Assembly (NCBI GenBank): GCA_028688895.1
Contig: JAQTXG010000001.1
Span: 1-64,000, forward strand
Reading direction: 5' to 3'
Origin: Candidatus Altimarinota bacterium
Lineage (GTDB): Bacteria > Patescibacteriota > Gracilibacteria > BD1-5 > UBA6164
DNA length: 64,000 nt
Shown: in pieces, positions 1-64,000 of the stretch
Layout of the letters: each line of letters starts with the position of its first letter
Position numbering within the stretch: position 1 is the stretch's first letter
Made by a program: the position numbers and the translations under genes
The notes under the pieces: model-generated
What the model was told of the DNA's origin: nothing
Seen by the model: only the letters and a program-made list of their open reading frames with translations
The model's database searches: none

Positions 1-24
1 ATTTTCATTTTTGTTTATTTTATA

Positions 25-70
25 TTTCTCCCTTTTTAAAAGGGAGTACCCTCAGGGGGAGGGATTAGTT
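25..70. repeat. Dispersed palindromic repeat, family A
   Basis: CTCCCTTTTTAAAAGGGAG forms a hairpin and is followed by TACCCTCAGGGGGAGGGATTAG. The same architecture recurs near 22083, 43887, 44896 and 62174, so this is one copy of a dispersed element. Confidence 0.7.
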
Positions 71-170
71 AATTAAAACTTAGTATATTTATTTTATTTT
101 TTTAATCCACCAAAATTTAGATTATGCATTCAGACCTTCCTTAAATAAAATTTTTACTATAACTTTTCAT

Positions 171-198
171 TTGATTTTTAAAAAAAAACGTTTATACT
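171..198 (+). promoter_or_regulatory. Probable promoter of the ATP synthase operon
   Basis: TTGATT at 171-176 and TATACT at 193-198 are separated by 16 bp and resemble a sigma70 promoter. The expected start of transcription is near 205, about 25 nt before the atpB ATG. The assignment rests on motif match and position only; AT-rich DNA produces such matches by chance. Confidence 0.45.
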
Positions 199-230
199 CT
201 CGCGATGAATTAATTTATAAGTAATTATTT

Positions 231-1040
231 ATGCAAGAAATTATTAATTGAATGCTTGTTTGGCAAGCTAGTTATACTGGGCTTTTGGTAGAAGTTATAT
301 TGATTTTTTTGATTTTTCTAAGTTACAAATTTGCTAAAAATGGTTGATTTTCTATCTTTTTTGAGCTGATTTTTGAAAAAGCATATGAGTTTTTTGAAGA
401 TATATTGTGAAAAGAAGAACAAAAGTGGATAAAAATGTATATTATTACTATGTTTTTCATTATATTGCTTTCAAATCTGACTTGAACTGTTTTAGATTTT
501 ATTATTCCTACATTATCTGAAACAAACAAAGAACACTTTGAACATTTTATAAAGATTCCATCTTCAGATATAAACTTCAACATAGCTATGGCTATTATAT
601 GAGTTTTGATAGTTATTATGGAACAATTTAAAACACTAGGTTTCACTAAAACTTTGTATGAATATTTTCCTATATTTTGAAAAAATTTGATACCATTTGA
701 AAAAGGGAAATTACCATTTTTAGTAGACAATTTAGTTTACTTAATAGTTAAGATCTTTGATATAGTTATTTCATTATTTTTATGAATTCTAGATGTAGTA
801 TGACATTTAGCAAAAATTATATCATTGTCATTCAGGTTGTTTTGAAATATGACATCTGGTTGATTATTACTAGCTATGTTATTTGCTGGATTGATATGAG
901 CTACTAGTTTTATAGGTTCAGGTTTTCCTATTATTGGACCAGTTATACTATATATGCAATGATTATTAGTTGCTTTGATACAAGCATTAGTATTTCCTTT
1001 GTTGATAGCTATATTTATAAAAGTAGCAAAAGTACACTAA
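231..1040 (+). CDS. atpB: F1F0 ATP synthase subunit a
   Basis: This 269-residue membrane protein is the stator subunit of F0 that carries the ion half-channels against the c ring. The C-terminal third contains SFRLFGNMTSGG, with the invariant Arg of helix 5, and ends in a long hydrophobic segment typical of the family. Length is normal for subunit a. It is first in the operon, 33 bp before the c subunit gene. Nine or more glycines are encoded by TGA, so the gene is unreadable in the standard code. No Shine-Dalgarno site precedes the ATG. The identity is very secure from motif and context. Confidence 0.97.
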
Positions 1041-1073
1041 GATATATAAATTATTTAATACTAAAATAAAAAA

Positions 1074-3767
1074 ATGGAATTAGCAAATTTTATATGAGCA
1101 TGACTTGCAGTATGACTTGCAGGTATATGAGTTGCAATGTGACAATGATTTTTATCAAAAAGATCAGTTGAAATAATATGAAAGAATAAAGAGATGGCAT
1201 CTTTTTATCTGACAATTACGATTTTGTGAATGGCATTAGTTGAATCTGCTGTTATATATTGATTGATTATAGCATTTCAGATAATGGGTAATGATTCGAT
1301 TACTATGTCAGCATCTATATGAGCATGATTAGCAGTATGATTAGCTTGATTTTGAGCATGATACTGAGAATGAAAACTTATAGGTTGAGCTATTACAGCA
1401 ATAGATAGGAACCCAGAAATAAAGTGAAAGATAATGACTCTAATGGTTCTATTTGTAGCTTTAGTTGAATCAGCAGCTATATATTGATTAGTAGTAGCAT
1501 TCAAAATACTTTGAGCAGAAGATATGGATTCAAACGCTTTTATTTGAATGTGATGTGCAGTATGATTTGCATGATTATGAGTTTCTATTTGAGAATGACT
1601 ATTAGCTGAAAAATCTATGGAAGTCATATGAAAGAGACAAGATATGACAGCTTTCTTTCTGACATTGACTATATTATGAATAGCATTAGTTGAATCTGCT
1701 GCCATATATTGATTGATAGTAGCATTTCAATTATTTGCAAAAGAATGAATAAGTTTATGAGCATCAATTTGAACTTGATTATCTATATGATTGGCATGAT
1801 TGTGAGCTTGATTATGAGAATGAATACTAGTATGATGAGCTATAAAATCGATAGACAAAAATCCAGAAATGAAATGAAAAATAATGACACTAATGGTATT
1901 GTTTGTAGCACTAGTAGAATCAGCAGCTATATATTGATTGGTAATCTCGTTTAAAATTTTATGAATGACTGATTTTACATCTATGTCATTTATATGAATG
2001 TGATTAGCTGTTTGATTGGCATGATTATGAGTATCTATATGAGAATGAATAGCAGCAGAAAAATCATTGATAGCGATTTGAAAAAGACCTGAAATGTTAT
2101 GATTTTTTCTAACAGTAACTATTTTATGAATAGCCTTGGTAGAATCAGCAGCTATCTATTGATTAATAGTCGCATTTCAATTATTCTGAACTGATTCTAT
2201 TAGTTTGATAGCAGCAGCTTGAGCATGATTAGCTATATGATTGGCATGATTATGAGCATGAGCATGAGAATGAATATTGGTATGATGAGCAATCTCTGCT
2301 ATGGAAACAAATCCAGAAGCAAAGTGAAAAATAATGACATTAATGGTATTATTTGTAGCACTTGTAGAATCAGCAGCTATATATTGATTGGTAATTGCTT
2401 TCAAAATCATCTGAATGGATGACTTCACTTCTATGGCATTTCTATGAATGTGATTTGCTATATGATTTGCATGATTATGAGTATCTATATGAGAATGAAT
2501 AGCAGCAGAGAAATCACTACTTGCTATATGAAGAAAACCAGATATGACATGATTTTTCTTAACAGTAACTATTCTATGAATAGCTTTGGTCGAATCAGCA
2601 GCCATATATTGATTAATAGTTGCATTTCAATTAATTGTAAAAGATTGAATTAGTATGGTAGCAGCAGCTTGAGCATGATTAGCTATATGATTAGCTTGAT
2701 TATGAGCATGAGTATGAGAATGAATTCTTGTATGATGAGCTATTAAGGCTATGGAAAAAAATCCAGAAGTAAAATGAAAAATAATGACTCTTATGGTACT
2801 ATTTGTAGCACTAGTAGAATCAGCAGCTATATATTGACTAGTTATTTCATTTAAAATCCTATGAATGGATGACTTCACTTCTATGGCATTTCTATGAATG
2901 TGATTTGCTATATGATTTGCATGATTGTGAGTATCTATATGAGAATGAATAGCAGCAGAAAAATCATTGGAATCTATTTGAATGAGACCGAAAATGACAT
3001 GATTTTTCCTAACAGTAACTATTCTATGAATAGCCTTGGTAGAATCAGCAGCTATATATTGATTAATAATATCATTTCAATTGTTTTGAAATGATACGAT
3101 TAGTTTAGCAGCAGCAGCTTGAACTTGATTGGCTATATGATTAGCTTGATTGTGAGCATGAGTATGAGAATGAGTACTAGTATGATGAGCAATAAACGCT
3201 ATGGCTAGAAATCCAGAAATCAAAAACAAACTACTTACACTTATGGTATTGTTTGTAGCTTTGGTAGAATCAGCAGCAATATATTGATTGGTAATATCAT
3301 TTAATATACTTTGATTAACAGATACTACTTCAACAGCATATACATGAATGTGATTAGCTATATGATTGGCATGATTATGAGTATCTATTTGAGAATGATA
3401 TCTAGCTAAATGATCACTTGAAGTAATATGAAAAAACCCTAAAGCATTTGGTTTCTTTCTTACTATTACAATATTATGAATAGCCCTAATCGAATCAGCA
3501 GCAATATATTGATTGATAATAGCATTCCAAATCTGATCACTTGATTGATTTTCTTGAATGTTATCTATGACAGCTTGATTTGCTATATGATTAGCATGAT
3601 TATGAGCTTGAGTATGAGAATGATTGTTGATCAAATGAGCTATAGATTGAATGAATATAGCACCAGAATCTAGATGAAAAACTCTTACACTTATGGTACT
3701 ATTCGTTGCATTGGTAGAAGTAGTTGCTATTTATTGATTGATAGTAGCATTTAAAGTATTATGATAA
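1074..3767 (+). CDS. atpE: Giant F-type c subunit: twelve covalently linked hairpins
   Basis: The 897-residue protein sits exactly where atpE belongs, but a normal c subunit has 70-90 residues and one hairpin. Here twelve hairpins follow each other with an exact 75-residue period. The helix-2 carboxylate occurs at E57, E132, E207, E282 and so on to E882, in the motif ALVESAAIYGL. Helix 1 carries GxGxGEG 33 residues earlier (E99, E174 and onward), except the first hairpin, which has Q24. Two types alternate: odd hairpins have an AEKSxxxIGKRP-like loop with a FFLTxTILG helix 2, and even hairpins have GGAIxxxxxNPExKGK with TLMVLFVALVE. The E-33-E spacing plus Ser and Tyr after the second Glu resembles the two-carboxylate Na+ site known from Fusobacterium c rings. 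I infer that one chain forms a whole c12 ring. The known parallel is the 13-hairpin archaeal K subunit of Methanopyrus. Both ends of the ORF are clean. Confidence 0.96.
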
Positions 3768-3789
3768 TTTTAAATTTTAATTTATATAT

Positions 3790-4263
3790 ATGGATGATTT
3801 AAATGTAAGTATTATAATTGCACAAATTATAAACTTTTGAATTGTATTCTTTATATTTTATCACTTTTTATGAAAAACTATAGTAAAAACGATAGAAGAT
3901 AGAAGAAACAAAATGGAAAATCTAGATAAATCTGATGAAGTTGTAAAATCTATATTAGAAGCAGCAAACAAAGAAGCAGAAATGATTTTAAGAAATTCTA
4001 GAAAAGAAGCACAAGAAATACAAGAAAATGCAGAAGTAATTTCTAAAAAAGCTACAGCTCAAAAATTGGAAGAGGCTGAAAGAAAAGCTCAATCTATATT
4101 AGAGTGAGCACAAAGAGATATAGAAAAAGAAAAATTGTGAATGATTGATTCTATGAAACAAAAAGTACTTGATTTATCATTAAAAATAAACTCAAAAGTA
4201 TTTGATAACAAAGATTCAAATAAAGAATTTATTACAAAAGAGGTTAATTCTATAAAAATATAA
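3790..4263 (+). CDS. atpF: F1F0 ATP synthase subunit b
   Basis: The 157-residue protein has one N-terminal membrane segment (residues 7-29, IIIAQIINFGIVFFIFYHFL) followed by a long charged helix rich in Glu, Lys, Ala and Gln. That is the classic b-subunit peripheral stalk, which holds F1 against the rotor. It follows the c subunit by 22 bp and precedes the delta-like gene by 3 bp, so translation is probably coupled. The length matches the usual 155-170 residues. Only this one b-type gene is seen, so a homodimer is likely. Confidence 0.93.
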
Positions 4264-4266
4264 TTT

Positions 4267-4614
4267 ATGAATACAATAGAAAATTTAAACAAGGTAGAAT
4301 TAGAATTACTTTTGAAAAATTTAAGATTTTATAAAGATGTAGTAAAAAAACTTTGAGACAGATGAAAAAAAGTATATGACCATGTATTTAATTGAAAAAA
4401 TGAATATGTAGTAGAATATTACGGAGATTTGGACAAAGAATACATTTTAAATGAATCAAAAGGTATTTATAAAAAAGTATTTAACTTGGAAGTGAATGAT
4501 TTAGATATAAAACTTATAAAAAACGAAAAAATCAAATGATGAATGAAAATTTATCTAAATGATAATCTAATAGATTTAAGTTTCTTGAAGTTTTATAACT
4601 TGTTAAACAAATAA
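4267..4614 (+). CDS. atpH: Short delta-like ATP synthase subunit
   Basis: This 115-residue protein occupies the position of the delta subunit between b and alpha. Its C-terminus, with IKGGMKIYLNDNLIDLS followed by a short helix, matches the delta/OSCP ending in which a Gly-Gly and an Asp-x-Ser lie before a final helix. The family is normally about 175-180 residues with an N-terminal helical bundle that binds the top of F1, and most of that bundle appears missing or unrecognisable. Either the subunit is strongly reduced or the N-terminal function lies elsewhere. The call relies on operon position plus this weak C-terminal match. Confidence 0.65.
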
Positions 4615-4620
4615 ACCGAT

Positions 4621-4730
4621 ATCTCTCTTGAATTCTTTTTCAATTCATGAGAAAGAGTCAATTAATGTAGCCTCTTTCCCCTGATACGTGTCCAGTCTTT
4701 AGCTGGAAGGGGAGAGAATACAAGAGAGAG
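4621..4730. repeat. Dispersed palindromic repeat, family B
   Basis: The intergenic segment begins with CTCTCTTGAATTC and ends with a near-inverse AGAATACAAGAGAGAG. Between them lies GTAGCCTCTTTCCCCTGA, then CCAGTCTTTAGCTGGA, then AGGGGAGAG. It can fold into a long hairpin, and related copies lie at 6334, 7387, 41326 and 51950. Confidence 0.7.
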
Positions 4731-4769
4731 CTAAGTTTTAAATAATTTAATTTAATTAATATTTATATT

Positions 4770-6275
4770 ATGGCTAACGATTTACTGAACAGTATAATTA
4801 GTGAAGTTGAGAAAAAATTAGATCAAGCTAGCATAAATCCAGAAGTAGAAAATGTATGAGAAGTTTTCTATTTGTGAGATGGTGTAGCAAAAGTATCTGG
4901 TCTTAGAAATGTTGCATACAACGAATTGGTAGAATTTGAATCAGGTTGAGTGTGAGTAGCATTAAACTTAGAAGAACACTATGTATGAGTAGTAGTACTT
5001 TCAGGTTTCAATGTGATTAAAGAATGAGAAAAAGTAAAAGCAGCAGGTAGAACTCTAGAAGTACCAGTTTGAAAATGATTAATAGGTAGAGTAGTAGATG
5101 CTTTAGGTAATCCTATAGATGGACTATGAGCAATCAATTCTACTGAAAAGTACCCTATAGAAAGAGTTGCTACATGAGTAATGGCTAGAAAATCTGTACA
5201 TGAACCAATGGAAACAGGTATAAAGGCGATAGACGCACTAGTACCAATTGGTAGAGGTCAAAGAGAATTGATTATCTGAGATAGACAAACAGGTAAAACA
5301 CAAGTTGCTATAGATACTATATTGAACCAAAAATGAGGAAATGTGTTTTGTATATATGTAGCTATCTGACAAAAGGAGTGAAAAGTTGCTAGAGTAGTAG
5401 AAGAACTTAGAAGTAGATGAGCTATGGATTACACTATTGTAGTTTCAGCTTGAGCTTCAGATCCAGCTTCTATGCAATACTTGGCTCCATATGCTGGTTG
5501 TGCTATGTGAGAATACTTCATGTTCAACGGTATGCATTCATTAATCATATATGATGATTTATCTAAACAAGCAAATGCATATAGAGAAATGTCATTATTA
5601 CTTAGAAGACCACCAGGAAGAGAAGCGTATCCTTGAGATGTATTTTATCTACACTCTAGATTATTAGAAAGAGCATCAAAATTAAATGATAAATTGTGAG
5701 CTTGATCTATGACAGCATTACCTATTATTGAAACTCAATGAGGTGATGTATCTGCATATGTACCTACAAATGTAATCTCAATTACAGATGGTCAAATATT
5801 CTTGGAATCTGATTTATTCAACTCAGGTCAAAAACCAGCGATCAATGTATGACTATCAGTTTCTAGAGTATGATGAGCTGCACAAATCAAAGCTATGAAA
5901 AAAGTATCAGGTACTTTGAAGCTTGATTTAGCTCAATACAGAGAGTTAGCAGCATTTTCTCAATTTGCATCTGACTTAGATCCTTCTACTAGAGCTCAAT
6001 TAGAAAGAGGTAAAAGAATGATGGAATTGTTGAAACAATGAGTATTTGAACCTGTATCTGTAGAAAAACAAGTATGTGCTATATATGCTTGAGCAAAATG
6101 ATTTTTAGATACTATAGATGTATCAAAAGTTAAAAAATTCGAACAAGATTTGTATATGACTTTAGAAGAAGAAAAAACTGTTTTAGAAATTATAAAACAT
6201 AAAAAAGAAATCACAGAAGAAGCAGAAACAAAATTAAAAGAAATAATTACTAAAGTAGTAGATATTAATAAATAG
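4770..6275 (+). CDS. atpA: F1 ATP synthase subunit alpha
   Basis: The 501-residue protein is the non-catalytic nucleotide-binding F1 subunit. The Walker A sequence GDRQTGKT lies at residues 170-177, and the beta-barrel, nucleotide-binding and C-terminal helical domains follow in normal order. Other family signatures include [16 protein letters not shown] and the SVSRVGGAAQ region. The length is normal. The gene is preceded by a palindromic repeat rather than a tight junction, yet lies inside the operon. Many structural glycines, including one in the P-loop strand, are encoded by TGA. Confidence 0.98.
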
Positions 6276-6333
6276 ACCAAAACTTCTTAATGAATTCTAA
6301 TCTTGCATTAGTTTGATAAAGAAGCTACATATT

Positions 6334-6377
6334 GTAGCCTCTTTCCCCTGGTAAGGGGAGAGAATTCAAGAGAGAGG
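6334..6377. repeat. Dispersed palindromic repeat, family B
   Basis: GTAGCCTCTTTCCCCTGGTAAGGGGAGAGAATTCAAGAGAG lies between alpha and gamma. The CCCC/GGGG arms form a compact hairpin, and the flanking text matches the copies at 4621 and 7387. Confidence 0.7.
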
Positions 6378-6407
6378 TATTTAATATTTTTATACCTTAT
6401 ATAAAAT

Positions 6408-7307
6408 ATGGCAACTTGAAAAGAAATTAAAAGAAGAATAAAATCAATTAAAAATACTTCAAAAATAACTAAAGCTATGGAGCTTATTTCAACTGTAAAG
6501 ATGAAAAAAGCTCAAGACTTGGCTCTAGAAAAAAAAGAGTATATTAAATGAATCTTGGAAGTTTTGATGAATTTAAATTGAAATTTTTCAGACTCAAAAT
6601 ACTTCAAGAAAAACAACAATTCTTCTAAAACACTTTGAGTAATCGTTACTTCAAACAAATGATTATGTTGAGGTTACAACATCAATGTGATGAAAAAAGT
6701 AAATGAGTATATAAAATCAAATGGAAACAATATTGATTTTGTAACATTAGGTAAAAGATGAAGTCAGTTTATAGCTAGAACATGAAATAAAATAACAGCA
6801 GATTTTTCTGCATCATTTTCAGATAATATAGATTTAAGATTTTCTAAATCTGTATCTAGAATGATAACAGAAAAACTTACTTCATGAGAATATGGAAATG
6901 TAGTTGTATTTTACAACTACTATGTAAATACAATCAGACAAATACCTGTTTCTAGAGAATTTCTACCACTAACAGACACTAGTATCGAGAAATATTTTGG
7001 AATGGTATTATGATATGATTACAAATATACAGCAGATGATAGAAGATTGAACTATACGGTAGAACCAACAGTAGATGAATTGTTACAAGAAGTAATGCCT
7101 ATGCTGATAGATTCTATGTTTTACGATATATTGATTGAATCAAAAGCATCTGAACATAGTTCTAGAATGATAGCCATGAAAAATGCTAAAGACAATGCAA
7201 ATAAATATGCATCAAAACTTACATTGCAATACAATAAGGCTAGACAAGCAGCAATTACAAAAGAAGTTTCAGAAATAGTATCTTGAGTAGAATCTATGAA
7301 AGATTAA
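6408..7307 (+). CDS. atpG: F1 ATP synthase subunit gamma
   Basis: The 299-residue protein is the central rotor shaft. The N-terminal helix has the family pattern [20 protein letters not shown], and the C-terminal helix contains [21 protein letters not shown], the strongest gamma signature. The central Rossmann-like part includes VTSNKGLCGGYN. The length is normal. The shaft must dock onto a rotor ring that here is probably a single chain, so its foot region would be worth comparing with ordinary gamma subunits. Confidence 0.97.
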
Positions 7308-7386
7308 GTGATGTCCAGAAGAGCTATTGTGTTTGGCTAACATAAGTTTCCCATATAAGGAAATGACATTAAGTTAAGAAATTATT

Positions 7387-7432
7387 TGTAGCCTCTTTCT
7401 CTTTGACTAAAGGGAAAGAATTCAAGATAGGG
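7387..7432. repeat. Dispersed palindromic repeat, family B (diverged)
   Basis: GTAGCCTCTTTCTCTTTGACTAAAGGGAAAGAATTCAAGA repeats the layout of the copies at 4621 and 6334 with substitutions in the stem. The remaining 7308-7551 spacer shows nothing else recognisable. Confidence 0.6.
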
Positions 7433-7551
7433 ATATTTGATTGTTTTAACTTAATAACATTGACACATTGAGGAGTTATAATCAAAAAAGTATTCTTTAC
7501 AAATTATTGATTTATTATACAATACAATTGTTTATTTAATAAGTGTATTTT

Positions 7552-7962
7552 ATGAAAAAGAAAATTAAGTTTTACAGGGTAGTATTAAATTCATTATTTT
7601 ATGTTTTTTATGTTTTAGTTATTTCGATTCTGTTTTCTTTTGTTTTCCCAATGATTTTGGTATTATTATGAAAACCAGTATTAGATCCATCTAGTCCAAT
7701 TTTTACAGTTATCCAAATACTTATATTAATCTTTGTATTTATATTGAGTTTATCATTTAGAAAATATTTATATTTACCAATATTTTCTGAAGAAGTAATT
7801 ATTGAAAAAAAAGAAAAAGTAAAAGAAGTAGAATCAAAACAAGAAACAATAAGTAAGTCAGAAAAAACAGAAGAATCAATTGAAATCAAATTGGAAGACG
7901 AAATAGTAAATGAAAATATAATGCCAGAACTTGATATAAAAATAGGTAAAGAAATAAAATAA
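7552..7962 (+). CDS. Unknown two-helix membrane protein within the atp operon
   Basis: I do not recognise this 136-residue protein. Two hydrophobic segments lie at about residues 11-40 and 50-68, followed by a highly charged tail of Glu, Lys, Ser and Ile that looks extended or coiled. It sits between gamma and beta, an unusual place for an extra gene. It lacks the four-helix plan of AtpI. An assembly factor or an extra stator element is possible from position, but this is inference only. The ATG follows a TTTTATG context without a Shine-Dalgarno site. Confidence 0.75.
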
Positions 7963-8060
7963 TATATCAATATTCAATACAAATTGAACCAAAGTAACAA
8001 TTAGTTAACTTATAATAGAGAAACTATTTGTTGTAATTATTAATTATTAATTAATTTAAA

Positions 8061-9455
<1,395 letters not shown>

Positions 9456-9458
9456 TTT

Positions 9459-9570
9459 ATAATCCACCCAAACCATCATTTAATACTAAAGGATAGAATA
9501 ATAGGAATATAAATAAAATGCTTCCCCCGCTTAAGCGGGGGAAGCTGTCCGAAGGACTGATGGATTATTA
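9459..9570. repeat. Two palindromic repeat units between beta and epsilon
   Basis: A diverged copy of the AATCCACCC...TTTAATACTAAAGG element (compare 57381) is followed at 9520-9547 by CTTCCCCCGC/GCGGGGGAAG, a strong GC-rich hairpin, and then by CTGTCCGAAGGACTGATGGATT. The GC hairpin stands out in DNA that is otherwise very AT-rich. Confidence 0.65.
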
Positions 9571-9588
9571 ATATTAATAAAAAATATT

Positions 9589-10020
9589 ATGAAAATAGAA
9601 ATATTATCATTTACATGAAACTTGTTTAAATCAGATAATGTAGAGTCAGTAACAGCAAATACAAAGATTTGAGAAATAACTATATTGGATGACCATACTC
9701 CTTTAGTTACTGTACTAAATCCAACTATTATAAGTATTGTATATACAAATGAAGCATGAGAAAAATCTGAGAAAGATTTTGCTGTTTGATGATGAGTATT
9801 AGAAGTTTCAAATTCAGCAGTGAAAATACTTATAGATATGTTGATTACTGTTGATACTTTAGATGTTGACCAAGCTGAGAAAGCTAAAAAAGAAGCACTA
9901 GAATTGATGGAAAAATACAAAGATGCAAAAGATAAAATTGATATGGAAAAATTTATCGAAGCAGAAGATATGTTATTAAAATCAGTTGTTCAATTAAAAT
10001 TATGAGATCTAAATAAATAA
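9589..10020 (+). CDS. atpC: F1 ATP synthase subunit epsilon
   Basis: The 143-residue protein has the N-terminal beta sandwich of epsilon, with GEITILDDHTPLVTVL near residues 27-43 and FAVGGGVLEVSNSAVKILID near 64-83. A C-terminal helical hairpin follows (about residues 92-140). It closes the operon and is followed by a terminator. In the family the C-terminal helices can inhibit ATP hydrolysis; whether that holds here is unknown. Confidence 0.93.
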
Positions 10021-10022
10021 AA

Positions 10023-10048
10023 ATCAAACTATTGTTTGGTTTTTTTTA
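10023..10048 (+). terminator. Terminator of the atp operon
   Basis: ATCAAAC, a four-base loop and GTTTGGT form a short stem followed by eight T. It lies directly after the atpC stop codon. Confidence 0.65.
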
Positions 10049-10098
10049 TTTATTGAATAAAATAAAATTAAGATTTTTTATTAAATAAAATTAAATTT

Positions 10099-10656
10099 AT
10101 GGAAATGTTTTTAAATGAAGTAATTAAGTGAGACAAATTTGAATTATTGGTTGATACATCTATTTTTTCTAAAGAATTAGTTTTAAAAGCAGCATACAAT
10201 TTTTTGGATAAATGATATTTCTTTTTCAAAACAGATGAAAATAAAAATATAATTGTTCAATTTACAAAAAAAGATGATTGTAAAGAAAAACCAGAAAAAG
10301 TAATCATGGATTTTACAGATGAATTATTATCTGTAAGCTTGAGAAATGATTTAGAAATAAACAACAAAGAAATAAGAGAAAAAATAGTATGAGCAGCTAT
10401 ATCTAATAGTCTAGATATAAACAATTTTTCTGTAGTAAATACAAATTGAAATACTGAAAAAAATCAAATAGATTTCGATAAAGATATTGATGATATTCTA
10501 AAAGAAATTGAAAATGATCCTGATTTGCAGATTAATGAAGAAGAAATTGCAAAAATATTAAAAGAAATAGAAGATGAGTCTAATGAAGTTGAAACAACAC
10601 AAGTAATGATAAACTTAGAATGAGTAAAAAAAGCAAAACAAGATCTTAGTAAATAA
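10099..10656 (+). CDS. HxsD-like protein of a His-Xaa-Ser RiPP system
   Basis: In this 185-residue protein, residues 19-110 fit the HxsD pattern: VDTSIFSKELVLKAAYNFLD, then a small beta segment, then a DELLSxxLRN motif and a helix with REKIVGAAISNSLD. HxsD is a small partner protein of the Hxs peptide-modification system, found beside the radical SAM maturase. Residues 125-185 are an additional acidic tail not expected in the family. It lies upstream of a second small HxsD-like gene and hxsB. I matched it to the family from memory of the pattern, so a profile search should confirm it. Confidence 0.7.
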
Positions 10657-10665
10657 AAAGAAAAT

Positions 10666-10860
10666 ATGAAAAAAAATATAAAAATAGATTTAAATATTTA
10701 TCCTATAGATAAATTAAAACAAGCTATACACGATTTTGAAGGTGCAGCAGTTATTATTTTAAATAATGATGAATTAACAATAGAATGAGAAACAAACGAA
10801 GAAATTGATGAAATTTTTTCAGAATTTTGAAATTATGTTATATGATTAATAAACGAATAA
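10666..10860 (+). CDS. Small second HxsD-like protein
   Basis: The 64-residue protein starts with a short basic strand and IYPIDKLKQAIHDFEGAAVI, and ends with a helix containing EFGNYVIGLINE. The order strand-helix-strand-F-x-N resembles a minimal HxsD core. It lies 9 bp after the larger HxsD-like gene and 3 bp before hxsB, so the three are almost certainly co-translated. It could be a recognition domain for the precursor, but that is inference. Confidence 0.6.
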
Positions 10861-10863
10861 TTT

Positions 10864-12342
10864 ATGTTAGAATTAACTAAAATAAAACAAATAGACAATA
10901 ATGTATGATTTTTTAGATTTAAAAAATTTGATGAATCAACATATTTGATTACAAATGATATTTGAAAATATTGCTTTTTAGACAAATCAGATTTTTGAGA
11001 TTTTATATCAGGTAAATTAAATGCGTGAGATAAATACAATGAGTTATTACAAAAAAAATTCATCAAAAATAAGGACTATGAAACAGAAATGGCTAAATCA
11101 TTTGCTAAAAAAAATGAATTTTTGGCATATGGACCATCTCTTCATATAATTGTTACCACTCTTAGATGTAATCATAAATGTCAATACTGTCATGCAGCAG
11201 TAGCACCGATGACTGCCAAAAATATGGATATGACAAAAGAAACTGCTACAAAAGTAGTAGACGCTATTTTTTATACATCAAATCCAAATCTAACAATAGA
11301 ATTTCAATGATGAGAATCACTAGTAAATTGGGAAATAGTAAAATATATAATAGAATACTCAAATACAAAAGCACAGTATCTAAAGAAAAATGTAAACTAT
11401 GCTTTAGTTTCAAATTTGACTTTGATGGATGAAGAGAAATTACAATACTTGATAGAAAACAATGTATGAATTTCTACATCACTAGATTGAGATGAGGAAA
11501 CTCATAATTACAATAGAACATTCAAAGAATGAAATAGTTTCGAGCAAGTTACATATTGGATAAAGAGAATCAATGAAGAATACCAAAAAAGATGAATGGA
11601 TAATAGAGTATGAGCACTATTAACTGTAACCAAAAAAACACTTTCTAGATACAAAGAAACAATAGATACTTATGTAAACGTTTGATTAAATTCTATTTTT
11701 TTAAGACCATTAAATCCATATTGATTCGCTGCTGCAGATTTAGAGAAATTGTGATATTCACCAGAAGATTTCGAAAAATTTTACATCAATTCTATGGAAT
11801 ATATATTAGAATTAAACAAAAAATGAACTATATTTAGAGAGTCACTTAGTTCAATTTATTTATCAAAAATATTATCTGAAACAGATCCAAATTATTTAGA
11901 TGAAAGAAGTCCTTGTGGAGCTTGTATATGACAAGTAGCCTACAATTTTGATTGAAAAATATATAGTTGTGATGAATGAAGAATGCTAGGTAGAATGTGA
12001 GATGAAAATTTTTTGATGACTACAGTTGCTGATACTGGTGAAGAAACATACAAAAATATGATTCAGTCAGAAACAACCAAGATTATGGTACAAGCTTCTA
12101 CTTTGGACTGATTACCTTGATACAATGATAGTGTTTACAAACCATACATATGAGTTTGTCCTATTCATTCTTATAAAACTAGTGGTAATATAATACCAAA
12201 TTATTCAAAAGACCACAAAAAAATACTTGATTTTGCAGTACTTGATTATTTATTTAAAAAATTGAGAAATGATACTGATAAAGTTGTTTTTGAAGAATGG
12301 ATTTGAATGAACCGTGAACCAATTTTATGTAATATAATTTAA
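10864..12342 (+). CDS. hxsB: His-Xaa-Ser system radical SAM maturase HxsB
   Basis: The 492-residue protein begins with an HxsB-like N-terminus (FFRFKKFDESTYLITNDIGKY). The radical SAM cluster motif CNHKCQYC has cysteines at 102, 106 and 109, and a GGES segment follows. The C-terminal auxiliary-cluster region has SPCGACIGQ (C351, C354), IYSCDEGRMLG (C369) and a later Cys at 432. HxsB enzymes are thought to modify HxsA peptides by radical chemistry. It stands 3 bp after the small HxsD-like gene and 61 bp before the precursor gene. A separate HxsC has not been recognised. Confidence 0.85.
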
Positions 12343-12403
12343 TATTTGTAAAAACAAGATATTTGTTTAAAATATTATTAATTTAAAATTAAACTTTATC
12401 AAA

Positions 12404-12838
12404 ATGGATAATAAAAAAAAGTTTTTCCCAAAGTTGAAAAAGAAAATTAAAGGTTTTTTGACTGATGAATCATGAAAAATCACAAAAAAAGATGCACTAG
12501 CATTAAGTGTATGAGCTGTATTACTTAGTTGAGCAGAATATGTTTCTGCAGCTCACACTAGCTCATTGTACTATACATGACATGGTAATTGATATATAAA
12601 TTGATGACATGCAAGTTGATATTCAGTCTGATGACATCAGAGTTGAACAAGAACTGCTCATTCTAGTGGTATAGTAAACTGACATAGTAGTGGTACTCCA
12701 AATGCTTGACATATTAGTTGATATCCATTAACTTGACATACTAATTGATTAGTAAATGGATGACATACCAGTAGAGACACTTATTGACATTCAAGTCATG
12801 GATCTCATTGAAGTCATGGGTCACATTGAAGTTATTAA
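12404..12838 (+). CDS. hxsA: His-Xaa-Ser repeat precursor peptide HxsA
   Basis: The 144-residue protein has a lysine-rich start, a hydrophobic stretch ending in EYVSAA at about residue 49, and a low-complexity core of Gly-His-x-Ser/Asn-Gly units. Units include GHASG, GHQSG, AHSSG, GHSSG, GHISG, GHTNG and GHTSR. It ends in four further His-(x)-Ser-type steps, GHSSHGSHGSHGSHGSY. About twelve histidines are spaced for repeated modification. This is the expected substrate of HxsB. The hydrophobic stretch suggests export, so the product may be a modified surface or secreted polypeptide. Most core glycines are TGA codons. A strong hairpin follows immediately. Confidence 0.85.
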
Positions 12839-12873
12839 TAAAAGAGAATTTATAAATTCTCTTTTATTTTTTT
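12839..12873. terminator. Bidirectional terminator between hxsA and a convergent radical SAM gene
   Basis: AAAAGAGAATT, a TATA loop and AATTCTCTTTT form a perfect stem followed by a T run. The stem overlaps the last codons of the minus-strand gene. Confidence 0.8.
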
Positions 12874-13770
12874 GTTCGCAGTGCATTCTCATTCACTTAT
12901 AAATCATTTATTTAACACTTTTATTATATTTTCTATTTTTATATTATTTTTTATTATATTGTTTATATTTAATGCAGAATAATAATCATTTTTATAAACG
13001 CTTTCCAGAGGATAACACTTAAAAATACTTCAATCAGTATTTATATCAAATTTTCATATATTTCAATCACATCAAAATTTCAATTTCATTTCTGTATTGT
13101 TTTCTATATATTCCAATTGCTCTTTAGTAAATATATTTTTATCTAGTCAACATGATATTTCTATAAAAAAATCATTGCTATATTTTTTAATTGTATCAAA
13201 AATATATTCTCACAATTTTTTTGAACTATTATCCATTATTAATTCTGATCACAATGATGAATTTGTAATCTTGAGATTTATTGCTCATATATTATGTTTG
13301 CTTGCCAAATTAAAAATAAACTCTGGAGATTTTTCTATATCACAAATATTATATCAAATAATAACTTTTATTCATAAGTTTATTAAAGTTTCTATGTTCT
13401 TATCGATATTTTCTAGCTCTTTTTCAGTATAAAAATCTTTATCATTTATATTACAATTTACCCTTATTCATTTCATTCATTCAAATATCTTTTTCAGATT
13501 TTCATTTTCAGTATTTATGTTTGAAAATACTATTATATCAAATCATCATTTATTTGCTATTTGTAGGAATTTTCTTATATTTGGAGATATAATAGGTTCT
13601 CATCAGAGAATTCTTACATTATTATCTTTGTTATTTTTTAAAAATTTTAGTATTTTTAAAAATGTAGATATACTCATATTTTTCATCAGACTTTCGTCTT
13701 TCATGTTTGCATTTGCAAAACAATATGAGCATTTTTGATTACAATAATTATTTATTATTATATTAGGCAT
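12850..13770 (-). CDS. Radical SAM protein convergent with the hxs cassette
   Basis: The 306-residue enzyme carries CNQKCSYC at residues 10-17 and an LGGEP segment about 55 residues later. A late FGCDGNIGKFDINTDGSIFKCYP region is consistent with an auxiliary cluster or substrate-binding part. It converges on hxsA. It could be the missing second maturase of the Hxs system, as HxsC is also a radical SAM enzyme, but the sequence does not show a specific HxsC feature that I recognise. Its ATG is directly adjacent to the ATG of the next gene on the other strand, sharing the palindrome CATATG. Confidence 0.85.
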
Positions 13771-14796
13771 ATGGAATTTTTCACTACAAAATATATAAAT
13801 GAATTGATAAAAGATGAGTACATATCTTTTTTACACAAGTATTATACTGACATTTTAACAAATCCAAATAAATATATATCAATAGTAGAAAAAAAGATTT
13901 CTAGTTATTTATGATGATGATATGTAAAACTATTAAATTCTTGAACTACAGCATTGCAGTTTGGATTATTAGCACTATGAGTAAAAGCATGAGATGAAGT
14001 TATACTTCCAGCTAATACTTACTCAGCTACTGCTATAGCGATTACCAATATATGAGCTGTACCAGTTTTTGTAGATATAAATCTAGATAATTTTACTATA
14101 GATTATACTGATATAGAAAACAAAATTACATCAAAAACAAAAGCTATCATACCAGTGCATTTATACTGATACAATTGTAATATGAAAGAGATTATAGATA
14201 TATCAAAAAAACACGATTTAAAAATAATCGAAGATGCTTCACATGCATTTGGATGAGAATATTTTTGAGAAAAATTGTGAACTCTATGAGATATATGAGC
14301 ATTTAGTTGTCACCATAGTAAAAACTTCTGAACTTTCTGAAATGGTGGTATTTTATATACAAAAGATAAAACATTATTTGATAAAATAGACAATTATATA
14401 TTTCCAGATAAACAAAGTATAGAAGTGTTAAAATCATGAAGGACACCAGCAAATATATGAGTTACAGAAGCATTAGTACTTTTATTTAAATTAAAATATA
14501 TAGATAAAATAATATATTCAAATATAGAATTATATAAATCATATTTAGATAGATATTCAGAAACTGATTTTATTTTTCCAAAACTAGATTTGAAAAATCA
14601 CAGACTTCACATCAGAAATTTTACAGTTTTGTCAAAAAATAGAGATTTTTACATAAATAATAAAATAGGGAAAAAGTACTATGAAATAAATCTAAACAAA
14701 CATAAAGCTTTTGAAGGTCATAATACAATTCTAAAAAACACCACATATTTTTTTGAAAATAATTTAAGTTTAAATTTTTATTTTTGAATAAAATAA
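13771..14796 (+). CDS. DegT/DnrJ/EryC1-type PLP aminotransferase
   Basis: The 341-residue protein belongs to the sugar aminotransferase superfamily. Visible marks are [27 protein letters not shown], the [11 protein letters not shown] segment and the cofactor lysine K184 in [15 protein letters not shown]. Such enzymes transfer an amino group to keto-sugars of surface polysaccharides or natural products. The protein is slightly short at the C-terminus for the family. It starts back-to-back with a radical SAM gene and precedes a lipoprotein and an asparagine-synthetase-like gene. Confidence 0.9.
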
Positions 14797-14834
14797 ATAT
14801 AATAACAATGATATATTTTTATAAAAAAATACTT

Positions 14835-15614
14835 ATGAAATACAATTACTTAATACTATTTTTTATAACTTTCTCTTTGATTTCATGTGTAAATACTTGA
14901 AACAATAAAACAAATGTAAACTTAAACGCGTCAGGTTCTATTATATCAACTTGAACAATTGTTTGAAGTGGTTCTACATGAGAAGTTATTGTAGAAAAAC
15001 CTTTGACTTTAGAAGAAAAAGAAGCTTTAATTATAACAGATAAAGAAGCTATCAAAATCTTGAAAGAAAACATAAGTGATGAATACTCTGAAGAATTACC
15101 TAGAATAGTATGATATTATTGAACTACTCCATTTTATGAGTTTTATATATTACAATCAATCAAAAATTCCGATATATGAGAGTGTGATAACATATCTATA
15201 GAAGACAAAAAATCATTATGTAAAGAATTGTATCCTGATTATATGGATGAAAACAAGGTGGTTGAAATATACTGAAAATACTGAGAAAATTCAGATTTCG
15301 CCAAAGTCATGTACAAATCATTTGTAAATATAAAACTAGAGAATTCTACTTGTGAAAATGAAAATATCATATCATATCTAGCATGTAAAAAAATACTAGA
15401 TAAAGATTTTGATGTAGAGAAAGTGTTTTTGAATTATTCTAGATTATTATATTCAGATGCATATGATGTAAAATCTTACTACAAAGAAATCTCAGAAAAA
15501 TGGTGAATGGATAAATGATTCACTGATTTAGTTGAAAAAATATGAATAGATTATCAAGAAAAACTACCACAAACAGAAAATAAAAATCAAGATACAATTG
15601 AAGAAAATAATTAA
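14835..15614 (+). CDS. Putative lipoprotein of unknown function
   Basis: The 259-residue protein has a lipoprotein signal (MKYNYLILFFITFSLISC, lipobox Cys at 18), so it is probably anchored to the outer face of the membrane. A Ser/Thr/Gly linker follows and then a mainly helical, Glu- and Lys-rich body with cysteines at about residues 118, 131, 172 and 183 that may pair. I do not recognise the body. An earlier in-frame ATG at 14808 would add nine residues, but the signal peptide fits better from 14835. Confidence 0.8.
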
Positions 15615-15633
15615 TTTTTAATAATTACAAAAT

Positions 15634-16974
15634 ATGAAAACATTGTCAAAAGAACAAATATCTAAATTTTTAGCTTTTACAGTATGATCAAATTCAAATT
15701 TTATTGATATAGATTATTTGAATTCAATTAAATTATCAGATAATAGAGAAATGAATATTGAATATTTCAAGTCTGAAATTTTAAATATTTTTAATACTGA
15801 AATCGACTCATACAATGTTGTAGATGGTGAAAATATAGGTTTATTATTGTCTGGTTGATTAGATTCTACATTGTTATTATCTATATTAAAAGACAAATTT
15901 CCAAGCTCAAAGATTTATACATATACTCTATGATATTCTTCAACGGATGCTCATTTAGCAAAAGCAAAAAAGATTTCAGAAGAATACAATACTATTCACA
16001 GAGAAGTGATTTATGATTTATCATCAAATCTACTTGAAACATTTGATGAGATATATAAAAGTTGATATGATTTAGAATGAGAAGATAGTTTGATAATGAA
16101 TCATATATTATCAAAAGAAGTAGTAAAAGATTGTAAAATTGTATTTTCTGGTTTTTGACTAGACTATATTTTTGCTGGAATGGATTTATTTAGAAATTCA
16201 TTTATGGAAAAATTGTATAATAAAAAATTGATAGATAAATCATATATTTTTAATGTTTTATGATGAAATAAATATTATTTAAAATATGTACTTGATAAAA
16301 TTAATTCACCTTTAGGAGCAGATTTTTTTGTGAAATACTGAGAATATTATGCTTACAATTTGACTGAAAATTTACAACAATTTTCAAATACTTATTTTAA
16401 AACAAGTATTTGAAATATTAGAAATGATATATCAGAATTGAAAAAACAAATCTATTTTATAATCACCACAAGTCTATCAAATAGGTATAATCCATACAAT
16501 TTACCATATGAAAAACTATGAGTAAAACATCACAATCCATTTGGTAGTAAAAATGTAATATCTGAAGTGATATCATTAAATATACCTGACAATTTTTTGT
16601 ATAATCCATATACAAAAGAAAAGAAATTTATCATAAGAGAAATATCAAAAGAAAAAATAAATAGTGAAATATTAAATAATCTACATACTTGAACAGTATT
16701 AAATTATGAACAATCATTTAGAAATAATAAATCAGAAATTCTAAAATTGATATCAGAAAATTCTAGATTTTTAACAAATTTTTTCTCTAGAGATTTTATA
16801 GAAAACTTTGATAAAGTTATAGAAGATAGTGTTTGGTATGAAAATAGTAAACAAATAATTGTTGTACTACAAATGTTATTTTATGTAAAAAATAACCAAG
16901 TTGTTTTGTATGAAACTAGTAAAATTGATCAAATAGTAAAAGAAAAAGTTTGAGATAAAATTTTAATAAAATAA
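15634..16974 (+). CDS. Asparagine-synthetase-like ATP pyrophosphatase without glutaminase domain
   Basis: The 446-residue protein has the PP-loop LLLSGGLDST at residues 70-79 and a downstream GFGLDYIFAG, which match the synthetase half of AsnB-type enzymes. No N-terminal Cys-2 glutaminase domain is present; only about 60 unrelated residues precede the loop. Relatives of this kind form amide or lactam bonds, for example lasso-peptide cyclases and beta-lactam synthetases. In this setting a peptide or sugar amidation step is plausible but unproven. It follows the lipoprotein by 19 bp and ends at a clear terminator. Confidence 0.85.
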
Positions 16975-17010
16975 ACAAAAGCATTTTTGATTTATCAAGA
17001 ATGCTTTTGT
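16975..17010 (+). terminator. Terminator after the asparagine-synthetase-like gene
   Basis: AAAAGCATT and AATGCTTTT flank an inner TTTGA/TCAAG stem. The structure follows the stop codon at once and is trailed by a short T-rich stretch. Confidence 0.7.
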
Positions 17011-17041
17011 TTCGAATAATATTTATTTTATATTTAAATAT

Positions 17042-19048
17042 ATGATAATTGTTTGAATACATGATGCCACACAAAATTATTCTATGTCAGTATTATATAA
17101 ACAAAAAATATATAGTATAGAACTAGAAAGACTTATATGAATAAAAACCGGTATTTACAAAAACAAAAACACAGATCACTGTTACGAACAATACAAATTG
17201 TGAGAACATACATATATCAAAAAAGATTCAATGACTCTATGAGATTATTGAGTGTTTTTAATGTTTAATTATTTTGCTGAGTATTTAGATTTCAAAAAAG
17301 AGGACATAGATTTACTAGTTGTATCTTCATGAAAGGATTACAAAAGTATTTTTTGAAACATAGAATTCACTACTCCAAAATCTCATCATTTGATGCACTT
17401 ATATAGTACATATTTTTTATCATGATTTACTGAATCAAATATTCTGATTATAGATTGAGCAGGATATGATTTGGAAGAAAATAAAATAGCACTACAATCG
17501 CTATATTTCTGAAAATGAAAAGATATTAAAAACATAAATACAAACTATGCAAAAAAGGAAAAAAATATATGAATATGAATAGCATATGAAAGAGTTTCTT
17601 ATTTTTTATGACTAACAGAATGAAAAATAATGTGACTATCATGATATTGACAAAAATATACAAAGTACGATTTTTTTGATCTAAAAAACAATGAAGTATA
17701 TCTAAAAACAAGTTTACATCAGATTTTTTGTGACAAAGAATTGTTTTTAAAACACTACTGATTGATGCAAGAATTCTCACAAAACTGATACCAATCAGAA
17801 AAAATTATAGATTTTGTATATAGTTTTCAAGTAGAAGTAGAGGAAGCTATTTTGCACCTAGCAAATAACTTGTATGAAATAAATCCATGTGAAAATCTAT
17901 GTTATGCTTGATGAGTCGCACTAAATTGTCTGACAAATTATAGACTTAAAAATGAGCTTAAATATAAAAATATATTTATTCAACCAGCAGCGTGAGATTC
18001 ATGAATCTCACTTTGAAATTTACTATATGGATACTATACATACTTAAACCAAGTTGAAAAGATATGATTATCAGATACAAATTATTGACTTTGAATAAAT
18101 TATAACAATGAAATAGAAAATATATTATCAGATTACCAAGATTACATAGATTTTGAAAAAATAGAGAATGAAAATGATTTTATAAATCATATTTCAGAAA
18201 GTATAAATGCAAAAAAAGTAAGTATTATATATAGATGATGATCAGAATTTTGACCAAGAGCATTATGAAACAGATCAATAATAGCATCAGTAAAAATTCC
18301 AGATTTACAATACAAAATAAACAAGATAAAAGACAGGGAATTATGGAGACCATTTTGAATGATGATTTTGAAAGCAGACCAAGACAAATACTTCGAAAAT
18401 AGTGTTGATTCAAAATATATGTTGTTTACAAACAAGCTAAATCAAGAATGATTAAAAATATACAACAACATATGTCACAATGACCATTCTATCAGATTAC
18501 AAACTATATTTGAAGATAACGAGTTCTATTTTAAACTATTAAATAGATTAAAATACTACTGAGTAAAATGACTTTTAAATACTTCACTCAATTGAAAAGG
18601 TCAACCAATTTTAGAAACACCAAATCAAGCAATAGAATTTTTCTTGATAAAAGAATGAATAGAAAAACTATTTTTAGAAAATTATGTAATAACAAAAAAA
18701 ATAGGCAAGAAAATTACATCTAAAAAATTATCAAACAATACATTAGTAAATAATGTACTCAATAATATGAAGATGATATTTATCAAAAAAACTAGATTTA
18801 CTATAGAAAACATATTTATAGACATAGATATATTTACAAAAAATTTTACAGTAAATATTGTAAAAGAAAATGAATCTATCTGAAAAATAGAATTCAAATA
18901 TGAAAAAGACAAATACTTTTTAGATAAAAAAACAGGTATAATAGATAATGATTTTTCTATACTGATATTAAATGTAGTAGATAACTCAGATTTTTTAAAT
19001 AAACTTTTTTGAATGCTTAGATGAGTTTTTATTAAAAGTTTCCATTAG
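17042..19048 (+). CDS. Carbamoyltransferase of the NodU/CmcH/TobZ type
   Basis: The 668-residue protein has the two-domain plan of O-carbamoyltransferases: an N-terminal Kae1/ASKHA-like domain (VGIHDATQN at residues 4-12, KSHHLMHLYSTYF near 117, IDGAGYD near 140, CYAGGVALN near 298) and a C-terminal YrdC-like domain. The diagnostic GGSEFGPRALGNRSI lies near residues 398-412. These enzymes use carbamoyl phosphate and ATP to carbamoylate hydroxyls of sugars or antibiotics. Residues after about 570 are extra and unrecognised. It stands alone between a terminator and the minus-strand radical SAM cluster. Confidence 0.92.
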
Positions 19049-19162
19049 GATAAAATTGAGGTATATTTTCCAAATCCATACATTTGTACCTAGGAATCAA
19101 GCTTTAGATGTAGGAAAAAATAATGTACATTTTATCAGAAATTGTATACTTTTAGGCATATT

Positions 19163-20065
19163 TTAGTTATATATTTTAATTACTTTATAATCCAAATCCA
19201 TATTTCACTCTTCACAATCACAACAATATGCTACATTTTGCTTATTTCTAAACACATCATTTACAAACTTTTGACTTTTATTAGAGTTGTATAATTCTTC
19301 TAAATTATTATCATTTATATTTCATAATGAGTGAATGTCTATATATTTATCAGTTATATAACAACATGGAATTATTTTTCCATCTACATTTATCACTATT
19401 CAGGTATTTGGTTTATTACAACTAATTGTTTTTGTCACTTCTTTGTATCTAGTATAATTATTATTTTTTGGTATTAAATGTGACCATTGTTTTTCTTTTA
19501 TCAATACTGTTTTGTATCTTAATACATCTACTCACAATTTTTCAGCTAACAATTTAATATTTTCTACTTGATTTTCATTGTGTGACATTATGATAAATTG
19601 TAGTTCTACAATAGGTCAGTATCACAATTTTTCTTTCAGTTTTACTAGTATTTGTATGTTTTTAATTATTTGATTCAAGTTTCATCATACTCTAAATTTT
19701 TCGTATATTTCTTGTGTAGTTCAATCAACAGATATAGATAAATAATCAAGTCATGCATTTATAAGTTCTACTGATTTATTAGCAGTTAGAAAAGTACCAT
19801 TTGTAGCTATTTTTATATTTTTAATTCAGTTTAATTTTGCATATTTTATAAATTCTCAGATTTGTTTATGCATCAAAGGTTCTCAATAATTATATAGACT
19901 AATTGTCTTAGTATTTTTTTCAGGTATTTCATCAATTATCTTTTTGAATACAGAAAAATCCATATATTTTTTATGTCTATCATCTTGATGAGAATAACAA
20001 GTCGTGCATTTCAAGTTGCACACATTTGTTACTTCTATCATTATATCATTAGGAAAATTAGTCAT
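19163..20065 (-). CDS. Radical SAM/SPASM enzyme 1 of the minus-strand cluster
   Basis: The 300-residue protein has CNLKCTTC at residues 16-23, YGEPL and ISVDG strands, and a C-terminal SPASM-type region: CNKP, then VDGKIIPCCYITD, LGNINDNNLEELYNS and CCDCEEW. SPASM proteins bind auxiliary iron-sulfur clusters and commonly modify peptides, though some act on small molecules. It is last in a run of five minus-strand radical SAM genes. Its substrate is unknown. Confidence 0.9.
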
Positions 20066-20087
20066 TATTTGTTTTATCTGAAAGATT

Positions 20088-20145
20088 AATTTCTGCCCCT
20101 TTTAGGGGAAGTCCCGGAAGGGGGAAGGAATAGAGAACCAAAGCC
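20088..20145. repeat. Dispersed palindromic repeat, family A (diverged)
   Basis: CCCCTTTTAGGGG, then AAGTCCCGGAAGGGGGAAGGAATAG and AACCAAAG follow the layout of the copy at 22083 with changes. It separates two radical SAM genes. Confidence 0.65.
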
Positions 20146-20149
20146 CTCT

Positions 20150-21088
20150 TTATTCATTATGCAATTTACAACAAGTTTTACATATATCTAGTGGAAACTT
20201 TGATTTTATAGATTTTTTTAATTCAACAAAATCATTATTTTTTATAGCATCTTTTAGATTTATCTTTGATATATCATCGAAATTATTTGTGATAAATTCA
20301 CATATAGATAGTTTTCAATTTTCATCTATTCTGAGTTGTTTATCCAATTGTTTACAAGATATTTTCCATTTCTTAAATAGGGCAATAGGTTCTATTATTA
20401 TTTTAGTTTTTGTATTCAGTTTTTTTAAAATCAAGACTTTTTCCAAAAAGTCTTTTTTTAACATTTCATTATCAATTTTTTCACTTCATGGCATTGATAT
20501 TTTTATGTCACTAATCAATATTTTAGAGTTTTCTACATCTGTTTTGGAGAAATTCATCATATAAATCAATTTGTGTTCTTTTATTCAGATACTATTTAAC
20601 CACAGATGCAATTTGACTATATTTTCAGTTTTTAGATTTGGGCTTATTACTGTAGAAACTGTTATATTTTTTATATTTATTAATTCAGGAATTACTTTTT
20701 TTAATTTATTAAAAAGTCATTTTTTTCATCTAGATATATCGTGAAAATCTCAATATCAATCTATAGAAATATTTATCTGTGTTAAATTTTTTAAGTATTC
20801 AAAATTATCTAAAAATTTATCTAAAAGTATTCAATTTGTAGTTATTTCATAAGTTATTTCTTTTTCCTCTAGTTTATTAAATATACTTATTATATTTGGC
20901 AACATTAGAGTTTCTCATCATAGAAATGATAGGTGAGTATTTGCTGGTAGATTATTTATTATTTTGAAAATATTTTCTTGATCTGGTATTTTATTATTTA
21001 TATATCTTCTTTCTTTTTGACTACAAAAAGAGCAATCTAGATTGCAGGCAAGTGATAATTCCCAGTTTATTATATATTTATCTGTCAT
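20150..21088 (-). CDS. Radical SAM/SPASM-like enzyme 2
   Basis: The 312-residue protein has CNLDCSFC at residues 15-22 and a GETLMLP segment. A C-terminal part holds a Cys before RIDENGKLSICEF and then a final ICKTCCKLHNE. The chosen ATG at 21088 overlaps the stop of the upstream gene by 11 bp. An in-frame ATG nine codons earlier (21115) also exists, but it would lie further inside that gene. Substrate unknown; the C-terminal cysteines suggest one auxiliary cluster. Confidence 0.87.
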
Positions 21089-22064
21089 ATATTTCTTTTG
21101 ATTTAAAAGCACCACACATCAGCATACATTCTGGACAATCTCCATTTTCAATAAGTTTTCTTTGTAATTTAATATTTTTTCAATTCCATATTTCATCTAT
21201 ATTATTTTCTCTTAGATCTCAGATTTTATTCATAAGTATGCAAGAAAACACTTTCCCATCAGGCATAATAGTAATAGAATCTTTTGCTATATTACAATTC
21301 TTTTTTTCTTCTCATAATCAGTTTCTCAAATAATCAGGTATTTTATAGAAAAAATTTTTATTTATATAATCTCATTGCTCAATTATATAAGGATTATCAT
21401 ATACTTGATTTTCGATTTCAATTATTTCATCTTCGGAAAAATGCCCATTATAATAATTTTTTTGATTAGTATAATTAGTCATATTTTCTACAGGTTTAAA
21501 AGAAAAATTTACTCATAGTTTATTTGCTAATCTACACAAAAAGATTATATCTCTATAATTATTTTTTGTTATAGTCATTTTCAATTCTATAATCTGTTCA
21601 GGAAATACTTTTTTTATCTTTCAAATAGTTTCTAATATTTTTAAAAAACTTCAATCTACTCATCTTTGTCTATCATGATTTATTTGTTTTCCATCTACTG
21701 AAATATTTATCTTTTTAAAACTCTTTCATTTTTTTTTCCAAAATATAAGCAATTTCATCAACTTATTAGTCAAAATTCAGTTTGTACTTATAGAGTGTAT
21801 AGAGTTAGGTAAATACTCATCTATTAAAAGCATTTTTTCTTCCAAATTTTCTATTAATAATGGCTCTCATCCACTTAAACCTATATCAAAATATTCTCAA
21901 TAATATTTATAACTATTTTGAATGATTTTTGAATTAACGATTTCTTTTATTTTTTCTATACTTAGTTCAGATTTATAATCATAACTCCAAATATCACAAT
22001 GATTACATTTCAGATTACATTTATATGTAAATATCCAATTTATGCTTTTTATAAAATGAGTCAT
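21078..22064 (-). CDS. Radical SAM/SPASM enzyme 3
   Basis: The 328-residue protein carries CNLKCNHC at residues 16-23, SGGEPLL near 66, ISVDG and a typical SPASM tail: CNIAKDSITIMPDGKVFSC, a GDLRE turn, then CPECMLMCGAF. It overlaps the next gene by 11 bp, which indicates coupled translation. It is closely similar in plan to neighbours 4 and 1, as if the cluster grew by duplication, although the sequences are far apart. Confidence 0.9.
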
Positions 22065-22082
22065 TATTGTTTTTACTTAATA

Positions 22083-22139
22083 AATTTCTCCCTTTTCCAA
22101 AGGGAGTACCCCGAAGGGGGGAGGGATTAAAACCAAAGT
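22083..22139. repeat. Dispersed palindromic repeat, family A
   Basis: CTCCCTTTTCCAAAGGGAG is followed by TACCCCGAAGGGGGGAGGGATT and AACCAAAGTAC. This is one of the best preserved copies; the same text appears translated inside the reverse transcriptase gene at 44896. Confidence 0.75.
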
Positions 22140-22168
22140 ACACATTTGTTGCATTGAGTGGCCTGTGG

Positions 22169-23077
22169 TTATATCACACTCTTAAAACTTCCATGTAAAC
22201 TATAACATTTACTACAATTTATCTTATTCACATGAGTTATTATATCCATATGAGTTTCATTATAATATATTTCATCCAAGCTTTGTTTCTTTAGATTTCA
22301 TATCTTATCATACTTTGTACAACAATAAGTATCTCAGTTAGCCATTACAAACAAGTTGTAGTTTGGAGTAGTACATTTAAATCTGAGTTTACCAAATTCT
22401 AGATAATGTATCAAATTATTTCCATACAAACTATTTCTATAAATACTTCTGAGAATATTAATAACCATTTGTTTATCAGTTTTATCGAGCAACAATGGTT
22501 TATTTATTCTATTTGTATAATATTCATCATTTTCTACTGCTTTGAAATCTATTTCTACTCACAATTTATGTGCCAAAGCATAAACTTTTTTTATATCTTC
22601 TATATTATTTTTTGTAATAGTATATTTGATTTTTATATTTATATTTTTGTATGATTTTTTGAGTAATATAATTGTATCTATACTTTTCATAAAACTTCAC
22701 TTTATTCATCTTTGCAAGTCATGAGCTTCTTCCATCCCATCAATACTTATATGAATATTTGGTATTTCTATATCTTTATAGATACAGTACATTAGCAATT
22801 CTTCCAACTTATTATACAACACTCAGTTTGTAGATAAAGTATGTACCTGAAGTCATTTATCATGAATTATTTGAAAAATTTCTTTTATCTCTGGATGCAA
22901 CAATGGTTCTCATCATGTAATAGTTATATTTGTATCTATTGAAAAATGCTTTGAATCAGTAATTTTTTCTATATCAAAAACCGATATAGTATTTTTGACT
23001 TTGTTTTTCCAAATATCACACATACTACATCTGAGGTTACATATATCGATTATTTCAAAATTGATTGATTTAAGCAT
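22169..23077 (-). CDS. Radical SAM/SPASM enzyme 4
   Basis: The 302-residue protein shows CNLRCSMC at residues 13-20, TGGEPLLHPEI near 53, ISIDG near 107, and a SPASM-like end. The end has FKCTTPNYNLFVMANGDTYCC, KIGNLKKQSLDEIYYNE and a final CSKCYSLHGSF. Its ATG lies one base beyond the stop of the upstream gene, so the two are translationally coupled. The substrate is unknown. Confidence 0.9.
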
Positions 23078-23078
23078 A

Positions 23079-24770
23079 TTATTTTAATTTTAGAGAAATA
23101 TTTTTTATTTTTATATATTCCTTTACTAAATTTATTACATCCAAATGATGACATCTACTACATTTTTCTTTCCATCTACTTTCTCACAAATAATCTTTTA
23201 TATTTTCACTAGTTTTTATTATATTTTTTATATTTTTATCTTCAAATATATTTTTATACAAGTCTAGATTTGTCAAGCTTCACAGTTTTGCCTCAAATTT
23301 ACCACAAGTATAAGAACTTGTTCTAAAAATAGATATATAAAAATAAGGATTATAACAATTCATTGTTTTTCAAACTAATTTTGATTTATCTACATCATCA
23401 TCTTCAGGGTATTGAACAGTTGTTCAATTAATTATTTCATTAAATTCATTTATTATATAATCACTATTGTGGTTTATTGTTTTTATTTTTTGTTTATTTG
23501 ATTCTACTATATATATTATCTCTCTCATATTTTCATCAGAAAATAAAAAATCTTCATTACTGAAATTGTATGGTACTACTCTTTTGTATTCTATTTCTGA
23601 AACATTGTTTTTTATACACAAATCTATAAAACTATTCAGTCCATTTATATTTAAAGGTGTTATTACATACAATGCTCTTACAATTATATCAGGTCTTTTT
23701 TCTCTGATTATTTTTATAGATTTCCACACATTTAAAAAATTATTGAAACTATCATCAGGTCTAGTATTTTTAAAACTATCTAAATTTCCAGATGAGATAT
23801 TTATATAAAAATGATTTATATTTTTATTATCCAAAATACTATCCAAATTTTCAAGCAATCTATATCAATTAGTCAGAAATCATACTTTTATATCTATATA
23901 CTTTAGTTCTTCCAATATATACTTTATTTCTGGATGCAAAAGCGGTTCTCCTGTAATTCAAAGAGCCAGACTTTCCGTTTGAGATTTTTGTATTTTTCTA
24001 AACATGTTAACTAGATCTATTCATTTATATTGTATTTTGTAATTATTTTCATGATTTTCAAACCTTTCAGTCATAAATCCAGGTCAATTAGTTACACAAA
24101 AATTACAGCTAGCATTACAATATTCATACAAATCCAAGTGTAATTCCTTTGGTCAAAGTATAAATAATTTTTTAAAAGCACTTTCTAGTCTGATTAAATC
24201 ATTGTTAATAAATCATCCACTTTTTTTAATAATTTCAATTGTTTTAAATATTATTTCACTATTTACTTCGTCTTGATTATTTACGTAATCAAGTCATATA
24301 TATATTTCTTTATTAGTAAATACTAACATATTTTTATTTATATACAATAAATCAGATTTAGAATATCTTGATTTTATATAAATACTTATATTACTTTTAT
24401 CATGCAATGCTCTAAATAATTCACTTTTTAAAAACCTGTCACTTAGTTCTAGCTTAAAAATAATTTTGTAATCTATTTTTAACAAATCTAGAATTTTAAT
24501 TGTTTTTAGTTTTTCTTCTATATATTTTAAATTGTTTAATGAAATGAGTATCTTTCATTTATTTATACTGAAATAATCATCAAATTCTACATTTTCTAAA
24601 CGAAAATATTTTATTTTGTATTTTGATTCATTAATAGTTATATCCTTTAAAAGAGCTATAAATTTTTTCACTCATAACTCTATTACATCATCTATATCTA
24701 TATCAAAAATCTCTTTGTATCTAGAATATATTTTTTGATATACTATATTTTTAATTACTTTATTCATCAT
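23079..24770 (-). CDS. Radical SAM enzyme 5 with a long N-terminal extension
   Basis: The 563-residue protein has about 205 unrecognised residues before the radical SAM core. The core has CNASCNFC with cysteines at 218, 222 and 225, and ITGEPLLHPEIK downstream. The C-terminus holds MNCYNPYFYISIFRTSSYTCGKFEAKLG and CSRCHHLD, a SPASM-type arrangement. The N-terminal part is rich in Ile, Lys and Asp and might bind a peptide or partner. The start overlaps the end of the asparagine-synthetase-like gene by 16 bp. Confidence 0.87.
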
Positions 24771-26101
24771 AAATTATTCATGTTTTGTATAAAATTCAAT
24801 ACTGAGTAAGTTTCTAAAGGTTTTTTATAAATAATTTTATAATTAAAAAATTCTCACAAATAATTATTATCAAAATATTTTTTATTATCTATTACCAGTT
24901 TTAAATAATCTTTTTTTAATAATTTATAATTTTTAAAATACAAAAAATTATCTTCTGAAACTTCTTTTCCTTCTCTTTCAGAATTAAATGTATATTTTAC
25001 ATCCAAAAAATCAGGAAAGTTACTTTTATATATATTTTTGTAAGTTTTGTAATTCTTTAGCTTTATAGTATCCAATCAAACTATTTTTTCTAAAAAATCA
25101 GTATCCAAAAATGGAAAAACCAAATTAGAATTGAAGTGATTAATAGGACACAACCAAGATTTTCATTGAACTGTATTTATCTCACTTCTCAATACATGAT
25201 TTACAAAACTTTTTATTCAATAATCCAATTTTTTATTTCTTATTAATTTACTTTTATTTACCAAACAATCTTCTATATTTTCATATTCAAACCAACAATT
25301 CATAAGTGAATTTCATAACAATTCTCATCAGCACAATCATGAAAATCAATACATTTCATTGTTTATTTCATCTTTATTTTCATATATTAAGTGATTCAGA
25401 TTCAATTTGTTTGCTAGTATTTTTGATATTTCCAAATCATTTTCATCATAATTTTTATTTGTCCTATATATTGTATTTTCTAGTTTCAATTTTTTTACCA
25501 TAGTAAGCATTATAAGTCTCGAATCAAATCATCAACTTAAATCACTATACATTTTTTCTCATATATACCTCTTTTTTATACCATTTTTAAATGCATCATA
25601 TATTTCAGAAACTCAATTCAAATGATTTTCAGTTAATAAGTAATAATTCAATTCACTTATTTTATCATCTGAAAATGTCAATATACTACCAGGACTTATT
25701 TTGTTAATTTGGCAAATAATAGTTTTATTTTGCGTAATGTATCACAACTGAAAAATTTCTAAAATACTTTCCAAGTTTAAAAAAGATTTATTTATAGTAT
25801 TTCACAATTTTATCAAATCATCTGAGTAACGAAAATCATTTCAATTTTTATAATAATAAAAAGGATACAATCACAATTTATCATTTATTATATGTGTTTT
25901 ATTACTTAAAAAATCTTGTATTACACAAATATAGATTCATTCTGTAGAATTAAGTATAGCAAATAAGTTTTTTACATCTCAATTATACTTGTTTTCAATT
26001 TGTTCTAAAAAATACTTATTGCCCATTCAATAAATATTTCAAAATAAACTCAATTTAATTGATTTATTAGAATTTTGATTACTATTATTTAAATATTCCA
26101 T
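24755..26101 (-). CDS. Asparagine-synthetase-like protein with a glutaminase-like N-terminal domain
   Basis: The 448-residue protein has the PP-loop SDLSGGFDSRL near residues 187-197. It is preceded by a domain that resembles the AsnB amidotransferase fold, with INDKLGLYPFYYY in place of the usual D-x-x-G-x-x-P-L-Y-Y. The catalytic Cys at position 2 is absent (the protein starts MEYL), so it cannot use glutamine in the standard way. That combination is seen in lasso-peptide cyclases and related natural-product enzymes. It is first in the minus-strand operon with five radical SAM genes. Its ATG is only 11 bp from a divergent glycosyltransferase ATG. Confidence 0.83.
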
Positions 26102-26112
26102 ATAATTTAAAA

Positions 26113-29100
26113 ATGTCAAAAATAAATCTAATTATACCACTATATAACTCCAATTATATAGAAAAACAATTAATATCAATAAAAAAACAGCAAAACAAAG
26201 CTATAAAATTAATTATTATTTTTATTGATGACTGATCAACACAATATTACAAAGATATTTACAAAAATATTATCTCAAAATACCGTGATTTAGAAATAAT
26301 TTATAACGAATTATGAGACAAAAACTGACAAAATAGAGTAAGCAAAGCTAGAAACTTATGAGCAATTTTATCATCATCACAAAATCTGTATTTTATAGAC
26401 CAAGAAACAATTTTAACTAAAAATTTTATTAACAACATATCGAAGTATTTAGATAGCGATGAAGTTATTATCTGACCATATCTATGATACAATGATTTAG
26501 AAAAACAATTAAGTGAATCAGATATAGATTTTTTCATGGATAATTGATATGTTAACAAACCAGATTTTAGTGATTTCAGACTAGATTTTTACTTAGAAAA
26601 AACTACTCAAAATAGACTTTGGGAATTTTTTGCTGCATCAAATTTTTTCTTAAAAAAAGATGTATTTTTAAGTGTTTGATGATTTGATGAAACTATTACA
26701 ACATGGTGAGATGAGGACACAGAGTTTTGATATAGATTACAAAAAGCAGGACACAAAATACTATTTGATGAAAACATGCAAGTACTTAATGTATCAGAAA
26801 AACTATACAATAAACCATACAAAATATTATTAGAAAACAATATAGAAACACTATCTAATAACTGGTTACAAAACTACAAAAAACATTATTCACCAGATTA
26901 CAAAAGATATATTTATGATAGATATAATCATTTATCAACTGAATTAAAACAAAAAGTATCACCAGACTTCAAAAAGTATTTTTTAAACAAAAAAAATGTA
27001 TTAATTCATTCTATAAATGGTATATGATTATGACATATAAAAAGGACTCTATTAATTGCATTACAGCTCTATAAATCTGAAGAAATTTGAGAAATAATAT
27101 TTGTAACAAATAGTAAAAATCCATTTTTAATAGAGCAAGCATGATTTAGAGTCTTATCACTAGAATATTGAATAGAAGACTGTTTAAATAGTTCTTCATT
27201 TCAAGAATATGAAACACAAAATTACATAAAAATAAATGAAATAATAAATCAAAATAATATAGATATAATAATACATGATACTTATTTCATAAAAAAAGTA
27301 TTAGATAATAGAATAGATTTATCACATTTTTTAGTTTTGAGAGATAGTGATCTAGACTATTTAAAAACTATACAAGATTATTTATATAGTTTTAAAAAAA
27401 TATTTATACCACATATTAGTGCAGAATTAAGTCAGGAAAAACTAGATTTTTATGTTAAATTCAAGAATATCTCGTATACATGATATGTTTATGATAATAT
27501 AAATATTTCCTCCCTTGATAAGGGGAGGTGGCTGAAAGCCGGAGGGGTTTTGGTTTCACCATGATATTGATGAGATTATGAAAATACAAAATATTTCTTT
27601 GAATATGTTACTAAACTGATAAACTCAAATATAGAAGTATTTTCAAGATACAAAATCACATTTGTATTATGAAAATATTATGATGAATTAAAAGCCAAAA
27701 TTGTCTTTCCAGAATTCATAAACATTTCACAATTTGATGACAATTTGTCAAAAAGTATTGCAAATTGTGAAATGTTTATAGGTAGATGATGATATAATAC
27801 TTTGACTGAAGTTTATACAACAAACACAAAAAGTATACTTTTCCCAGTAGACAGAAATGCAGAAAACCAAGATAATAGAATAGACTTTTTTATCAATCAT
27901 TTCGGAGTAGATTTTATCAAGAAGGGGAGTTATGATTTGGAGAAGGATATTAGTAGTTTGAAAGAATTAGCAAAAAACTCTATCCTGAATCCTTTCTCTA
28001 ATTTTAGAGAAAGGGGCTACAAAGAAACAAACAAAGAATTTTTAGATTGAAAACAAATTATTAGTGAGGAAATTTTAGGAGAAATAAATAAGAAAAATAT
28101 ATTAGTTTTTAAGAATATATTTTTGCCGGAGTCAGAGAATTTTATTTATGAAGAGCTAAGATTATTGGAGGTAATTAATCCGATTATATTTACACTTAAA
28201 ATGGATAATAATAATATATATCCGAATAATTTCAATATAGTTTATAAGAGAGAATTTGATACTTTATTAGATTTAGAATACCCAAAAATAAAGGATACAG
28301 ACTTGTATCTAAAATTTCTAAAGTACTTAGTATTTTTAATAAAAAAATATGATATAAAAATAATTTATACAGAGTTTTTGTTTGATGCAAGTTTCATCGT
28401 AAAGATAAAATCAATTATACCAGATATAAAAATATATTCAGCAGCAAGATGATATGATGTATATGGTTTTTTGAAAAAACAAAATAAGTTTCTTGATAAT
28501 GTTGATAAGATATTTGTGAGGGATGAGGTGATGAGAAAATACATTAAAAACTCTATCCTGAATCCTTTCTCTAATTTTAGAGAAAGGGGCTACAATTACG
28601 AAAAACAAAATTTTGAATTTTCAGACAAAATAGAAATAGTTAGAAGTGTTTTGGATTTTTCAAAGTATAGTTTTGTTAAGAAGGATTTTACTAAACTGGA
28701 TATATTATTTGGATGAAGATTTGTAGAAAAAAAGGGGATAGTTGAAGTATTAGATTTGATTTCACTTTTAGTAAAGCATGATTTAGTAGCTAAAATATGA
28801 TTAATCTGAGATGGAGAATTAAAAAATGATATTTTCAAAAAAATAGATGAATTATGATTAGCAAATAAAATAGAGTATTTTGGCTTTTTAGAGCATAAAG
28901 ATTTGTTAAAGCAGATTAATAATTATAATACATATATCAATTATTCAAAAGTATCAACTAACTGAGATACAGATTGAATACCAAATATGGTACTAGAAAA
29001 TATGCTTAGTTGAAATCTAGTATTTTCTACTCTTATTTGAGGGATTTGAGAAGTAATAATTGACTGAGAAACATGAGTGGTTATAAGTGGAAAAATTGAG

Positions 29101-29223
29101 GATGATTTGGAGAAGATGAGGGGAGTTTTTGATTATGAAATGATTGTTGATAATGCTTATAGAAAAGTAAGAGATGAGTTTGGTAGGGAGAATAGTGTGG
29201 GGAAGTTGGAGATGATGTTATAA
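26113..29223 (+). CDS. Three-domain glycosyltransferase (GT2, MurG-like, GT4)
   Basis: This 1036-residue protein joins three sugar-transfer modules. Residues 1-250 form a GT2 domain (IIPLYNSNYIEKQL, FIDDGS, later WGDEDTEFGYR). Residues 295-630 are MurG/GT28-like (GIGLGHIKRT, VSPGYGGD, GRGGYNTLTEV). Residues 660-1036 are a GT4 domain (GGRFVEKKGIVEVL, GDGELK, NGDTDGIPNMVLENM). It probably builds a surface glycan in successive steps. Three palindromic repeat copies lie in frame at 27508-27548, 27973-28022 and 28546-28595. The last two are identical over 50 bp and both encode NSILNPFSNFRERGY. All segments share one frame with no stop other than TGA. Confidence 0.9.
27508..27548. repeat. In-frame palindromic repeat inside the glycosyltransferase gene
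   Basis: CCTCCCTTGATAAGGGGAGG plus GGCTGAAAGCCGGAGGGG is inserted between the MurG-like subdomains. It is translated as SSLDKGRWLKAGG without breaking the frame. Confidence 0.7.
27973..28022. repeat. In-frame palindromic repeat, copy 1 of an identical 50-bp pair
   Basis: CCTTTCTCTAATTTTAGAGAAAGG is the core hairpin of a 50-bp unit that recurs exactly at 28546-28595. It lies between the MurG-like and GT4 domains. Confidence 0.8.
28546..28595. repeat. In-frame palindromic repeat, copy 2 of an identical 50-bp pair
   Basis: This copy is identical to the unit at 27973-28022 and is read in the same frame (573 bp apart, a multiple of three), giving the same peptide within the GT4 domain region. 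Confidence 0.8.
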
Positions 29224-29366
29224 GTAGTATTTTTATTAGACAAATATGAAAAAGTGAGTATATATAGTATATATTTATTAAATTTTAGTAAAAAATTAAA
29301 AAATAATTTATTAAGTATTTTATAGAATAGAGTATATATTGTAATTTAATTATTGAGAACAAAAAT

Positions 29367-29594
29367 ATGGAAAAAAACAAAAATGTTACTCTTTTTGATT
29401 ATAAAAATATAAAAGTCAGAACTGTAATAATTGATGGAGATGTTTGGTTTGTTGCAAAAGATGTTTGTGATATTCTGGAAATAGCAAACTCTAGAGATGC
29501 TGTTTCAAATTTGTCTGAAAAAATGAAAATGACTCTGGTTTGAAAAGAAAGCCTCGTCGCTTTAACCGACGACCCTAATATTATTGAATACTAA
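29367..29594 (+). pseudogene. Truncated BRO-N (Bro/antirepressor-like) fragment
   Basis: The 75-residue ORF begins with LFDYKNIKVRTVIIDGDVWFVAKDVCDILEIANSRDAVSNLSEKMKM, which matches the N-terminal DNA-binding BRO domain of phage and mobile-element antirepressors. After residue 55 the match is lost and a stop follows, so the domain is cut short and no C-terminal domain exists. It is probably a phage remnant. Around it, 29224-29366 and 29595-29736 hold only AT-rich DNA and a small hairpin near 29638-29662. Confidence 0.7.
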
Positions 29595-29736
29595 GAAAAG
29601 AAAAGATTAGAAGAGAAGTAAAATCCGCCAAATCAAACAGAATGCTTCAGCTTTCTGTTTGATAAGTTACAGAAAGAAAATAGAATAATGTTTGTAACAT
29701 AGGGAGGAAAATTAATTAATTTTATAACTAAATAAT

Positions 29737-30027
29737 ATGCTTGAAAATTATATATTAATATGATGATTAATTTATTTAATTATTACATTATTTTTAAAGA
29801 AAAATTTTAAAATAACATTTTATTTTAATCTTATCATTTTAATTCTTTTATCACTTATAATTCTTTTTATTTATTTGAATATTAATGAAATTGCATGACA
29901 TGCTGCAAATTGAGCACCTCTATTAATGTTAATTTTTGCTATATATTTTAGTGCAATAATTATCAGTTTATTAATTTTTATTACTGAATTAATTATATAT
30001 TTAAAAAATACAAAAACGTTAAAATAA
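29737..30027 (+). CDS. Small three-helix membrane protein, unknown
   Basis: The 96-residue protein has hydrophobic segments at about residues 4-18, 24-43 and 58-85 and almost no charged loops. I do not recognise it. It lies directly before the radical SAM-adenylation fusion gene (6 bp), so it may be co-transcribed with that gene, or it may be part of the mobile remnant upstream. Its composition could also fit an immunity or holin-like protein; nothing decides between these. Confidence 0.55.
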
Positions 30028-30033
30028 ATCCAC

Positions 30034-32325
30034 ATGTACCAAATTACACAAAACTACATCACCTACCAAAACACTTGAAAAAGTCTGATTTTTAGAGCTG
30101 ATTTGCATCTCATATGATGATGTAATTTTAAGTGTGTGATGTGTGATAATTGGAAAAGAGAAATAGAGATGAAATTCACAGAAGATGACTTATACAAAAT
30201 AATTCTAAAACTAAAAAATGATTATAACTGCAATTACATAAGATTTCATGGGCAAGAACCAACTATGTATAGCAAATTGGAAGACCTAATAGCATTCTCA
30301 AAAAAACTGTGATTAAAAGTCGCAATCAAAACTAATGCATGGCTACTTAGTGATAAAAGATTGGTGAAAATATTAAAATATTGATTGGATGAATTGTATT
30401 TGTCTATAGATGGACCAAATGCTGAGATACATGACTATATCAGATGAGTAAATGGATCATTTGCAAAAAATATCGATATAATAAAAAAATCAAAAAAGAT
30501 AAATCCAGATTTAAAGATATACATAAATTCAGTTGTAATGAATTACAACTTTGAAACTCTTGAGCAAATGATAGATTTGTGAAAAAAATACGATATAGAT
30601 AGAGTGAGTTTTGTTTTTTTGAATGATAAGAATAGAAAAGATATTGATAGTTTGAATTTAACTAAACAAGAGTTTTTTTATTTCTTTAATGAGAAAGTGA
30701 AACTTATTTATGAGAAAGCTAAGTTGTACAATATAAATGTAGATTTTTCACCATTTATAAGTGAATTAGTATGAAAAAACAATGAAGAAGTATTGCAAAA
30801 ATTAACAGATATAGAAAAATACCAATGAGAAATAAATAGCTTCTATGAATGAATTTATGGAAAATATTTCTATGACAAATATGGTTGTTTTTGACCACTA
30901 GACCATTCATCTATCAATTATACTGGTGATATGTATGGTTGTTGTGTAGTGGAGAGAAATACTAGTGTATCAGTATGAAATGTATTACAAGATGATATCT
31001 CAGAGATAAAAAATAGTCCAAAATATGAAAAATATAGACAAAACTCAAATGAAAAATGTGGATATGCTTCTAAATGTGCTAGTAATTTCTATACTAGAAA
31101 AACACTATTCAAAGAAATATATTTAAATGATGAACTCTATGATAAAAGTATAGCTATTAATTATTATAGATATTTAAAAGAATTATTTACAGAAGATGAG
31201 TCTATAATAAATAATATAAAACTAAAAAAATTAAAAGAACAATTACTTCATTTTTATGATAATCTGGAATTTTATAGAGAATTATTATTAAATAATAATA
31301 TCAGTAAATCAGATATAGTAAATATTAATTCTCTAGATTTTATAGAGAAATTACCAATCTTGGATAAAGATATTTTGAAACTAAATTATGAACAAATAAT
31401 AAAATTAAGCGAAAATAAACAAGTACTTTATTGAAAAACATCATGAAATACATGAAATGCTTTTAGATTTGTTTATCCACTAGATTTCAAAAGACATATC
31501 AAACAAATTGCTATTTTTTCTGGGGAATCTGACTTCACATTCAAAGATTCATATTTCTTACTGACACCGATTAACTGTAATCAAAAAGCTATAAATAATA
31601 TAAGAGAACCTGATTATGTAAAAAAAATATATATTAGTATATCAGATTTTTATTTCGATAAAGAGTATTTTATAAAAATACAAAAACTATTTATAGATAA
31701 TAAAAATACTAAATATCTCCATGCAGATGCTAAATATTTATTGTATTTAATACTTTGATTCCATAAATTTGATTTAGAATTACCGAAATTGAAAGCTATA
31801 AGTCTGACTTATACTTATACAAATAAAAGTTTAAAAGAATTTATAAAACAAGTGTTTGATTGTAATGTATTAGATAATTATGGATGTAGTGAAGTGTGAC
31901 CAATCAGTATAGATATAGACTCAAATAAGAAATTGTATTGAGATAATATTATTTTTGAAGAGTTAAATTGAGAATTTGTAGTTACAGATTTAGATAATCC
32001 TTATTTTCCATTTATTAGATACAAAAATGATGATTTATGAAAATATGATTGAAATAATATAATAATAAATGGAAAGAAAAATCAATTATTAAATAGTAAA
32101 TCACTTAGAGATTTAGATGATTTTTTCAGTGAATATTTCAGTGAAATACTATTTTATCAGTTTGATGAAAATAAGTTGTTTTATTTTTCTTTTAACAATA
32201 TTGATAATGTTTTGTTAAAAACGAAGTTAAATCAATTTCTTTGAATAGATTTTGAAGCAATAAAAATATGAGAAAATGAGTTTTTTGAATTAGGGGATTG
32301 TAGTAAATTTAAAACAATTATATAA
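30034..32325 (+). CDS. Radical SAM/SPASM enzyme fused to an adenylate-forming (PaaK/CapK-like) domain
   Basis: The 763-residue protein has a radical SAM core with CNFKCVMC at residues 30-37, GQEPTMY, LSIDGP and a SPASM end (CFGP...GDMYGCCV...CGYASKC) up to about residue 355. The second half resembles phenylacetate-CoA ligase and CapK proteins. It has the ATP-binding loop LYGKTSGNTGNAF near residue 465 and NYGCSEVGP near 614, which are the usual adenylation motifs. Such a domain would activate a carboxylate as an acyl-AMP. The fusion suggests radical modification followed by activation or ligation of the same substrate. It opens a run of seven plus-strand radical SAM genes. Confidence 0.87.
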
Positions 32326-32327
32326 TC

Positions 32328-33641
32328 ATGAGTGAAAAAATTATAAAAGAAACAAAAAGTCTACAAAAATCAGTAGTAAATCTAACTATACAACTAACTG
32401 ATTTCTGTAATTTTTCATGTAAATATTGCGTAACCTGAAAAAAATTCAGCTGACAATATATTAATAAAAATGATTTTGAACAAATAGAAACATTAATAAA
32501 AAAACTTAAAAATATATATAAAATGGTAAATATTACTATTTCATGAGGAGAACCAACTTTATGTAAAGATTTTTTTCTATTATTGAAAATTATTACTAAT
32601 TTAGATGTAAATATTATTATTAATACAAATTGATTTATTTTTTCAAAAGAGAGTATAAAAGTAAATGAATTATCTAAACTACAATTTGTAAACAATATAG
32701 ATTTCAATGTTACATTTCATTTTAAGGAATACGAGAAAAGTTTTAATACATTTATAGAATCAATAAAAGTATTAGATATGTACAACATAAATTACTGAAT
32801 CAATTTCTTGCTACCAGACGATGAAAAATATGAAGATTTTATAGATGTAAGAGACAAAATACTATCTTCATTATTAGTAAATAGACATACATACAACCTT
32901 ATAAAACTAACAAATGGCAATATATCGGAATCATATGACAATAGATATCTAGATTTATTTAATGAAAAGTTTAAACAAGAAATAAAAAATAAAAACATAG
33001 AAATTATATATGATGATTTGGAAAAAGAAAAATTAAATACTAGTGAAATCCTATATAAATGATTAAATAAATTTTGATGATATAAATGCAATTATTTTTC
33101 AAAACAATTTTTAAATATATATATAAACACAGATTTATCCATATATTTTTGAAGTTGTTTTACCTTAAATAGACTTAAGTATTCTTTTGCAGAATTGTAC
33201 ATACTATTGGATAAAAGTGCAGAAAAAAGTATTGTATGTTGAGATTATTCTTGTTTGTGTGATTTGGATTATAATTCAAACAAAAAAAGAATATCAAACA
33301 ATACATTTAGAAACAGTATATCACAAATTATAAACAAACTTGTAGATAAATATACAGAAATATTAGATTTATCTATATCAAACAATAGCATACAAATTAT
33401 ATTATTATCAAAAAACATATATTATTTTGTTACTATAGAAAAAATAATAGATAAAAATACAAAATATCCATATACTGATTGAGAATTATGATACCATTAT
33501 TTTACAAAAAATCTATATAATGAATTTATAAATATAAATCAGTCAAATAAAGATTTTATAAACATATTTATGAAAAGGTTATTCATATTTAATAGTATAT
33601 TTAAAAAATTATTAAACAATTTAAATGAAAAAAATACTTAG
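32328..33641 (+). CDS. Radical SAM enzyme 7
   Basis: The 437-residue protein has CNFSCKYC at residues 27-34 and SGGEPTL downstream. A C-terminal half has scattered cysteines (KCNYF, FGSC, VCGDYSCLC) that could bind auxiliary clusters. The last 130 residues are Ile-, Asn- and Lys-rich and unrecognised. It starts 2 bp after the fusion gene and overlaps the next gene by 17 bp, which makes an operon very likely. Confidence 0.86.
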
Positions 33642-34956
33642 TTTAAAATCAACCGAAAAAGTAATCAATATAACTTTCAATATCACTTACAAATGCAATT
33701 TTAAGTGTTATTATTGTTTCGCTTGAGAACTTAGTGATAAAACTTTTGAGTTCAATATTGAAAACAAAACAAAACTATATATTTTTATAAAGTCAATTAT
33801 TAAAAATAATATAGACATAAAAATCAAGTTTTTAATCACTTGATGAGAACCTATTTTGAATAAAGACTTTTGAGAACTGATTGAATTTTTACTATGATTT
33901 AAAAGTATTTATGTAACTGTCACGAGTAATATATTTTTACTAGGAAAGATTTATGATAAACTAGAAATATTTAAAAATAATAGATTTCTATTAATTCCGA
34001 CTTTTCATTACTTTGAATACCAAAAATATGATCTAGACACAAAAATATTTATAAAAAATATAAACATTTTACAAGAAAAAAATATAAACTTTGATATAAA
34101 TTTTCTCATACCTACTAATTATTCTGATTTTACAGAATTTAAATCAAAATATGAAAAAATTATATTAGAATGTAATCTAGAAAACAATCAATATCACTTA
34201 GATTTGATACAAGAAAAACAAGTTATTTCAGAGAATTATGACAAATATATACTAGATTATTTTTATTATGAAAAGTTAAAAAATCATACAAGAAAAAATA
34301 CATTGAATATAATATTTGATGATAAATCAAGTAAAACTTATGACAATAAAAGTATTATAGAAAAATGATTAAATGATTTTAAATGATACAAGTGTTTTCC
34401 TTTTGAAATACCTACAAACTTGATGATTGATTATGATTTAAAATGTGTTTTTGCATGATGTACCACTCTAATAAATCAAACATATGATTTGGTCGAAGTC
34501 ACAAAATTACTCAATAACTGAAAAGATAATTATGTGATATGTAATACTTCAAATTGTTCATGTCTAGCAAATATACCGATAAAAAAAATTTACAACGAAT
34601 CTACATATAACAGATTATCAAAAATAAAAAATATATTAAATGATAAATTGAGAGACTTTTTAGTTTTAGATTGACTGGATTTTGTAGAAATAGATGTAAA
34701 TACAAATACTAAATCATTAAGTATTTCATATAGTTCTATAAATAAAAACTATTTTTTACATATTATGATAGAACAATCAAATCCAAAATTAAATTACAAA
34801 AAGACTTTCAATTGATTATGAGTTTATACCTACATTACAAATTATCAATGATGAATAATCAATTATGAAATATCAGAGTTTGACTTTAATCAAAATAAAA
34901 TATTTACCAAGATTCAAAAAATAGTCCCAATTTTATTAAAAGTACTTAGATTATAA
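33625..34956 (+). CDS. Radical SAM enzyme 8
   Basis: The 443-residue protein contains CNFKCYYC at residues 24-31 and an ITGGEPILN segment. A Cys-rich region appears about residues 255-330 (YKCFPF, KCVFAGC, ICNTSNCSC). Its length and the position of those cysteines match the preceding gene, so the two look like diverged paralogues. The start lies within the upstream gene and the stop abuts the next ATG. Confidence 0.86.
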
Positions 34957-37002
34957 ATGAAAAAAAACATATTATTTTATTATCACAATTTCTGATGACT
35001 AGGTCATGGGAATAGAATATCTTTAATTATAGGAAATATAATTAAGTATTTTTGAGATGAGTATAATATTATAGTTATTAATAGTTGAGAAAAACAAGAT
35101 TTTTTATTTCCAAATAGTAAAAATCTCAAAATAATAAACCTACCAAACTACAAATTTGAGAATTACAAATTAACGCAAAATGAATACAATAAAAAAATAA
35201 AAATATATAGAAAAAATATATTTGATAAGCTTTTAAATATAACAAAAATCGAATCATTAGTGATTGAACATTATCCATTCTGAAGAAATTTTTTGGATGA
35301 TGAATTCATATATTTAATCAGAGAATACAAAAAAAACAATGATAGGTGAAATGTCTTTTCATCTGTTCGTGATGTATTTGATATAGATTCTATTCAAGAA
35401 AAAAATCTAGAATTATTTGATAGATTTCTCATTCATAGTGATGAGAAAATCATAAATTACAATGATAAATTTCATAAAAATATATCTAAAAAAATAATAT
35501 ATACTTGATTTATAGTAAATGATATATTCAAAGATACTAAATCTGAAAACAATCATATTCTCATAAGTATATGATGATGACAAGATGGAATGGAATTCGT
35601 AGTCGATTTTTTAGAAAAATTAAACAATACTAGTTTTGATTGAAAAGTATTTGTGAATTTATGAAAGAATTATACTCAAGATAATATGGAAAAAATAAAA
35701 TCCATATCAAATAACAAATTAGAAATAAAATCATATTTTGATAATTTTTTAGAATTAAAAATACAATCAAAATTAGTTGTAACTATGTGATGATACAATA
35801 ATCTATATGAAAATATTTATTATAAAAAAACTACAATTATCTATCCTAGAAAATCAGATATAGAACAGCAAACAAGACTAGATATATTATCAAAAAACCT
35901 GGATTATATTTATAATGGAAATAAAATTAATTCAAAGGAACTATCCAATATTTTTATTATTCCAAATTCCCCAGCCTTACAAAACAGGGGGATATCCGAA
36001 GGACAGGGAGAGGTTAATCAGGGATTAAATTTCTCATGAGCATATTTTTCAGCATCTTTCATAACAAACTATAAAAAATACAAATACATCAAAATCAGAC
36101 TTACAAATGCCTGTAATGCTACTTGCGATATGTGCTGAGTCATAAAAAGAAAACGGAAATACAATAATGTAATAAATTTAAAACAATCCATACTAGATTT
36201 CTATAAGCTATGATGAGAAGTCGTAAATTTTACATGATGAGAACCAACTATTTATAATTGATTTGTAGAATTACTCGAATTTACCAAAAATTTATGATTA
36301 ATAACATCAGTTTCAACTAACTGATCTACACTTTGAAAATTGGAAATAAAATTAATCGACTTCATTGATATATCTATTGATTGATTATATGAACTTCATG
36401 ATAAAATCAGGTGAATAAAATGATTATTTAATACTATAGATGAAAATATTTCTAAATTAAAAGAGCATTGAATAAATGTACATATAAATTTTACTATTAG
36501 AAATGATAATATATCAAGTGTTAAGGAATTTTTTGATTTCTTTAAAGCTAAAAAAGTCGATTCTATTTCATTTTCTATGATTTCTACTTCACCTATAAAT
36601 AATACTAAAAATCTATTTCCTAACAAAGTACAATTAAAAAAATTTTACGATATAGATAAAAAATATATACTTAAAAATAAATACAATATAAAAATAGATT
36701 TTTCACCTGATTTCAATTGATGACATTTCGATAAATTTATGGATTTCATAGTAAAAAATAATAGTTTTGAAAAAATAAAGTGAAATAATTGTAGTTTTAT
36801 CAAATCAAAAAAAGAAATTAGGATAAATGAAAACTGAAATATATCTCCTTGTTGTATATTGGATGATTATGATGAAAATATATGAAATATTTATAAAAAT
36901 AATTTAATAGATATAATTTGCAATAAAGAATACGAAAATTTTTTAAACAAGAAATTTCCATATATATCTAAAGCATGTTTAAATTGTAAAATAGAAATAT
37001 AA
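34957..37002 (+). CDS. Fusion of MurG-like glycosyltransferase and radical SAM/SPASM enzyme
   Basis: In this 681-residue protein, residues 1-330 look like a GT28/MurG-type glycosyltransferase (GGLGHGNRIS near 13, SIGGGQDGMEF near 208, TMGGYNNLYENIYYKKTTIIYPR near 285). Residues 380-681 are a radical SAM domain with CNATCDMC at 386-393, TGGEPTIYN, ISIDG and a SPASM end with GNISPCCILD and CLNCK. The two are joined by a linker encoded by a palindromic repeat (35958-36032). The two activities may act on one glycosylated product, or the repeat may have helped fuse two neighbouring genes. Confidence 0.87.
35958..36032. repeat. In-frame palindromic repeat at the domain junction
   Basis: TTCCCCAGCC...CAGGGGGATATCCGAAGGACAGGGAGAGG is GC-rich against its surroundings. 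It encodes the linker between the glycosyltransferase and radical SAM domains. Confidence 0.65.
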
Positions 37003-37003
37003 T

Positions 37004-37942
37004 ATGAATTACAAAAGACTAGAAATATATGTTTGATGGACATGCAATCAAAAATGTACATACTGTATGGAGTTTCCAAATATGGAAAAAAATTGGACAA
37101 AAAAAGTTACAAAATACGATATACTAAAAAAATTAATCAAGTACAAAAAAAAATGATACAATCATGTGACTTATCTATGATGAGAGCCATTCATACAACC
37201 AGTATTTTTAGATGCTCTAATGTTATGAAAAAAACTATGATATACTATATTGGTTACTACAAATGCATCTACATTACACATAGTATCACAAGCATCAAAA
37301 TATTTACCAAAAATAGATGAATTAATTTTATCAGTAGAAGCTATAGATAGAGAAACACAGCAAAAGATATCTAGGACAAATGTATATGTTCAATGGGAAA
37401 AAGTATTTGAGAATATTTATACATTTTGGAAATGAGCCTATCTAAAAGCAAACATAGTAATCACAAAAGACAATCTAGAGATTTTGTCAGATATCATTAT
37501 TTATCTAAAAGAAAAATGAGTAAAAGACATAGCAATCACATATCCAGATATAGATATAGAGTATTACTGAGAAAAACATATTTTGGAAACAGTAGCTATT
37601 AAATACAGTGATGCAGTAAAAAAAGTACTGCCTATAATCGATTACTGTGATAAAAATAATGTAAACCTCAAAATTCCAGACTTTCCATTTTGTGTACTAC
37701 CATATGATGAAAATAACAAGTACATAAAACTAACAGATGATTATGATTATCAAACTAGAGTAAAAATTCTCAGTAGTGATCATGAGCTAGATAGAAAAGA
37801 TTTGAGCAACATTAGTTTGACTCCAAGAGATAGAAAACATTCTGAAATATGTCTAGAATGTAAATACAAAAATATCTGTTGGTGACACTCTGTATGATAC
37901 GAAAGTCTGTTTTGATTATCTGAAATAAAAGCAATAAAATAA
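37004..37942 (+). CDS. Radical SAM enzyme 10
   Basis: The 312-residue protein has CNQKCTYC at residues 14-21, YLGGEPFIQP, LSVEAID and a C-terminal CLECKYKNICWGH motif. That C-x2-C-x5-C ending is shared with three later radical SAM proteins (37945, 38924, 45777) and separates them from the SPASM-like set on the other strand. It starts just after the preceding stop codon. Confidence 0.88.
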
Positions 37943-37944
37943 AT

Positions 37945-38934
37945 ATGTATATAAATGAAATAATCAGAGTTACTTACAAATGCAATTGGAAATGTAAGTT
38001 TTGTAATGTACTTAAAACTAACAATTTTTGAGAAAATGATATTACAAGCAAAGAAATAATTATTCAGATTTTAGATATAGCTAGAAAATATAGCAAAGAT
38101 GAACTAAATAATACTACCTTGTCTTTATCATGATGAGAACCTACACTAAATAATAAGCTAAGCAAATATATAAAATTATCAAAAGCTATATGAGTATGAA
38201 ATGTACAAATTCAAACAAATTGAAGTACTATTTTTTCAGATTTTACTTTATTAGAATGATTGATTGATTCATGATTGGATGAGATTTTTTTTTCTAATCA
38301 TTCAAATGATTCTGAATTAAATAAAGCTATGTGAAGCTATACAAATACAGACAATTTTTTTAAGTTTTTAGCACATTTTGAGAAGAATAATTTAAATAAA
38401 AAAGTCAGAATTCTTACAAATATAGTGGTAAATAAATTTAATATATCAACAACAAAAGATTACATATCATTCCTAATCAAAAATAATTATTTTAAAATAA
38501 TTGATAATAATCATCTATCTATATGATTTGTTCAACCAAACTGATATGCAAATATAAACAAAGATGAAGTACTATTAAAATATGATGAAAAAGAATTAAA
38601 TTACATCAAGGATTTTGTATTATTTTGTGAATCAAACTGATTGTCTCTAGATTTTCATTTTACAGCTCCTCCTATTTGTACATTAGATTACAGAGAATAC
38701 AATCTAGAATATGATAGATTAAAACAACTAGAAAACGATAAAACAAAATGAAATCTAATAGAACCAAACCTAGAAAAATACGAATGGCTATGGAAAGAAA
38801 AACAAAAATTTTCAGAATGTAATAAATGCAAATACAATGATTATTGTTTGTGATTTTACAAAAACTGGCTAAGTTTCGTATGAGATGATTACGCAAAAGA
38901 GAAAATAAATAATTTTTTAAAAAATGGAAAATAA
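37945..38934 (+). CDS. Radical SAM enzyme 11
   Basis: The 329-residue protein shows CNWKCKFC at residues 13-20, SLSGGEPTL near 53 and the ending CNKCKYNDYCLGF. An internal APPICTLD cysteine occurs before the ending. It lies 2 bp after the previous gene and overlaps the next by 11 bp. The substrate is unknown. Confidence 0.88.
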
Positions 38935-40198
38935 ACAAAATTTATTATCAAAAGAAAAAACAACCAAACAAAATAGAGTTTGGGTGCGTATTACTGCTGC
39001 TTGTAATAATAAATGTTTGTTTTGTCTAGATTCAGATGCCCAAAACTGAGTATTAGTAAAAGAAGATATAGTCAAACAAGAAATAAAAAAATGATTCAAA
39101 GCATGATATGAAAATAGAGTAATAATTTCATGATGAGAAGCATCAATAAATCCTAAATTTAATGAATACATAAAGTTTGCTAGGGAACTATGATATGATA
39201 GAGTGCAAACTGTTACGAACTGAAATATGTTTCATAGTTTTGATTTTTGCAAAAAAGTAGTAGATGCATGACTACAAGAGATTACTTTTTCTTTTCACTG
39301 ACACAATTCTACACTTCATGATTATCTAGTAGCTACTCCTTGAGCTTTTAATAGGTCCATTAAATGATTATTGAATATAAAGAAATATTTTCCAGAAGTA
39401 ATTGTAAATATAGATATAGTAGTTAATAAAGTAAATGTTAGATTTTTGCCAGATATAGTTAAGTTTTTCATGAAGTTTTGAGTTTATGAATATGATATAT
39501 TGCAAATAATACCATTTGGCAGATGATTTAAAGAATATAAAAGAAAACTTTTTTATAATATATCTGAGAATATAGAATACTTACAAAAAACATGGGAATT
39601 ATCAAAAATACCATGAATGTATATGTGGACAAATAGATTTCCAGCTGAAGCATTTGAATGATATGAAGACTTGATCCAAGATCCTAGAAAGATGAAATCA
39701 GAAGTCATGTGAGAAGCCTACGATATGTTTGAAAAATTTATAAAATCAAACTGAAAAATAAAACCAAATTGTTATGGTGATGCTTGCAGTGTATGTTTTC
39801 AAAAAGACTATTGCCATAGTTTTTTAGAGAATATTGACGCTAAAAAACTGGATAAAATAGCTACTAATGATGCTATTATTATATCATGAGAAGAATTTCC
39901 TAGTCAAGTATATGAAAAATACTGAGATAAAATAGAAGACTTCAAAAATAAACTAATATCATATAACAAAAAGTTAATAAATATACCTAAATGTATATGA
40001 TGAACATGAATATATCAAACATATAATGATATAAAAGAGCAAGATTCTTTAGAAGATTACACTTATAAATACATAAATAATTTATATAGAATTAAGTCTT
40101 TGAACTGTAAAAAATGTAAGTATGATAAAGATTGTAATTGATTGCATATTAATTTTGTGAGGAGTTATTGATTTAAGGTATTTAATATTGTAGCTTAA
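38924..40198 (+). CDS. Radical SAM enzyme 12 with two C-terminal cysteine clusters
   Basis: The 424-residue protein has CNNKCLFC at residues 27-34, ISGGEASINPKF and TFSFHG. It has two successive Cys-rich ends: CYGDACSVCFQKDYCHSF near residue 285 and CKKCKYDKDCNGL near 398. This suggests two auxiliary clusters or a duplicated ending. It is last in the plus-strand run and is followed by about 90 bp and a terminator. Several parts resemble the later gene at 45777, though that one has a single ending. Confidence 0.88.
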
Positions 40199-40287
40199 AA
40201 ATATAAAAATATTTTGACTTTTGAGTATAATTTTTATATAATATGTATAACTTCCATAAATAAACAATGGTTGTAAAATATAGGTAA

Positions 40288-40321
40288 TAAAAAGAGAGGT
40301 TTACGAGACCTCTCTTTTTAT
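40288..40321 (+). terminator. Terminator of the radical SAM operon
   Basis: AAAAAGAGAGGT and ACCTCTCTTTTT form a strong stem with a seven-base loop, followed by T-rich sequence. Confidence 0.8.
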
Positions 40322-40526
40322 ATTGTTTTCCTTTTTCTTAAAGATTTTTTCTTTTTAAGTGAAAAGGATACAATATAACCTTTCCATATTGGAAAAGTTA
40401 CTAATACTTTCATAAATAAACAAGTTAAAAATTAAAATATAGGTACTTTAATTTTGAAAGTAAAAATTAAAGTATATACAATATATAAACAAAAGTATAA
40501 AAGTAAAATAAATTATTTTAATTTTT

Positions 40527-40554
40527 TTGACAAAATTATATAAAAAATTAAAAT
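40527..40554 (+). promoter_or_regulatory. Strong promoter in front of the decamer array
   Basis: A perfect TTGACA at 40527-40532 is followed after 16 bp by TAAAAT at 40549-40554. Transcription would begin near 40562, about 25 nt before the repeat array. Confidence 0.55.
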
Positions 40555-40584
40555 AATTTTATTATAAAAATAACAAAAAAGTAT

Positions 40585-40692
40585 ATGCTACAACAAGCTA
40601 CAACAAGCTACAACAAGCTACAACAAGCTACAACAAGCTACAACAAGCTACAACAAGCTACAACAAGCTACAACAAGCTACAACAAGCTTAG
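40585..40692 (+). CDS. Possible 35-residue repeat peptide
   Basis: ATG at 40585 opens a frame across the array to TAG at 40690. Because the 10-bp unit is not a multiple of three, the peptide has a 10-residue period, LQQATTSYNK, repeated three times and then LQQA. It has no Shine-Dalgarno site. It may be an incidental reading frame of the repeat or a real small peptide; I rate coding as the less likely option. Confidence 0.3.
   Translation: MLQQATTSYNKLQQATTSYNKLQQATTSYNKLQQA
40587..40690 (+). repeat. Ten tandem copies of the 10-bp unit GCTACAACAA
   Basis: The unit GCTACAACAA is repeated ten times without a mismatch and ends in GCTTAG. No spacers exist, so it is not a CRISPR. The array lies between a consensus promoter and a 19-bp stem terminator. 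The rest of 40322-40526 is AT-rich with several imperfect inverted repeats and no gene that I can support. Confidence 0.95.
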
Positions 40693-40713
40693 AAAATGCA
40701 TTAAACTGTTTTG

Positions 40714-40772
40714 AAAAGAACAGGTATTTATTTGTGAATTAAAGTTCATGAATAAATACCTGTTCTTTTTTC
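40714..40772 (+). terminator. Long hairpin terminator after the decamer array
   Basis: AAAAGAACAGGTATTTATT at 40714-40732 pairs perfectly with AATAAATACCTGTTCTTTT at 40751-40769, followed by T residues. The 19-bp stem with an inner GTGAA/TTCAT pairing is much longer than the other terminators of the window. Confidence 0.75.
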
Positions 40773-40795
40773 GTTCATTAACATAGACAGAAATC

Positions 40796-40855
40796 CCACC
40801 CCCTAGCCCTCCAGCTAAAACTGGACAGGCTCTCCCTAGTAAGGAGGAAGAATAG
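40796..40855. repeat. Dispersed palindromic repeat, inverted family B relative
   Basis: CCCACCCCCTAGCCCTCCAG, then CTAAAACTGGACAGG and CTCTCCCTAGTAAGGAGGAAG carry the TTTAGCTGGA core in reverse orientation. It lies 35 bp before the DGR target gene. Confidence 0.6.
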
Positions 40856-40890
40856 TCCAAAATAAATTTTTAAAACTAACCTAATTTACT

Positions 40891-43029
40891 ATGAATAAAC
40901 ATAAAAAACAAAGTGCATTTACCCTAGTTGAACTAATAGTTGTAATCACTATACTAGCTATTCTTTGAACAATAGCATTTATTAGTTTACAATGATATAG
41001 TGCAACAGCAAGAGATAGTACTAGAATAAGTGATATGTGAAGTATGAAAACATGACTAGAATTATTTAATCTAGATGCAGGAAAATACCCAACACCAAGT
41101 GATGAAACAATAATCACATATAGCTGAGCAACAGCATGGACACAATGATATTTTGGTGAACAAACAAAAGAAAATATAGATAAACTAGATAAAATCCCAA
41201 CAGATCCACTTACAGATAAGAAATATGTATACAGTACAACAAATACAAGACAAGAGTTCCAACTAGCATGAGCTATGGAAGGGGATGAAATATCAATGAA
41301 TAATGAACAATGAATAATGAATAATGTAGCCTCATCTCCCCTGACACGTGTCCAGTCTTTAGCTGGAAGGGGAGAATTGAGAGGGGTTTTAAATACAGAA
41401 ACACAAGCAGCAGAAAAAACAGCAAGACTAAAAATAAGTGGATCATATAATGGTAAATTATTAAAAGTAAGTACATGAAGTACAGATTATGTACTAGCAG
41501 TACCAAGTATAATCACATCAAGTGGAACAGACTTACAAGTAATATCAGCAAATAATTATCTAGCATATAATGGCTATAAAAACCTACCATTTCAATATGC
41601 AGGTACATATAAAACAGATGGAGAAACAAACTTGAATCTAGTTAATTCTTCAAATCTAGTAATATTTTCATGAAGTTTAACTACACTATCAGACACTACA
41701 AGTTTATGACAAACAGCTAGAATAAATCTACTAACAAATTTACAAAATGCATACACTGGAACTACTTTATCAAGTGTATGAGAAATAGCACAAATATTGA
41801 ATACAAATACAAGTGATTCAACAGAAACAGAACAACTTACTACAACGATAGTGAGAAATAATTTATGAGGAAAGATAATAGCAAGTGGATGAAATACTAC
41901 TACTTACTCATCTTGTGATTTTAACTGAGAAACAGTATCACATGATACATCAGTAACAGCATATGAAACTACATCAGTAAGCTTCTGAAATGAATGTAAT
42001 AGTGAACAAAGAATGTGTAATAACGGTACTTTAAATGGAACCTTTACATTTACATGATGTACAGTACAATGAGCAACTGGTACATTTAATCTAAGTCAAA
42101 CAACAGTAACACAGTGAACAAATGTAACAATAAGTAATACATGTTCACAAGCACCAACAAGCTATACAAGCTCAAACACAGCAGTAGCAACGGTTGCATG
42201 AACGACAATTACAACATTATCAGCAGGTACAACAGATATAATACCAGTATGATGAGCATGTTGAGATAATGTATGAAAAACTTTGACTGTTAATAGTCCA
42301 ACTTGGGTACAATTAGATCCAAATTGTAATATACCTGATATAACAATCTGAACTCAAACATGGGCTGGATGTAATTCTACACTATGAACATGAATAGAAT
42401 ATACAAATCAAACATACTGTTATAATTATGATAAAGATTGAAATTGAACAATTGATAACATATGAGTAAGTGCATGATGTTGAGCATGAAACTATTGAGA
42501 TAGTAATGATAATGCTCTAACTTACTTTAATAGTTTAGCTTGAAATGCAACAAACTCAAACTGAGATACAGAATATAATACTATATGGTGAAAACTATAT
42601 ACATGGAGTATTGCAACAATGTGAAGTACAGATATAAATGGAAATATAATCCAAGCAGATAATGATAGTATATGTCCAGCATGACGGCATGTTCCAAGTG
42701 ATGTAGAATGGACTACATTAGAGAATTATCTTAACTGATCACCTTGTAGAACATGAGATTGATGGCAATGTGACTGACTTTGATGGAAAACAAATGTAAG
42801 TTATAATCCAGATAGGAAACTATCAGATGCTTTAAAAATCCCCTTAGCTGGTTACCGTAGTACTGATGGTGTTACTTTCGACAGTCGTGGTTACTATACG
42901 TACTTGTGGTCAAGTACGCCTAGTGCTGGTAATGCTTATTTCAGGCACTTGCGTTGGGATAATTCCACAGTATATCGCTTTAGCGATAGTCAGGCGTACG
43001 GCTTCAGTGTTCGTTGTTTAAAGGATTAA
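40891..43029 (+). CDS. Pilin-like DGR target protein with C-terminal variable region
   Basis: The 712-residue protein begins with a type IV pilin or pseudopilin signal (SAFTLVELIVVITILAIL, residues 8-25), processed by a prepilin peptidase after the Ala. A Ser/Thr/Asn-rich middle follows with cysteines in Ig-like repeats. The C-terminal domain is of the FISUMP type, which adopts a C-type lectin-like fold: CPAGRHVPSDVEWTTLENYL, then WSSTPSAGNAY and a final GFSVRC. The variable region covers 42842-43018. A palindromic repeat is translated in frame at 41326-41386. The protein probably displays a diversified binding face on a pilus or at the cell surface. Upstream glycines are often TGA, but none in the variable region are. 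Confidence 0.92.
41326..41386. repeat. In-frame palindromic repeat inside the DGR target gene
   Basis: GTAGCCTCATCTCCCCTGAC, then CCAGTCTTTAGCTGGA and AGGGGAGAATTGAGAGG match the intergenic copy at 4657-4730. Here they are translated as VASSPLTRVQSLAGRGELRG. Confidence 0.8.
42842..43018 (+). repeat. DGR variable region (VR)
   Basis: This 177-bp segment aligns without gaps to the template at 44147-44323. It differs at 18 positions in 15 codons, and every difference is at a template adenine. All 15 altered codons are AAC or AAT in the template. Seventeen AAY codons are present, so two are currently unchanged. Confidence 0.97.
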
Positions 43030-43045
43030 TCTGACGATAGTCAGA
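43030..43045 (+). other. Hairpin with GATA tetraloop just after VR
   Basis: TCTGAC-GATA-GTCAGA forms a six-base-pair stem with a GRNA-type loop, 11 bp downstream of VR. DGRs studied in Bordetella phage need such a hairpin beside VR for efficient target recognition, so this is probably the same element. Confidence 0.6.
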
Positions 43046-43097
43046 AAAATTCGTCTCTTTGCTCTCTTTGTCTCTTTCGAGCGAAGCGAGACTTTTC

Positions 43098-43133
43098 AAA
43101 AATTAAAGCTAATTAATTAGCTTTAATTTTTTT
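43098..43133. terminator. Palindromic terminator after the DGR target gene
   Basis: AAAAATTAAAGCTAATT and AATTAGCTTTAATTTTT form a nearly perfect palindrome followed by T. A second hairpin (GTCTC...TTCGAGCGAA...GAGAC) lies just before it. Confidence 0.75.
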
Positions 43134-43156
43134 ATATTTTAAACAAATATTTATGT

Positions 43157-43495
43157 ATGAGGAAAAATAGTTATGAAAATCTTAATGATTGATTCGTGAA
43201 TTTGTATAAAGAATGAATTTTTGTGAGATGTTTTGAATTTTCAGCGATTTTAGTTTCAGAGTTAACTTGATATAGACTATATGCAAATATAGATAGAAAA
43301 ACATGATTTATATTTTTGGAGCTTTGATTTCCAAAAGGTTATAAAGAAAAAGTTATTAAAGATTTAGAAATAAGATGAAATTTTATAAGGATAATAGATA
43401 AAAGTTGAAATATTACTGAAACTATTTGAGTTAATAAATTGGACAAAGATAGTGAAAAATTAATAAATTTAAAAACTAACTTAATTAAATTTTAG
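43157..43495 (+). CDS. Small protein of the DGR cassette, unknown
   Basis: The 112-residue protein lies between the target gene and avd, one base before the avd start codon. It has mixed alpha/beta character (GFVNLYKEGIFVRCFEFSAILVSELTGYRLYANI, then FIFLELGFPKGYKEKVIKDL). Some DGR cassettes carry an extra gene with similarity to the N-terminal part of MutS, and the LYKEGIFVRCFEFSA segment is loosely like it, but I would not name it on that basis. Its tight link to avd suggests a role in retrohoming. Confidence 0.75.
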
Positions 43496-43496
43496 A

Positions 43497-43865
43497 ATGG
43501 CAACATATGATAACCTACCAGTTTATAAAGAAAGTTATGATTTGTTAATTTTAACTTTTAGTGTTGTAAAAAATTTTGAGAAACAATATAAATATACTAT
43601 TTGAGATAAAATAAAAAATGAAATAGTTGATTTGATAACAAGTATATACAGAGCTAATTCTAGCTTTGAAACTAGATTGCAAAATATAAAAAAATCAAGA
43701 GAACAAATAGAAGTATTAAAACTTTATTTTAGATTATCAAGAGATTTAAAAATAATAAAGTTGTCATATTTTGCAGATTTAAGTTTTAAAACAGAAAGTC
43801 TAAGTAAACAACTTTATTCTTGGGAAAATTCAATAAAGATTAAAAAAGAAACTAAAATTTTATAA
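43497..43865 (+). CDS. avd: DGR accessory variability determinant (Avd)
   Basis: The 122-residue, all-helical basic protein belongs to the four-helix-bundle family shared by Avd and the 23S rRNA intervening-sequence proteins. Indicators are PVYKESYDLLILTFSVVKNFEKQYKYTIGDKI at the start, followed by IYRANSSFETRLQNIKKSREQIEVLKLYFRLSRDLKII. Avd forms a pentamer that binds the reverse transcriptase and template RNA. The gene lies directly upstream of the template region, the usual order. Confidence 0.9.
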
Positions 43866-43886
43866 AAAACTATTATTGGTTAATAA

Positions 43887-43936
43887 TTTCTCCCTTTTCC
43901 AAAGGGAGTACCGAGGAACGATGGGAGGGATTAGAA
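43887..43936. repeat. Dispersed palindromic repeat, family A, in the template-RNA leader
   Basis: CTCCCTTTTCCAAAGGGAG followed by TACCGAGGAACGATGGGAGGGATTAG lies between avd and TR. It would be part of the transcribed template RNA. Confidence 0.7.
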
Positions 43937-44146
43937 ATAATAGACTACAATTCTATTATATTTGGGCAGAATTAATAAAATCAAGGTTTTATAAAGAGTC
44001 CCTTTTAATCCTAGTAGTCCACTGGAAAAATATTCTAGTAGTAAGAGATTTATATACTTGTCAGTATATAAACAAACTAAGTGACATCCAAAGAGCTTTA
44101 GCGATTTGTTGATGGAACTTATGCATAGCAAAAGTGATTACCAAAG
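43937..44146 (+). other. Leader of the DGR template RNA
   Basis: This stretch between the palindromic repeat and TR shows no convincing gene. A frame opened at 43876 runs on through TR to 44325 in the same frame that VR uses, but the encoded text before TR resembles nothing in the target protein. In other DGRs the sequence just upstream of TR, next to the avd end, is needed for cDNA priming and binding, so a structural RNA role is the simplest view. Confidence 0.5.
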
Positions 44147-44323
44147 CCTTAGCTGGTAACCGTAATACTGATGGTGTTACTTTCAACAATCGTGGTAACA
44201 ATACGAACTTGTGGTCAAGTACGCCTAGTGCTGGTAATGCTTATAACAGGAACTTGAATTGGAATAATTCCACAGTAAATCGCAATAGCAATAGTCAGGC
44301 GAACGGCTTCAGTGTTCGTTGTT
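44147..44323 (+). repeat. DGR template repeat (TR)
   Basis: This is the 177-bp invariant donor for VR. It contains 17 AAY (Asn) codons at the diversified positions. Mutagenesis of both adenines in AAY gives NNY, which can encode 15 amino acids and no stop. The offset to VR is a constant 1305 bp with no gaps. Confidence 0.97.
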
Positions 44324-44370
44324 AAGGATTATAATAAAATTAACTTAGTATTTTATAAATACTTTACTTA

Positions 44371-44398
44371 AATCCAGATTTTTATCTGGATTTTTTTT
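44371..44398 (+). terminator. Terminator between TR and the reverse transcriptase gene
   Basis: AATCCAGAT, a TTTT loop and ATCTGGATT form a stem followed by eight T. It would end most template transcripts before the RT gene, so RT expression may depend on read-through or a separate start. Confidence 0.75.
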
Positions 44399-44417
44399 AT
44401 ATTTTTAAAGAAACAGA

Positions 44418-45638
44418 ATGATTCAAAAACAACTTTTATATGACCTATTTCAATCATACTACGATGCAAGAAAAAATAAAAGAAACACTATTAATTCACT
44501 TGATTTTGAATTTAGGCTAGAAGAAAATCTTATAAATCTATATGAAGAATTGATATCATGAAAATATGAAGTATGAAAAAGTATTTATTTTATACAAACT
44601 CATCCAGTAAAAAGAGAAATTTTTGCTTGAAACTTCAGAGATAGAATAGTTCATCATTTGATTTACAATTATATCTCTCCTATATTTGAAAAAAACTTTA
44701 TATATGATAGTTATAGCTGTAGAAAGTGAAAATGAACAAGTTTTTGAATAAAAAGAATTGAAAAGTTTATAAGAAGTTGTAGTGAAAATTATAAAGAAGA
44801 TTGTTACATATTAAAACTGGATATTTCAGGCTATTTTATGAGCATAGACAAAGATATATTATTTGAAAAGATAGAAAAAATACTAAAAAACTATTACTCC
44901 CTTTTCCAAAGGGAGTACCCGCAGGGGGAGGGATTAGAACCAAAGTACATTTATAATTTAGACTACAACTTAATACTTAATCTTATAAAAAAAGTTATTT
45001 ATAATGACCCAACAAAAAATGCTATATTCAAGTGAAAAAGAGAAGATTATATATGACTACCTAAAAATAAAAGTTTATTTTTTGCTGAACCATGAACTGG
45101 ACTTCCTATTTGAAATTTAACAAGTCAACTTTTCTCAAATATATATTTAAGTGATTTTGATAAATATGTAAAAAATGAATTGAAATGTAAATATTATGGT
45201 AGATATGTTGATGATTTTATAATAGTTCACAAAGATAAAGATTATTTAACTAAACTAATACCTATAATAACTGCTTATTTAAAAGAAAATTTAAAACTTA
45301 CACTTCATCCTAAAAAGATATATTTACAACATTATACAAAATGAGTTTTGTTTTTGTGAGCTTTTATAAAACCACATAGAAAGTATATTAGGAAAAGAAG
45401 TATTTGATACTTTTATAACAAGATAAATCTTTTGAATAATAGAATAAAAAATAGTAATTATAAAGTGGATTATAGTTTAAAACAAGATTTTATAGCTATT
45501 TTAAACTCATACCTAGGTATGATGAAGCATTATAAAACTTATAAATTAAGAAGAAAAATACTTATAAATCAAGTTTCAGCTTATTTTTGGAACTATTTTT
45601 ATATAAGTTGATGATATAGTAAGGTGAAGAAGAAGTAG
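44418..45638 (+). CDS. DGR reverse transcriptase
   Basis: The 406-residue enzyme is an RT of the DGR/group II intron lineage. YVDD lies at residues 263-266. The [17 protein letters not shown] segment, typical of DGR enzymes instead of the common SQG form, precedes it, and FLGAFIKPH follows. It copies the TR RNA with errors at adenines. A palindromic repeat is translated in frame ([18 protein letters not shown]) between the fingers and palm. Whether this insertion is tolerated or has become useful is unknown. Glycines are freely encoded by TGA here. Confidence 0.96.
44896..44948. repeat. In-frame palindromic repeat inside the reverse transcriptase gene
   Basis: CTCCCTTTTCCAAAGGGAG, then TACCCGCAGGGGGAGGGATTAG and AACCAAAGTAC match the intergenic copies at 22083 and 62174. 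The insertion is read without a stop or frameshift. Confidence 0.85.
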
Positions 45639-45776
45639 AAATTAAAATTTTATGATTTCCTTGACCTTAGTAAAAGTGGGTGGATTTGAAACGAGACGAT
45701 AGAATAAATTCACAATTTGCAATTTCTACCAATTATCATATATTTAAATTAGATTAAAATTAATTCACAAAAACAT

Positions 45777-46727
45777 ATGGCAAATATAGGCTACATACAA
45801 GTAAACAGATACTGTAACAATCAGTGTCATTTTTGTAGTAATCCGAGTAATTGAAACAATATAAGTTTAGAGAGATGAATAGAATTGATAGATGATTTTA
45901 TAAAAAGGGAATATAGCTGAATTATATTTACCTGATGAGAGCCTACATTGTCACCAGACTTAGCAAAATGGATAAATTATGCTAATGATGTATGAATGGA
46001 AAACAGAATGATATCAAATGGGATGATGTGTAGTGACTACAATTTTACCAAAAAATTAGCAGATGCATGATTGAAACTTGTACATTTTTCTGTTTATTCT
46101 TGTCACGAAAAAATACATGATTTTTTGACTGATACACCAGGTAGCTGGAAAAAATTGATGATGTCTATAACGAATGCATTGAAACTATGAGTAAGAGTAC
46201 AAATCAATACAGTTATAAATCATTACAACGAAAATCATCTAGATAAAACTGTGAAATTTCTAACAAAACATTTCCCTCAAATTAAACATTTTGTATGGAA
46301 TAATCTAGACCCTCTAATGATGAGAAAGACAAAAACAGCATTGTCTACTTTACCAAACTATGACGAAGCATCAAAATCATTATTAAAAGCAATGGCTTAT
46401 TTGGATTCAACCAATAGAACATTTAGAGTAGAGAGATTTCCACTATGTTATATGAGATGATATGAGTGGGCTTCAACAGAAACAAGAAAAATAGTAAAAG
46501 ATGAAGAGAGAATGGTTCATTTTTTAGATGAAAGAGAAACTATTAGACAAAACTGATTATGATGGGAACATGACAAACTAGAATGATGCAAAAAATGTGA
46601 TTTAAACAGTATTTGTTCAGGTATATTTGAGTATAAAAATTATTATAATTATGTAAAAGTATATCCACAAAAATTAAGTATTAGTGAAAAGGAAGAATTA
46701 ATAAAAAAAATAAAAGGGAAGTTTTAA
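45777..46727 (+). CDS. Radical SAM enzyme 13, downstream of the DGR
   Basis: The 316-residue protein has CNNQCHFC at residues 13-20, FTGGEPTLSPDL, HFSVYSCHEKIHDFL and the C-terminal ending CKKCDLNSICSGIF. It is most similar in layout to the gene at 38924. The DGR cassette thus lies between members of one radical SAM group. About 140 bp (45639-45776) before it contain no gene. Its 3' end overlaps the convergent prepilin peptidase gene by 4 bp. Confidence 0.88.
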
Positions 46728-46742
46728 AAAAACATCCCTTTT
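46711..46742. terminator. Bidirectional terminator in overlapping 3' ends
   Basis: AAAAGGGA and TCCCTTTT flank an AT-rich loop. The hairpin spans the stop codons of the convergent radical SAM and prepilin peptidase genes. Confidence 0.6.
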
Positions 46743-48037
46743 ATTATATCTAAAATATTTTCAACCAAAAAATTTATAATTAGATTTCCAAATACAAAAG
46801 TTATCAAAAATCCAGCAAATATATAAGGTCAAAATGCAAAAGTTTTTAGTATTTTGATCTTTTTATTTTCTACAAATCACAGTGTTTTTTCTCTTTTATG
46901 ATAATCATTTACCAATTCAAAAGATTTTTTCAACACTTCCAAACTTTCAATATCTACAGGATTTTTAAAATTTAAAAAATATTCGTCTGATCATAAGTCG
47001 TATATTCATGATTTATCTTCGATTAGTGCCGCTTGACCTCAGAATAATTTAATCAATGCTACTTTATCTATTAAATCTCACACTTTTAAATCATCTATAT
47101 TTACATATTCACTTTCAGAAATTCAAAAAGTGACTTTATAGCTATACATAAGTATTTTTACAAATATATGTATAACGATATACACTGTAAATATCAAGTA
47201 TAAACTATGAGATATTTCACTCGGATTTACAATAAATTCTTTTATAGTGAATAATATTAAAATCAAAAGCAAAAAACCAATAATTATATTTTCAACATTT
47301 TCTATATTTACCAAAAATACTTCATTTATTTTTGAAACTAAATATTTGTATGATTTTTTAATAATTATTACAAAAAGTATCGTCAATCATATGATTAAAA
47401 ATATCAAGTAAAAATTATATTTACCAAATATTTCAGATAAATTACCAAACATAGAACTATTTTGAGAGATGATATCATTAAATAAATACATCCTAAAAAG
47501 TCTAAAACTTACAAATATTGTTAAAAAAATAGTTATATATTTAATTATTATATAAATACTATTTCCTCACTTGTTTTTTTTATAATTCTGCCATTTCTCT
47601 GTTAAATCTTGTTTTATATTGGATTTAAAATCGTTTCTAAATACTTTATTAAATGGTATTTTTATGAGATAAAACCAAACAAAATATCAAATCAAATACA
47701 CTATAGTAACCAGTGATATGTTTCAAATAATAGGTATTATTCATAATCCAGGTAAATACAGTGACAAAATTAATAAATATTTAGCATCTCATGCTGCCCA
47801 TACTCAAAAATAATAAAGCAAAAATGATACAAGAAAAACCAAAATAAATTGAAATAAATATATATATAGATTTATACTATCAAAAAAATAAAAGTATAAA
47901 ATATAATAAAAAGGTAATAATAACAATAAATATCATAGATATTTATTTGGTATTTTTTTTTCTTTTACATCATTTTTTATAATTTTATAATTTAAGTATA
48001 AAAAGGGAATAGATAAAATATATAAAAGATATTGCAT
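46724..48037 (-). CDS. Type IV prepilin peptidase (A24 family) with a large cytoplasmic insertion
   Basis: The 437-residue membrane protein has DVKEKKIPNKYLGYL near residue 25 and GVWAAGDAKYLLILSLYLPGL near residue 75. These carry the two catalytic aspartates of A24 peptidases (D-x-x-x-x-x-IPN and G-x-GD-like). The C-terminus FAFGPYIFAGFLITFVFG matches the family end. In between lies an extra block of about 250 residues with additional membrane segments and charged loops. It should process the pilin-like DGR target and other pilins. The start ATG at 48037 gives a complete first helix. Confidence 0.82.
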
Positions 48038-48090
48038 TTAATTTTGACTTAGTATAATAATATATAATTAGTATAATTAATTATAGTTTT

Positions 48091-49215
48091 ATGCAAGATT
48101 TAAAGTATTATGTTTTATGAGTAAAAAATTCACCATTATTGAAAAAATATTTTGACAAATATTATGATAAGTTAACATCAGATTTGAAATTATTATCAGA
48201 AAAATGAGTGCTTAGTGAAGAAATATCAAAACTTTTAGAAACTGAAAATAGAGATTTTATATTAAATCCAGATCAATCTTCTATCATAAATTTATTATAT
48301 AATGAATACATTTTAGGCAAAAAACAAGAGACTATAGATAAATCAATTTATATAAATAGATTAAAAAAAGAGATAAATACATTTTTAGATTGAGATTATG
48401 AAAACTTGATGATGAATATATGACCAAAAATTCCAACTACAGAAATAAAACTCACTACAAATGATTATAATCCTTATAATTCATTTGAAGCACATCCAGA
48501 ACATCATTTAAATTGATGAGTATTATGATATTGAGAAAGAGATGAAAAAGAATGGCTAGAAATATATACAAAGACTTTTAAATTATTAAAACAATTAGAT
48601 GAATGAATATATGATGAATTAAATCAAATAATTGACAAAATAGTACCACTTTGAACAGCTAGATGACTTCACAATTCAGCAAGTTACAAAGAATGTATTT
48701 GACACTTATATATGTGATACACAATAGATACAAAAACTCCAGAAATTAATATATTGGAAGCTATTATTCACGAATCTAGTCACAATAAACTAAATCTCAT
48801 AATGCAGTTTGATAAAATTGTATTAAATGATTATGAAGAAAAATATTATTCAGCTATCAGACCAGATGCTAGACCTATTATATGAGTATTTTTATGATAT
48901 CATGCATTTGCTCCTACTATGTACATTGTTATGAAAGCATATGTAAATTGAGCATTTTGAGATGATAAAAATTGGTATGAAAAAATAATAGTGTATTATT
49001 TGAAAACCAAGTTTTTACAAAGAACTATTAAAAAGTATGCATTATTAACTGATTTATGAAAAGAAATTTCAGATGAAATAGATTTTGTAATAACAAAAAT
49101 GGATTGATTGATTCGTGAAATGAAACCAAGTAATGAGATTCTTTTAAGAGCTAAAGATATTCAAAATAGACATTTTTACGAAGTAAATCAAAGATATCCA
49201 AATCTAGTGTACTAA
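48091..49215 (+). CDS. HEXXH-motif putative peptide-modification enzyme
   Basis: The 374-residue protein has IHESSHNKL near residue 230, an HExxH metal-binding motif. It is followed by the block YYSAIRPDARPIIGVFLGYHAFAPT, which is characteristic of the HEXXH domain found beside radical SAM/SPASM maturases such as FxsB. Members of that group have been linked to RiPP modification, including hydroxylation. The N-terminal 150 residues are not recognised. It stands alone on its strand, between the prepilin peptidase and a large secreted protein, and may act on one of the peptides in the window. Confidence 0.78.
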
Positions 49216-49279
49216 AATTTGTAAAAAACAATAAAATATGAGACAATAGTGGTATTAAATATATTTACCACTATTTTTT

Positions 49280-51949
49280 ATGAAAAAATTATTAATTATA
49301 TTATCAATTATACTTTCTATTATTACTACAGAAAGTACTTATTCAGCATGGTACTGAAATCATGGTGTTTCATATTCAAACCCATGATCAACGGCATTAT
49401 CTACGGTATATTGATGATGACCAAATAGATGAACCTTTTGTAATGGTGATAATAACCCAGTATGAGAGACTACATCAGCAGTTGCTTTGAATAATTCTTC
49501 AAGTACTCTAAGTCCACATTGATGAACGCCAATGGGTATTGCAGCAAGCTGAACTATGAGATGTCTATATTGGGATTGACAGAATCCAACAGTTTGATAC
49601 AACTTATCTTGATGAACAACTACAAACAATACTTGGACAAATAGTGCTGTTACATCTAGTATAGTATGTAATGATACTGGTTGAAGCTGATGTAATGCAT
49701 CATCATACCAATACAGAGTACAAACAACAAGTTTTACATGTAATTCATGAGGTACTTGGACAGCTGGTTCTTCATATTTTCATAATACAGCAAATAATAC
49801 AAATCTAATTCAATATATATGTTTTAGAGCAAGAGATGTCTCATGAAATGGTTATGTATATAGTAGTGTAGCTACTATAAAAATAGATAAAAAAGCACCT
49901 ATTGCAAGTGACATTACATGAAATTGAGTTAATTTAAATAATACTTATTTCATAGCTTCAAATTCAAAAGACTTTTCTATATCAGTGGATACAAGCTGAT
50001 GATCACCTATAGTAAGTATAAAATGACAATTTGAAAAAAATTGAGTATCGGATAATAGTGCTGATTCATTATCTTCTACAAGTTCACCGTTTAGTATAAA
50101 TAGAAATGTTTCAAATGTAGATATAAATAGAAATTCTAGTAATTACAGAGATTATACATTTGTAATTACAGAAATAAAAGACCAAGCGTGAAATTATATG
50201 TCAGTTTTTCCAACTTACACATATCATGTTTATGCTTGAAATATAGACAATACAAACTCTTCAGTTACATGAATATCACAATTTAGTGATGTAGTAACAG
50301 ATTGAAATGCAGATTTATTAACAATTAATTTAAGAGATGCATATAACAATAAAATAACTCCTGTTGACTATCAAAATTGAACAGATCTTAGAAATGTAAC
50401 ACTTAAGGTAAATTATATTAATAATCTATACACAGATCAACTAAATAATACTTGAATATGAGTTGAATCCACATGATTTGATAATAGTACATACAATGAT
50501 ATGAATATAGGCGTAAATCAAACTAAATCTACAACTATTTCAGATGTAGCAAACAATGATTGAATTTATTTAATAAATTTTAAAGTATATGCTCCTACTT
50601 ACAAATCATTAGCAACTGATTGAAGACAATTTGCAAATTGAAATTTTAAAATAAATAACATTTATTGAAATGTTAGTGGTTTTGATGTATCATTACTATC
50701 AAACCTAGATTTTCAATATAAACCAGTATTTAATACCACACTTTGAGGAGAAATATATACAAATGGTTTTGTTGAATGAAGTACACAAACATGAAGTATA
50801 GTATTAAATCAAAATGCTGCAATAAATCCTTCAAGTCAATGATTATATTTCTTACAAACATGAAGTTCAAAAGATTATTTTACATGAACTTGATTTATAA
50901 ATACATATAAATATATATCTAAAACATCAATTTGAACACAGTTTATTTATCATCCTTTCACATTGTGATACAATTATATATTATGAACTTTATTTGAGTT
51001 AATAGATTGAGCTTGATATATAGATGATATTAAAGATTTGAGGTTAAATTGATATATAAGATACACATTAGCATGAAAATCAATTACATATTTGGCTTGA
51101 ATATTCAATGATAGTAATACACAAAATTTTGAAACCTTAAAGATTTATTGAATTACAAATATAGACAAAGATAAACAAAAAGATATAATTGCAAACCAAG
51201 ACACACAAGATATTCAAAATTTATCATGAGAAATAACTAAGTCATCACTGAGAAGAGACATTAGAAAAAATGCTATAAATGTAGTTAAATATGTTGATAT
51301 AACAAACTGAATTAATAACATAAATAATCTTACCTGAGCAAATTGGAGTAATACAAACAATGGCTGAAATAAACTATGAAATGTATTGTATTTTGGACCA
51401 AGTGATACAGACAATGTAGTATTGGATGATACTATTAATAAATTCCAATGAAGAAAAACAATTGTAGTACTTTGAAAAAATCTTTATATCAAGTCAAATA
51501 TTATAAATGATACAAATTCAGATATTTTATGAATAATTGTATTACAAGATGATAACGGAAATTGATGAAAAGTATATATAGATACTTGAGTACAAGAAGT
51601 TGATGCGATAATATATGCAGACAAATCAGTAATGAGTTATACTCAATCTTATTGAGAAATAGACTGATATGTTAATAAAAATCAAATCAGTAACCAATTA
51701 TATATTCTCTGAACAGTATTTTCTGAAAATACTATATGAGGATCTAGATTGGACCCACCTGTTTGTCCATTTTATACCAACAGTATTGAATGATTTACAT
51801 GTGATTCTATCGAAGCTCAAAAGTATGATTTTAACTACTTAAGGTCATGAAAAAATAACAAGTACAATCCAGCATATCCTGATTATCCAATAGTTATAAA
51901 ATACAATCCTATGATTCAATCAACACCACCACCGTTGTTTGACAAATAA
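49280..51949 (+). CDS. Large secreted surface protein
   Basis: The 889-residue protein has a signal peptide (MKKLLIILSIILSIITTESTYSA). The body is rich in Asn, Thr, Ser and Gly, with an Ig-like stretch near residues 200-320 (KIDKKAPIASDITGNG, later YTFVITEIKDQAGNYMSVFPTYTYHVYAG). Further beta-rich repeats follow and the end is proline-rich (STPPPLFDK). It resembles the adhesin-like or pilus-associated proteins of CPR bacteria, with no enzyme motif seen. A tip protein of type IV pili is possible. It ends at a palindromic-repeat terminator shared with rpoD. Confidence 0.85.
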
Positions 51950-52058
51950 AAAAATAACCTCTCTCTTGAATTCTCTCCCCTTATCAGGGGAAAGAGGCTA
52001 CATGTACATAAATGTAGTCTCTCCAGTTTTAGCTGGATAATTCAAGGAAGGGCTATTT
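51950..52058. repeat. Composite palindromic repeat acting as terminator between convergent genes
   Basis: AAAAAATAACC at the left and GGGCTATTTTTTT at the right form outer arms. Inside lie CTCTCTTGAATTCTCTCCCC, AGGGGAAAGAGGCTAC, ACATAAATGTAG and CCAGTTTTAGCTGG. The whole is a long branched hairpin containing the family B pieces in inverse order. Confidence 0.7.
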
Positions 52059-52063
52059 TTTTG

Positions 52064-53530
52064 TTAGAAAAATTTGATTTTATCTGCATTTGGATGTTCT
52101 CTCAATTTTTCTAGAGTTTTAGCTTCTATTTGTCTGATTCTTTCTCTAGTTACTCAGAATTCTTTTCATACTTCTTCTAGAGTATGTACATCTCAACCAT
52201 CTAGACCAAATCTCATTATAATGATTTTTCTTTCTCTAGGAGTTAGGAAATCAAGCATTTCATACAGATTGTCTTTTAATAAGTTCATATTAGTTTGAGC
52301 ATCTGGAGTAGGATTTTTATCATCTTCTATGAAATCTCATAGGGAAGTGTCTTCTTCTGATCATACAGGAGCATCCAGTGACAATATATCTTGAGATATT
52401 CTCATGATTTGTCTTACTTTTCTGATATCCATGTCTAGCTCAGTAGCCAATTCTTCCATCAAAGGTTCACGAGTAAGTTCTTGTGTAAGTCTTCTATAAG
52501 TATGAGTAAATTTATTGATAGTTTCTATCATATGAACTGGTACTCTGATTGTTCTAGCTTGGTCTGCTATAGCTCTAGTAACTCATTGTCTAATCCACCA
52601 AGTAGCATAAGTAGAAAACTTGAATCATTTTTCAGCGTCAAATTTATCTACAGCTCTAAACAATCATACATTTCATTCTTGTATCAAATCAAGTAGTCAT
52701 AGACCTCTTCACATATATTTTTTCGCGATTGAAACAACTAGCCTCAAGTTTGCAGCTGCTAGTTTTTTTCTAGCACTCATACTTCCAGATTTTATTTGTT
52801 TTCACAGAGATATTTCTTCTTCAGGACTCAACAATTCTACTCTTCAGATTTCGTTTAAGTACATTCTGATAGAATCATCACTTATTTCAGATAGAGAAAT
52901 AGATTGTTTTCAGTCTTTTTTACCTTTTTTATCACTATCAAAAAGATTATCTTTGTCTAGATTATCTACTATATCGATTTTCAATTGTAGAAATCTAGTA
53001 TATACTTCATCTAGCAATTCTATATCATCTTCAGCGTGAGGTATAGCAGCCATTACTTCGTCTTGAGTCACGCTACCATCTCTCTTTCACTTTTTCATCA
53101 GTTCCTGAATTTTGACAGGCATTCCATCTAGAAATTTTTCTTCAACAGTTACATCGATAAATTCTTGTAATCATTTTCACATCCTTCTTTTATCCTCACT
53201 CCTATCTTTTGGTAGTTTACTTAATCATCTTTCTTTTTGAAGTGCAAACGCTATTTCTTCTCAGTCTTCAGTCATAGCTATGTTTTTTAGCTCTTCTTCA
53301 CTAGGTTCATCTATATCAAATTCTTCATCAAAATCAAAATCATCCTCTAATAAATCATCTTCATTATCATCTTCATCATCAAAATCCTTTATTTTTTTGA
53401 TTTTACCTATTTTTGAATTTTTCAATTCCTTGAAATCAAGTCATGCTTCTTTCAATTCTTCTATATCAATCTGATTTAGATTTATTTCAAAAGCAGTATT
53501 ATCCCTTTTATTATCTTTTTTTGGAGTCAT
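52064..53530 (-). CDS. rpoD: Housekeeping sigma factor RpoD
   Basis: The 488-residue protein is a primary sigma70. Region 2 contains [13 protein letters not shown] and [21 protein letters not shown], followed by [11 protein letters not shown], which contacts the -10 element. Region 3 and region 4.2 ([18 protein letters not shown]) close the protein. The N-terminal 200 residues are acidic and variable ([19 protein letters not shown]). It directs most promoters of the cell. It lies downstream of dnaG, as in many bacteria, but a gene on the other strand separates them. Confidence 0.97.
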
Positions 53531-53776
53531 TTATCTATAAATTATGATTATAATAATGGCTTAACAATACAAAAAATTCCCTCATGTACATAAATTGAAG
53601 GAGTAAAAAAGTATTATTTGTTTAGTTTTTTCATCTTTTTAAAAGAATTAAGATTCTTTTTCAATTTTGATTATATAATAAACTCCAAAATAATCAAATT
53701 TTTTAGTTATTTTTTAAATTTGTTGTTTTATTTTTTTTCATATAATTGTATTATAAATTAATTTTAAATAAAAATT

Positions 53777-54592
53777 ATGAAAAAAATACTTAAAAATATA
53801 TGAAAAATTAAGAGATTTATTATCTGATTTTTTCTAGATAAAACTGATAAATTAATAGATATTTCAAAAATATCTGAAAAAATTTTGGTAGGGAAAAGCA
53901 TTAAATGAAAAGACTTAAATTGTTTTAAAATATGAAATTGAAATAAAAAAGTACTGTATGTATCATGAATCCATTGAAATGAAGTTTGAACCGTTAAACT
54001 AGCCCACAAACTTATCAATTTTTTCAATACAAATATTTCTAAATACATCGATTATACATTTTTCATAATTTCTTGTTTAAATATCGATTGATATGATAAA
54101 GCAATAAAAAATCCTGATTATTTCAATTGATGAAAAGTATGAAGGTTTAATTCAAATGAAGTAGATTTAAACCGTAATTTTCCTACAAAAACTTTCACAC
54201 AAAAATCTATACGGTCTTTTTGAAAAAATTATTCTCAAAATGTTGAAGTATTTTGCTGAAAAGAATGAAATAGTGAAACAGAGACAAAAGCTCTAACTGA
54301 GTTTATAAAGTCAAGTGATATAAAAATCCTATTTGTATTCCATAATGCTTGAAAGGATGTTTTATGAAACTCAACTGAATTATCACAAAAAATATCTAAA
54401 TTATACTCAGAAAAAACTTGATTTAAATTACTTACACAAGACTACTGGAAAACTCTAAAACAAACATGAACAGCCAAAGAATGGTGCGATGAAAATGATA
54501 TAACATACCTAGAAATTGAGTGAACGACAAGATACTGATCAGATTGGAATATTCAGAAAAATGCTATTATAGAATCATTGAAATTGATTTAA
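53777..54592 (+). CDS. M14-type zinc carboxypeptidase
   Basis: The 271-residue protein contains YVSGIHGNEVGTVKLAHKL near residues 60-78 (HxxE zinc ligands) and DLNRNFP near 133, with the substrate-binding Arg. It also contains FHNAGKDVLG near 190 and EIEGTTRYGSDW with a late Glu. This matches small M14 peptidases such as the murein peptide amidase MpaA group. The substrate may be a peptidoglycan peptide. It is encoded opposite to rpoD and dnaG, which flank it. Confidence 0.85.
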
Positions 54593-54639
54593 AAATTGAC
54601 TAAATATATTTTATATTTATTATTACAAAGCTTTATCAT

Positions 54640-54850
54640 ATCACCCTTTCATCAATTAGGAGGAAATATGCACAGAAGCACAGAAACCATGTAAAAAAAC
54701 TGTCTTATTTTCAACCACAGAAAAAGGAGAGTGTCATGAAAACCATGATCACATTGAAAATTTGAACCGAAGGTATCACGAGAGTTGTCTAATCTCTCGA
54801 AATAAAAAATAGTCAAAAGAGGGATGTGTGAAAATACATCCCTCTTAATT
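54640..54850 (+). ncRNA. Unassigned structured or coding-poor transcript region with terminator
   Basis: This stretch differs from its surroundings. It is less AT-rich and contains AGGAGGAAATATG and AAAGGAGAGTGTCATG, two of the very few Shine-Dalgarno-like sites before ATG codons in the window. The first leads to 8 codons and the second to an 18-codon frame (MKTMITLKIG, reading TGA as Gly). It ends with AAGAGGGATGT/ACATCCCTCTT plus T residues (54815-54850), a good terminator. A small RNA, a leader peptide or a mobile-element remnant are all possible. Confidence 0.4.
54815..54850 (+). terminator. Strong terminator upstream of the dnaG 3' end
   Basis: AAGAGGGATGT and ACATCCCTCTT form an 11-bp stem around a GTGAAAAT-type loop, followed by AATTTTT. 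Confidence 0.75.
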
Positions 54851-54879
54851 TTTAAATACTCAAAAAAAGATACGAATAA

Positions 54880-56550
54880 CTACTTTATTCATATCTTTTT
54901 TGCTTCATTTACCAGATGAGTATATTTCACAAATGCTTCGGCATTTCAAGCATTCATCTCACTTTTCAATACAGTTACTAGCTTCTTATATATTTCACGA
55001 TTCAATCAACCAACTATTTTTTGCAATTCTTCTACAGAATGGTCAGAGTTTGCATGTTCATTATCGGATTCTATTTTGAGAGCTATTCATCTATACCTCT
55101 CTTTTTTACTGAGTTCTAAACCGTTTATATATGATACTCATTCTTCTAATACTTTTTTCAAATCAGCAGACAATCATTGCTTAAAAAGTATATGAGTGTT
55201 GAAAAATTCTATATTTTTTTCATCTAGTATACAGTATCATATCACCAAATCATCACTAGTCATCTTAACTACATCTATTTTGTTATCCTTTGTTGTATTT
55301 ACAGTAAATTTTACTCTGTTAAACATATCATAAACTATGTTTTGATTTATATCTAATAGTCTAGAAATTTCTTTTAAGTAAAAATCCTTTTCTACATTAT
55401 CACTATACGATTTTACTATATCTAGTAACTCAGCTAATAGTTTCTTTTTTTCATCTATACTAGTTACATCAAAATTTGACTTGTTAATATAATATCATAT
55501 AGGGGAAAGTGCTTTATCTATATATTCTTTGAAATCACCACCTGATTTTATGATATCATCAGGGTCTTTTCATTTTGGTAGATTGATTATTCTCACTTCA
55601 AATCAATTATTTTTCATCTTTTCTAGAGCAGCTTTTGTAGCTTTTTCTCCGGCAGAGTCTCAATCAAAACAAAGAAAAACTTTATGTGTAAGTCTTTTTA
55701 TAAGAGTCAAATGCTTATCAGTCAAAGCACTACCAGATACAGCCACAGTATTTGTAAATCATGCAGCTTGTAAACTAATAGTATCCATTTGTCATTCAGT
55801 AACTATTATGAAATCTTGTTTTGTAATAGCTGTTCTAGCATTGAAAAGTCAGTAAAGTATATTTGATTTATCATATAAATCAGAAGCAGGAGAGTTTAAA
55901 TATTTTGGTTCTCCAGCTCACAAAATCCTAGCAGTAAATGCTACAAAATCTCATCTAGCATTTTGTATAGGAAATATCAGCCTATTTATAAATTTATCCT
56001 TTCTAGTTTTTATATCCAAGAAAATATTTGACTGCACTATCATATCATCTTCATATCATTTTGATTTCAAGTAATTGTACAATTCTACTCCACTATCAGC
56101 ATATCAGAAATGAAAATCCTGCATCACTTTTTCATTTAATCCTCTATCAAACACATATTTTTTCACTTCAGGATATTTTTCCAAAGCTTTTTTATAGTAG
56201 TTTACAGCATCTTTATACAGACTATATATATTTTTCTTTGTTTCATGTTTTTCTTTATTGAAATTGGCATTTACTTGTATACCAGTATATCATCAAAGTA
56301 TCTCTATAGCATCTTTAAACTCACAATTTTCTATATCCATCACAAATTTTATAGGTCCACCTCATTTATGACAACCAAAACAATAAGCTATTTGTTTACT
56401 TGGAGACACCATAAAACTAGGAGTTTTCTCATTGTGCCCAGGAAAAGGACAGTTAGCTTTGTAATTAACTCCTGCTTTTTTGAGACTAGCGTATTTTCAT
56501 ACCAAATCTACTATGTCTATGGCTTGTTCTAGTTCTTCTGTAATGCTCAT
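54880..56550 (-). CDS. dnaG: DNA primase DnaG
   Basis: The 556-residue protein makes RNA primers for replication. The zinc-binding domain shows [18 protein letters not shown] followed by YCFGCHKGG near residues 33-63. The TOPRIM core has [16 protein letters not shown] and FDGDSAGEKA near residues 253-305, with the metal-binding acidic residues. The C-terminal part after about 400 is diverged, as usual for the DnaB-binding domain. The gene is divergent from tmk and upstream of rpoD on the same strand. Confidence 0.96.
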
Positions 56551-56727
56551 TATATTTTTCTAAATTATATTACATTTATTTTAAATTAATTGTCTGATTT
56601 GTAAAGAAAAAATATTTTTCTAGATGTACATATTGCAGTGGTACCTATATAAATAAACTAAAAATATTTTACAAAAAATTAAATCTTCGTAAACTAATTT
56701 TAATTGTTATTATTTATTCTAAATATT

Positions 56728-57381
56728 ATGTTTGTAGTTATAGACTGAATTGATGGTTCTGGAAAAGGTACTCAAGTGAAATTACTTGAACAGAGACTGA
56801 AAGATATGTGAAAAACAGTAAAAGTATTAGATTACCCTAGATACTGAGAAAAATCTGCATTTGCAGTAGAAAAATACCTAAATTGAGATTATGGTAAAGA
56901 TGTATCTGCAAAACAAGCTAGTATTTTTTATGCACTTGATAGATATGACGATAGTTTCAATATTAGAGCAGATTATGAAAACTATGATTTTATTATCAGT
57001 AATAGATATGTATCTGCTAGTATGATTCACCAAGCCGGAAAGATAAAAGACAAAAAAGAAAGACACGAGTTTTTAGAATGGTTGTCTGATTTGGAATACA
57101 ATATTTTCAAAATACCTAAACCAGACAAAACAATATTTTTAAATGTAAGCCCAGAAATGAGTCAAAAATTGGTACTCAAAAAAGCAGACAGAGAATACCT
57201 AAAAGATGGCAAAAAAATGGATTTACATGAGGAAGACAAAGAACACTTAATAAATGCTCATTCTTCAGCTATGGAAGTAGTAGAGATGTTTGCAGATTGG
57301 GTAAAAATAGACTGCGAGAGAAATGCAGAAATGAAAAGTATAGATGAAATAAATGATGAGATAATGAATGAATTAATATAA
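56728..57381 (+). CDS. tmk: Thymidylate kinase
   Basis: The 217-residue protein converts dTMP to dTDP. The P-loop GIDGSGKGTQ lies at residues 7-16, DYPRYGE carries the Arg of the base-binding loop, and SNRYVSASMIHQAGK matches the DR(Y/F)-like segment. The length is normal. It is encoded divergently from dnaG with a 177-bp spacer that shows no other feature. Confidence 0.93.
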
Positions 57382-57420
57382 TCCACCCTAACCCTCCTTT
57401 AATACTAAAGGAGGGAATTA
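57381..57420. repeat. Palindromic repeat after tmk
   Basis: AATCCACCCTAACCCTCCTTTAATACTAAAGGAGGG forms a CCTCCTTTA/TAAAGGAGG hairpin. A diverged relative lies at 9459 and another hairpin (CCTTCCTTTA/TAAAGGAAGG) at 57520-57568. Confidence 0.7.
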
Positions 57421-57432
57421 ATAATCCAAAAA

Positions 57433-57519
57433 TGATTTAATTTTATTAGATTTACAAATAAAGATATAGAAAATGATATAGAAGAAGTAATACTAAAAAT
57501 AAAAGAAAAACTAACTTAA
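57433..57519 (+). pseudogene. C-terminal remnant of a DUF559/Vsr-like endonuclease
   Basis: The frame GFNFIRFTNKDIENDIEEVI continues for nine more residues to a TAA. It matches the end of DUF559 proteins, in which an RF(x)N strand is followed by an acidic helix. No start codon or catalytic part is present, and palindromic repeats flank it on both sides, so it is a degraded fragment. Confidence 0.5.
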
Positions 57520-57570
57520 TAATCCCCCTTCCTTTAGAATTAAAGGAAGGGGGCAGGGGGATGGATTATA
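57520..57570. repeat. Palindromic repeat flanking the endonuclease remnant
   Basis: AATCCCCCTTCCTTTAGAATTAAAGGAAGGGGGCAGGGGGATGGATT has long GC-rich arms (CCCCCTTCCTTTA with TAAAGGAAGGGGG) and lies 5' of the YraN-like gene. Confidence 0.7.
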
Positions 57571-57620
57571 AAAATAAATTTCCTTATTAAAAAATAAAAA
57601 CTACCATTTAGAATTAAAAC

Positions 57621-57977
57621 ATGACCACAAAACAAACCGGAGACAAATGAGAAGTAATAGCTATAAAATATTTACAAAAAAATTGATACAATATTTTGGA
57701 TAGCAATTTTAAGTTTGGTAGATTTTGAGAATTGGACTTAATAGCAAAAAAAGATGACTTAACTATATTTTTTGAAGTAAAATACAGAAACAATGATAGT
57801 TATTGAATACCTGAAGAATCTATAATTCCAAATAAATTGAGAAAATGCAAAAAAACTATAGAATACTATGTAGTAAAAAACAGACTTGATTTTGAACAAA
57901 TCAGATTTGATGTAATTACTATTATGAAATGAGACACAAGTTACAAAGTGAAACATTATAAAAATGTACAAATTTAA
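57621..57977 (+). CDS. YraN/UPF0102 family nuclease-like protein
   Basis: The 118-residue protein has the UPF0102 pattern: GDKGEVIAIKYLQKNGYNILDSNFKFGRFGELDLIAKKDDLTIFFEVKYRN near residues 7-56. The E, D, E-x-K positions form the PD-(D/E)xK-type nuclease core. Family members are small and often lie beside housekeeping genes. Its exact role is unknown. It is 17 bp upstream of the nitroreductase gene. Confidence 0.88.
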
Positions 57978-57993
57978 TATCTAAAAATACAAA

Positions 57994-58626
57994 ATGACAA
58001 ATATAATTAATTCTTTAAATTGGAGATATGCAACTAAATCATTTGATACAAGCAAAAAAGTAAGTCAAGCAGACTTGGATGAGATAGTAGAAGCTTTTAG
58101 ATTAACACCATCTAGCTTTGGTTTAGAACCATGGAAACTGATTATTATAGAAAATGACGAACTTAAAAATAAATTGGTAGAATATTCATACAACCAAAAA
58201 CAAGTAGGAGAATGTTCACATTTACTAGTATTTACAGCAGTAAAAAATATAGATGACGATTATATAGATGCTCATTTAGATAACAATTCTAGTATTACAT
58301 GAGCAACTAGAGAACAACTAGTTTCATATGAAAATGTTATGAAATCATATTTTTCAGCTATGGATGAAAGTAGCAAAGAAAAATGGGCAAGAGAACAAGT
58401 ATACCTAGCACTATGAAACATTATGAATACATTGGCTCAAAAATGAATAGATAGTTGTGCTATAGGATGATTCAACCCAAAGAAATATGATGAAGTATTA
58501 TGATTATCTGAAAAATGATTAGAGTCAGTAGTAGTTTTACCTATATGATATAGAAGTGAAAATGATAAATATGCAAACAAGCCAAAAGTAAGATTTTCAA
58601 AAGAAACAGTAGTAGAAATAATTTAA
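57994..58626 (+). CDS. Nitroreductase family oxidoreductase
   Basis: The 210-residue protein is of the NfsB type, FMN-dependent and NAD(P)H-using. LNWRYATKSFDTSKKVS opens the protein, RLTPSSFGLEPWKLIIIEN follows, and the later ALGNIMNTLAQKGIDSCAIGGF and VVLPIGYRS match the family. The length fits. The stop codon overlaps the left terminal repeat of the MITE-like element that follows. Confidence 0.92.
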
Positions 58627-58788
58627 GGAAACACTGAAAAAGTCCTTCGTAAGAATAAAAATAGTAATTTTTTTGATAAAATTTGTGAAAATAATTTTAC
58701 TTTAGTTATTCTAAGGGAAAAATTTTTATATAAATTTTAACAAAAAATGACATTTTTTCTAGAAGTGAGTTTTAAGTGTTTCCTTAAA
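58622..58788. mobile_element. MITE-like element with terminal inverted repeats
   Basis: TTAAGGAAACACTGAAAA at the left and its inverse TTTTAAGTGTTTCCTTAA at the right bound about 167 bp of AT-rich, non-coding DNA. TTAA at both ends may be a target duplication or part of the repeats. No transposase is present, so it is a non-autonomous element. The rest of the spacer up to 58940 holds nothing that I recognise. Confidence 0.65.
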
Positions 58789-58940
58789 TAAATTAATTAT
58801 ACAGATTTTCATAGTGTTTGTAAATGTATAAAAAATTTATACAGTTGTAAGCTAGATATAGCTTAGAATTCTATATTTTAATAATTTTATATATTTTATA
58901 AAGATTAAAGCAAAAATGTAAAGTTAATTTTAAAAAATAA

Positions 58941-58968
58941 TTTTGATTTTGTAAAATATTATTATAAT
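58941..58968 (+). promoter_or_regulatory. Probable promoter of the small lipoprotein gene
   Basis: TTTTGA at 58941-58946 and TATAAT at 58963-58968 are 16 bp apart. Transcription would start about 50 nt before the ATG at 59027. Confidence 0.4.
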
Positions 58969-59026
58969 TAACAGCGTATTTAAACCAAATAATACAAAGG
59001 TATTTTATATTTTTATTTTAAATTTT

Positions 59027-59296
59027 ATGAAAAAATTATTAGTGGTTTTTGTTATGTTATTTTTAGCTTCTTGTGGAGCAAGTGAAGAAACTACACCAGT
59101 TGTAGAACAAGATATTAATGTTGAAGCTCCAGTTATGGATGAAACATTAGAAGAAACTAATGTAGAAACTCCAGCTATGGAAGATACTACAATTGAAGTT
59201 ACTACTGAAACTCCAGCTATGGAAGAAACTGTTGTTGATCCAGCTATGGAAGCTCCAGTTATGGATACTACTGTAAATGAAATAGCTCCTCAATAA
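59027..59296 (+). CDS. Small acidic repeat lipoprotein
   Basis: The 89-residue protein has a lipoprotein signal (MKKLLVVFVMLFLASC, Cys at 16). The rest is an extended acidic tail built from variations of ETPAMEE/TAPVMDET, with Thr, Glu, Pro, Val and Met. No fold is expected. It probably forms a flexible envelope tether or spacer. It ends at a strong terminator and stands alone, so it may be highly expressed. Confidence 0.85.
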   Translation: MKKLLVVFVMLFLASCGASEETTPVVEQDINVEAPVMDETLEETNVETPAMEDTTIEVTTETPAMEETVVDPAMEAPVMDTTVNEIAPQ

Positions 59297-59303
59297 TAAC
59301 AAT

Positions 59304-59333
59304 AAAAAAATGATTGCTCGCAATCATTTTTTT
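59304..59333 (+). terminator. Terminator after the small lipoprotein gene
   Basis: AAAAAATGATTGC and GCAATCATTTTTT form a perfect stem with a two-base loop that ends in T residues. Confidence 0.85.
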
Positions 59334-59415
59334 ATTTGTAAAAATTTTAGTTTTATTTAAGATTATATTTTAGTATAATTAAGTTGTATAAAAATAATTA
59401 AAACTAATTATCATA

Positions 59416-60750
59416 ATGAAAAATCTATTCCAAAATCTAAAGACATCAGACAAAATCTCTATATTATTTAGTATATTCAATTTTGTATCCCTAATAATTT
59501 TACTCATATGAATTAATATAGTGTATTTTTTTTCGTGGTATTCAGACCAAAAATCAGAAAGTATGTATGATATGAATGTAAATTACAATATGTACTTATC
59601 AAAAAAATCAGATAACAATCTAGAGGCATTTAAATCATACATTTTACAAAAAGATACATTGATTATCCCAAAAGATTGAGGTGATTTGATTTGTTCAAAC
59701 TGAGTGGAAGCAAAAGTCCACAATAATATTTCAGCTATAAAAGATAAATTATTCTACAATACATGAGACAAAATATTTGTAATCTACAGTGAATATTATG
59801 ATGATATATGAGAAGTAAAAGTATTTTTTGATACTACTCCATATGTCAAATCACAAATATTGATTATAAAAATCAGTCTGATTATAATACTATTATCCAT
59901 AATTATAAACTACCTAGTATGAAAATGGATATCTAAATGTTCACTTAGAAATCTAGAAAATATCATAAAACAAACCAAGGATTTAGATATCGAAAAAGAT
60001 TTTAAAAAAATAGAAATAAATTGAATCAAAGATGACGAGATAAATATATTGGCAGAAACACTGAATCAATCATTTGGTCATATACAAAAACAAACTTCAA
60101 ATCTTAAACAGTTTATCACAGATGTAAGTCATGAATTCAAAACTCCACTTATGGTGATAAATTCTCAGATAGATTTATACAACAAAAAACTAGAAAAATC
60201 AAAACTATCAGAAAATGATACTCAAATCCTACTAGAAAAAATCAAAGATAAAACCAGTAAACTAAACAAGATACTAGAAACATTTTTCTTGCTATCTAGA
60301 ATAGAAAACAATTTACAAGAATTTTCTAGAAAAAACCACAAACTGAATCACTGTATAAAAACAATAGTAGAAAATTATGTGCAATGAATAGACAAAAAAG
60401 TACAAATCAATTACAAATTAAATGCTGATTTATCATTAGATATTGAGACATCCACATTCCAGATTATAGTAGAAAATCTACTTTCAAATGCTATCAAGTT
60501 TTCATGAGATAAACCTATTATAGAGATATGAACAGACAAAAAAAGTTTTTGGATAGCAGATAACGGACCATGAATACCAAAAGAAAAACTAGAAAAAATC
60601 TGGGACAAATTTTACAGATCAGACTCAAACATAGAATGATTCTGAGTATGACTTTTCATAGTAAAAAGACTAGTAGAATTATACAACTGGAAAATAAAAA
60701 TAGAAAGTGAAAAAGGCAAGGGAACTAAGTTTATAGTTTATTTTAAATAA
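59416..60750 (+). CDS. Sensor histidine kinase
   Basis: The 444-residue protein has membrane helices at about residues 18-43 and 150-175 enclosing a short external sensor domain. A HAMP-like linker follows, then the H-box FITDVSHEFKTPL with H239 as phosphorylation site. The catalytic region has N-box NLLSNAIKFS, G1 IADNGPGIP and G2 GFGVGLFIVKRL. It should phosphorylate the OmpR-type regulator encoded 42 bp downstream. The signal is unknown. Confidence 0.94.
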
Positions 60751-60792
60751 AACTAAAAACACACAACAAACATTTACTTACAAAAAAATCAC

Positions 60793-61449
60793 ATGCCTAC
60801 AAAAATCCTCCTTATAGAAGACAACAAAGATATTAGAGACAACATCAAAGAATACCTAGAACTAGAGTGATTTTCCATTGAAACAGCATCAGACTGAGAA
60901 GAATGAATGGATAAAGCATTACTTAAAAAGTATGATTTAATCTTGCTTGATTTGATGTTACCCAAAATAGACGGTATAACTATAGCCAAAAAACTGACTA
61001 GGAAATCAGAGACACCTATCATAATGATTACAGCAAAAGATTCTATAAACGAAAAACTAGTATGATTCGAAAGCTGAGCAGTAGACTATATAGTAAAACC
61101 TTTTGATTTGAGAGAACTGGAAGCTCGCATCAAAGCAAATCTAAAAACAAACAACAACAATTTACTTATATCATACAATGATTTAGAAATAGATTTACAA
61201 AAAAGAGAATTCAAAAAATGATGAAAAATAGTAAAAATAACTATAAAAGAATTTTTGATTTTTGAGTTTTTATATAATAATAAAGACAAACTTTTAACCA
61301 GATCAGACATCATAGAACATGTTTGGTGATGAGATAGTTTGTTTGATGATGATGCCAAACTAGATGTCTATATTTCAACTCTCAGAAAGAAATTAGACAA
61401 AAATATTATAGAAACAGTGAAGGGTGTAGGATACAAGTTTGGAAATTAA
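60793..61449 (+). CDS. OmpR/PhoB-type response regulator
   Basis: The 218-residue protein has a receiver domain ([11 protein letters not shown]53 in [26 protein letters not shown]) and a winged-helix DNA-binding domain ([12 protein letters not shown], later [12 protein letters not shown] and KGVGYKFG). It pairs with the upstream kinase. A membrane thioredoxin gene lies 82 bp downstream, and envelope redox or repair genes follow, so regulation of these is a reasonable guess only. Confidence 0.95.
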
Positions 61450-61531
61450 AAAATATCTAAGAATAATTTAAGAAATATTTAAGGTATAGTTGTAAAATAA
61501 CTATACTTTTTATTTATTAATTATATTATTT

Positions 61532-62128
61532 ATGTGAAACGATAACAAATCTTGTGCAAATGGGGAATGTGAAAAAGGGAAATGTGCTAAAATGATGATG
61601 CCTATGATGATAATTGTTTTGGTATTAATAGTTGCTTGAGTATTAGTGTACTCTAATAGTTCTAAAGAAAATTCAGAAAATATGACTATAGTAAATGAAA
61701 CTGCTGAAATTTCAAACAACGAAACAATTGAGACTATGGATGACAAACAAGAATGGACAGAAGAAGAAAAGAAAGAAATGGAACAAAGTGAAACTACAGA
61801 TATGAACAAAGCAGAAATTATAACGAATACTATATCATCAGGATATAGAGAATATTCTCCAGAATTACTTTCTGCAAACACTACAAATGTACTATTTTTT
61901 GCAGCTACTTGGTGTCCATCTTGTCAATCAGCTGACAAAAATTTCTCAAGTGAAACTATTCCATCAAACATCAACTTACTTAAAGTAGATTATGATACAT
62001 ACACAGATTTAAAAGAAAAATACGGTATTACTATGCAACACACATTTGTAGAAGTAGATGCTAACTGAAATGAAATCAAAAAATGGTCAGGTTCATTCAA
62101 TGTAACAGATTTAGTAAAAGAAATATAG
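61532..62128 (+). CDS. Membrane-anchored thioredoxin-like protein
   Basis: The 198-residue protein has a Cys-rich cytoplasmic start (KSCANGECEKGKCAK), one membrane helix near residues 21-41, and an acidic linker. A thioredoxin domain has FFAATWCPSCQSADKNF, with the redox pair at C128 and C131. It is likely to reduce or oxidise thiols outside the membrane. Together with the CcdA-MsrA-thioredoxin fusion downstream it forms an envelope redox module. The second codon is TGA. Confidence 0.88.
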
Positions 62129-62173
62129 GAAAATTTTCATAAATACACTATATAATAGAAAATAATTATAACT

Positions 62174-62249
62174 TTCTCCCTTTTACACTGCGTCCAGTCT
62201 TTAGCTGGAAAGGGAGTACCCGTAGGGGGAGGGATTAGAACCAAAGTAC
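62174..62249. repeat. Composite palindromic repeat joining families A and B
   Basis: CTCCCTTTT, then the family B core GTCCAGTCTTTAGCTGGA, then AAAGGGAGTACCCGTAGGGGGAGGGATTAG and AACCAAAGTAC. It shows that the two families share modules, with a core placed in the loop of the other hairpin. The rest of the 62129-62381 spacer holds a TTCTCAATATT/AATATTGAGAG hairpin and no gene. Confidence 0.7.
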
Positions 62250-62381
62250 AAAATACTCATAAATATGTCTTATTTCTTAATTCTCAATATTTTAAATATT
62301 GAGAGGAATAAACAAAAACAAATAAATATATAAAATACCTTTAATTTTGTTTATTCCTCTTTATAATTAAACTATATAACC

Positions 62382-64000
62382 ATGATACTACTTATAATCT
62401 CATTTTTTGCTTGAGTACTTACTATCTTAGCACCATGTGTATTACCACTTTTACCGATAATACTAGCAGGTAGCCTAGAAGATAACAACAAAAAATGACC
62501 ATATATAATAATAGCCTCACTAGCTATTTCTATGATACTTTTTTCTATATTACTCAAAACAACCACTCTGTTTATAACTGTATCACCCCGTTTTTGGGCT
62601 ATGTTTTCAGGATGAATTATTATTTGATTATGAATAATTACACTATTTCCAGATTTATGGAGCAAAATATCTACAAAACTAGGTTTTGAAAACAAATCAT
62701 CTGAAGCACTACAAAAATCTACACAAACACAGTGATACAAAAAAAATATTCTTACTGGATTTGCACTTTGACCTGTATTTACAAGCTGTAGCCCTACTTA
62801 CGCTTTGATACTAGCCATTATTTTACCAGCTTGATTTGCTTTTGGACTCATAAACTTGATTATGTATGCTATATGACTATCTGTTATGCTTCTTCTAATA
62901 GCTATTTTTTGACAGAGAATTGTTTCAAAATTGAAAATAGTAGCAAATCCAAAATGATACTTCAAAAAGATCTTAGCTATTATATTTATCATCATCTGAC
63001 TAGCTATATTTACTGGAACAGATAAAAAAATAGAAACTTACTTGATTTCAAATGGATATTTCATAGACTTAAATGAGTTTGAAAATGGTTTGATTAAAAA
63101 TATTGATTTAGAAAAAAAAGATACAGATTTAAAAACTAACAACAAGATTATGGAAAATACAAATTTGAAAAATGCATATTTTGCCTGAGGATGTTTTTGG
63201 TGTATGGAGTGAATATTTGAAGCTCAACCATGAGTAAAAGAAGCCATTTCTTGATATGCAGGTTGAACAGAATCAGATGCCAATTACGACATAGTTTCCA
63301 CATGAAAAACTCAGCATAGAGAAGCAGTAAAAGTAGTCTATGACCCTAGTATTATATCATACGAAAAACTAGTAGAATTGTATTGGTCTCAAATAGATCC
63401 AACAGATCCAAACTGACAATTCGCAGATAAATGATATCAATACACAACTGCAATTATTTATGAAAACGAAGTGGAAAAACAATTGGCAGAAAAATCAAAA
63501 CAAGCACTAAGAGACTCAAAGAGGTTTGATAAAGATATAGCTACTCAAATTGTAGCATTTACTTCTTTTTATCCAGCAGAAGAATATCATCAAGATTACT
63601 ACAAAAAATCTGCATTTAGATACAATCTATACAAAAAATGATCTGGTAGAGAAGATTTTATAGAAAAATACAACAAAATTCCAGAAACAGATAATTTTCC
63701 TAGTTACTACAAAGCATATTCAGCCGAAAATCTAAAAAATGCTACTGGAAATATATTATTATTTTTTCATGCAGAATGGTGTAGTACATGTAAAGAGTTT
63801 GACAGACAGATAAAAGAGCTTTGAGATGTACAAAACATAACTATTTTGGTGGTAGATTATGACAATTCTACAGAACTAAAACAAAAATACTCAGTTCTAA
63901 GTCAATCTACTTTTGTACAAGTAGATAATGACTGAAATATGTACAAGAGATTTTTAGGTAAAACAGATATAAAAGATATATTTAACAATCTAGTGCCATA
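62382..64000 (+). CDS. CcdA-MsrA-thioredoxin fusion (cut by the window end)
   Basis: At least 539 residues join three parts. Residues 1-225 are a CcdA/DsbD-beta-type membrane domain with a Cys in [11 protein letters not shown] and in TSCSPTYA, which passes electrons across the membrane. Residues 265-420 are peptide methionine sulfoxide reductase A, with the catalytic Cys in GGCFWCMEGIFEAQPGVKE (C271), [11 protein letters not shown] and a later [10 protein letters not shown]. Residues 430-539 are a thioredoxin with AEWCSTC (C467, C470). Electrons could run from the membrane part through thioredoxin to MsrA, making a self-contained repair enzyme for oxidised envelope proteins. The frame is open at the window edge. 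Confidence 0.93.

What the first reader, a model, noticed from the sequence alone, without database searches (positions are those of the whole stretch)
1074..3767. A complete c12 rotor ring apparently encoded as one polypeptide
The c subunit gene of this F-type operon encodes 897 residues: twelve hairpins with an exact 75-residue period and the ion-binding Glu at 57 + 75n in every one. Bacterial F-type c subunits normally have one hairpin and assemble as 8-17 separate copies. Two- and three-hairpin forms are known in some bacteria and archaea, and a 13-hairpin form in the archaeon Methanopyrus, but I know of no described F-type bacterial ring fused to this extent. The stoichiometry would be fixed at 12 ions per turn, about 4 per ATP.
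Basis: partly seen in the sequence, partly recalled or inferred. Interest (0 to 1): 0.95.

Follow-up and report, generated by a model that had tools for sequence, protein, structure and literature searches.

The report
Whole ATP-synthase rotor in one protein
In this uncultured bacterium (Gracilibacteria) the turning ring of ATP synthase, normally built from 8-17 separate small proteins, is encoded as one long protein holding twelve copies end to end; relatives carry fusions of 2, 4, 6, 10 or 12, a natural series for asking how the size and ion count of this ring are fixed.

Summary
ORF 1074-3767 (TGA = Gly) encodes 897 residues: twelve c-subunit hairpins, exact 75-residue period, Glu at 57+75n in all. 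It lies in an F-type operon and is the only c gene, beside the only a gene, found in the genome. Its longest internal exact repeat is 65 bp, so the count is resolvable with short reads; a same-genus genome also has 12.

Among 48 genomes of the family I found a graded series: c1, c2, c4, c6, c6+c6, c10 (one genome) and c12 (six). Class and phylum samples showed nothing comparable outside the family.

Covariation supports ring closure. A non-Ser/Thr residue 58 in hairpin k is never followed by Glu24 in hairpin k+1 (0 of 15), and the last hairpin pairs with the first by the same rule (22 of 22), as expected if they touch.

Eleven of twelve sites match the two-carboxylate Na+ motif; the seam site (Q24/E57/V58) is incomplete, so '12 ions per turn' is an upper bound. 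That one chain is one closed ring remains inferred.

New variant of a known kind: a natural single-chain F-type rotor. The precedents found are the archaeal A-type enzyme of Methanopyrus and an engineered c10.

The parts
231..1040 (+). ATP synthase subunit a (269 aa), the only one found in the genome; stator Arg202 invariant in 13 relatives
   Evidence: PF00119 E 5e-28
1074..3767 (+). c12: twelve fused c-subunit hairpins, 897 aa, alternating A and B types
1143..1145 (+). seam residue: Gln24 of hairpin 1 (Glu at this place in hairpins 2-12)
3720..3722 (+). seam residue: Val883 of hairpin 12 (Ser at this place in hairpins 1-11)
3790..4263 (+). subunit b (157 aa)
   Evidence: PF00430 E 5.4e-20
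4267..4614 (+). short subunit delta (115 aa), apparently without the usual N-terminal domain
   Evidence: no Pfam or NCBIfam hit; AF2 model whose best Foldseek hits are delta/OSCP chains
4770..6275 (+). subunit alpha
   Evidence: TIGR00962 800 bits, over cut-off
6408..7307 (+). subunit gamma
   Evidence: TIGR01146 252 bits, over cut-off
7543..7962 (+). 139-aa membrane protein of unknown function between gamma and beta, kept in most of the family
8061..9455 (+). subunit beta
   Evidence: TIGR01039 800 bits, over cut-off
9589..10020 (+). subunit epsilon
   Evidence: TIGR01216 83 bits, over cut-off

Best explanation
The gene encodes the entire c12 rotor ring of an F1FO ATP synthase/ATPase as one polypeptide. 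The twelve hairpins insert side by side and the chain closes so that hairpin 12 packs against hairpin 1; gamma and epsilon dock on this covalent ring, which turns against the single a subunit. Each ion site lies between neighbours: E/Q24 and E57 of hairpin k+1 with S58 of hairpin k. Eleven sites carry the two-carboxylate Na+ ligand set; the closing site Q24-E57-V58 is degenerate, so 11-12 ions pass per turn (about 3.7-4 per ATP), most likely Na+. The array grew from a two-hairpin (A/B) ancestor by tandem duplication. Shown: one open frame, twelve sites, F-type operon, no second c gene found, relatives with 2/4/6/10/12 hairpins, covariation. Inferred: one chain = one ring, closure, coupling ion, ions per turn.
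For: One 897-aa frame, twelve PF00137 stretches, Glu in all. F-type alpha, beta, gamma, epsilon over curated cut-offs. Only c gene and only a gene found in a 91.8 % complete genome. Twelve hairpins also in five further genomes, three of them without repeats long enough to mislead assembly, in two kinds of array that differ in place and descent. Covariation of 58(k) with 24(k+1): non-Ser/Thr is followed by Glu 0 times and by Gln/Arg 15 times; the last-to-first pair follows it in 22/22, 7/7 for c10/c12, matching the inter-subunit Na+ site solved in F. nucleatum (PMC3692424). AF2 pLDDT 90.1, pTM 0.92 for the chain, adjacent hairpins superposing on two-hairpin c chains of solved rings at 2.0-2.5 A. 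Engineered precedent: a fused c10 ring works (PMC8809890). dN/dS about 0.22.
Against: No protein or structure data. G053 has ten hairpins, so 12 is not universal. The seam pair could simply be inherited from the two-hairpin ancestor, and the covariation counts are not corrected for shared descent. Thr67 of known Na+ rings is Ala here. About 8 % of the genome is missing.
Confidence: 0.82

Rival explanations
1. Polyprotein: the chain is made in one piece but cut by a protease into one- or two-hairpin subunits, which then assemble in the usual way.
For: Hairpins are complete and joined by short loops; one- and two-hairpin c genes exist in relatives.
Against: First and last hairpins differ from the internal ones in a conserved way (Q24 first, V58 last, 7/7 in c10/c12), and Val58 is always followed by Gln/Arg in the next hairpin of the same chain, which free shuffling of cut pieces would not preserve. 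No shared linker motif was noticed in the alignment.
Confidence: 0.07
2. The ring holds another number of hairpins: the chain forms part of a larger or mixed ring, or leaves some hairpins out.
For: A ten-hairpin relative exists; some relatives carry two fused c genes (c6+c6, c4+c4, c12+c2) that could mix.
Against: The window has one c gene only; two chains would give 24 hairpins, against 8-17 per known ring (range quoted in PMC8809890); twelve recurs in two array kinds.
Confidence: 0.06
3. Assembly artefact: the true gene has another number of units or is split.
For: Metagenome assembly with a tandem array; G054 has a 599-bp exact repeat in its array.
Against: Longest exact repeat in the window's gene is 65 bp; units differ by 11-51 % within each type; G001, G006, G014 and G018 give 12 independently.
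Confidence: 0.04
4. Single-chain ring as above, but coupled to H+ rather than Na+.
For: Thr67 of known Na+ rings is Ala here; similar departures made the authors of the Vampirococcus genome favour H+ (PMC8080830).
Against: E/Q24, E57, S58 and Y62 with the 33-residue spacing of E32/E65 in 11 of 12 sites, whereas single-hairpin c of the same family has the H+ pattern IGIG...AEA.
Confidence: 0.25

Closest known systems
[quoted passage not shown] Lolkema and Boekema 2003, as cited in PMC2359735)
   Same: A whole rotor deduced to be one chain; each hairpin keeps its own ion site of Na+ type
   Different: Archaeal A-type enzyme, 13 hairpins; here bacterial F-type, 12 hairpins of two alternating kinds, with a marked seam, and relatives of many lengths
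Engineered single-chain c10 ring of Bacillus PS3 (Mitome et al., PMC8809890)
   Same: F-type c hairpins joined into one working chain
   Different: Man-made, identical H+ hairpins with Gly-Ser-Ala-Gly linkers; here natural, diverged hairpins
Fusobacterium nucleatum c11 ring with two-carboxylate Na+ site (PMC3692424, PDB 3zk1)
   Same: E32/E65/S66/Y70 ligand set at the same spacing
   Different: Separate single-hairpin subunits; Thr67 present there, Ala here
Acetobacterium woodii c1 two-hairpin subunit (PDB 4bem_J)
   Same: Best solved sequence and Foldseek match; fused hairpins in a bacterial F-type ring
   Different: Two hairpins per chain mixed with single-hairpin subunits (9 of 10 chains in 4bem)
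V-type K/c proteolipids (Enterococcus hirae 2bl2, yeast Vo)
   Same: Adjacent fused hairpins with the same packing
   Different: Two hairpins share one ion site; here every hairpin keeps Glu57, though some relatives have degenerate sites

Membership tests
F-type ATP synthase c subunit (PF00137) | Hairpin fold matching ATP-synt_C | tested here: met
   12 stretches, E 1.1e-154; AF2 helical hairpins
F-type ATP synthase c subunit (PF00137) | Carboxylate in the second helix | tested here: met
   Glu at 57+75n in 12/12
F-type ATP synthase c subunit (PF00137) | Encoded with F-type subunits a, b, delta, alpha, gamma, beta, epsilon | tested here: met
   delta only by structure
F-type ATP synthase c subunit (PF00137) | Ring built of several separate copies | tested here: inconclusive
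   Twelve hairpins in one frame and no other c gene found; actual ring not observed
Two-carboxylate Na+ rotor (F. nucleatum type) | Glu32, Glu65, Ser66, Tyr70 | tested here: met
   11 of 12 sites; seam site is Q-E-V
Two-carboxylate Na+ rotor (F. nucleatum type) | Thr67 holding the bound water | tested here: not met
   Ala (or Val in hairpin 12) in all hairpins
Two-carboxylate Na+ rotor (F. nucleatum type) | Measured Na+ binding or coupling | not testable with these tools
   needs biochemistry
Single-chain rotor (Methanopyrus K) | Whole ring on one chain, one site per hairpin | tested here: inconclusive
   Sequence agrees; ring not observed
Single-chain rotor (Methanopyrus K) | A-type operon | tested here: not met
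   alpha and beta are F-type
V-type K/c proteolipid | Two hairpins share one carboxylate | tested here: not met
   Glu57 in every hairpin

The most novel reading that the evidence does not exclude
Gracilibacteria build F-type rotors of about twelve hairpins from chains of 1, 2, 4, 6 or 12, and fusion lets each ion site be set separately: complete sites range from 6 of 12 (G014; also 3 of 6 and 1 of 2 in some c6 and c2 chains) to 11 of 12 (window, G001, G018), with one degenerate seam site in every c10/c12 chain. The ions-per-ATP gear would then be tuned by point changes inside a ring of fixed size, rather than by changing ring size.
Probability: 0.4. Interest if true: 0.92.

Novelty: new variant of a known kind. 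Interest (0 to 1): 0.87.

Why it matters
How c-ring size is fixed is a long-standing question, because it sets the ion cost of ATP. A rotor made as one chain fixes that number in the gene, removes ring assembly from separate subunits, and makes every position separately mutable. The family holds forms of 1, 2, 4, 6, 10 and 12 hairpins, four of them within the window's own genus, so it is a natural experiment on rotor size and on how many working sites a ring needs. It also gives CPR bacteria, whose use of the ATP synthase is debated (PMC8080830, PMC6851277), a probably Na+-coupled enzyme.

Tried and rejected
A scan of genome contigs with the c12 protein found nothing, probably because its patterns and tblastn step use the standard code; a scan with a gamma alignment worked. 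Fold search with the 897-residue model lists designed helical repeats at high Z with rmsd 5-9 A; set aside as generic. Closure could not be read from the model because coordinates are not released. The simple rule that hairpin numbers always divide 12 was dropped because of the ten-hairpin gene of G053. Standard-code reading was rejected. A membrane pyrophosphatase as a possible ion source was sought and not found; three Na+/H+ exchanger genes were. The eight-hairpin frame of G057 was left out: it runs off its contig and two A-type hairpins adjoin.

Full report
OBSERVATION. Read with TGA = Gly, 1074-3767 is a single frame of 897 codons and a stop. Cut into 75-residue units it gives twelve hairpins; Glu is at 57+75n in all twelve, Glu at 24+75n in eleven and Gln in the first. 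Hairpins alternate between two types: unlike types share 39-51 % of residues, like types 49-89 %. Pfam finds twelve ATP-synt_C stretches, E 1.1e-154. TGA positions of alpha, gamma and beta are Gly in 104 of about 131 aligned letters of TGA-free relatives; in the c gene 146 of 150 Gly codons are TGA. The longest exact direct repeat in the gene is 65 bp, so the count does not depend on repeat resolution, and the same-genus genome G001 also has twelve. Between these two dN/dS is about 0.22.

CONTEXT. The operon is a - c12 - b - short delta - alpha - gamma - 139-aa membrane protein - beta - epsilon. Alpha, beta, gamma and epsilon pass NCBIfam cut-offs for F-type subunits; a and b match PF00119 and PF00430. 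The a subunit keeps the stator Arg (Arg202, invariant in 13 sequences). In the whole genome (1.8 Mb, 57 contigs, 91.8 % complete) the only c hairpins found are these twelve and the only a subunit is this one.

RELATIVES. The family (48 genomes held) was searched and the c loci read as frames. Complete frames hold 12 hairpins in G000 (window), G001, G006, G014, G018 and G054; 10 in G053; 6 in G003, G009 and, as two genes each, in G007, G055 and G056; 4 in G020, G022 and, as two genes, in the one-contig genome G021 (same length as CP042461.1, 28_42_T64); the other loci read hold 2 or 1. The window's genus alone contains c1, c2, c6 and c12. In 288 genomes of the class none outside this family had more than four PF00137 hits, and in 116 of the phylum none outside it had more than three. 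Two-hairpin Na+-type F-type c genes also occur in another TGA-using family of the class. G054 (599 bp) and G001 (192 bp) have long internal exact repeats, so their counts are less certain; G000, G006, G014 and G018 do not.

RING CLOSURE. In the solved F. nucleatum ring the Na+ site is made of Glu32 and Glu65 of one subunit with Ser66 and the Val63 carbonyl of its neighbour (PMC3692424). Here the equivalents are 24, 57, 58 and 55. Within chains, Ser/Thr58 of hairpin k is followed by Glu24 in hairpin k+1 in 120 cases and by another residue in 8; a non-Ser/Thr58 (Val or Ala) is never followed by Glu (0) and is followed by Gln or Arg in 15 (Fisher p 6e-15, not corrected for descent). The same rule joins the last hairpin to the first: 22 such ends all face Gln24 of hairpin 1, and all seven c10/c12 chains are Val-Gln. 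This is expected if the last hairpin touches the first, in the same chain or in the next copy. An end pair inherited from the two-hairpin ancestor is the main alternative. The opposite pairing, 58(k+1) with 24(k), breaks the rule eight times.

SITES. Counting E/Q24, E57 and a neighbouring S/T58 as complete, the window has 11 of 12 sites, the seam being Q-E-V; G001 11, G018 11, G054 10, G006 9, G014 6, G053 9 of 10. The c6 genes next to b have 3 or 4 of 6, the c6 genes upstream of a have 6 of 6, c4 2-3 of 4, c2 1 or 2 of 2. In G006, G014 and several c4/c6 chains Val58 is followed by Arg24, which would probably neutralise that Glu57 (inference). Single-hairpin c subunits of the same family have mostly Ile or Val at 24 and Ala at 58, the H+ pattern. 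Na+ coupling is therefore likely but not certain, as Thr67 of known Na+ rings is Ala here.

ORIGIN. In a tree of single hairpins the first hairpins of different genomes group together, so do most of the last ones, while internal ones tend to group within a genome or genus: arrays grew, or were homogenised, from the inside. Two kinds of array exist: one between a and b, and one upstream of a (G018 c12, the first c6 of G055/G056, a c4 of G021). Twelve was reached in both kinds; on an FO tree of the first kind there are at least three changes between 12 and not 12. The F1 tree interleaves forms of different length.

MODEL. AlphaFold2 with six c12 proteins gives pLDDT 90.1 and pTM 0.92, helical throughout with short loops. 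Foldseek's best matches are the two-hairpin A. woodii c1 (4bem_J) and V-type ring chains, adjacent hairpins superposing at 2.0-2.5 A over about 140-148 residues.

KNOWN. A 13-hairpin single-chain rotor was deduced for the archaeal A-type enzyme of Methanopyrus (PMC2359735), and a fused c10 of Bacillus PS3 was engineered and works (PMC8809890). From memory, not checked here: of the fused forms tried in 2004, only those whose number divides 10 worked. The passages retrieved from papers on Gracilibacteria and Vampirococcus mention the ATP synthase but not this; the ProAD survey grouped c subunits by hairpin number, and the passages read name no such case. Nine literature searches found no bacterial F-type ring of this extent; subscription journals and supplements could not be searched.

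VERDICT. The gene is real, and on present evidence it encodes a natural single-chain F-type rotor. Still inferred: that one chain is one ring, that it closes, the coupling ion, and the number of working sites.

Noticed in passing
4267-4614: The delta subunit is only 115 aa (114-132 aa across the family) and seems to keep two short helices plus the C-terminal domain of F-type delta/OSCP, without the N-terminal domain that caps F1. In Bacillus PS3 removal of that domain, with delta fused to alpha, allowed extra peripheral stalks and a subunits (PMC12229609); with a ring of 12, divisible by 3, this would be worth testing.
   Followed up: partly
L075, L074, L079, L081, L082, L083, L054 (relatives): Several relatives carry two FO cassettes, a-c2-b of Na+ type and a-c1-b of H+ type, before a single F1 set, as if one F1 could be served by two FO parts with different ions.
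   Followed up: no
L088, L089, L058, L061 (relatives): A second fused c gene (c6, c6, c12, c4) lies upstream of a in addition to the fused c between a and b; c6+c6 would add up to twelve in a mixed ring.
   Followed up: partly
7543-7962: A membrane protein of 139 aa without a Pfam family sits between gamma and beta; most of the family has one there, often ending in a pattern like DIKI-KEIK.
   Followed up: no
10864-12838: A radical-SAM-like protein (492 aa, CxxxCxxC) is followed by a 144-aa Gly/His-rich repeat peptide, as in a peptide-modification cassette.
   Followed up: no
1074-3767: 146 of 150 Gly codons of the c gene are the reassigned TGA, a far higher share than in alpha (27 of 48) or beta (14 of 41).
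   Followed up: no

What the first reader, a model, noticed from the sequence alone, without database searches (positions are those of the whole stretch)
40527..40772. Promoter - ten perfect 10-bp repeats - long hairpin terminator
A consensus TTGACA promoter, ten exact copies of GCTACAACAA and a 19-bp stem with a T run make an independent transcription unit of about 210 nt. The perfect identity implies selection or recent expansion. An exposed (GCUACAACAA)10 RNA could act as a binding array for a protein or antisense RNA. At the DNA level the 10-bp period puts each copy on the same face of the helix. The frame ATG 40585 to TAG 40692 would give a peptide with a 10-residue repeat.
Basis: partly seen in the sequence, partly recalled or inferred. 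Interest (0 to 1): 0.7.

Follow-up and report, generated by a model that had tools for sequence, protein, structure and literature searches.

The report
Repeat-counting pilin switch beside hypermutator
The ten perfect repeats look like part of a genetic on/off switch: gaining or losing one repeat should change where a tiny leader peptide ends, and so whether transcription passes a built-in terminator into a pilin-like surface-protein gene that a neighbouring reverse-transcriptase cassette separately hypermutates.

Summary
A promoter (TTGACA-16-TAAAAT), ten exact GCTACAACAA copies and a long hairpin terminator lie at 40527-40771. It is probably not an independent RNA gene. It is the leader of the next gene (40891-43029), a prepilin-like protein that is the variable target of a diversity-generating retroelement (DGR) in a Gracilibacteria genome reading TGA as glycine. 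All 18 VR/TR differences fall at template adenines.

In the same order, 10 of 10 DGR targets with assembled upstream DNA carry the same leader: promoter, ATG, short array, terminator, target. Units differ (4, 7 or 10 nt; never a multiple of 3). I found no other perfect array in about 0.7 Mb sampled from five of these genomes. In 12 of 14 leaders exactly one exit frame stops right after the array, before the hairpin; the other two run into or past it.

This is the layout of the experimentally proven Streptococcus gallolyticus pil1 switch, where repeat gain or loss changes leader-peptide length and ribosomes destabilise the terminator. Best explanation: a slipped-strand phase-variable attenuator controlling a DGR target. 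Ten copies predict OFF; 9 or 11 predict ON. The mechanism kind is known; its use in Patescibacteria and on a DGR target appears new.

The parts
40527..40554 (+). Promoter: TTGACA, 16-nt spacer, TAAAAT
   Evidence: 11 of 12 consensus matches; same pair at a similar distance from the leader ATG in relatives
40585..40692 (+). Leader ORF, 35 codons, ATG to TAG, made of the repeats (LQQATTSYNK)n
   Evidence: an ATG opening into the array in all 13 relatives' leaders with upstream sequence
40587..40686 (+). Array of ten exact GCTACAACAA units; each unit shifts the reading frame by one
40690..40692 (+). Exit-frame 0 stop (TAG), before the hairpin: predicted OFF frame, the one used with ten copies
40713..40771 (+). 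Intrinsic terminator: 26-27 bp hairpin and T run
40740..40742 (+). Exit-frame 2 stop (TAA) at the hairpin apex: predicted ON frame (for example 11 copies)
40784..40786 (+). Exit-frame 1 stop (TAG) past the terminator: predicted ON frame (for example 9 copies)
40891..43029 (+). DGR target gene: prepilin N-terminal motif and C-terminal Fib_succ_major domain (code 25)
42843..43018 (+). Variable repeat (VR)
   Evidence: 18 differences from TR, all at template adenines
43157..43495 (+). 112-codon ORF of unknown family within the DGR cassette; similar ORFs in relatives
43497..43865 (+). bAvd-like accessory gene
   Evidence: Pfam PF22296, E = 9e-14
44148..44323 (+). Template repeat (TR)
44418..45638 (+). 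DGR reverse transcriptase (code 25)
   Evidence: Pfam PF00078, E = 6e-18

Best explanation
The finding is a phase-variable transcription attenuator in the 5' leader of a DGR target gene. Transcription starts just downstream of 40554, and a ribosome starts on ATG 40585 and reads through the repeats, which are open in all three frames. Because a unit is 10 nt, each unit gained or lost by slipped-strand mispairing moves the exit frame by one. One exit frame stops at once (TAG 40690), about 20 nt before the hairpin; the terminator then folds and the target is OFF or low. The second stops at the hairpin apex and the third passes the whole hairpin; in both, the ribosome keeps the terminator from forming while RNA polymerase passes, so the target is ON. 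Ten copies predict OFF; 9 or 11 should be ON. One surface gene would thus have two separate variation devices: the repeat counter for expression and the DGR for sequence. Shown here: the sequence anatomy, its recurrence, the frame pattern and the DGR. Inferred: the transcription start, leader translation, slippage within a population, and antitermination by the ribosome.
For: The same leader precedes 10 of 10 DGR targets of the order whose upstream DNA is assembled, while no other perfect array was found in about 0.7 Mb of sampled sequence from five of these genomes and none upstream of targets in DGRs of other orders. Units are 4, 7 or 10 nt with different sequences, none a multiple of 3, so frame change and not unit sequence is conserved. 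Copy number differs between relatives with the same unit: 3, 8, 10, 12, 13. An ATG opens into the array in all leaders with upstream sequence, and the -10 box lies 27-32 nt before it in 13 of 14. In 12 of 14 leaders exactly one exit frame stops before the hairpin, within 6 nt of the array; nominal P = 1.1e-6 for 8 of 10 lineages. No + strand promoter was found between terminator and target in the window, and only about 25 nt separate them in G053. The same anatomy is experimentally shown to work this way in S. gallolyticus pil1 (PMC3894217).
Against: No expression data and no within-population copy-number data. No clear Shine-Dalgarno site before the leader ATG in the window. Two of 14 leaders miss the frame pattern (G053, all three frames stop before the hairpin; G026:C34, decayed to two copies). 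In f2 a second promoter-like pair sits between the ATG and the array in some species, which would remove the ATG from the transcript if used. The frame tests were framed after seeing the data, and the loci share ancestry.
Confidence: 0.78

Rival explanations
1. An independent small RNA of about 210 nt whose exposed repeats bind a protein or an antisense RNA.
For: It has its own promoter-like and terminator-like sites; the unit GCTACAACAA is identical in three genera.
Against: Unrelated units in the same position in other genera; always followed in the same direction by the target gene where sequence continues; no promoter seen for the target otherwise; an sRNA role does not explain the exit-frame pattern.
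Confidence: 0.08
2. A repeat-length leader that tunes expression without translation, for example by RNA length, stability or spacing, as proposed for 5'-leader repeats of some adhesins (from my own knowledge: hmw1A, uspA2).
For: Array in a transcribed leader of a surface gene; f2 start codons are less certain.
Against: Does not explain the terminator in every leader, nor the one-early-stop frame rule or the ATG at the array.
Confidence: 0.1
3. A functional secreted or structural repeat peptide encoded by the array.
For: Open 35-codon frame.
Against: Peptide sequence and C-terminus differ between species and with copy number.
Confidence: 0.02
4. A neutral satellite array that expanded by chance next to the target.
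For: Short perfect arrays can arise by slippage without selection.
Against: No other perfect array in the sampled parts of five genomes, yet arrays at all ten assessable DGR targets, each followed by a terminator.
Confidence: 0.02

Closest known systems
Streptococcus gallolyticus pil1 and pil3 phase-variable attenuation (Danne et al. 2014, PMC3894217)
   Same: Promoter, leader ORF filled with perfect repeats whose unit is not a multiple of 3, downstream terminator, pilus gene; one exit frame stops before the terminator, the others reach or pass it.
   Different: Different phylum, repeat units (GCAGA there; 4, 7 or 10 nt here) and pilin type (sortase pili there, prepilin-like here). Here the regulated gene is also hypermutated by a DGR. 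Distance of the OFF stop to the hairpin is shorter here (about 20 nt against 28-49). No clear ribosome-binding site in the window.
Diversity-generating retroelements with bAvd (Bordetella phage BPP-1 type; Patescibacteria DGR clade, PMC8144416)
   Same: RT, bAvd-like gene, TR and VR with adenine-specific differences.
   Different: The papers I could search do not mention a repeat and terminator leader on the target.
Simple-sequence-repeat contingency loci (Haemophilus, Neisseria, Campylobacter)
   Same: Perfect short repeats at surface-protein genes, expected to vary by slippage.
   Different: Those usually act inside the coding frame or the promoter; here the repeats sit in a separate leader ORF before a terminator.
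trp-type translation-dependent attenuation
   Same: Ribosome position on a leader peptide decides whether a terminator forms.
   Different: The signal is the number of repeats in the DNA, not amino-acid supply.

Membership tests
pil1-type phase-variable attenuator | Perfect tandem repeats, unit not a multiple of 3, inside a leader ORF | tested here: met
pil1-type phase-variable attenuator | Promoter upstream of the leader ORF | tested here: met
   Sequence match only
pil1-type phase-variable attenuator | Intrinsic terminator between leader ORF and the regulated gene | tested here: met
pil1-type phase-variable attenuator | One exit frame stops before the terminator, the others in or past it | tested here: met
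   Window and 11 of 13 other leaders
pil1-type phase-variable attenuator | Ribosome-binding site at the leader ORF | tested here: inconclusive
   ATG present; no clear Shine-Dalgarno site in the window
pil1-type phase-variable attenuator | Repeat number varies | tested here: inconclusive
   Varies between species; within one population not testable here
pil1-type phase-variable attenuator | Expression depends on leader translation and copy number | not testable with these tools
   Needs a reporter assay
Diversity-generating retroelement | RT, accessory protein, TR/VR pair with adenine-specific differences | tested here: met
Independent small RNA | Own transcript not continuing into the next gene | not testable with these tools
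   Needs RNA data; gap sizes and lack of a target promoter argue against it
Known Rfam RNA family | Match at or above a gathering score | tested here: not met
   No hit in the window

The most novel reading that the evidence does not exclude
An order of Gracilibacteria has evolved, apparently independently of Streptococcus, a repeat-counting transcription attenuator dedicated to DGR target genes. Each hypermutated surface protein can then be switched on and off at random as well as rewritten; the repeat unit turns over freely while the switch logic (one OFF frame, two ON frames) is kept.
Probability: 0.7. Interest if true: 0.78.

Novelty: new variant of a known kind. Interest (0 to 1): 0.68.

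Why it matters
[quoted passage not shown] Finding them stacked on the same gene across an order suggests that DGR output may be gated by a stochastic switch. It gives an expression-state prediction that can be read directly from sequence (copy number modulo 3), which is useful for uncultured Patescibacteria. It also suggests that the pil1 mechanism, known from Streptococcus, is more general, and gives a simple search rule: short repeats inside a leader ORF before a terminator.

Tried and rejected
My first reading for family f2 (G053, G044, G059, G057) placed the promoter at TTGACA just before the array, which left no start codon. A second look found an upstream promoter-like pair with the same -10 to ATG distance as f1 and an ATG opening into the array; both readings are reported. 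Helical phasing was rejected because units are 4 and 7 nt elsewhere. Pairing between repeats through the AGCU palindrome was rejected as the main function because other units lack it. Sequence-specific RNA-binding proteins (Hfq, CsrA, Rho, TRAP-like) were considered and dropped because the unit sequence is not conserved. DGRs of other orders: TRF found no array upstream of a target; weak 7-bp tracts in L203 and L208 lie elsewhere. Single hits in Duganella lactea (L021) and an unnamed bacterial MAG (L022) are two-copy matches, probably chance. The viral collection held no match.

Full report
What is there. The array 40587-40686 is ten exact copies of GCTACAACAA. It stands between an 11/12 promoter match (40527-40554) and a very strong hairpin with a T run (about 40713-40771). 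It is the only place in the 1.8-Mb genome with two adjacent copies of the unit. No Rfam family matches the window.

The genome. In-frame TGA codons run through otherwise good genes, so genes were read with code 25 (TGA = glycine). Four of the six contigs found with the paired unit in the named collection are titled Candidatus Gracilibacteria. The next gene downstream, 40891-43029, has a prepilin N-terminal methylation motif and a C-terminal Fib_succ_major domain. It is followed by an ORF of unknown family, a bAvd-like gene and a reverse transcriptase. A 176-bp stretch at its 3' end (42843-43018) matches a second copy at 44148-44323 with 18 differences, all at adenines of the second copy. This is the signature of a diversity-generating retroelement (DGR): the first stretch is the variable repeat and the second the template repeat.

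Relatives. The same 10-mer array occurs in G002 (3 copies), G032 (13), G073 (8) and G076 (12), with a GTTACAACAA version and two-copy versions in G026. A prepilin-like gene follows in G032, G073, G076 and two of the G026 loci; in G002 the contig ends where it would lie, with only an antisense trace of a prepilin start. I then found relatives of the DGR reverse transcriptase in 16 of 77 genomes of the order and took the surrounding DNA. In all ten loci where the region upstream of the target is assembled, a short array precedes the target: G000, G032, G073, G022, G007:C22, G053, G044, G059 and G057 twice. Nine of these arrays are perfect; that of G007 is 93% identical. The remaining DGR contigs end inside or just before the target, or show no recognisable target, and cannot be judged. 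The units differ: GCTACAACAA, GCTTCCACAA, CAAACAA, AAGC, TCAGCCG/CGTCAGC, GCCGAAC and AGCATCG. Each leader has a terminator-like hairpin after the array.

Is the association more than chance? Stretches totalling 384 kb of this genome (the window included), chosen to cover many of its other prepilin genes (37 prepilin matches genome-wide), hold no second array of 35 bp or more at 90% identity. Nor do 149.7 kb of G044, 100 kb of G053 or 60 kb of G073; 20.6 kb of G022 held one 92% 9-bp array. DGR loci from other orders of the class and phylum showed no array upstream of a target. The feature therefore seems to belong to DGR targets of this order, not to prepilins or DGRs in general. G007:C22 shows that a DGR target without a prepilin motif has it too. 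There the RT matches only in pieces and the array has variant units with internal stops, as expected if both are decaying.

Frame logic. An ATG opens into the array in every leader where upstream sequence exists: 2-8 nt before the array in family f1, 15-37 nt in f2. A promoter-like pair lies at a nearly constant distance, with the -10 box 27-32 nt before ATG in 13 of 14. Units are 4, 7 or 10 nt, so each unit moves the reading frame by one. After the array, exactly one of the three frames stops before the hairpin, within 6 nt, in 12 of 14 leaders; the other two stop in the hairpin or beyond it. In the window the three stops are TAG 40690 (before the hairpin), TAA 40740 (at the apex) and TAG 40784 (past the terminator). 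Shuffled linkers give the one-early-stop pattern with probability 0.07-0.22 per locus. For ten roughly distinct lineages, eight successes have nominal P = 1.1e-6. A three-way test (one stop before, one in, one past the hairpin) on five f1 loci gave 0.10-0.22 per locus. These tests were framed after seeing the data and the loci share ancestry, so they are support, not proof. G053 and the decayed G026:C34 do not fit.

Attenuator, not separate gene. In G053 the target ATG is about 25 nt after the T run, too close for an ordinary separate promoter. In the window no promoter-like site lies between terminator and target on the + strand. The target is therefore probably transcribed by read-through from the leader promoter.

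Precedent. A text search for phase variation with attenuation, leader peptide, repeat and terminator returned Danne et al. 2014 on Streptococcus gallolyticus pil1 (PMC3894217). There, 22 GCAGA repeats lie in a leader ORF that stops tens of nucleotides before a terminator. Gain or loss of repeats shifts the frame so the peptide ends next to, within or past the hairpin, and transcription of the pilus operon rises. Mutating the leader start, deleting one strand of the hairpin and adding chloramphenicol behaved as the model predicts; stops in all frames removed the heterogeneity. The Gracilibacteria leaders have the same parts in the same order. Applying that rule: window n=10 OFF, G032 n=13 OFF, G073 n=8 ON (apex), G002 n=3 ON, G076 n=12 ON, G022 n=5 ON (in the hairpin), G044 OFF, G059 OFF. 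These are predictions from sequence only.

Conclusion. It works like the pil1 switch by nearly every sequence feature I could test; ribosome binding, translation and within-population variation remain untested. I found no earlier description of such a switch on a DGR target or in Patescibacteria in the open papers searched, which is not a full survey.

Noticed in passing
window 40796-40860, 41326-41390, 43893-43935, 44893-44946; L029 around 555: G+C-rich palindromic, MITE-like insertions lie in intergenic DNA and apparently in frame inside the DGR target and RT genes; one sits in the terminator loop of G002's leader and leaves the hairpin-passing frame open.
   Followed up: partly
window 30034-40198 and 45777-46727: A run of radical-SAM-like genes flanks the DGR on both sides; two were confirmed as Radical_SAM by Pfam, the others judged only from their cysteine motifs.
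   Followed up: no
window 43030-43045: A short perfect hairpin (TCTGAC-GATA-GTCAGA) directly follows the DGR target's stop codon, like the hairpin known downstream of VR in other DGRs.
   Followed up: no
G000, G002, G004 genome-wide: Dozens of prepilin-like genes per genome (37, 24 and 52 matches), many at contig ends; only one in this genome has the repeat leader.
   Followed up: partly
window 1159-3530: Tandem array of about 450-bp units (5.3 copies, 79% matches), apparently coding.
   Followed up: no
window 40696-40704 and the same place in G002, G022, G032, G073 and G076: A conserved ATG-NNN-stop mini-ORF lies 9 nt after the array in the OFF frame; its role is unknown.
   Followed up: no
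G057: L092 and L107: In both leaders of G057 the hairpin-passing exit frame is open into the target gene in frame, so repeat number could also fuse the leader peptide to the target protein.
   Followed up: partly
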